The position numbers and the translations under genes were made by a program. Below the pieces are notes generated by a model. It was not told the origin of the DNA. It saw nothing but the letters and a program-made list of their open reading frames with translations, and ran no database searches. A stretch of 27,049 bases of DNA. Source: a virus. The stretch lies in IMG/VR virus record IMGVR_UViG_3300025687_000263, positions 1 to 27,049 of that record; one strand, 5' to 3'. This document shows positions 1 to 27,049 of the stretch, piece after piece (position 1 is the stretch's first letter; each line of letters opens with the position of its first letter).

Positions 1-14
1 CACCGTTGTGTATT

Positions 15-28
15 TTGGCAAAAGCCAA
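15..28 (-). other. Hairpin between DGR template repeat and left edge
   Basis: TTGGC (15-19), AAAA loop, GCCAA (24-28). On the leftward strand it lies just downstream of the template repeat, where the RNA between TR and the reverse transcriptase gene would be. In studied DGRs structured spacer RNA after TR helps prime cDNA synthesis, so a role here is possible but is inference. No T-run follows on the leftward strand, so it does not look like a terminator. Confidence 0.35.
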
Positions 29-59
29 GGTGAGCCAGCCAGCCAGTGGTGTTGTGGCC

Positions 60-178
60 CTCTCACTGTCTCTGCGTGACCCGATGTTGTCGTTGAGATT
101 CAAAGGTGAATTATTCCAATTGACACTACGTGACCTGCATTTCGTGCCATTGTTCCAATTGCTGCCCACGATCCCGTG
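60..178 (-). repeat. DGR template repeat (TR)
   Basis: This 119-bp segment aligns without gaps to the 3' end of the receptor-binding gene (234-352). By my count there are 29 mismatches, and 25 are at positions where this copy has T on the + strand, that is A on the leftward strand. Read leftward in the frame of the target gene it contains about nine AAC/AAT codons, for example G-S-N-W-N-N-G-T-K-C and later V-N-W-N-N-S. Such codons become many different residues when adenines are randomised. It is not itself a plausible gene: in its own context the frame has no start. In DGRs the TR is transcribed, copied by an error-prone reverse transcriptase that misreads adenines, and the cDNA replaces VR. 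The order target-TR-(RT further left) matches the Bordetella phage BPP-1 arrangement. Confidence 0.93.
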
Positions 179-200
179 CTGTAACAACGGTACTGCCTCA

Positions 201-213
201 CCCTCCCAGAGGG
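201..213 (-). other. GC-rich hairpin between VR and TR
   Basis: CCCTC (201-205), CCA loop, GAGGG (209-213), about 20 bp past the 3' end of VR and 10 bp past the target stop codon on the leftward strand. In BPP-1-type DGRs a hairpin or cruciform just downstream of VR promotes target recognition, so this is a candidate for that element. On the + strand it is followed by ATTTTT, so it could instead be a weak rightward terminator. It does not have the leftward T-run expected of a late-operon terminator. Confidence 0.45.
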
Positions 214-223
214 ATTTTTAAAA

Positions 224-1396
224 TTAGTACAGACTCCCACTAACTCCGCGCGACCCGAAGGAGACGTTGAGAAACAAAGCTGACCTATCCCAATCGACAC
301 CACGCGACCCGCATTCCGCGCCACTGTACCAAGCGCCGCCCACCAACCCGCGATTTGGAACTGCGTAACCCTGACCTCTACCGATAGAATTAACTCCATC
401 GTATGTCGTTCCATCGGAGGCGGTGTCCTGAACTGCCCAACTACCTGCTGCTCCGTCAGATCCTGTCTCATTTGCCCATTGCCACAATGCGCCTGCACAG
501 TCTTCACACCCGACATTTGAGATCATTCTACGACTAGCTGTGTCACTATGACCCCCAGTCGTTCCAGGGTCTGCTGATCCGCTGATATTGGTTTCTTCAT
601 TACCGCCAATAGCTAGAGCCATAAACTCGGCTTGTGTGGGAAGTCTTTTGTCGATTTCCGCAAATCGCTCTACAAAATTATACCAGTGATAATCGGGGTT
701 GCTTGCTCCATCCACAATTGTCTGATTGTATTTCGATTCCAGCGTTGTCGTATTGCTGGCTAGATAAATATCCGCCCACAATTTATTGCCCACATAAACC
801 ATCCCCTCAGGACTGGAAGTTGGACGATGAGAGGCTTGTGTCCACACACTTCTGGGCAGAATATCCCCATCGAGATAGCCTGTTAGGGAGTGCCCACTAA
901 TGGTTCCAACATCAACACAAAGGCAGTGAAATCCGCCAATTTTACGAGAATTTGTGGCACTGGCTGTGACACCTCCAACGGTTCCATTAGGATAGGTAGA
1001 ATTTGAGCTTAAACAAAAATTTGGAGTGGTTCCCGAACTAGGTTCTACCGCATAAATATAGACATCCTCTCCATTGCGGCTTGATGGTGTTGCCTTTGAG
1101 ATTTCATTACTTGCCCAAGAGCCTGTTGTGTCTGCATCAAGTGTGGTTGCCGTAGAAAGCGTATAAACAGTGGCGTTGATTCGTAGTTGCATCGCTGGAA
1201 TATTGACTGTCCGCCTTTCTGACGCTGTAGCAGAGCCAGCATAAAATCCAGCACTGACATCATTGCCCCCTGTGATTTGCTGCTCGGCTAAATACCAGTT
1301 AGGGATTGGGATGGTTTGTACCGAACCTCCAAAACTGATAAGGCCACTGGACTCCGTAGCCAGGGTCACACTGTTTAGTTGTATCTCGCCTGCCAT
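224..1396 (-). CDS. DGR-diversified receptor-binding tail protein, C-type lectin fold
   Basis: A 390-residue protein whose start abuts the stop of the preceding tail-fibre gene (TAA-ATG). The N-terminal half is Ser/Thr/Gly-rich and fibre-like. From about residue 170 it looks like the formylglycine-generating-enzyme/C-type-lectin fold used by DGR target proteins such as BPP-1 Mtd: D-I-L-P-R-S-V-W, then R-L-P-T-Q-A-E-F, then C-E-D-C, then L-W-Q-W-A-N-E, then G-G-A-W-Y-S-G and a terminal F-G-S-R-G-V-S. The last ~40 residues are the variable repeat. By family knowledge it would sit at the tail tip and bind the host receptor, and retrohoming would change its binding surface and so host tropism. 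It is the last late gene visible and lies 46 bp from the template repeat. Confidence 0.9.
   Translation of the reverse strand: MAGEIQLNSVTLATESSGLISFGGSVQTIPIPNWYLAEQQITGGNDVSAGFYAGSATASERRTVNIPAMQLRINATVYTLSTATTLDADTTGSWASNEISKATPSSRNGEDVYIYAVEPSSGTTPNFCLSSNSTYPNGTVGGVTASATNSRKIGGFHCLCVDVGTISGHSLTGYLDGDILPRSVWTQASHRPTSSPEGMVYVGNKLWADIYLASNTTTLESKYNQTIVDGASNPDYHWYNFVERFAEIDKRLPTQAEFMALAIGGNEETNISGSADPGTTGGHSDTASRRMISNVGCEDCAGALWQWANETGSDGAAGSWAVQDTASDGTTYDGVNSIGRGQGYAVPNRGLVGGAWYSGAECGSRGVDWDRSALFLNVSFGSRGVSGSLY
234..352 (-). repeat. DGR variable repeat (VR) in the target gene
   Basis: This covers residues of about 349-388 of the receptor-binding protein, nearly the last 40 codons. It is the recipient partner of the template at 60-178, offset by exactly 174 bp. 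About 21 of the 40 aligned codons differ in meaning from the template, concentrated at template AAC/AAT codons (N to A, Y, S, D, D, R, F, S). Conserved framework residues include G-x-W, the C of the E-C-G stretch, V-x-W and G-S-R. Four mismatches (242, 280, 284, 344) are not at template adenines. Homology stops cleanly at 234 and becomes doubtful above 352. Confidence 0.93.
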
Positions 1397-3052
1397 TTAG
1401 TGTCTCACTGAAAGGGTTCCTGTTAAGTTCATTGTTCCGGTCAAATTGATAGGACCGTCTAGGATCACCATTTTGCCCTGAATCGTCAGAGTGCCACTGA
1501 ACGTGGTGTCTCCGATATACAGTCGGTTATTACCGGATGCTACGGTGATGCTGTCACTGATACTGTTTGCGTGTTCGATGTCTTGTAAGGCAGTATCTGC
1601 AGTGGCCCCTTGTGCTGCCGTAGCATAATCCGTTGCTGCTGTGGTTGCTGCAGTGCCAAGACCAAGATGAGTGCTCAAAGACGTTGCGTTGATCCCAAGA
1701 GCAATCGTGCCCGATGAAGTGACTGGCGAACCACTATCTACCTCGATCCCATCTGAGCCAGAAACTGCGACACTGGTGACGGTTCCAGAGCCTGAAATGG
1801 TTTGATATTCCAGCGCAGTTGCGCCCGCATTTACTGCCAGGACCTGGTTTGCAGTGCCGATTGCAGTCAACCCTGTTCCCCCATTTCCTATTCCGAGGGT
1901 TCCTGTTACTGCTGAACCGAGATCATTGATCTCTGCAGTTAGGTAACTTTGGAGGTCTGAGATCTGCGATTCGGTGATGGAGAGTGCTGCTTGATGTTGG
2001 GTGACTGATGATTGGGTGATGTTTGCGTCGGGTACGTTTGCCCAGGTCACTGCAGCACTAAGATCATTTACCTCTGCAGTCAGGTAAGACTGTAGATCAG
2101 CAATCTGGGACTCGGTAATCGACAACGTACTTTCTGCAATGTACTCAATGTCTGTTGCTGCAGAATTAACTGCAACCAGCTTAGATCCGTTTCCTGTCAG
2201 ACTGGGGAGGAGATTCGTTCTTGCAGCACTGGCAGTGGTTCCTCCGGTTCCTCCATTGGCAACAGGTAATGCCCCCGTGACATCTGTTCCGAGATTGACC
2301 TGGTTGATCGTCAGGACCTGGCCTGCGGAAAGTGTGATGTAGTCGTAGGAGGTCGAAGAAGAGATACTGAGGTCTGTACTGTTGTCTGTCCCACTGGGAT
2401 CTACACCCAAAGTCGTGCGAAGGGTTGCTCCACTTTCAAACTGGAACTCTCCTGCAGAGGAGTTGTAGACCAGCAGTGCATTGTCTGCGAGTCCTGCAGA
2501 GTTTACATCGGACAGGGTGACAACTGTTGAGCCTGGAAGATCTGCGTATTTCCATTCAGTATCTGCAGTGGAATATTGCAGGATCTGACCATTCGTTGGG
2601 GTGTCATCGTCATCAGTGACAAGAATTCTCCCAATCTGGGTCTGTAGTCCCGTGTCGAGTTTTGCGGTTGTGATTGAGCCATCTGCAATCGTCGCAGCAG
2701 TTGGGGTGCTTGGAGTCCAAGAGGAGCCGGACCAGACCAGTGCCTGGCCTGTGGTGGGTGCAGTCGTTGAGGTGTCTACATCACTGAGATCATCAATTGA
2801 ACTGGGGATCGAGACCGTGGCAGCAGCCCAACTCTCCCCGTTGAATCGGAGGAAATCATTTATTGCAGGTGTCGTGTTCAGAACATTGCCCAACCCCTCC
2901 AGATCCGGTGTCTGGATTGACACCGTAAGTGTCTGTAATTGTTGGTCTATTTCATCAAAATTTGAGTTGACATACGTTCCCCAGAGATCGACTGCCTGTC
3001 CGACCGTGGGTTTTTTTAGAGCAAAATTGGTGGTTGTGGTGAAGTCTGTCAT
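1397..3052 (-). CDS. Tail fibre protein with N-terminal P-x-V-G module and internal repeats
   Basis: 551 residues from the ATG at 3052, which overlaps the upstream stop as TAATG; an in-frame start at 3061 is less likely. The first 45 residues carry the module N-F-A-L-K-K-P-T-V-G then L-W-G-T-Y-V-N then F-D-E-I-D, seen in many phage fibre and structural proteins and in the two genes upstream. The rest is low in charge and rich in Ser/Thr/Gly/Ala with beta-fibre repeats. The motif S-I-T-E-S-Q-I-x-D-L-Q-S-Y-L-T-A-E occurs twice, and N-G-G-T-G stretches occur twice. No catalytic motif was seen. It lies directly before the DGR target gene, so it probably forms or connects to the fibre carrying the receptor-binding protein (inference). 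Confidence 0.8.
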   Translation of the reverse strand: MTDFTTTTNFALKKPTVGQAVDLWGTYVNSNFDEIDQQLQTLTVSIQTPDLEGLGNVLNTTPAINDFLRFNGESWAAATVSIPSSIDDLSDVDTSTTAPTTGQALVWSGSSWTPSTPTAATIADGSITTAKLDTGLQTQIGRILVTDDDDTPTNGQILQYSTADTEWKYADLPGSTVVTLSDVNSAGLADNALLVYNSSAGEFQFESGATLRTTLGVDPSGTDNSTDLSISSSTSYDYITLSAGQVLTINQVNLGTDVTGALPVANGGTGGTTASAARTNLLPSLTGNGSKLVAVNSAATDIEYIAESTLSITESQIADLQSYLTAEVNDLSAAVTWANVPDANITQSSVTQHQAALSITESQISDLQSYLTAEINDLGSAVTGTLGIGNGGTGLTAIGTANQVLAVNAGATALEYQTISGSGTVTSVAVSGSDGIEVDSGSPVTSSGTIALGINATSLSTHLGLGTAATTAATDYATAAQGATADTALQDIEHANSISDSITVASGNNRLYIGDTTFSGTLTIQGKMVILDGPINLTGTMNLTGTLSVRH

Positions 3053-4020
3053 TAGCTGCACCCTGAGAAGTCTACGTCATCAATCGTCTTCTTGACCTGA
3101 GTCGATACTGAACCCGTGGTGGTGGTTGATGTGATTTGCAGTAACGAGATCAAACCTTTGTAGTTCCCATTTCCATCATTATTAAATAAATCAGTCTTGT
3201 TATAAGGTTCTAACAATGCTGTTGGTCCTCCACTGGCAGGTTGTAACGATGCGGGAATGCTAAACGTGGCGACACCATCGATGTTTGTTCCTGATAGATA
3301 ATAACCAGGATCTAGTTGACTGGTGTCTGTCGATGAGTTAATCAGGCGGATCGTGTACGGTTCAGATCCCAAGATATCCCTGATTGTGTACCAAGTATTT
3401 GGATACTGAGAAAGTACGTTCCCACTGCCGTTGAGTCTTAAATCTATGCCAACGGTCCAAACCTGGGCTTTCGTCGTGATGTTTCGAGTCTGAACCGTTT
3501 GAGTCGTCGTCACCGTTTTGTACTCGCCAATCGTATCCAGAATTTTATTGGTTTCGCAGACTAAGGTGGTGCTGTCTGCAATCGTGATGGGTGCATCCAG
3601 ACCCACGATCCTGGCACTGAGGGAATCAAACCGAGTGTTGAGATAGGTGGCAAAACCGGAGTAGTCGAAATCGAGTACCTCTTGGGCAGTCGTGGGAGGG
3701 GAGAAACCTTCGGCCTGCAGTTCGGTGTTCAAGTAAGGCCAGGTCGAGACTGGGGTGGTTGCACCTGAATAGGGATCAGGCAGGAGGTCTGCGACTCCAA
3801 CGGGTATTCGGGAATTAATCGCATCAACCTGCGCGATGTTTCTATTCACCTGGGCCAGTGTGGAACTTGCCCCAACGCCTGCAGCGTTGATCTTGTCTGA
3901 AACTGTTTTGAGTTTTGTAGATAACGATTCGATAAACTGATTGATGATCGTCCCGTAAGTGGTCGAGTCGCTCCCAACCGTGGGAATGTCATAACTGTAG
4001 TTGGTTGAACTGCTTGGCAT
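3052..4020 (-). CDS. Virion-associated protein with the shared P-x-V-G N-terminal module
   Basis: 322 residues from the ATG at 4020 (TAATG overlap with the upstream gene). The N-terminus has N-Y-S-Y-D-I-P-T-V-G, then T-Y-G-T-I-I-N, the same layout as its two neighbours. A helical segment with V-x-x-x-I-x-x-A spacing follows, and the rest is mixed beta and loop with no recognised enzyme motif. Position among tail genes and the shared module suggest a fibre or tail-tip component. No specific family recognised. Confidence 0.65.
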   Translation of the reverse strand: MPSSSTNYSYDIPTVGSDSTTYGTIINQFIESLSTKLKTVSDKINAAGVGASSTLAQVNRNIAQVDAINSRIPVGVADLLPDPYSGATTPVSTWPYLNTELQAEGFSPPTTAQEVLDFDYSGFATYLNTRFDSLSARIVGLDAPITIADSTTLVCETNKILDTIGEYKTVTTTQTVQTRNITTKAQVWTVGIDLRLNGSGNVLSQYPNTWYTIRDILGSEPYTIRLINSSTDTSQLDPGYYLSGTNIDGVATFSIPASLQPASGGPTALLEPYNKTDLFNNDGNGNYKGLISLLQITSTTTTGSVSTQVKKTIDDVDFSGCS

Positions 4021-4478
4021 TACGATCCACTCCAAGCCGCAAGTGCCGCTTCGGCTGCAGTTCTTGCAGCTTGGGCATCACTCAAGGCTTCATCTGCTGT
4101 CTCTTGCAGGGTCTGCAGTTCTGCCGCAGAGGCCGCAAGTTGTGCTTCGGCACTGGCGAGATCTGTTTCCAACGTGTCCAGATCAGACAGTAGAGTCACC
4201 AGGGAAGCGTTGACCATCTTGGTTGCCACCGAGACTGCCGTGTTGCTGTTGGTCAGTGCCGTTGATGCGTTGCTGTCTGCCTGGTCGAGTTTGTAGGCAA
4301 GCGACGGGGTCACTGAATCAGAAACCTCTCCGAACACCGTATCCACTGCATAGACCTCATCTTCCAGATCCTGCAGAGCAGAGTTCAAAATCGAACCCCA
4401 GGAATTTCTGTCTTTGCCGACTTCTGGCAAGGTGATGCTGTAGTTGCTTGTCGTTGGAGGACTATCAGTTAGTGCCAT
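4020..4478 (-). CDS. Small tail protein: P-x-V-G module plus Ala-rich coiled coil
   Basis: 152 residues. The first 45 carry N-Y-S-I-T-L-P-E-V-G, S-W-G-S-I-L-N and then D-L-E-D-E-V-Y, the same module as the next two genes. Residues of about 70-148 are Ala/Leu/Glu/Asp-rich with heptad-like spacing (L-S-D-L-D-T-L-E-T-D-L, then A-A-E-L-Q-T-L-Q-E), predicting a trimeric coiled coil. It overlaps the upstream 60-residue gene by 14 nt and the next gene by TAATG. A module plus a coiled-coil stalk suggests a short fibre linker or chaperone-like fibre protein (inference). Confidence 0.65.
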   Translation of the reverse strand: MALTDSPPTTSNYSITLPEVGKDRNSWGSILNSALQDLEDEVYAVDTVFGEVSDSVTPSLAYKLDQADSNASTALTNSNTAVSVATKMVNASLVTLLSDLDTLETDLASAEAQLAASAAELQTLQETADEALSDAQAARTAAEAALAAWSGS

Positions 4479-4647
4479 TTGTCCAGACCTTTTCGGTTGT
4501 GTTCTGTTTTGCCCACAAATCTGTCAACTGATCTGATTGTGCTGACCAAACGCCTGCGCTTGGGGCTACCTGTTTGAAAATGATCTCTTTGACAAACGGG
4601 CCGATCCCGTAGGCTTTCAGCCCGTACGTTGTTTTTTTGGTACTCAC
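4465..4647 (-). CDS. Small hypothetical protein in the tail operon
   Basis: 60 residues with a GTG start at 4647. An AAGGG ribosome binding site lies about 7 nt upstream, inside the end of the adaptor gene, and supports this start. The sequence is Thr/Lys/Trp-containing, with no signal peptide, membrane segment or recognised motif. It sits tightly between the adaptor and the first tail-fibre-type gene, so it is probably a small structural or assembly protein. Confidence 0.55.
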   Translation of the reverse strand: MSTKKTTYGLKAYGIGPFVKEIIFKQVAPSAGVWSAQSDQLTDLWAKQNTTEKVWTNGTN

Positions 4648-4648
4648 G

Positions 4649-5302
4649 TCAGACCCTTAACCGATTCGTAAGCGTATTCCCCACTGGGCGGAAGCTCAGG
4701 CTGTGCCTGCTTCCTTTGGCACGTCTGCGATCATCTGCAGCCTGGATCTGTCCAATTGCCTCATTTGCCAACTGACCCCAGACTGGGAGCCTCTCGTCCT
4801 CCCCTAAGAAGGGAGTTGCTGCGACCATCGCATTGTAGAGATAGGCATCTGGGTGAGCGCTGAGAAGCCAGTTGGTCGTGTTGGTAGCAGAAAGAGCCGG
4901 GATCTTAGCGTAGTAGTTCATCTCGTACGTCTGGCTCTCTGCAGGCGCTGGCAGGATCCGGACGTTGGTTCCCTTGTAGACGTAGTAGCGAGCGTGTTTA
5001 TCTGACAGCGAGGCAATGTAGTTGGTCTCGTTGGCCTCATCGATCTGGTGTGCTGGGATCTCAATCAGGTCCCGCTCTACGGGACTGATCACTCGGAGCA
5101 CCTTGAACTCCAGAAAGTCACTCGGCATCGTCAGATAATTGTCTGAGCTCACCAGCTGAGATCTCGTGTACTGATCGCTTGTTCGGAGTACCCGGTTCAT
5201 CTTGGCCTCTGCCAGCTGAATAAAGCTCGGAGCGTAGGTTGCCAAGTCACTACGATTGAGCCAGGTCCCGATATTGGTCAGGAGCTCGCTGTAGGTGTTC
5301 AT
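4649..5302 (-). CDS. Head-tail adaptor (tail tubular / gp11-like) protein
   Basis: 217 residues from the ATG at 5302, which forms an ATGA overlap with the upstream stop; an in-frame start at 5329 would extend it by nine residues. The beginning (Y-S-E-L-L-T-N-I-G-T-W-L-N-R-S-D) and the core (A-E-A-K-M-N-R-V-L-R-T, then L-T-M-P-S-D-F-L-E) are typical of the podovirus adaptor family (SU10/P22-type adaptor, T7 gp11-like). Y-Y-A-K-I-P-A-L then H-P-D-A-Y-L-Y-N-A also fits the family. It would form the ring under the portal that joins head and tail. Order after the capsid gene is as expected. Confidence 0.75.
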   Translation of the reverse strand: MNTYSELLTNIGTWLNRSDLATYAPSFIQLAEAKMNRVLRTSDQYTRSQLVSSDNYLTMPSDFLEFKVLRVISPVERDLIEIPAHQIDEANETNYIASLSDKHARYYVYKGTNVRILPAPAESQTYEMNYYAKIPALSATNTTNWLLSAHPDAYLYNAMVAATPFLGEDERLPVWGQLANEAIGQIQAADDRRRAKGSRHSLSFRPVGNTLTNRLRV

Positions 5303-5601
5303 ACGCGACCTTCCCACACTCGGAAGCACTTGTTGGCTGAGTCATTCAGCCAGCGCTTGAGAGCCTTCCTGTCCTTGAAGCTCCCGTCCCGAAACATCTG
5401 GTTCGCTACAGCGGCAGGAAGATGAGCCACTAATCTCATAGAAGATTTTGTGTTGAGATTCTCCCGATCCAACTTGGCCTGTTTGACCAAGGGCTCGAGG
5501 TCCTCTGTGATCACGTGGTGAATGACAGACTCATCAGCAGTCTCACTGACCAGCTGACTGACTACATTTCCACGATGATCCAAAATTGTGCTGTGTTTCA
5601 T
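5299..5601 (-). CDS. Small phage protein between capsid and adaptor
   Basis: 100 residues, ATG at 5601, ending in an ATGA overlap with the adaptor. The C-terminal half has H-L-P-A-A-V-A-N-Q-M then D-x-K-A-L-K-R-W-L-N-D and F-R-V-W-E-G-R, a pattern I know from uncharacterised proteins next to the adaptor in podoviruses. It has no catalytic motif. The likely role is a minor virion or assembly protein; the function is unknown. Confidence 0.6.
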   Translation of the reverse strand: MKHSTILDHRGNVVSQLVSETADESVIHHVITEDLEPLVKQAKLDRENLNTKSSMRLVAHLPAAVANQMFRDGSFKDRKALKRWLNDSANKCFRVWEGRV

Positions 5602-5608
5602 TTAGGTA

Positions 5609-5634
5609 GAGCTCAGGGCTTACACCCCGAGCTC
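5609..5634 (-). other. Intercistronic stem-loop downstream of the capsid gene
   Basis: GAGCTC (5609-5614) pairs with GAGCTC (5629-5634), and the stem continues inward through a G.U and three G-C pairs around a six-base loop. It follows the capsid stop by about 12 nt. The leftward strand continues TACCTAAATG with no T-run, so it is not a standard terminator. More likely it stabilises the capsid message or reduces read-through into the lower-copy adaptor and tail genes (inference). Confidence 0.5.
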
Positions 5635-5645
5635 ACTGAGGGTTA

Positions 5646-6641
5646 TCAGGTGGTCAGATCTGTGATCAGACCGTGCGCTTGCCCAGAATCTACCTGTAAT
5701 CCAAACTCAACGAGAATTTGACGAGTCTCGGAGTCGCCAATTTTTGCGAGCGGGAATGTGGTATAGCTTCTAAGCATCGCCAGGCGATAGTGATCCGGAT
5801 CCAGGATGAAAATATCTTTGTTTGCATCCGCAGCCGCACCCTTGCCCAACGTCCGACAAGGCACTACTTTTACGTCTCCAAAGTCAGAAGCGTAGACCGA
5901 GATCGGGCTCCCCACAGTCCCGGAAGACACCATTTCTCGGGTGTTACTGCGACCTGTGAAGGCGCTGATATCCGTCTTGTGGCCTGGAGAGACAAACATC
6001 ATCGTTGGATCTCCACCGTTGTCATAAACGGATTCCATCACCGTGTTGATCTGAGCCTCACTAACCGCTCTGGTGGTCCCAGAACGAGTCCAGGTGTCAC
6101 TACCGTCACCAGTCGCAGCTGTGGAGCCTGCGTCTGCAGACACGTTGTACTTAGCCCCATCGTTGAACCAGGTAATCAGGGTAGCGGTCTGACGAGCCGT
6201 ACCCGCTGCTCCAACGTTTTTGGCTTTGTTTCTGGTGATCGCAAATTCGACATCCCGCTTGAGCTCCTTGCTCTTCCGGGCCATCTGATGACCCATTTGT
6301 GAGGCCTTCGTAAAATTCTTGAGGGCTTCCTGGGTCCCGGTGGTCGTAGCGTTTCTGCTAAGGATCATACAGACGTTGTTGCTTCTCGTAGTCAGCGAGG
6401 AAGCAGCCCGTGTTGTCTCATCCCCTTCGAGGACGGCAGTGTCATCACGATCACTTAGAGTCTCGTTTACCCACTCGAACAGAGTGTTCGTACAGTTTCT
6501 TGGTTTCCCGGCAGCTGACACGATCGGCACATCTGCAGGGTCTAAATTTATGAGGATCGTCGAAACGTCTTCGGGATGCTCTGATCCACCTGTTGCGGCC
6601 TTTGTGGCGTAGGTGGTGACTGAATTGGAAATCAGTGCCAT
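5646..6641 (-). CDS. Major capsid protein, SU10 / DUF5309 type (HK97 fold)
   Basis: 331 residues, ATG at 6641 with a GGAG site 8 nt upstream. The N-terminus reads Y-A-T-K, then P-E-D-V-S-T-I-L-I-N-L-D-P-A-D-V-P-I-V-S-A-A-G-K, then F-E-W-V-N-E-T-L, matching the SU10-like capsid family in which E-D-x-S-x-x-I-x-x-x-x-P-x-x-T-P opens the protein. The middle part A-R-K-S-K-E-L-K-R-D-V-E is the helical spine, and the C-terminal part D-I-F-I-L-D-P-D-H-Y-R-L-A-M-L-R-S is also typical. It sits after the scaffold gene, as usual. It would form the icosahedral shell. Confidence 0.88.
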   Translation of the reverse strand: MALISNSVTTYATKAATGGSEHPEDVSTILINLDPADVPIVSAAGKPRNCTNTLFEWVNETLSDRDDTAVLEGDETTRAASSLTTRSNNVCMILSRNATTTGTQEALKNFTKASQMGHQMARKSKELKRDVEFAITRNKAKNVGAAGTARQTATLITWFNDGAKYNVSADAGSTAATGDGSDTWTRSGTTRAVSEAQINTVMESVYDNGGDPTMMFVSPGHKTDISAFTGRSNTREMVSSGTVGSPISVYASDFGDVKVVPCRTLGKGAAADANKDIFILDPDHYRLAMLRSYTTFPLAKIGDSETRQILVEFGLQVDSGQAHGLITDLTT

Positions 6642-6691
6642 TGAATTACTCCGATTATTTCAATTATCCGAACTGGATAAAATTTTTTGGT

Positions 6692-7633
6692 TTAACCAAA
6701 CATCTCGGAGAATACGTCCGCTGCGTCATTCATCGACCCTGACCGTGCGAAGCGCTTACTGGCGCTGCTGGGTCCTCTGCCTTCGGGCTTATAGGATCGA
6801 CCTCTCTTCGACGAGGGCTTGTTTCTCGGTGATTTGGTTGCTTCTTGTGCCTGTTTGGATCCGTTCGCGAACTGCCAGCTTTTTCTGAGTGCCGAGACGA
6901 TCCTGGCGTCATAGGCTTGCTGGATATCGGTTTCGCTGAAGCCGAGCTCCTCAACTGCAAATTTGCGAATTGCGGCCTTTTCGGCCTTTGCAGTGTCTGG
7001 ATCCTTCCACTCAGGGATCAACTCAGTCAACAGCTGCCGTTGGCCTTCCAGGGCCTGGGCGAACTGATACTGACCAATCCTTTCCTGTTCCTGCTTGACC
7101 GCTTCCAGTTCTCGAGCTCGTTGATCTCGCTGGCTTTGACGGTCTCTTGCTAACTCTCTCTCCCTCACCCAGGCGATTGGATCCTCGTCGTACAGACGCT
7201 GCCAATCGATATTGGGCTCTGGAATATCTGGCTGCTCCTGCAGCCTCTGAGCAATCTGCTGCACAGCCTGGAGTTGTTGAGCGTATTGCTGCTCAAGCTC
7301 CTGGACTGCTCTACGTTGCTCTGCGATCGCTTGTGTTTTTCTGGTGTAGTCACTCTGTCTCGAATACCCGTTGATGAGCTCATCGAGCGTAACGTTGACT
7401 TCTTCATCTCCAACTCGGACCGTAAAGAGTTCCTCTTCGGACTCCTCGTCCTCTGAGCTCTCGGCCTCGATTTCTTCTTCTGTTTCTTCTTCTTCTACAT
7501 CGTCAACCGTGGTCTCGTCAACAGGTGATTCCGTATCTTCTCCTTCTACTTCCTCTGGGGTATCTCCAATTAAGGCAGAGAAGGCTTCCGCTGCTGATTC
7601 CTGTTCGGTTGCTCCTGGTCCTAGTTCTGACAT
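6692..7633 (-). CDS. Capsid scaffolding protein
   Basis: 313 residues. Residues of about 24-68 are extremely acidic (long Glu/Asp/Ser runs). F-T-V-R-V-G-D-E-E-V-N-V-T-L-D-E-L-I-N-G-Y-S-R-Q-S-D-Y-T-R-K-T follows, a hallmark of phage scaffolds. Then comes a Gln/Glu-rich coiled coil (about 100-200) and a basic Ser/Lys/Arg-rich C-terminus that would contact capsid protein. It would template procapsid assembly and leave before DNA packaging. Stop of the upstream gene and start here are one base apart (TAA-T-ATG). The position directly before the capsid gene supports the call. Confidence 0.85.
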   Translation of the reverse strand: MSELGPGATEQESAAEAFSALIGDTPEEVEGEDTESPVDETTVDDVEEEETEEEIEAESSEDEESEEELFTVRVGDEEVNVTLDELINGYSRQSDYTRKTQAIAEQRRAVQELEQQYAQQLQAVQQIAQRLQEQPDIPEPNIDWQRLYDEDPIAWVRERELARDRQSQRDQRARELEAVKQEQERIGQYQFAQALEGQRQLLTELIPEWKDPDTAKAEKAAIRKFAVEELGFSETDIQQAYDARIVSALRKSWQFANGSKQAQEATKSPRNKPSSKRGRSYKPEGRGPSSASKRFARSGSMNDAADVFSEMFG

Positions 7634-7634
7634 A

Positions 7635-7916
7635 TTAGCGCTTCTTTCGAGTGGTGGTTGGGGCAGGCTCAGACGGTAGATTCGACTGAGCTCGTTTGCC
7701 TCGGTTGATCATAATCTCCAGTTCATCTCTGAGATGCCTGTGGGACCTCAACAGTAGATAAGCAGCCTCTCGCTCCTGAGTGCTCTCTGGTGAGGAATCC
7801 CGGATGATTCTCATCTGTTCCTCTTCCATTCTGACAAATGCTTCCTTGACCGCTTCACTCGCTAAAAGCTCGCGAGCTTGTACGCCTAAATCGATTGTTT
7901 TTTGGTGTGTACTCAT
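7635..7916 (-). CDS. Small helical phage protein upstream of scaffold
   Basis: 93 residues: L-G-V-Q-A-R-E-L-L-A-S-E-A-V-K-E-A-F then charged helices and a basic tail (T-T-T-R-K-K-R). The opening is familiar from uncharacterised proteins next to scaffold genes. There is no SD before the ATG at 7916; the leader is a TATATATATA tract. That tract also looks like the -10 of the divergent rightward gene, so a leftward promoter with a very short leader is possible here as well. Confidence 0.6.
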   Translation of the reverse strand: MSTHQKTIDLGVQARELLASEAVKEAFVRMEEEQMRIIRDSSPESTQEREAAYLLLRSHRHLRDELEIMINRGKRAQSNLPSEPAPTTTRKKR

Positions 7917-7924
7917 TTATATAT
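7895..7924 (+). promoter_or_regulatory. Candidate promoter for the lone rightward gene
   Basis: TTGTTT (7895-7900) is followed after 18 bp by TATATA (7919-7924), about 30 bp before the ATG at 7956. The alternating TATATATATA is nearly symmetric and could be a -10 in either direction. The -35 part lies inside the start of the leftward 93-residue gene. Confidence 0.4.
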
Positions 7925-7955
7925 ATAGAGTGTGTTTACTAATTAAGGAGGATCT

Positions 7956-8192
7956 ATGCATTTCCAAGTCGAGTTGACCGATTGGTCTGAAGACAAAGTC
8001 AAAGAGTTTGTCGAGAGCCCGTGGTTCGATTACTACGATACCTGCAGCATCCACAGAGAACTGACGTGCCGCTACGGATACTCCCGATCTCAAGGCCCTG
8101 AGTACAAAGAAAGACTCCAGGACGAGATCGAGTTTCTGGAAGCGTGTATCGTCTATCACGATAAACTACACAGCACTTCGGAAGCGTCCTAA
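7956..8192 (+). CDS. Lone rightward gene within the late operon (moron-like)
   Basis: 78 residues: starts M-H-F-Q-V-E-L-T-D-W-S-E-D-K-V and contains an acidic helix E-R-L-Q-D-E-I-E-F-L-E. A perfect AAGGAGG (7945-7951) sits 4 nt before the ATG, the strongest SD in the area. This supports the + frame over the low-quality leftward frame in the same DNA. It points against all its neighbours, and its last 27 nt overlap the 3' end of the leftward 801-residue gene. A single gene with its own promoter-like sequence in reverse orientation is the usual picture of a moron expressed in the lysogen. Its function is not recognised: no membrane segment, HTH or catalytic motif. Confidence 0.7.
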   Translation: MHFQVELTDWSEDKVKEFVESPWFDYYDTCSIHRELTCRYGYSRSQGPEYKERLQDEIEFLEACIVYHDKLHSTSEAS

Positions 8193-10571
8193 CGCAGTAT
8201 CTGCCATTGGGATCCCCAGGTCTAATGCCCTCTGGATCCCTTCAAAACCTCCGTACCCTTCCATCTCTGGGTAGTCTTCCACCAGATCTCCAGAGAATGC
8301 TCTTCGCATATTCTGAACATCCTGGCGCAAAGGTCCGATTCCTTTGCGCTTTGAGAAATCAATATCTCTCTCTACCTTCTCCTGCACCATTCTCCGCAAC
8401 TGTGGATCTGCCCCAACCTGAGAGCGAAATCTTTTCAGCGCTGGATCTGCAAATCTCTTCAGCATTGCCCGTGAAAGCCTGCCCTCGTTTGGAGTAGCAA
8501 GCTCCCTGCTGTAGTCAATATAGGCTCCGTCCAGATTTGATTTCCGAGCTCGTGTCCCTTTGCCAAAGGTCCTGTTTAGAAATTTTTGATTGCTCACAAG
8601 AGATTCAATATGAGATTCTAGCTTTTGAACCTCTGCAGGATCCCCCCAATTTATATCGAAATTGGTAGCCGTCACTCCAGTTCCCGTATCACTAAACTGC
8701 AGCCCAGGATAGGCTTGACGCAAAGATGCAAACTGATTGGGAGTAATTGGCCCATCGAGGTAAATTCGGCCTGCTGTTGAACTGCCTTCTGTTCTCATCG
8801 GCTTGGGGAAGCTGACCGGGGAACCCTCCTGGATATCCATCGCTCCCCGAAACGCCTGGATTGCTGTCATCTTGTTAAGCATATCCTGCTCTTCTGCTTT
8901 CTTGTTGTCCTCACCAAAGACAACCCCTGGCACTCTCAACGGGTTTTCTTCCAGCACCCCTTCCGAGTTTACGTAAGCACCGTAGGCATCACGCACAGGG
9001 CTTGCTGCTTTCCCAGCTGCAAGCTCTGCCAAACGATCAACCCCACTTTCTGTGGTATAGTCACTTCTTGGGTCTGCGCTGTACTCCTCACGGAGTTTCT
9101 TTGCTTTTCTGGTTTTCTCCAACATCTGTGAGAACATCCCAGATGCCTTCCCTGGGATTGTCTCATACGGCAGATAGATGCTCCCGGTGTCTGCCTTTGC
9201 TCGGTTGACGTCAAACAGCATCTGAGCCACCTGTGGCATTCGCTCCTGGTAGATCAACGGGACACTGGCCCCAAACGTGCCAGGCTGTAGATTTGCCAGG
9301 TTCCTTTGCAGTACTGGATCATCTGCTCCTGCGAGGATCCCCCCGTAGGCGGGATCAAGTAACAACGTAGCAAAGTCAGGAGTCTGTGAAATCATCTCAG
9401 GCGAAATTACGCCTGCATCGATGACGTCCTTGACGTTCATCCCGCCTGATTCCTTACTGTTGGCAAAATCAACTGCTGTTTTCACGTAGGACCAGACGGC
9501 TTCCTGCACGTTTGCAGGAGACCACTCCACCCCAGTCTGTTGAGACAAAAGCTTTGCCGCTTCTCGGGTTGCTGCATTCAGCGAATTGTACGCCTTGTCC
9601 TTGACTCCAAGATCCTCGGTGTAACGCATTTCACCAAAAAAGAAATTATCTCGGCCTACTTCGACTTCCTTTTTTGCCCCTCCGAACTCACTCTGCAGCA
9701 AGTTCATTGCGCGACCCATCCAAGTGTCATTCGTTACCTCATCATATTTGCCGATCAGGTTTTCGTAGAAACTTTGGACCTTGGGGCCTGAGATCTTGAT
9801 GTTCTTTGTGTCTTTCTGAGTCAATGCTCTAATTGAGTTGTTTCGCCAAGCTTCCAGGACCGAATCCTCCCCCTTGTTCCCCTGGACAGAGGCTCCCATT
9901 ATTTGCAGAATTTCCTTTCTACCCTTTGGCCTGCCTGCGTTTGTCCAGTTTTTCCAAATATTCAAGGTGTTGTAGAGGTTGCTTTCCACACTGGTTTGCG
10001 GAGATGTTGCTGCTAGGAGCGCTGTAAACCTTGCCCCGTCCTCTGGACCAAAAACATCGGTGATCGCTTTGTAGGATGCTTCGTACCAACCCTTCTTGGC
10101 TGCGCCTGCGCTTGCCATTGCTGCTAGGTTTTTTGGATCAATCATCACATCGTGCCGAGGTGAGACAAAACCAAGCGTTGCTTTTGGGTAGTCTTTGACT
10201 GCGTCCATTGCCTGGATTGGTCTTGGGTTCGCACTCAACCCGTATACTTCCGCTGCAGTCAGATTACTTGCCAATCTTCTACGCCCAGCATCCCCTAAAA
10301 TTTCACTGGCAATACTGCTCGGAAGTGATGCCCTCCCGTCATACGTAGGGACCAGCCGATTGCGCTCCTCTGAGACCGATCGGCTGCGAACTGGGTTGAG
10401 CACTGGAGGGTCCAGAACCTCTGAGAGTAACGGAGATACTCGTCTACCTAGCTTTTTGATTTTTGCAGGCGTGAGCTCCAACAACCCCGTCATATCTAAA
10501 ATTGATGCGTCTTCCGGAGAACCTAGTACCTGGTCCTCGTACATCCCAAGTCGATCAAGTGTTCTTGCCAT
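8166..10571 (-). CDS. Large uncharacterised, probably virion-internal protein
   Basis: 801 residues, overlapping the portal stop by one base (TGATG). The central part (about 115-310) reads S-P-R-H-D-V-M-I-D-P, then F-T-A-L-L-A-A-T-S-P-Q-T, then N-L-Y-N-T-L-N-I-W-K-N-W, then I-S-G-P-K-V-Q-S-F-Y-E-N-L-I-G and V-T-N-D-T-W-M-G. This resembles a phage domain of unknown function, possibly DUF7178, which I cannot confirm. The rest is mixed helical with charged segments, and no peptidoglycan hydrolase motif was recognised. Position between portal and scaffold suggests an ejection or internal head protein. Function unknown. Confidence 0.6.
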   Translation of the reverse strand: MARTLDRLGMYEDQVLGSPEDASILDMTGLLELTPAKIKKLGRRVSPLLSEVLDPPVLNPVRSRSVSEERNRLVPTYDGRASLPSSIASEILGDAGRRRLASNLTAAEVYGLSANPRPIQAMDAVKDYPKATLGFVSPRHDVMIDPKNLAAMASAGAAKKGWYEASYKAITDVFGPEDGARFTALLAATSPQTSVESNLYNTLNIWKNWTNAGRPKGRKEILQIMGASVQGNKGEDSVLEAWRNNSIRALTQKDTKNIKISGPKVQSFYENLIGKYDEVTNDTWMGRAMNLLQSEFGGAKKEVEVGRDNFFFGEMRYTEDLGVKDKAYNSLNAATREAAKLLSQQTGVEWSPANVQEAVWSYVKTAVDFANSKESGGMNVKDVIDAGVISPEMISQTPDFATLLLDPAYGGILAGADDPVLQRNLANLQPGTFGASVPLIYQERMPQVAQMLFDVNRAKADTGSIYLPYETIPGKASGMFSQMLEKTRKAKKLREEYSADPRSDYTTESGVDRLAELAAGKAASPVRDAYGAYVNSEGVLEENPLRVPGVVFGEDNKKAEEQDMLNKMTAIQAFRGAMDIQEGSPVSFPKPMRTEGSSTAGRIYLDGPITPNQFASLRQAYPGLQFSDTGTGVTATNFDINWGDPAEVQKLESHIESLVSNQKFLNRTFGKGTRARKSNLDGAYIDYSRELATPNEGRLSRAMLKRFADPALKRFRSQVGADPQLRRMVQEKVERDIDFSKRKGIGPLRQDVQNMRRAFSGDLVEDYPEMEGYGGFEGIQRALDLGIPMADTALGRFRSAV

Positions 10572-12670
10572 CAGTTTACTCCAGGTGGAGGTGGTGCTGG
10601 TGGAGGTTGCGGAGGCTGCAGTTGCTGTTCAAACTGCTGGGCTTCCGCTGCTTCTGAGATCTTGGAGAGCTCCCGGTTGCGGCTAATCATCTGGTAAATT
10701 GGAGTTGGATCAATTGGGATCCCGTGCTTGAGCTCGAGCTCTCGGATTTTTAGGAACAGATCAATTTCCTGCTGATCCCGATCCCGGTCATCCTTGCGCT
10801 TCATCTCTACCTGACGCTGAATCACGTCCATTCGCTTCTTCTCCACCTCCGCCTCTGCCAACATCTGCTCCGGTGTCTTCTCAGGCTCCTCCGGAGGTTG
10901 CTGTGCCATCGCCTGCATCGCTTCGGTTGGATCATTCCAGAGTCTGGCCCCATCGTGGATTCCCTGGAGCTCCAACATCCTGAGCATCGTCTCCCTCCAC
11001 TGCTGGAGACTCGTCAGCGGATTGTCTACTCCCAGTAACTGAATGACCTTTTCCTGCTCTGCCAGGATCAGCTGGTACGTGGCAATCTTGCTCTGAGTGT
11101 CCAAGCCTCCCAGGGGAAGGGACACCCGAGCACTCATCTTGGGCCAGCTGGTTGGATCAACTGGGACGTACTGACCCCGAATCTGATAGATCTCCTCGGG
11201 AGAGCCGTGGAAGGTTGCCAGCCTGAGAATCTTCTCATACAGAGGCCTCATTCCGGTTTCGGCAATGTTTCTGGCAATGAGCTCCAACCTCGCTTCTGCA
11301 GCCCCCCGCTGCATTTCTACAGCTGCTCGGGTCGTACTTTGGAGATGCTCTGCTTCCAAACCTTGTGAGGCGCGACTGATCCCTGTTCTCGCTTCGGCAA
11401 TCTTGTCCAGGTACTCCAACATCGGAAAGACCTGGGAGGCTGTGTTGGGAATATCAATCGGCTGAATTGCGCCCAACTGGCGCATTGGGATCATCGCATT
11501 CAGAGACGTATTTTCCAGAGCGTCAATATCTACAGCCTGCTCCAGATACGCAAATCTGGGGTTGACTGAAAGCGACAAAGAATCCAGTTGGTTTCTCAGG
11601 AGTGCTGACCGGATCCGTTGCAGATCTCCAACCTCATCGTATAGGCTCATCCCCTCGACTGAATGAGGCAAGGGCTGCATCCGGAATAGGACAAACGGAT
11701 GCTCATCGACAGGCTCGTTGTTGATGATGTTGTAGGCGTTTCCAGCTGTGCAGATCTTGCGGAGTTGTCTGCGTCCTGTTCCCAGGACATCTACCCGGCA
11801 ATAGGCCTCCACGTAGATCACTTCACGATTTGCCAGATCCGAATCTTCCTCGGTGTGAAACTGATGCGTTGGGTGTCTGAGCAGCCACTCCTCATTCGAT
11901 TTGTACTCCTGATCTGGGCCAATATAGTCCTGGAAGCTCTCCAGGGGATATCCCATCTCGATCAGGTCTGATACCCGTAGATGTTGGCGTCTGGCAATCA
12001 GCTTGGTCTCATCCTCACTGACACTGTAGCGGTCAATCAGGAGCTCCTCGGGAGGGACGGATTCAATCACAATCTCGCCTGTGTTTTCCTCCTTTGAGAG
12101 ATCCAACTCAAAGGTCCCGTCTTCATTCTGCTCTGCGTTGATGATCTGCCAGATCCCCTGCTGGGCGATGTACTGATACGCCTCAGCTGATACGTTGGAA
12201 AGCTCCCTCGTCTGGGACTCGGTCCGCTCATCAAAGAAGACCTGGGCGACTCCGGTTCCCTTGATCAACGTATCCTGCAAAACATCCAGCAACACCCGAT
12301 AGCCCTGATTCTTGTCCCGGAACAGGTAGTTGACAAAGTCTGTGGCCTGCTCTGCGACCTCAACGTCCTGGAGCTTGCGGGGTGTAAAGGCAATCGCCTT
12401 CTCTGACCCAAAGAAGATTCTCATCAAGGCCGGGAGGACCTGGTTGACTGCATCGTGAAGCGATCGATCCACAATCTGGGATCTGTTCTCCTCCTCCTTC
12501 GGAGAATGCCCTGACTCTGAAAACGGATGTCCCAGCCAGTACCTCATCGCTTCGGCTGAATGAGGCGATCGAGTGTGATCGGTGTAGTCGGCTGCATCTG
12601 TCAGAGCAGCCTGGACCCAACTCTCGAGCTCCTCGATGCTCATCGGCTTCAGTTCGTTTGCACTGCTCAT
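10571..12670 (-). CDS. Portal protein, P22-like
   Basis: 699 residues, close to the size of P22-type portals. It shows R-S-Q-I-V-D-R-S-L-H-D-A-V-N-Q-V-L-P-A-L-M-R-I-F-F-G-S (about 63-89), then D-T-L-I-K-G-T-G-V-A-Q-V, then P-P-E-E-L-L-I-D-R, then M-Q-P-L-P-H-S-V-E-G-M-S-L-Y-D. These are classic for podovirus portals whose genes follow the large terminase. The C-terminus is a long charged helix ending in Pro/Gln-rich sequence, compatible with a barrel. It would form the dodecameric DNA gate at one capsid vertex. Start overlaps the upstream small gene by ATGA. Confidence 0.87.
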   Translation of the reverse strand: MSSANELKPMSIEELESWVQAALTDAADYTDHTRSPHSAEAMRYWLGHPFSESGHSPKEEENRSQIVDRSLHDAVNQVLPALMRIFFGSEKAIAFTPRKLQDVEVAEQATDFVNYLFRDKNQGYRVLLDVLQDTLIKGTGVAQVFFDERTESQTRELSNVSAEAYQYIAQQGIWQIINAEQNEDGTFELDLSKEENTGEIVIESVPPEELLIDRYSVSEDETKLIARRQHLRVSDLIEMGYPLESFQDYIGPDQEYKSNEEWLLRHPTHQFHTEEDSDLANREVIYVEAYCRVDVLGTGRRQLRKICTAGNAYNIINNEPVDEHPFVLFRMQPLPHSVEGMSLYDEVGDLQRIRSALLRNQLDSLSLSVNPRFAYLEQAVDIDALENTSLNAMIPMRQLGAIQPIDIPNTASQVFPMLEYLDKIAEARTGISRASQGLEAEHLQSTTRAAVEMQRGAAEARLELIARNIAETGMRPLYEKILRLATFHGSPEEIYQIRGQYVPVDPTSWPKMSARVSLPLGGLDTQSKIATYQLILAEQEKVIQLLGVDNPLTSLQQWRETMLRMLELQGIHDGARLWNDPTEAMQAMAQQPPEEPEKTPEQMLAEAEVEKKRMDVIQRQVEMKRKDDRDRDQQEIDLFLKIRELELKHGIPIDPTPIYQMISRNRELSKISEAAEAQQFEQQLQPPQPPPAPPPPGVN

Positions 12671-12840
12671 TTGCTTTTCCCGGCTCTCAGTTTGGCGGAT
12701 GCTGACAGATCCTTGTAGTGGAAGACTCTCTCCGAGTTGCGACCGTGACGAGCTCCGGAGTGGAGCTCTCCGTTTGGCATCTTGTGAGTTGCTCCACTAA
12801 ACTTGGTCCCGTCCTTAAAATAGTGGACCTGGTTCTTCAT
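12667..12840 (-). CDS. Small basic phage protein (D-G-T-K / M-P-N-G-E-L-H type)
   Basis: 57 residues, M-K-N-Q-V-H-Y-F-K-D-G-T-K-F-S-G then H-K-M-P-N-G-E-L-H-S-G-A-R-H and F-H-Y-K-D-L-S. The ATG overlaps the stop of the 26-residue gene upstream (ATGA), and its own stop overlaps the portal start (ATGA). I recognise this as a small protein that recurs near portal genes of marine phages. It has no known function; the basic, Gly-rich character suggests a virion or DNA-associated role (inference). Confidence 0.7.
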   Translation of the reverse strand: MKNQVHYFKDGTKFSGATHKMPNGELHSGARHGRNSERVFHYKDLSASAKLRAGKSK

Positions 12841-12917
12841 TTTTTCTTCTTCTTGCCGTATGCGCCCATTTGTTTCTTATAGGATCCCATTGCTCCACTG
12901 TGCTTCTTTCCGTACAT
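12837..12917 (-). CDS. 26-residue Lys-rich mini-protein
   Basis: M-Y-G-K-K-H-S-G-A-M-G-S-Y then K-K-Q-M-G-A-Y-G-K-K-K-K-K and stop. It is coupled by ATGA to the next gene and comes soon after a terminator-like hairpin. Very short, but the Gly-Lys-Met-Tyr composition and coupling match mini-proteins known beside portal genes in marine phages. The upstream SD is weak (GAGAGA). Confidence 0.55.
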   Translation of the reverse strand: MYGKKHSGAMGSYKKQMGAYGKKKKK

Positions 12918-12939
12918 CAGTCTCTCTCGTTGGAGATTA

Positions 12940-12966
12940 GCAAAATAGACCGAGCTTGGAGCTCGG
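12940..12966 (-). terminator. Terminator-like hairpin inside the late operon
   Basis: CCGAGCT (12950-12956), three-base loop, AGCTCGG (12960-12966): a perfect 7-bp GC-rich stem. On the leftward strand it is followed by TCTATTTTG. It lies in the 62-bp gap between two small genes, the largest gap between terminase and portal. It could partly terminate messages and separate packaging genes from head genes. Confidence 0.45.
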
Positions 12967-12979
12967 GCTGGTAATTCCG

Positions 12980-13132
12980 TCACTTCTTTTTCTTTGCTCC
13001 AGCAGCTGCAATCTTGAAGGTCCTGTTGGAAGGTCTGCCCTTCTCGCCTGGTTTCTTCATCCGCTCCCCACTGCCTGCAGCAATACGAGCTCGTTTTTTT
13101 CGGATGTTGTCAAAAAGATTTGGTTTTGCCAT
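12980..13132 (-). CDS. Small basic phage protein (A-G-S-G-E-R-M-K-K-P-G type)
   Basis: 50 residues: M-A-K-P-N-L-F-D-N-I-R-K-K-R then R-I-A-A-G-S-G-E-R-M-K-K-P-G-E-K-G then a Lys-rich end. The R-I-A-A-G-S-G-E-x-M-x-K-P-G-x-K-G pattern is familiar from many marine phage genomes, where it lies near terminase or portal genes. Function unknown. The ATG lies three bases after the stop of the upstream 91-residue gene. Confidence 0.7.
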   Translation of the reverse strand: MAKPNLFDNIRKKRARIAAGSGERMKKPGEKGRPSNRTFKIAAAGAKKKK

Positions 13133-13135
13133 TGT

Positions 13136-13411
13136 TCACCACTTTACCTTGTTGGCCCAGTAGGCTGCGCTCATCTTCCCACGGGAAATATTCTTGGCGT
13201 GTCTTGCCTGGAATGATTCTCGACGCTTGCGGTAGCTCTCACTCTCCCCCTCCTTCTTTGGGGAGCCACTTACCCCCTGTTCCCCGAATCGGACTAGCTT
13301 CACCTGGTTGCCTTCCTTGGCTAGCACAGCGTGGCTTTTCTTCGGGTGATTCGGTGTGCGTTTCGGTTTGTTTACTCCACTAAACGTCTCTCCACGATAG
13401 GTAATGCTCAT
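13136..13411 (-). CDS. Conserved small marine-phage protein (G-Y/V-N-K-P-K-R-T-P type)
   Basis: 91 residues, strongly basic: F-S-G-V-N-K-P-K-R-T-P, then K-K-S-H-A-V-L-A-K-E-G, then R-F-G-E-Q-G-V-S-G-S-P, then R-R-E-S-F-Q-A-R-H-A-K-N-I and M-S-A-A-Y-W-A-N-K-V-K-W at the end. I recognise the pattern as a widespread protein of marine podoviruses and siphoviruses with no assigned function. The length is full. It abuts the upstream 82-residue gene without overlap. Confidence 0.72.
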   Translation of the reverse strand: MSITYRGETFSGVNKPKRTPNHPKKSHAVLAKEGNQVKLVRFGEQGVSGSPKKEGESESYRKRRESFQARHAKNISRGKMSAAYWANKVKW

Positions 13412-13660
13412 CTAGCTCTCCTTTGAAATACCAGTGCAGACTCTGGCGTAAAACTCTCCCATTTCTCCACGTTGCTCCACTGTCAGCATCTTGAGCTCCT
13501 CCTCGGTGACTGCTTCGCGAAACTTGTCAATCACACAGCTGCACTGCTGCAGTGCGTACTGGCTGGCGATCGGCTCCGGAGAGTGCTGCAACATTGAAGG
13601 AATGACTGCCTGGATACACGTCCAGGTCCAGGTCACCAGGAAGTAAGTGCTGTAGCTCAT
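13412..13660 (-). CDS. Small hypothetical protein after terminase
   Basis: 82 residues starting right after the terminase stop (TGA-ATG). The N-terminal 25 residues are hydrophobic and aromatic (S-T-Y-F-L-V-T-W-T-W-T-C-I-Q-A-V-I-P) and might be a short membrane or signal-like segment. The remainder is helical and charged with three Cys. The family is not recognised. Confidence 0.55.
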   Translation of the reverse strand: MSYSTYFLVTWTWTCIQAVIPSMLQHSPEPIASQYALQQCSCVIDKFREAVTEEELKMLTVEQRGEMGEFYARVCTGISKES

Positions 13661-15061
13661 TCAGACCACATTTACGGCTGCTCGGTTGCGTTTGATTCGA
13701 TGTCTCCGATACTGTCCTCTGGCATCAATTGCCCGTGAGCTCATTGAGATCATCAGAGCATCTGCCAGGTCCGGGCTGTGGCCTAACCTCTTCTTGGTCT
13801 CTGCCTTCGACTCAATTGCCAGGGTTCCGTTGCTGCGATAGTTGTAGCGGGTTGCTACCAGGTCCCGGACAAGATCCTCATTATCAGGAATGCTGACCTC
13901 TCCCTTGAACCAGTCCGCCAGCTGAAACCAAAGCTCTGCCCGTAAATTTGAGTATTTTTCACTCATTGAGGCACTCTCGGAAACATTGACTCCACGAGCC
14001 GGGAGCCCGAGCTCACGACATCTGTCCAGTACCCCTGATCCAAGACCTACTGAGTCGATCAGAATCTCCTCGATCGGCAGATACCAGTCTCGCTGGTACA
14101 GATCCACCAACCGTCCTGCTGTCTGCATCAGATCCAGCTTCTTCCAGCTGTGGACCTCCAAAACCTTGCGGCCCTGTCTGACGATTGCCACTGTGGAATC
14201 ATCTCCGAACCTGGCGATATCGGCCCCAATCACAATTGGTGTCTCTCTCGGCTGGTACACCGTCCGCTGCCTGGCAAGCTCCACTTCGTGCATCCCAATC
14301 ACTGTATCGTCATCACTCTTCGGGAAGAGACCCAGAACCCTGACACGAAATTGGTTGCTGTCCTCTGAGCCGTACTTGATCCTCATCGATTCGACGTAGG
14401 ACTCGCTCACCAGAGGCGAGTCCAGACAGCTGATCCGATAGGTCTTCCAGTGCTTCTTGAGGCTGTGGTGCGTGTCGTAGAAGAATCCAGCACTACGGAC
14501 CCCGTTTCCAAGAAGCAGGAACGTCGAATGCTCCCCGGAGGTTGAACCCAGTGCGCTCTCAAAGACCTGTTCCGGGACTCCGGAAGCCTCATCGGCAATC
14601 AACAGGATGTTCGTGCTGTGAGCTCCTGCCAGCGCCTCTGGCTGCTCTGGACGGCTTAGTTTGGCTGCACAGAAGCTCTCACTCGGAGAGGCGACCAGTT
14701 CGACTCGATCACTCTTGACACTCAGCTGCTCCCGTAACACCTCCGGAAGTTGCTTGATCCAGGATTTGAATTCGGCAAACAAGGCATCGTACAACTGTCC
14801 ACTCGTTGGGGCTGTGACCAAGGTCTTCTGGGGGAACCTCGTCAAAATATGCCAGATCATCGCCCAGGAGGCTGCAGAACTCTTCCCAGTTCCGTGACCG
14901 CTGACTGCTGAGATTGCCTTGATCTCGGGATTGGCAACGTCTCTCAGCAGAGAGGCTTGCCAAGGCTGTGGGGTGACCCCAAGAACCTCCTCAACAAAGC
15001 CAACCGGATCGGTGCGGTAGCGTCTCTGGAAATCAAGAATATTGGCTGCTAGTTCGCTCAT
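13661..15061 (-). CDS. terL: Terminase large subunit
   Basis: 466 residues. An ATPase domain has Walker A S-G-H-G-T-G-K-S (54-61) and Walker B I-L-L-I-A-D-E-A (about 152-159). A C-terminal RNase-H-like nuclease has D281 in G-A-D-I-A-R-F-G-D-D, D336 in I-L-I-D-S-V-G-L-G and D431/D434 in S-P-D-L-A-D-A-L. All key residues are present. It would power DNA translocation through the portal and cut the concatemer. The start overlaps the upstream small ORF by ATGA. The small-terminase-like gene is about 4.4 kb away rather than adjacent. Confidence 0.92.
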   Translation of the reverse strand: MSELAANILDFQRRYRTDPVGFVEEVLGVTPQPWQASLLRDVANPEIKAISAVSGHGTGKSSAASWAMIWHILTRFPQKTLVTAPTSGQLYDALFAEFKSWIKQLPEVLREQLSVKSDRVELVASPSESFCAAKLSRPEQPEALAGAHSTNILLIADEASGVPEQVFESALGSTSGEHSTFLLLGNGVRSAGFFYDTHHSLKKHWKTYRISCLDSPLVSESYVESMRIKYGSEDSNQFRVRVLGLFPKSDDDTVIGMHEVELARQRTVYQPRETPIVIGADIARFGDDSTVAIVRQGRKVLEVHSWKKLDLMQTAGRLVDLYQRDWYLPIEEILIDSVGLGSGVLDRCRELGLPARGVNVSESASMSEKYSNLRAELWFQLADWFKGEVSIPDNEDLVRDLVATRYNYRSNGTLAIESKAETKKRLGHSPDLADALMISMSSRAIDARGQYRRHRIKRNRAAVNVV

Positions 15062-15321
15062 TCGCCTTTTTGTCTGGTGAGGGCAAGACTGCTCAAGCTA
15101 CAGGTAGACCCCTCTACCTCTCGGAAATCCGAGAAAACAGTCTTTCCCTCATTTGTGTGATTGGAGCGCAGCGTTGGAGTCTCATTCGAGGAGGCCGATA
15201 GCGTCTGAATATTGCTCCTCACTCCGCATAGCTTTGATTGACCCGGTCCAGCGTCCTTAGTGGCCTCACTTCGAGGTGTCTCAGAGACAACCGGGCTACT
15301 CGTGACGCTCCAATTCTGCAA
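15058..15321 (-). CDS. Possible small Ser/Thr-rich protein between rusA and terminase
   Basis: 87 residues from a TTG at 15321, overlapping the end of rusA by 26 nt and the terminase start by ATGA. Composition is Ser/Thr/Glu-rich with no motif. AAGGTGA just before the TTG could serve as an SD but the spacing is short. The tight coupling to terminase and the absence of other explanation for this stretch favour a real gene. Low complexity and the weak start argue against it. Confidence 0.4.
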   Translation of the reverse strand: MQNWSVTSSPVVSETPRSEATKDAGPGQSKLCGVRSNIQTLSASSNETPTLRSNHTNEGKTVFSDFREVEGSTCSLSSLALTRQKGE

Positions 15322-15667
15322 TCACCTTGATCGTGACGATCGCCTTGCCCCCCTTGAGGACCGATCTGCGTCTGATCACGAGGTGATCAATCTGGTTGTC
15401 ATTCACAAAAACTCCTGCATCCTGCATCAGGTCCAACGCACTCTTGGCGTAGTTGTCCAGGTCTGAGCGATGCTTGCTTGGCGGAAACAACTGAATCACT
15501 ACCTTGAGACGCTGTGTTTCCGGAAAGGTTCCTCGCAAGTGCTCCAACTGGGCTGCGTGTTTCTTGTAGTCCCGGCCCTGCTTGCTGAGAATCGATCGGC
15601 CCTTGACGGAACGATAGTAGCTGTTGACCGAGACAGGATACGGAATCTCGAGCTCAATCTGCATCAC
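15296..15667 (-). CDS. rusA: RusA-family Holliday junction resolvase
   Basis: 123 residues, the family's usual size. P-V-S-V-N-S-Y-Y-R (11-19), S-K-Q-G-R-D-Y (28-34), F-P-P-S-K-H-R-S-D-L-D-N (61-72) and D-A-G-V-F-V-N-D-N-Q-I (83-93) are the hallmark blocks. D69, D71 and D90 match the catalytic acidic residues. It would cleave four-way DNA junctions so that recombined or replicating phage DNA can be packaged. GTG at 15667 fits an upstream AGGAGG better than the adjacent ATG. It overlaps the upstream gene by 14 nt. Confidence 0.9.
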   Translation of the reverse strand: MMQIELEIPYPVSVNSYYRSVKGRSILSKQGRDYKKHAAQLEHLRGTFPETQRLKVVIQLFPPSKHRSDLDNYAKSALDLMQDAGVFVNDNQIDHLVIRRRSVLKGGKAIVTIKVIAELERHE

Positions 15668-15914
15668 GTCGAGAGGACCTCCTGGTCTTCCCGCTCCTTT
15701 CCCTGATCAACACGTCTCCAAAGTTCTTCTCGAGCAAAGTGTGGTACGTCTTCCTCAACATCTCCCGGAGATCTCCCAGTTTGCCATCGTTGTGAATGCC
15801 TGAGACCACCAGGGACATCCGCTCGGCTGCATCCAGCAGATCGAGCAGGTTCTGCAAGTCTGCAAGGGTTAGATCGACCTCTGCAATGTACTCTTCATCT
15901 CCGACTGCAAACAT
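15654..15914 (-). CDS. Small hypothetical protein between exonuclease and rusA
   Basis: 86 residues: an acidic, leucine-rich N-terminal half (L-T-L-A-D-L-Q-N-L-L-D-L-L-D-A-A-E-R-M), probably an amphipathic helix or helical hairpin, and a basic Arg/Ser-rich tail. The start overlaps the exonuclease stop by one base (TGATG). No family is recognised. The operon position suggests an accessory role in recombination. Confidence 0.6.
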   Translation of the reverse strand: MFAVGDEEYIAEVDLTLADLQNLLDLLDAAERMSLVVSGIHNDGKLGDLREMLRKTYHTLLEKNFGDVLIRERSGKTRRSSRRDAD

Positions 15915-16855
15915 CAGCTGATCCTCAAAACCCGGTAACTCGAAATCTTGCTGTATTGCTCAAACAACTCCGGTTTCTCCTGCTTGAGAGCCTTTGTGTC
16001 CAGACTCTCGCGGGTCTGAGTCCTCCAGGTGGCAATCCGGTTGTCTCCACATCGGAGCTCCTCACACTCGCCAATCAACCGCTTGATCTCCCCCTCCAAC
16101 ACCTTGCGCTGATCTGCTAACTCTGCTTCCTGTTCCTTGATCTTCTGGTACTCACTGATCAGGATCAGATCACTCTCTCCACAAAGGGCTGCTGATTCCG
16201 ATTCACTGTCCGGATACATCAAGTCGTAGTCTGCCGAACTCATCGAATCCGGGGGTCTGTTCTCTGTAACACACTTCCAGAACCTAGCAGCCTCCCGGAT
16301 CAGCCTCTGCTGATCGTCCTGGTTGCTCCAGACCCGATACATCCGGATATCCCGATCATCAAGGATTGCTACAGCCAAATATGCTGAAGAAAGCCCGGTG
16401 AGCAGCAAATACTGCTGAATCTGCCAGTAGTGCTGCAAAGGGATCCTCCCCTTGGCATCGTCTCCGTTGGTGACAACCAACCCGTCTGGACCCCACTGTC
16501 TCGCTGATCGACTCGTCGTGGTCTTGCACTCGAGCAACAGATCATCCTGGCGACTCATCCGGTCAATGTGGGCTACCAGGTACTCGTACTCCGGATGCAC
16601 AAAGCGCTTGTTCGCTCTTCTAAACTGGACGCTGAGACGCTCCGAGGCGGCTCTGGCGACCAGGTCCTCAAAGTAATGACCCCACTGGGTTGCCGTGTTT
16701 CCCTCAAAGGGCTGGTCAATCCCAATTTTGACCCTCCAGAGCTCGTAAGGACTCTGGTACGGATTGAACCCGAGGATTGCTCCTGCATCACTGCCACCCA
16801 GAAAATGCCTGCGTTCCTCCGGTGTGAACAAATCTTGATTATTTGAGTTAGTCAT
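15914..16855 (-). CDS. YqaJ / lambda-exonuclease-type recombination nuclease
   Basis: 313 residues. The start has L-G-G-S-D-A-G-A-I-L-G-F-N-P-Y (19-33) and S-P-Y-E-L-W, then G-H-Y-F-E-D (59-64). The catalytic block is H-I-D-R-M then L-L-L-E-C-K-T-T with D98, E109 and K111. Y-W-Q-I-Q-Q-Y-L (143-150) is the usual last motif. This family resects double-stranded ends 5' to 3' to supply single strands for an annealing protein, here plausibly the Sak4-like ATPase. The C-terminal third is coiled coil plus a short basic end. Only one base separates it from the upstream stop. Confidence 0.88.
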   Translation of the reverse strand: MTNSNNQDLFTPEERRHFLGGSDAGAILGFNPYQSPYELWRVKIGIDQPFEGNTATQWGHYFEDLVARAASERLSVQFRRANKRFVHPEYEYLVAHIDRMSRQDDLLLECKTTTSRSARQWGPDGLVVTNGDDAKGRIPLQHYWQIQQYLLLTGLSSAYLAVAILDDRDIRMYRVWSNQDDQQRLIREAARFWKCVTENRPPDSMSSADYDLMYPDSESESAALCGESDLILISEYQKIKEQEAELADQRKVLEGEIKRLIGECEELRCGDNRIATWRTQTRESLDTKALKQEKPELFEQYSKISSYRVLRIS

Positions 16856-16856
16856 A

Positions 16857-17462
16857 TCAGCGCACTCTGCTCTTGTCTAGGATTGTTTTCAAGCGGGATG
16901 ACTCCCGTGGTAACTCCAGCCGAATCAACTCCTCCAACGGAATCAGGACCTTCGGGCCTGCATTCCTGCCGTTGTACGGAGCCCTGTGAACGATCCGATA
17001 ACGCTCCGGAGAAAAGACCGCTCTCGTCATCGGAAAAACCAGGTAGAGCCCAAGCGGATCCGTAATCCTCCGGAAAAACAGCAACACCTGGGTCCTCGTC
17101 AAGGACAACACCGAAAGCCCCGCCTGCCACTTGTCAAAACTCAGGAGCTCGGAGTCAAAAGGCTCCGGGATCCTCTGCTGGCGACTTCCCCGCTGCTTCA
17201 ACTCGTACAAGCTCACCAGGTATCCCGACTGGTCGTAGATTGCTCCGTCAAAGACATCAAACCTTCCACCACTGCGCTCACAGTGGAAAACCGTGTGCCT
17301 GTTGATCAACTCCGCCAATTGAGCCTCCTCGCTCTGAGGGCTGATCTCGATCCTCTCCGGATCAAACAAAACCTTTTCCAAAGATTCTCCAGTTGAAGGG
17401 CTTCCCAGGAGCGTACTGCCAAGACAGAAATTGCTTGCAGAGGCAATGAATTCAGAGCTCAC
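16857..17462 (-). CDS. PD-(D/E)XK nuclease-like protein
   Basis: 201 residues from GTG 17462, or 174 from a TTG at 17381 preceded by GGAG with good spacing; the latter start may be real because the GTG has no SD. The core F-D-V-F-D-G-A-I-Y-D-Q-S-G-Y-L-V-S-L-Y-E-L-K (about 68-89) has the D...E-x-K spacing of restriction-endonuclease-like folds. Q-R-G-S-R-Q-Q and a downstream S-F-D-K-W follow. It precedes the YqaJ exonuclease in the same operon, which fits a DNA-processing role. The substrate is unknown and the family assignment is by motif only. Confidence 0.5.
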   Translation of the reverse strand: MSSEFIASASNFCLGSTLLGSPSTGESLEKVLFDPERIEISPQSEEAQLAELINRHTVFHCERSGGRFDVFDGAIYDQSGYLVSLYELKQRGSRQQRIPEPFDSELLSFDKWQAGLSVLSLTRTQVLLFFRRITDPLGLYLVFPMTRAVFSPERYRIVHRAPYNGRNAGPKVLIPLEELIRLELPRESSRLKTILDKSRVR

Positions 17463-17496
17463 TTGCTAAGGGAGGACACCGAGAGCTAACGAACTC

Positions 17497-17510
17497 GGTA
17501 GAGCTCTACC
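17497..17510. repeat. 14-bp perfect palindrome at a gene boundary
   Basis: GGTAGAGCTCTACC is its own reverse complement and contains the stop codon of the Cys-module gene. An ACCGAG...CTCGGT inverted repeat overlaps it. It could be a protein-binding site or a small intercistronic hairpin. Confidence 0.4.
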
Positions 17511-18021
17511 CCTGTTGCCTGGAAAGCCACGTTTTCTCTATTCGTTCTGCACTCATCCGGTCCTCGATCACCAGGATCGGAGGACCGTGGAGAGAACAAG
17601 CGATTGAGGTCGAATCCTCCTGCCAACATCCACAACTCTTCGAGCTCCCGTATCGCAAGGCGGCTCCCCTGACAAAACTCTCCTCTCCACAGTCACAAAG
17701 ACACCTCCAGAGAGCTCCCTCTCCTCCACGCTTGCGGAAACGCTCAAACGACTCTCCTGAGATCGCCTGCTCCTGGACCACCAACCTGCCGTATCGGTTC
17801 CCAGTCTCGTTGATTGCGTCCGTTGAACAGCCACAACTGCCAATCCCCCGCTTGATGTTCTCTGCACTGATTCCCTTGATCACCCCACAGTCACACCTAC
17901 AAAGCCAAACCGCTCCTGACGAGTATCTGCGGATCCGCTCAAACTCCGGTCCTTCGTTGATCTTGCGTAAGATCCTCAACTTGCCGTGTCTCTCGCCTGT
18001 TCTGTCTCGGTACGGTCTCAA
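17506..18021 (-). CDS. Protein with two tandem W-x-C-x-C-D-C-G / S-C-G-C modules
   Basis: 171 residues from a TTG at 18021 with GGA close upstream. It contains the same ~55-residue module twice: G-K-L-R-I-L then W-L-C-R-C-D-C-G and G-S-C-G-C (C41, C43, C45, C63, C65), and G-R-L-V-V then W-R-C-L-C-D-C-G and K-S-C-G-C (C107, C109, C111, C130, C132). Single copies of this Cys module commonly lie beside HNH or AP2 domains in phage homing endonucleases and in short orphan proteins. No HNH catalytic residues are visible, so this is probably a metal- and DNA-binding protein, not a nuclease. Confidence 0.65.
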   Translation of the reverse strand: MRPYRDRTGERHGKLRILRKINEGPEFERIRRYSSGAVWLCRCDCGVIKGISAENIKRGIGSCGCSTDAINETGNRYGRLVVQEQAISGESFERFRKRGGEGALWRCLCDCGEESFVRGAALRYGSSKSCGCWQEDSTSIACSLHGPPILVIEDRMSAERIEKTWLSRQQG

Positions 18022-18060
18022 TTTTCCAAAAATTTTCAGAGGGAGGCATCGTTTCCCAGG

Positions 18061-18258
18061 TTACGGGTAGGGGGGGGGTTGGTGATGGTAATACTCCGAC
18101 CAGGCTCGGTCCCAATACTCTTCTCCGTTCTTCAGACTGTCCTCGTTGGATGCTTCTAGGACCGTCCTGGCTAGGTTGCCAATCGGATCCTTCCGGTCCT
18201 GCTGTTGACTGAGCCACTCGAAAAAACGTCTGTGATGGGATCCGTAGGTCGGCTTCAT
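18061..18258 (-). CDS. YozE/SAM-like small protein
   Basis: 65 residues: R-F-F-E-W-L-S-Q-Q-Q-D-R-K-D-P-I-G-N-L-A-R then a charged helix and a Pro-rich end (Q-P-P-P-Y-P). F-x-E-W-L...R-x-D-P-I-G-x-L-A-R is the signature of the YozE SAM-like fold found in small bacterial and phage proteins of unknown function. No good SD precedes the ATG. It is the first gene after the non-coding junction, so a promoter may lie upstream. Confidence 0.6.
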   Translation of the reverse strand: MKPTYGSHHRRFFEWLSQQQDRKDPIGNLARTVLEASNEDSLKNGEEYWDRAWSEYYHHQPPPYP

Positions 18259-18682
18259 ATGTTCTGGGTGTAGGAAAATTTGGGAGGTGTGGGGTTGTAG
18301 ATCTCCACCCCGTACCCTAATCCGAGGCCCCCTGGGGGGCTCTCGGAGCTTGTCGCTGCAGCAACCCTGGTTTGTTGGCTAGTTTGTTGGCTAGTACCCC
18401 ACTGATCAAAAAAATTCCGCATAAAACCTAGGATGTCGGTTCCTTATATAGCCACCGAACCAGCCTATAAGTTCGTTAAGATATATTATCGAACATATAG
18501 ATTCTACTGCTTTACCCCTGATATTTACTGGGCTAGCGAGGAATTCAGATAAGATGAACGAGCGCGGATAAGCGCTGAAATATTATCAGTCGGTAACAGC
18601 ACAGCGGCCTACACCTCACCCTTTCCCTCACCTTTTACCTCACCCTTTACCTCCCCCTACACCTTACTCCCTCACTACTCCC
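18259..18682. other. Non-coding junction with hairpins and repeats
   Basis: About 420 bp with stops in all frames. It holds a strong GC hairpin (18322-18346, CCGAG and GCCCCC pairing with GGGGGC and CTCGG around a bulge), a 12-bp tandem duplication of GTTTGTTGGCTA (18370-18393), inverted repeats GGTTC...GAACC and GTTCG...CGAAC within 18439-18500, AGCGC...GCGCT (18561-18576), and the start of a polypyrimidine tract (+ strand). No convincing promoter was found, but the AT-rich part at about 18420-18510 is a candidate. It separates the replication block from the recombination/packaging block. Confidence 0.5.
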
Positions 18683-18720
18683 TTACTCCCCCAACACTTC
18701 TCCCTCACTAGCTCCCTCAC
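18607..18720. repeat. Degenerate CCCTCAC / CCCTTTAC polypyrimidine repeat tract
   Basis: The + strand is almost only pyrimidine plus A. Loosely repeated units such as CCTCACC, CCCTTTACC and ACTCCCT continue into the 3' end of the neighbouring leftward gene. The leftward strand is correspondingly rich in GGG and GGTGAGG runs, so G-quadruplex or triplex structures are possible. Confidence 0.55.
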
Positions 18721-18955
18721 CAGCACCAACCAACGCCTTATATCCTACCCCTTCCTTTTCCTCCCACTCTCCACAGGAATCATCCCGCTGTACCAAAGGC
18801 CAAATAGCCATTCGATCTATGTCATTGGTAATAAAGACAACTTTGTACATCCTAGGTCTTGGTGCGTATCTCTTGCAGTATCCCAACCCAGCGTGTACAG
18901 CATCCCTTGATTCCACAAAGAACCTACACCCCAAGCAAGTCTGGTCATCTTTCAT
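18683..18955 (-). CDS. Small Cys-containing (C-x-x-C...C) protein
   Basis: 90 residues from the ATG at 18955, chosen because AAAGGCG lies just upstream; a GTG at 19033 would add 26 residues. C-L-G-C-R-F-F, then G-Y-C-K-R-Y-A-P-R-P, then V-Q-R-D-D-S-C-G-E-W make a four-cysteine set I know from small uncharacterised phage and bacterial proteins, likely binding zinc or an iron-sulfur cluster. The Gly/Glu-rich end (G-A-G-E-G-A-S-E-G) is encoded by the repetitive tract and may be recent. Confidence 0.6.
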   Translation of the reverse strand: MKDDQTCLGCRFFVESRDAVHAGLGYCKRYAPRPRMYKVVFITNDIDRMAIWPLVQRDDSCGEWEEKEGVGYKALVGAGEGASEGEVLGE

Positions 18956-19099
18956 TTTCGCCTTTCCATTCGTTGACTGAGAGCGAGCATCCGGACCGTG
19001 GAATCCCATTTCCCAGTCCGGAGCTCTGGACACCGAGCAAGTGTCCTTTCCAGCGAGTTGCCTAGACTCGCCCAGTGTTTTAAGGGACCACTGGCAACC

Positions 19100-19324
19100 C
19101 TATCTCTTCAGCGATCGCTGGCAGGCTCGACAGAGAGCCTGACCTTCCCGATAATACGGCATCTTATCTGGCTTATACGTCTGACACCTCCTACAAGGCT
19201 TCAGAACGCTCACCACAGGGCTGTGACAAACCATCAGTGGGTTATCCCTCATTTTACGAAAACGCCTCTCTACACGCCTGCTGAGAGGCTCTCGATTGAC
19301 ATCTATCCACAACCCACGATTCAC
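19100..19324 (-). CDS. Small zinc-ribbon-like protein
   Basis: About 74 residues from a GTG at 19324 with GGTGGAG 8 nt upstream; a GTG at 19345 overlapping the previous stop (TAGTG) is the alternative. P-C-R-R-C-Q-T-Y-K-P then Y-R-E-G-Q-A-L-C-R-A-C-Q-R form two C-x-x-C knuckles about 20 residues apart, typical of a zinc ribbon. The N-terminal half is basic. Possibly a DNA-binding or recombination accessory protein; no family identified. Confidence 0.5.
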   Translation of the reverse strand: MNRGLWIDVNREPLSRRVERRFRKMRDNPLMVCHSPVVSVLKPCRRCQTYKPDKMPYYREGQALCRACQRSLKR

Positions 19325-19344
19325 TTGTTGGTCTCCACCCAACA

Positions 19345-19569
19345 CTATTCGTAGCTCGGGAGAGTCCTGTTGGCGATCTCTGCGAGGAGCTCCGCTCGTT
19401 GAGCGAGCGTCTCTCCGTGGACCTCCACCGCCTTGACCCAGCAGTGACCCAGTGCCTGACAAGCTCTGGAAAAATAATCTTCCAACTCATCACTGTTGAT
19501 CGATTCGAAAGTCATCGAGAAAGTCGTGATCTCGTCTCCGTCCTGATGAATCATCGTGATCGTTTCCAC
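19345..19569 (-). CDS. Small acidic hypothetical protein
   Basis: 74 residues. The GTG at 19569 is supported by a clear AAGGAG 7 nt upstream, which lies inside the previous gene. The two genes overlap by 80 nt in different frames. Sequence is acidic with helices (D-E-L-E-D-Y-F-S-R-A-C-Q-A-L, then A-Q-R-A-E-L-L-A-E-I-A). No motif recognised. Confidence 0.6.
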   Translation of the reverse strand: METITMIHQDGDEITTFSMTFESINSDELEDYFSRACQALGHCWVKAVEVHGETLAQRAELLAEIANRTLPSYE

Positions 19570-20077
19570 TGGTTAGCTCCTTCCCTGGATTGACAATTTT
19601 AGGCGACTGCTCTGCGTTCGCCTCCTTGAGAGCCTTGAGAAACTCAAAGCTGAGATTCGTCACATTCACCTGTTGCTTCTCCCCATATCGCTGAGGATCC
19701 AGCATCCTGGCAGTATCCCGGTTGATATCAGCCGTGACCTTAACCTCCCGAAAGTCTACGATCTCTCCGCGATCTAGCCTTTCCTCCACGCTCTGGGACT
19801 GCTTCTCGGTAATCCTCGAGAGAGTGTGAGCACTTCTGCGAGCATCTCTCTTGTGGAGAGCCTTGGTTTCGGCTTCCTTCACAGCAGGGAACTTCGCCAC
19901 GTACTCGTCAAAGTAGCTGTAGGGGATCTTGTGCTTATCCAGAACATCCCGGTACTTCCCTCTGGATTCACTGGCAGCGACCTCTTCCCAGAACTTCTCC
20001 CAGAACTCAGGAGATCTTGCCTTCGCCAGAAAATTACGAATCTTGGTATCTTTCTTCTTGAGTGGGTTGCCTGCCAT
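19490..20077 (-). CDS. Small terminase-like DNA-binding protein
   Basis: 195 residues. A charged helical N-terminus (S-P-E-F-W-E-K-F-W-E-E) is followed by an HTH-like stretch with Y-F-D-E-Y-V-A-K-F-P-A-V-K-E-A-E-T-K-A, then a helical middle and D-I-N-R-D-T-A-R-M-L-D-P-Q-R-Y-G-E-K. The last block resembles the end of Sf6/P22-type small terminases (K-x-x-P-x-x-Y-G-D-K). It would recognise the packaging site and present DNA to TerL. It lies next to the candidate origin rather than next to terL, so the call is moderate. Confidence 0.5.
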   Translation of the reverse strand: MAGNPLKKKDTKIRNFLAKARSPEFWEKFWEEVAASESRGKYRDVLDKHKIPYSYFDEYVAKFPAVKEAETKALHKRDARRSAHTLSRITEKQSQSVEERLDRGEIVDFREVKVTADINRDTARMLDPQRYGEKQQVNVTNLSFEFLKALKEANAEQSPKIVNPGKELTSGNDHDDSSGRRRDHDFLDDFRIDQQ

Positions 20078-20097
20078 TTGTTGCCTGCCATTTGTTG
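20067..20097. repeat. 14-bp tandem duplication over a start codon
   Basis: TTGCCTGCCATTTG occurs at 20067-20080 and again at 20081-20094, followed by a further TTG. On the leftward strand it gives two ATG-GCA-GGC-AAC starts 14 nt apart, thus in different frames. Only the inner ATG (20077) opens the 195-residue gene. The outer copy supplies a GCAGG before it that could act as SD. Confidence 0.75.
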
Positions 20098-20129
20098 AAA
20101 CAATCCGTTTGGAGTCCTACGGGTGTTAC

Positions 20130-20267
20130 TGTTTACTGGTATATCTCCCCCCTTAAGGGGGAGAGATATATACCCCCAGTTAAACAAACTCGTAAACACA
20201 CTGCGTATAGGGACTTGGTTAAACAGTTAAACAATGTTTAAGCTCTAGTTAAACATTCAGTGAAACA
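20130..20267. other. Candidate replication origin: GTTAAACA repeats and cruciform
   Basis: Four exact direct copies of GTTAAACA (20179-20186, 20218-20225, 20226-20233, 20248-20255), two near copies (GTAAACA at 20192, GTGAAACA at 20260) and two inverted ones (TGTTTAC at 20130, TGTTTAA at 20235) cluster in about 140 bp. The region is largely gene-free and directly follows the repA-type helicase gene. Iterons plus AT-rich DNA plus a cruciform beside a replicative helicase gene is a common origin layout. Binding sites for a regulator are the main alternative. Confidence 0.5.
20140..20170. other. Large near-perfect inverted repeat (cruciform/hairpin)
   Basis: TATATCTC plus CCCCC (20140-20152), TTAA (20153-20156), then GGGGG, one bulged A (20162) and GAGATATA (to 20170): 13 paired bases with one bulge. 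Strong enough to extrude as a cruciform. No T-run follows in either direction, so a structural or origin role seems more likely than termination. Confidence 0.75.
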
Positions 20268-21499
20268 TCAATTGCAGAGCGTCTGGCAACGTACTCTCCC
20301 TCAAAGGAAAGGAGAGAGTGAAGCTCACTGTAGAGATCTCGGTAGTTGCTTCTCAGATGAGAAAGCATCGAGCGACTGATCCCCTTCTTCCCACAGATTT
20401 GATTGACGTTCTTGATCAAGTACCAAAGCGGAACCTTATCCTCACTCTCACTGAGCAGTCTGGCTGCTCTCTCCACTTCCAGAAAGCTCTCCCAGAACGT
20501 CAGAGCGCTTCCCTGCAATGATCCCTTGACCTTCTTCTCCTCTCCCTGACCTCGTACGATACACGTAGTCACAGGCTCTCCTGTTGGCTTCACTACACTC
20601 TCCAGTTGTACTTCTCCCAACTGGAGCACAATTGCCTCTGGGATCGAGCTATCTTTCATCTTCGTACAAGCCAAGGTCAGGATACCGTCCTGATTTGTCA
20701 GGGAATATTCTACGTCTACTGCAGCCCTCAAGGAACCTGCCCCTCTCATCCCCTTGGACTCATCCTTTCCAGAGTGGTGAATGATCAGGATAGTACAGTC
20801 CCAGCTGCGTCTCAGATGATCCAATAGCCCTACAAACTTATTCATATCCTTCGTAGAGCTCTCATCAGACTCTCCAAAGTGTCGTGCCAAGGTATCGATC
20901 ACGATTAGCTTAGGATCCTCACCAGTACGCTTGGTGATACTCTTTAAGGCATCACTGACTGCACTGACATCTCCCTCATTTGTCAGATCAGCTCCTCTCG
21001 TCGAAACCTGCATTCGATGAGGCTGTATCACTCCAAACTGTTCCTGCCAGGCGTTGATTCTCTTCTGTAGTCCAGATCTGCCTTCACCAGCCAGATAGAT
21101 CACCGGACCTTCAGACACTGCTCTCCCTTGCCAGGACAACCCAGTAGCCACAGAACAGGCCAGATCGATTGCCAAAAAAGACTTTCCACAGTTGGCTTGA
21201 CCAAACAGAGCTACTACCGAGTCCTCTGGTAGCACACCGTCAATCAGCTGTGGAGGGACCGTCATATCTGCACAGAAGGAGGCCACATCCTCAAAGATCT
21301 TGTCCTTGCGTCTCTTCGACTTTACTGGCTCTCCAACAGGCTCCTCAGAGCTCGTGTCCTGATCATTAAGAGACAATTGCTCAACCTCTTCCCTTGGCTC
21401 GTCGGTCGGACTCGCCCAGGCCACCTGAGCTCTCTGTCTTGCCGATCGACTTTCCTGCAGATCTCGAACTGCTTTTTCCAGTAGATTCTTTGCTTCCAA
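20249..21499 (-). CDS. repA: RepA-type (AAA_25) replicative helicase
   Basis: About 416 residues from a TTG at 21499, chosen for the excellent AGGAGGG six bases upstream; a GTG at 21541 has no spaced SD. After an acidic linker come L-I-D-G-V-L-P, Walker A F-G-Q-A-N-C-G-K-S (about residues 99-107), L-I-V-I-D-T-L-A-R (Walker B), I-L-I-I-H-H-S-G-K-D (H motif) and K-G-M-R-G-A-G-S-L-R-A-A-V-D (arginine finger region). This is the hexameric RecA-fold helicase family of plasmid RSF1010 RepA and many phages. It would unwind phage DNA at the nearby candidate origin. It overlaps the ribbon-helix-helix gene by 119 nt. Confidence 0.85.
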   Translation of the reverse strand: MEAKNLLEKAVRDLQESRSARQRAQVAWASPTDEPREEVEQLSLNDQDTSSEEPVGEPVKSKRRKDKIFEDVASFCADMTVPPQLIDGVLPEDSVVALFGQANCGKSFLAIDLACSVATGLSWQGRAVSEGPVIYLAGEGRSGLQKRINAWQEQFGVIQPHRMQVSTRGADLTNEGDVSAVSDALKSITKRTGEDPKLIVIDTLARHFGESDESSTKDMNKFVGLLDHLRRSWDCTILIIHHSGKDESKGMRGAGSLRAAVDVEYSLTNQDGILTLACTKMKDSSIPEAIVLQLGEVQLESVVKPTGEPVTTCIVRGQGEEKKVKGSLQGSALTFWESFLEVERAARLLSESEDKVPLWYLIKNVNQICGKKGISRSMLSHLRSNYRDLYSELHSLLSFEGEYVARRSAIDVSLNV

Positions 21500-21614
21500 G
21501 TTCCCTCCTAAGCGCTCGCTCTGCGAATCGTGAGCGCTCACCTTTTGGAATTGATTCTAGCTCTGCCACCGTCTCCTGAGAGAGAGTGAAGAGCACTTGT
21601 ACACGTCTATCCAT
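21381..21614 (-). CDS. Ribbon-helix-helix-like small protein
   Basis: 77 residues: R-R-V-Q-V-L-F-T-L-S-Q-E-T-V-A-E-L-E-S-I-P-K-G-E-R-S-R-F (split here by its strand-helix-helix pattern), then A-E-R-A-L-R-R-E-L. The first 40 residues fit an RHH fold with the beta strand near residues 4-10 and the turn at K-G-E-R-S. The Ser/Lys/Gly-rich tail is encoded in DNA that also codes for the start of the helicase. The start overlaps the stop of the 48-residue gene by 8 nt. Could repress the replication operon (inference). Confidence 0.6.
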   Translation of the reverse strand: MDRRVQVLFTLSQETVAELESIPKGERSRFAERALRRELGSKESTGKSSSRSAGKSIGKTESSGGLGESDRRAKGRG

Positions 21615-21753
21615 TAGACCTTCGAATTTTGGGAGGGAGCTTGAGTGATGCTAACTCTATCGCTTGATCTGGTGGTATCGTGGCAGTGACTGGTGTCCAC
21701 CCCCTCGGTGGCGCAAAGCTGCCCCAGAATTTACCCTCCCAGGTTTTTACCAA
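21607..21753 (-). CDS. 48-residue small protein
   Basis: TTG at 21753 overlaps the end of the DUF669-like gene by 7 nt, and the stop overlaps the start of the RHH gene by 8 nt, so it exactly fills a gap. It reads (M)-V-K-T-W-E-G-K-F-W-G-S-F-A-P-P-R-G-W then I-P-P-D-Q-A-I-E-L-A-S-L-K-L-P-P-K-I-R-R. The composition is protein-like (Trp and Pro-rich start, amphipathic helix, basic end). GAGG precedes the TTG at short spacing. No family recognised. Confidence 0.55.
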   Translation of the reverse strand: MVKTWEGKFWGSFAPPRGWTPVTATIPPDQAIELASLKLPPKIRRSNG

Positions 21754-22226
21754 GGGCCTCGTCCAGACCCGTAAGACTCTTCCCAGGCAGGCTCCTCCTC
21801 GAAAGGAGGAAGCCCAGCCTTCTCAGCTGATACGTACTTCACTTCTGTCTGTTCGTACTGCTTCTTCGTACGCTCGCTAGTTTTCATCTGTCCAGTGCCT
21901 CTTACGGCAAAGCTGATCGGCTTACCAGAAAGCAGCTTATTCCCATTCGTTAGCGTGAGCTTATCCGTAACCCCAACCGCTTGAAAAACTCTCGCCAGAA
22001 ACTCGTGACCAATCTGCGTAGCTGCTGGATTCTCGTGTCCAATCCAGCCTCTTCGCCTGCTTGTACCGTCACCCCCTCGGAAGGTGATCTGATACTGCTG
22101 ACCCTTCTCCAGAGGCTCCAGGAGCTCGAACGTTTCGATCGTACCAGTGTAATTTCCAGCTTGGAGGATCCGATCTCGAACCTCCACGTTTGTGTTTTGT
22201 GGGTCAAATAAGACGGTTTCACTCAT
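21747..22226 (-). CDS. DUF669-like phage DNA-metabolism protein
   Basis: 159 residues: F-D-P-Q-N-T-N-V-E, then L-Q-A-G-N-Y-T-G-T-I-E-T-F-E-L, then Y-Q-I-T-F-R-G-G-D-G, G-H-E-N-P-A-A-T-Q-I-G-H-E-F-L-A-R and an acidic tail with Trp. The A-G-x-Y-x-x-x-I beginning and the acidic C-terminus match DUF669-type proteins that sit beside Sak4/Erf recombinases and may bind single-stranded DNA. Here it is in the same operon as the Sak4-like gene, which supports the call. The function is inferred. Confidence 0.55.
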   Translation of the reverse strand: MSETVLFDPQNTNVEVRDRILQAGNYTGTIETFELLEPLEKGQQYQITFRGGDGTSRRRGWIGHENPAATQIGHEFLARVFQAVGVTDKLTLTNGNKLLSGKPISFAVRGTGQMKTSERTKKQYEQTEVKYVSAEKAGLPPFEEEPAWEESYGSGRGPW

Positions 22227-22818
22227 CCGTTTCCTTTACTCGTAAATGTTCTAGTTTCCCAAAATAGTCTCCCAACATAGAGACTAAGCCATCAAAATCA
22301 TTTTCTAGCTTCTGAATTCTTGCTTCCAAGACCTCATAATCAAACCTTGTGTTCTTTTTTGATTCTATTGATTTTATATCTTTAAAACTTCTTTTTGGGA
22401 CATCAATCCTCAGATCAATTGAGGCAATCCTTATTAAACCTCGGTAAAAATATTGGTATTTAAAGATACAATCTAAGAAATCAAAATCTGGATTAGAGAA
22501 GTCTCTTCGAAATTCATCTACAAGGTTGTGTCTTATCAAAAATGCCAGGTATTGCTGTCTCGCCTTAAAAACACTTCTAAATTTGTTATAAGTTGAATAC
22601 ATCTCATCATAAGAGAGCTTTCTGAGCTCATCGAGGCCAACAACCTCCACCCCTTCCTCTCTCAGTTGAGGATGTACATCTTTCACCCACTCAATCCTCC
22701 AATCGTCTGGGTTAGGTTCAGCCTTCGGATCCCTCTCCTCTAAATTGGCTCTGTTCTGAGCCTGGGTTGGGTTTAATAACAGGACATTCTTTAATTCTTG
22801 GTGTGCGTGGTTGAGCAT
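22219..22818 (-). CDS. Hypothetical protein, helical
   Basis: 199 residues from the ATG at 22818 with AGAGGA immediately upstream; an in-frame start at 22899 would lengthen the overlap with the upstream gene. It is charged and helical: W-V-K-D-V-H-P-Q-L-R-E-E-G-V-E-V-V-G-L-D-E-L-R-K-L-S-Y-D-E, then aromatic-rich segments and a C-terminal coiled coil (E-A-R-I-Q-K-L-E-N-D-F). AT-richer than its neighbours, as is the upstream gene. No known family or catalytic motif recognised. Confidence 0.6.
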   Translation of the reverse strand: MLNHAHQELKNVLLLNPTQAQNRANLEERDPKAEPNPDDWRIEWVKDVHPQLREEGVEVVGLDELRKLSYDEMYSTYNKFRSVFKARQQYLAFLIRHNLVDEFRRDFSNPDFDFLDCIFKYQYFYRGLIRIASIDLRIDVPKRSFKDIKSIESKKNTRFDYEVLEARIQKLENDFDGLVSMLGDYFGKLEHLRVKETDE

Positions 22819-23329
22819 ATTTCCTCTGTGAAATGTCGCGTACCCATTGCTTTTGCTTTGCACTGGGAGCGTAAATAACTCCAGGGCTCCCCGAATCACC
22901 TAACCAGGGATCTAAAAATTTAGCTTTCATCCCATCTAGGAACTCTTTCTCCTTCTCAGTAATAAAATACTGGTCCGGAGATGCTAAAATTTCCTGGAGC
23001 AAAAGAACCCAAGACTTTGGCATAAAAGACTGCCGAGTCTTCTCGTAAGACACCTCTGCTTCAAGCCACAGAGGGATCTTTTGATTGCTATTTAAATCTT
23101 CAATAAATTTGGCGATCTCCTTCTCGTACCGGAACCACTCACGAGAGACGTTGAGATGTCCAAATCTACGGTGAAGGTACTTTTCCTCATCAAGACCTCC
23201 AAAAGCCTTTGCGATGATATAAATATCAGGCGCAGCCGTCTGAAGATTTGTTAAGCGCTTTTTAATCGGCCCATCGGTGTACCCAATCTTTACTTCCTTG
23301 CGACTGGGGCTGAATGCGAAATAAATCAT
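22718..23329 (-). CDS. GIY-YIG-like protein, MUG113/T5orf172 type
   Basis: 203 residues. The first 80 have I-Y-F-A-F-S-P...V-K-I-G-Y-T, R-L-T-N-L-Q-T-A-A-P, then E-K-Y-L-H-R-R-F and E-W-F-R-Y-E: the reduced GIY-YIG fold of the T5orf172/MUG113 family (K-I-G-x-T, R-x-x-x-L-Q, E-x-x-L-H-x-x-F). These may be nucleases or DNA-binding modules; the activity of this one is unknown. The C-terminal half is not recognised. The last ~100 nt overlap the next gene in another frame, and the AT-rich composition differs from the operon, which hints at later acquisition. Confidence 0.7.
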   Translation of the reverse strand: MIYFAFSPSRKEVKIGYTDGPIKKRLTNLQTAAPDIYIIAKAFGGLDEEKYLHRRFGHLNVSREWFRYEKEIAKFIEDLNSNQKIPLWLEAEVSYEKTRQSFMPKSWVLLLQEILASPDQYFITEKEKEFLDGMKAKFLDPWLGDSGSPGVIYAPSAKQKQWVRDISQRKYAQPRTPRIKECPVIKPNPGSEQSQFRGEGSEG

Positions 23330-23671
23330 TCAAAAATCATTATTCCCAAAGCGGTCTCTGTTAAGCCAACCCAACTCAGCTGAGAATCGGTTAGAGAACC
23401 CAACCGTAGGACCAAATAGCTCAGTCCGTAGTTCTGACAAAGTCATAGCATCGGAATCATCGTTTTCTGGGAAGTAATTCCCGATACACTCCTCATTACA
23501 AAACCAGTAATCCTCCTGCCGTATACTGATCCTCCAGAGAGGTTTGAGCCTCCCGCATTCAGAGCATTCAATTGATCGGATATAGACATCACCACGATCA
23601 GCAAGTCGGAGGATATTTGTGTTGTTGCCAAGGGTGCGCTTGATGCGCTCCTTGAGCAACGAGCTAATCAT
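23330..23671 (-). CDS. Small Cys-pair (zinc-finger-like) protein
   Basis: 113 residues, starting in an ATGA overlap with the Sak4 gene. C-S-E-C-G-R-L-K-P-L-W and W-F-C-N-E-E-C-I-G-N-Y form a C-x-x-C...C-x-x-x-C site (about 36-62), like a FYVE/MYM or treble-clef zinc knuckle. The C-terminal 40 residues are acidic then aromatic. No family recognised; perhaps a partner of the recombination ATPase. Confidence 0.55.
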   Translation of the reverse strand: MISSLLKERIKRTLGNNTNILRLADRGDVYIRSIECSECGRLKPLWRISIRQEDYWFCNEECIGNYFPENDDSDAMTLSELRTELFGPTVGFSNRFSAELGWLNRDRFGNNDF

Positions 23672-24414
23672 TTGATTAGGTCTGCAATCCGCTGGAAGCT
23701 TGGATCCTCAATTGGATCGACTAGCCCAAAGCGATTACCAGCGAGGTATTTACCCGTCTCAATGACGTGTAATACTCGCTTTTGGGTAAGCTCCACATTA
23801 TCCTTGCCAGCAATCCTGGAGACCTCAGAATCGAGTGTAAGAAATCCGATAAGTTCTGCCCACTCTGTCAGTAGCCCACTCGCTCGCTGGTCGAGCTTAG
23901 GCTCCCAGCGATCGTACTCAGGAAGCAGTGGGTCCTTGACGGTCTTCTTCTGACTGTGAACAACAAATCCAACGTGCATATCCATCTTCTCGTGGAGATA
24001 ATCCAGAGCCGTCAGGACCTGTTGCCAATAGCGCACAGCTGCGACTCTCCCCTTGGCAAATCCAATATCGTCAATCGTCTTGTCCTTGGCCTGCTCCCGG
24101 AAGGTGTCCAGCAGGACCTGTCGCCAGATGATCTGCTCTAGCCAGTCAGCTGAATCAATAAAAAAAGACTTGAACTCGTGAGGCTCGCTCCAGAGCAGTT
24201 TGATCTGATCCAGGATTGTGAATAGGTCACAGCCTGCCCAATCTAGTCTTGGGAATCCGTACCTCTCCGCTGATTTCTCAACGTCTCCAAGAAGCGCTCG
24301 AGTGAACGATGAGATGAGGGTGGTTTTGCCGCTCTTGGGCTTTCCTTGGATGATGACCTTGAGCGGTCGATTTCGTTTATCTTTTGCGATGAGCTCGCTA
24401 AGTTTTTTTGCCAA
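23668..24414 (-). CDS. Sak4/AAA_24-type RecA-like recombination ATPase
   Basis: 248 residues from a TTG at 24414 that follows AGGAGGAG. Walker A G-K-P-K-S-G-K-T (24-31); Walker B in F-K-S-F-F-I-D-S-A-D-W-L-E-Q; then V-G-F-V-V-H-S and a final lysine-containing segment. This is the AAA_24 phage nucleotide-binding family, which includes the Sak4 single-strand annealing recombinases. With the YqaJ-type exonuclease it would make a two-component recombination system. It might also be made as a longer fusion by -1 frameshifting from the preceding ORF. Confidence 0.78.
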   Translation of the reverse strand: MAKKLSELIAKDKRNRPLKVIIQGKPKSGKTTLISSFTRALLGDVEKSAERYGFPRLDWAGCDLFTILDQIKLLWSEPHEFKSFFIDSADWLEQIIWRQVLLDTFREQAKDKTIDDIGFAKGRVAAVRYWQQVLTALDYLHEKMDMHVGFVVHSQKKTVKDPLLPEYDRWEPKLDQRASGLLTEWAELIGFLTLDSEVSRIAGKDNVELTQKRVLHVIETGKYLAGNRFGLVDPIEDPSFQRIADLIK

Positions 24415-24575
24415 CGCTCCTCCTCTACTAGAGCCTGATCATTATCGATATAGTCGCCACGCTTGGGTGACCAACGCAGCCAGCCTTCCTCTGGGGACCA
24501 GACTGTCTTTAGGATCTTCCCCACGCTTTGGGCCTTGTCCGCAGAGCGACCTTTTCTGTTTGAGTTGAACTTCAT
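24243..24575 (-). CDS. Small basic protein overlapping the Sak4 gene
   Basis: About 110 residues from ATG 24575 (GTG 24584 is the alternative). The first ~55 residues look like normal protein (K-I-L-K-T-V-W-S-P-E-E-G-W-L-R-W-S-P-K-R-G-D-Y-I-D-N-D). The remainder overlaps the ATPase gene for about 170 nt and is a low-complexity Ser/Arg/Lys sequence. That suggests only the N-terminal part is under selection, either as a short protein with an arbitrary tail or as the front of a frameshift fusion. Confidence 0.5.
   Translation of the reverse strand: MKFNSNRKGRSADKAQSVGKILKTVWSPEEGWLRWSPKRGDYIDNDQALVEEERWQKNLASSSQKINEIDRSRSSSKESPRAAKPPSSHRSLERFLETLRNQRRGTDSQD
24404..24424 (-). promoter_or_regulatory. 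Candidate -1 ribosomal frameshift site (dnaX-like)
   Basis: On the leftward strand AGGAGG is followed by about ten bases and then the slippery heptamer A-AAA-AAC, in the correct phase of the preceding ORF (CAA AAA AAC). A -1 slip there enters exactly the Sak4 frame. A small stem GCGA...TCGC follows a few bases later. The same SD could simply serve the TTG start of the ATPase, so both readings are possible. Confidence 0.4.
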
Positions 24576-24580
24576 TGATC

Positions 24581-25084
24581 TCACTGGTCATTTTTTACTC
24601 CGATTAAAAAAACCTGGTGATCACCGTGTCCTGTGACATCTGCAGGCATCACAGGTAGGCGTTGAATAGATCCCCCCTTTGACAGGTAGGCTTGGATCTC
24701 CTCCAGGAAATCACTACCCTCGATCGGCTGTGGGTCCGTTGCGGACCCGATCCAATCAGGAAGCTCCCGAGCGGGGTTCCAGGCAGGCGCATAACAATCG
24801 TCACTCTCGTAATTTCTACGACTCTTCATTATCTCCCTCATCGCACTTCTGGACCTGGAGCGACTAATCCGTTTACAGTCATCGCAGTATCGACGACTGT
24901 TCTGAGAGCTCGTCATTACGAATGAGAAGTCTGCTTTACAGTGAGCGCACTGAATGCTGACTTTCCGTTTGAGAGTCCTCTGCTTAGAGCGACACTCCGG
25001 AGAGCAGAAACTCACTCGGTACTTCGGAAGAGGCTTGTAGCAAATCAAACAATCTTTTAATGTTTTTTGATTTAGTTCTGGCAT
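24581..25084 (-). CDS. First gene of the leftward operon: double zinc-finger-like protein
   Basis: 167 residues from the ATG at 25084 with GGAG upstream; an ORF extension to TTG 25177 has no SD and would begin in the operator. C-L-I-C-Y-K-P...F-C-S-P-E-C-R-S-K-Q-R and C-A-H-C-K-A-D-F...Y-C-D-D-C-K-R-I-S are two successive four-Cys knuckles (about residues 12-75) with basic residues around them, so nucleic-acid binding is likely. The C-terminal half is unremarkable. Being first after the lytic promoter, it may be an early regulator. Confidence 0.6.
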   Translation of the reverse strand: MPELNQKTLKDCLICYKPLPKYRVSFCSPECRSKQRTLKRKVSIQCAHCKADFSFVMTSSQNSRRYCDDCKRISRSRSRSAMREIMKSRRNYESDDCYAPAWNPARELPDWIGSATDPQPIEGSDFLEEIQAYLSKGGSIQRLPVMPADVTGHGDHQVFLIGVKNDQ

Positions 25085-25173
25085 CTGACTCCAGTCAGAG
25101 AGGAGGCCCAGTTTCAACGTCAATGTTGAAAGGCAAGAGGGAGGAGTTGCCTGCTGGGCCTTGTTTGTTGATA
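25085..25173 (-). ncRNA. Structured 5' leader with three-way junction
   Basis: Outer stem GGCCCAG (25105-25111) pairs with CTGGGCC (25154-25160). Inside are two arms: TTTCAAC/GTTGAAA (25112-25118, 25125-25131) and GGCAA/TTGCC (25132-25136, 25147-25151). The second arm's leftward-strand loop reads CUCCUCCCUC, complementary to an SD. A further small hairpin, CTGAC...GTCAG, holds the GGAG of the first gene directly before its ATG. This looks like a leader controlling translation of the first gene, by inference only. Confidence 0.6.
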
Positions 25174-25194
25174 TCAAAATATATATATTGATAT
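25168..25194. promoter_or_regulatory. Candidate repressor operator
   Basis: ATATCAA (25171-25177) and TTGATAT (25188-25194) are inverted around ten bases that contain the -10 box of the leftward promoter. The left arm is itself part of the 10-bp palindrome TTGATATCAA (25168-25177). Placed between the repressor gene and the lytic operon, it is the natural binding site for the CI-like protein. Confidence 0.5.
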
Positions 25195-25208
25195 TTTTTA
25201 ACTGTCAA
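25180..25208 (-). promoter_or_regulatory. Leftward early promoter
   Basis: On the leftward strand TTGACA (25208-25203) is followed after exactly 17 bases by TATATA (25185-25180): a consensus-like sigma70 promoter. It would start near 25173 and drive the replication block, with transcription passing first through the structured leader. Operator-like arms flank the -10. Confidence 0.65.
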
Positions 25209-25314
25209 TAGTCATTTGCTCTTTTATCAAAACTGTTACTTAATTTTTACAGGGGGGGAATTTTATAAGTGCATTTAGATTCACTTTTAAAATTCTAAAC
25301 TTCTAATAAAAAAG

Positions 25315-25953
25315 ATGAATCAAACACCACTAGTTAATTTCATAAAAAAAACCCTCAAAATTCGCTCAGATGCTGAGCTAGCAAGGAATTTGCGGCAATC
25401 TCCTGCGAGTTTTAATGCGAAAAAGATCAGAGGGACAATAGATCTAATAGAAATCCGCGATTTGTTTGTGCGGGAAGGTGCAGACGTAAAGATTTTAGAA
25501 GAATTTTTAAGTAAACCTTCTTTGCACATTCCTGCTAATGAGAAATTATCAACTAGCCAATATCGAGAAGTCCCTGAGTACAACGTCCGGGTATCCGCAG
25601 GACACGGGGAGTATCAAGGGATCGAGCACGTGAAACAGGAGCTCCAGATCCCTAAGCAGTGGCTTCCAGAAAATGGGAAAGTTGGGCTGGTCAAAGTGGA
25701 GGGAGACTCAATGTGGCCTACGATCGCTCACGGGGATTTTGTCGGTGTGGAGTTTAGCAGTGGCTATACTAGTGACGGGCTCTATCTGATCAGAGTCGAG
25801 GACTCGGCTTTTGTAAAACGATTACAGAAAGAGTTTAATTTAATACGGATCATCTCAGACAATCCGCAGTATAGAGAGATGACCGTATCTCCAGATGATG
25901 GGAGTGACTTTGGCTTGATCGGACGAGTCGCCTTGATCGTCAGAATGACGTAA
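25315..25953 (+). CDS. CI/LexA-like S24 repressor
   Basis: 212 residues. An N-terminal DNA-binding region with helix pattern (about 5-65; R-S-D-A-E-L-A-R-N-L) is divergent from classic HTH_3. The C-terminal half is a peptidase S24 domain: cleavage site A95-G96 in V-S-A-G-H-G-E, Ser132 in E-G-D-S-M-W-P and Lys168 in F-V-K-R-L. All catalytic parts are present, so RecA-stimulated self-cleavage during the SOS response is expected. It would hold the leftward promoter off in the lysogen. The SD is weak (AAAAAG). Reads in the same direction as the integrase directly after it. Confidence 0.88.
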   Translation: MNQTPLVNFIKKTLKIRSDAELARNLRQSPASFNAKKIRGTIDLIEIRDLFVREGADVKILEEFLSKPSLHIPANEKLSTSQYREVPEYNVRVSAGHGEYQGIEHVKQELQIPKQWLPENGKVGLVKVEGDSMWPTIAHGDFVGVEFSSGYTSDGLYLIRVEDSAFVKRLQKEFNLIRIISDNPQYREMTVSPDDGSDFGLIGRVALIVRMT

Positions 25954-26988
25954 ATGGGAAGAAAAAAAGTTCGTATCTACCAACATCCGAGCAGAAACGT
26001 CTACATCGGTCGCTATCACGAGACGGGTAAGGAGGTTACTCTGATATCCGTTGAGGAACTAAAACAGATCTGTGGGCGATCTGAGCAGCGGAAAAATCAA
26101 TTGCTCGAGAAATTATATCAGGATAATGACCAGGTCCTCCCCAGTGATGAACGAGATGCTTTTCTTCAGATGATCTTCAACACTCGCTCCCCCAATACCT
26201 ATAGAGATTATAAGAATGCTCTACAGAAACTCCCTGAGCTCTCTGAGAAAGGGATTCAGCAACTAATCAGCAACGAAAAAGCAGCTGGTCGATCTGAGGC
26301 AAGTATCAATAGCTACCTGCGAGCAGTACGTGTCTACTCCAATTGGTCTGCAGCCAGATCCAAGACCCAGCCTGTCGAGGTCAAGATGCTCAGAGAAGTC
26401 TCCAAACCTGTTGCTGCATTTAAGGAACAACAATTGGATCAACTGGAAGATTATCTGGAAGGGAAGAAAGAGGAAGGCAAGCGCTGGAGATTGCTAAGAC
26501 TAGCTCACCACGTCCTACGACACACTGGGCTCAGAGGGTCCGAGCTCCTCCACCTCACCTGGGAAGATGTCTCGATCAATACCCGAGAGATCCGAGTCGG
26601 TGACTCCGAGCTCCAACGAGTCAAAGGGAGAAAAGAGCAGCTGATAGTATTCCCTCAGATCCTGCAACCAGTCCTGGAGAACGAAATAAAAGACCACCAC
26701 TATCTACTCCACAAATATTGGGCTCACCTCAATGAGCTCACTGCAGCAATGAGAAAGGTCCAGCGATCTCTGGGGATCTCTGGCCCCAAACCTCTACACG
26801 GGTATCGTGCCTCCTATTGCAAAAAGCTGTTTAACAGTGGATTCAGTGCTCCACTTGTAAAACGCTCCTTGAGACACGCTAGCATCACCACAACAATCAG
26901 TTACTACGATGATCAGGTCACCGATCTGCGAAACGCATTCGACTGCAAATATCTCGGTAATATCCCGGCAAGCGACTCGCCAGACTAG
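25954..26988 (+). CDS. int: Tyrosine-recombinase phage integrase
   Basis: 344 residues beginning immediately after the repressor stop (TAA-ATG), so the two are probably cotranscribed. The N-terminus (V-Y-I-G-R-Y-H-E-T-G-K-E) resembles an arm-binding beta motif, and a core-binding domain is at about 75-140. Catalytic residues: R194 in T-G-L-R-G-S-E, a lysine near 224-227, H282 and R285 in H-G-Y-R, H308 in L-R-H-A-S and Y317 in I-S-Y-Y. It would integrate and excise the phage at the tRNA-like site 22 bp downstream. Confidence 0.9.
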   Translation: MGRKKVRIYQHPSRNVYIGRYHETGKEVTLISVEELKQICGRSEQRKNQLLEKLYQDNDQVLPSDERDAFLQMIFNTRSPNTYRDYKNALQKLPELSEKGIQQLISNEKAAGRSEASINSYLRAVRVYSNWSAARSKTQPVEVKMLREVSKPVAAFKEQQLDQLEDYLEGKKEEGKRWRLLRLAHHVLRHTGLRGSELLHLTWEDVSINTREIRVGDSELQRVKGRKEQLIVFPQILQPVLENEIKDHHYLLHKYWAHLNELTAAMRKVQRSLGISGPKPLHGYRASYCKKLFNSGFSAPLVKRSLRHASITTTISYYDDQVTDLRNAFDCKYLGNIPASDSPD

Positions 26989-27010
26989 GTGATTACTGGT
27001 AGGCTTCTGT

Positions 27011-27049
27011 GACTTCTAATCAGTAGGTTTCAGGTTCAAGTCCTGATGG
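27011..27049 (+). other. Attachment site: 3' part of a tRNA-Arg(TCT)-like gene
   Basis: The stretch has an anticodon loop CTTCTAA (27013-27019, anticodon TCT), a five-base variable loop, and a perfect T-arm TCAGG-TTCAAGT-CCTGA (27030-27046), then runs off the window in the acceptor stem. The 5' side of the anticodon stem (TGTGA) no longer pairs fully with the 3' side, so tRNA identity begins around 27011. Phages that integrate into tRNA genes carry just such a 3' part next to int. Confidence 0.75.

Follow-up and report, generated by a model that had tools for sequence, protein, structure and literature searches.

The window, an entire linear virus record of 27,049 bases, almost certainly carries the diversity-generating retroelement (DGR) of a temperate phage whose head and connector genes are SU10-like, an element that acts, as judged from its sequence, on an Mtd-type receptor-binding protein. 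The element is genuine and of a known kind, the Mtd-type phage DGR; its unusual features are secondary and reside in relatives rather than in the window. DGRs were first seen in Bordetella phage BPP-1, and the receptor-binding protein and tropism determinant of that phage, Mtd, is the classic DGR target. The following components are present:

224-1396, minus strand: target gene, 390 aa, Mtd homologue (tail-fibre tip or receptor-binding protein), assigned by Pfam, PDB, Foldseek and PHROGs
234-352, minus strand: variable repeat (VR), which makes up the final ~119 bases of that gene, with 29 mismatches to the template repeat, 25 of them at template A
234-257, minus strand: IMH-like 3' end of the VR, GC-rich, with VR/TR differences common to all relatives
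201-213, minus strand: short inverted repeat CCCTC-TGG-GAGGG between VR and TR, a weak candidate for a target-recognition hairpin
60-178, minus strand: template repeat (TR), 45 bases beyond the target stop codon, adenine-rich, with AAC/AAT units
1-59, minus strand: start of the leader (RNA spacer) from the TR to the reverse TRANSCRIPTASE (RT) gene, with 0/59 differences to the relatives L005 and L010

The repeat pair had been aligned by hand in a sequence-only reading, and recomputation of 60-178 against 234-352 at an offset of 174 gives the identical result, 29 mismatches in 119 positions without gaps; the match extends for 3 more bases on one side (57-59/231-233) and ends there. On the coding (minus) strand, 25 of the 29 mismatches have A in the template and, again as first counted, G, T or C in the gene (15 A>G, 8 A>T and 2 A>C), while the remaining four comprise two C>G, one T>G and one C>T. 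Adenine occupies 38 of the 119 template positions, and the hypergeometric probability of 25 or more of the 29 mismatches falling at A is 2.2e-12. The variable copy lies at the very end of its gene, since the gene carrying 234-352 stops at 224-226. All 14 distinct VRs carry the same changes at columns 105 (A>G) and 109 (A>T), and none has C at column 110, where the TR has C; these differences would fit an IMH in the VR and an IMH* in the TR, although the VR 3' end has no pure GC tract. The inverted repeat, composed of a 5-bp stem and a TGG loop and located 20 bases beyond the VR end, is weak (shuffle P ~0.06); it is kept in the close TR-bearing relatives examined and missing where TR and RT are missing.

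The target gene product contains the Pfam domain mtd_2nd (E 1e-13, above cut-off), matches the sequences of BPP-1 Mtd structures over residues 146-387 (E ~1e-22) and belongs to phrog_11262, tail protein; its tblastn matches include BPP-1-group phages. The AlphaFold model (pLDDT 70, poor near residues 24-49 and 316-345) retrieves 1yu0-1yu4 in Foldseek with E-values of 1e-17 to 1e-18 over ~373 columns, and formylglycine-generating-enzyme-type folds rank after these Mtd structures. The initial label, a C-type-lectin-like receptor-binding gene, was right and is narrowed by Pfam, structure sequences and fold to an Mtd homologue. Translation of the window-type and BPP-1 templates in the target frame (GSNWNNGTKCRSRSVNWNNSPLNLNDNIGSRR and GGNWNNTSNSGSRAANWNNGPSNSNANIGARG) reveals a common N-codon pattern, NWNN...NWNN.P.N.N.NIG, placing the diversified residues in the BPP-1 register.

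Comparison of 14 distinct VRs from close relatives shows that 334 of 532 template-A cells are changed (63%) versus 56 of 1134 other cells (5%), and that 30 of the 38 A columns are variable versus 24 of the 81 non-A columns (Fisher P = 5e-7). Rather than being spread evenly over all four bases, the pattern that the sequence-only reading had weighed against a DGR, changes in the relatives' VRs are concentrated at template adenines. L005 and L010 have 0 differences in the 400 bases upstream, in the TR and in the 1400 bases downstream, and their VRs differ at two positions, both TR adenines; L016 and L017 share an identical TR, with 12/12 VR differences at TR adenines. The wider family provides more than 35 further mtd-TR loci; in these the adenine-bearing copy is again the downstream one, and often 100% of the differences follow this rule. 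It is scarcely credible that the 3' end was simply duplicated or gene-converted, the two tandem copies then diverging with an adenine bias from codon-level selection. That origin would account for a direct repeat 174 bases apart, and template adenines do fall mostly on first and second codon positions (19/38 and 14/38), but 25 of 29 changes depart from one base in one direction. The relatives' pattern already contradicts it, with noncoding TR cores that are near-invariant (0-2 positions off the window's), coding copies that vary strongly, and an adjacent RT.

No reverse TRANSCRIPTASE gene was found across the 27,049-base record, because the record stops 59 bases beyond the template. An RT follows the template in 11 close relatives in IMG/VR (L003, L005, L007, L008, L010, L011, L012, L016, L017, L018 and L022), and an RT fragment does so in L039. 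The RT start codon lies ~103 bases past the TR in close relatives, including L005 and L010, whose TR (0/119 differences) and leader are identical to those of the window over 178 bases. Among solved structures, these RTs match BPP-1 bRT (PDB 8ub7) best, with an E-value of 1.5e-58, the next RT following at 1.5e-28; they also match phrog_1423 at 2.5e-110. They carry IGNYTSQ and RYVDD, which correspond to (I/V/L)GxxxSQ and YxDD, the hallmark motifs of DGR RTs (PMC3521204). The RT of the window phage most likely resides just past the contig end, with its coding start ~45 bases to the left of base 1. In the close clade, the RT continues in frame into X, a conserved protein of ~100 aa (L008:7447-8736 and the other RT loci of this clade), and we infer that the off-contig RT of the window phage has the same fused form. 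The initial DGR reading is thus borne out by adenine-directed differences, by an RT in relatives with the same template and by VR variation at template adenines.

From established DGR biology, the RT would copy a transcript running through the TR and spacer, misincorporating opposite adenines. Retrohoming at the GC-rich 3' end of the VR would then put the cDNA in its place, so that progeny would bear fibre tips with differing binding surfaces. The phage may, as originally proposed, actively alter its host range, and the element may still be active today in the window's own population. In a global survey, 50-75% of DGRs showed evidence of recent activity (PMC8144416).

The presence of mtd is itself no proof of present activity, because four distinct near relatives (L004/L013, L006, L014/L015 and L019) have mtd with neither TR nor RT on their contigs. 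The TR-RT block is absent at L004:3744-4065, L006:3780-4098, L014, L015 and L019 and present at L008:7179-8736, always at one precise site between mtd and X. Where the block is missing, X begins ~15-18 bases after the mtd stop codon. The junction leader AAGGAAATATG is common to all four TR-RT-less relatives, and all fused loci share another leader; with only two uniform junction types, presence and absence resemble a pair of standing alleles rather than recent deletions. On a small tree of the mtd constant part, the two states are interspersed, and supported branches force at least three changes. L012 (with RT) and L014 (without) are identical over ~850 bases before the VR, have 16 differences in the VR and diverge by ~11% downstream, a pattern that, for metagenome contigs and a small tree, fits exchange by recombination.

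Naturally broken elements also occur in the wider family. At L021:4986-5680 the TR is kept and the RT is internally deleted, leaving only residues ~217-331, and at L059:421-1083 the TR is kept and the RT is missing; inactivated RTs beside intact VR/TR pairs are also on record (PMC3521204). Together with the four near relatives devoid of both TR and RT, these cases are what could be cited for reading the window as a relic, in which TR and VR remain, the adjoining RT is deleted or broken and the VR is frozen. Such a state is very unlikely here: wherever a close relative retains the TR and its contig continues, the RT is unbroken, at 99% identity, and the 178 bases of TR and leader in the window are identical to those of L005 and L010.

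The RT-X fusion is found in all close-clade RTs and in 0/68 other RTs of the scan; outside that scan, L050:2949-4589 joins RT, an ORF of the 95-aa type (ORF B) and X in one independent read-through frame. In other genomes X occurs as a gene of its own next to mtd, on either side of it and whether or not an RT is present, indicating that X belongs to mtd and not to the DGR. A novel C-terminal extension of the RT was considered and dropped, as RT-less relatives encode the same ~100 aa in an independent gene directly behind mtd. The simplest reading of the fusion is the loss of a stop codon with little effect. Inside the fused frame, a ribosome-binding-like AAGGAG lies 9 bases before the ATG of X, so X may also be made alone. 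X matched no Pfam or PHROGs family above cut-off and nothing among phage records. Its confident model (pLDDT 92), composed of helices, strands and helices, resembled no PDB or BFVD fold convincingly, which does not make the fold new. A search of a literature library for RTs fused to tail-fibre assembly proteins returned no report, which does not establish that none exists.

Avd is expected to be all-helical, and the X model is not. A bAvd profile (PF22296) had no match in the records, which are fragments, of the 11 relatives and the window, and matched the BPP-1 control (E 2e-37); a PF05635 search matched no record, controls included, and is hence uninformative. Avd is essential for BPP-1 retrohoming in a reconstituted system (PMC12875486). 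X is a possible replacement for Avd. In many related DGRs, the conserved ORF B (~95 aa, KRFSD...FTGS...PF..TI) lies between RT and X, with the following examples:

L025:8295-8588: ORF B
L028:5077-5364: ORF B
L051:4700-4987: ORF B
L094:3391-3702: ORF B

ORF B has weak PHROGs matches only, to phrog_19665 (function unknown there), and is a possible accessory factor of Avd-less DGRs. A more ambitious joint proposal holds that RT-X acts as one polypeptide in which X is the accessory factor replacing Avd in this clade, and that the TR-RT block can be swapped in and out between mtd and X as an on/off allele, homologous recombination alternating diversifying and fixed receptor-binding proteins; we consider this combination improbable.

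The window encodes SU10-type capsid, portal and adaptor proteins, an integrase and an S24 repressor, a gene content that identifies it as a temperate phage with SU10-like head, connector and structural genes. Its portal and terminase are nearest to those of uncultured spring phages and Sinorhizobium phage phiM5 (32-52%); no near-identical phage or plasmid record matched the window, and neither Rfam families nor tRNAs were found in it. Anaerovibrio lipolyticus, the sole bacterial genome match (45% identity), is too remote to be named as host. The early region includes a T5orf172/MUG113 (GIY-YIG-like) protein (22718-23329, minus strand).

The target gene is located behind tail-fibre-like genes. 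Three successive genes of this type (4020-4478, 3052-4035 and 1397-3061, minus strand) share a short motif at their start, T-NY/F-S...P-VG-D--WG--N, which also opens the gene upstream of mtd in L004 and may be a recurring docking motif. The gene directly upstream of mtd (1397-3061 in the window; L004, L006, L008 and L010) ranges from 122 to 658 aa and keeps a similar C-terminal end, HSNSISDS...G.NR.Y.G...F, despite these length differences, which suggests module exchange.

In this uncultivated temperate phage lineage, DGR diversification of a receptor-binding protein is confirmed by sequence, with natural variants showing its outputs. The relatives form a natural comparison: at a single site, closely related phages either have or lack the TR-RT block, the RT is joined to the gene neighbouring the target, and no Avd was found. 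Two questions thereby become testable, which factor takes the place of Avd where a DGR lacks it and how frequently phages lose or regain diversification.

Among known systems, the Mtd-like proteins of Synechococcus phage S-CBS3 (mtd) and Anaerovibrio lipolyticus (mtd-like gene) reach only 28-45% identity. ANMV-1, considered here from its paper alone, has an Mtd/AdtA-type DGR of an archaeal virus (PMC4372165). The closest annotated record is Caudoviricetes vir525, an archaeal virus with an Mtd/AdtA-type DGR (target 49% and RT 47% identity); it has the same target-RT order, but its RT terminates normally ahead of separate small genes, and its host is archaeal. The BPP-1 DGR (mtd-avd-TR-brt) differs in having avd, whereas here the TR lies 45 bases after the stop codon with no avd between VR and TR, the close-clade RT is fused to a ~100-aa C-terminal protein, and the hairpin is weaker, with a TGG loop. 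Both systems share an Mtd-homologue target, a VR at the 3' end of the gene, a downstream TR, a DGR-type RT downstream (in the relatives) and hypervariable residues in one register.
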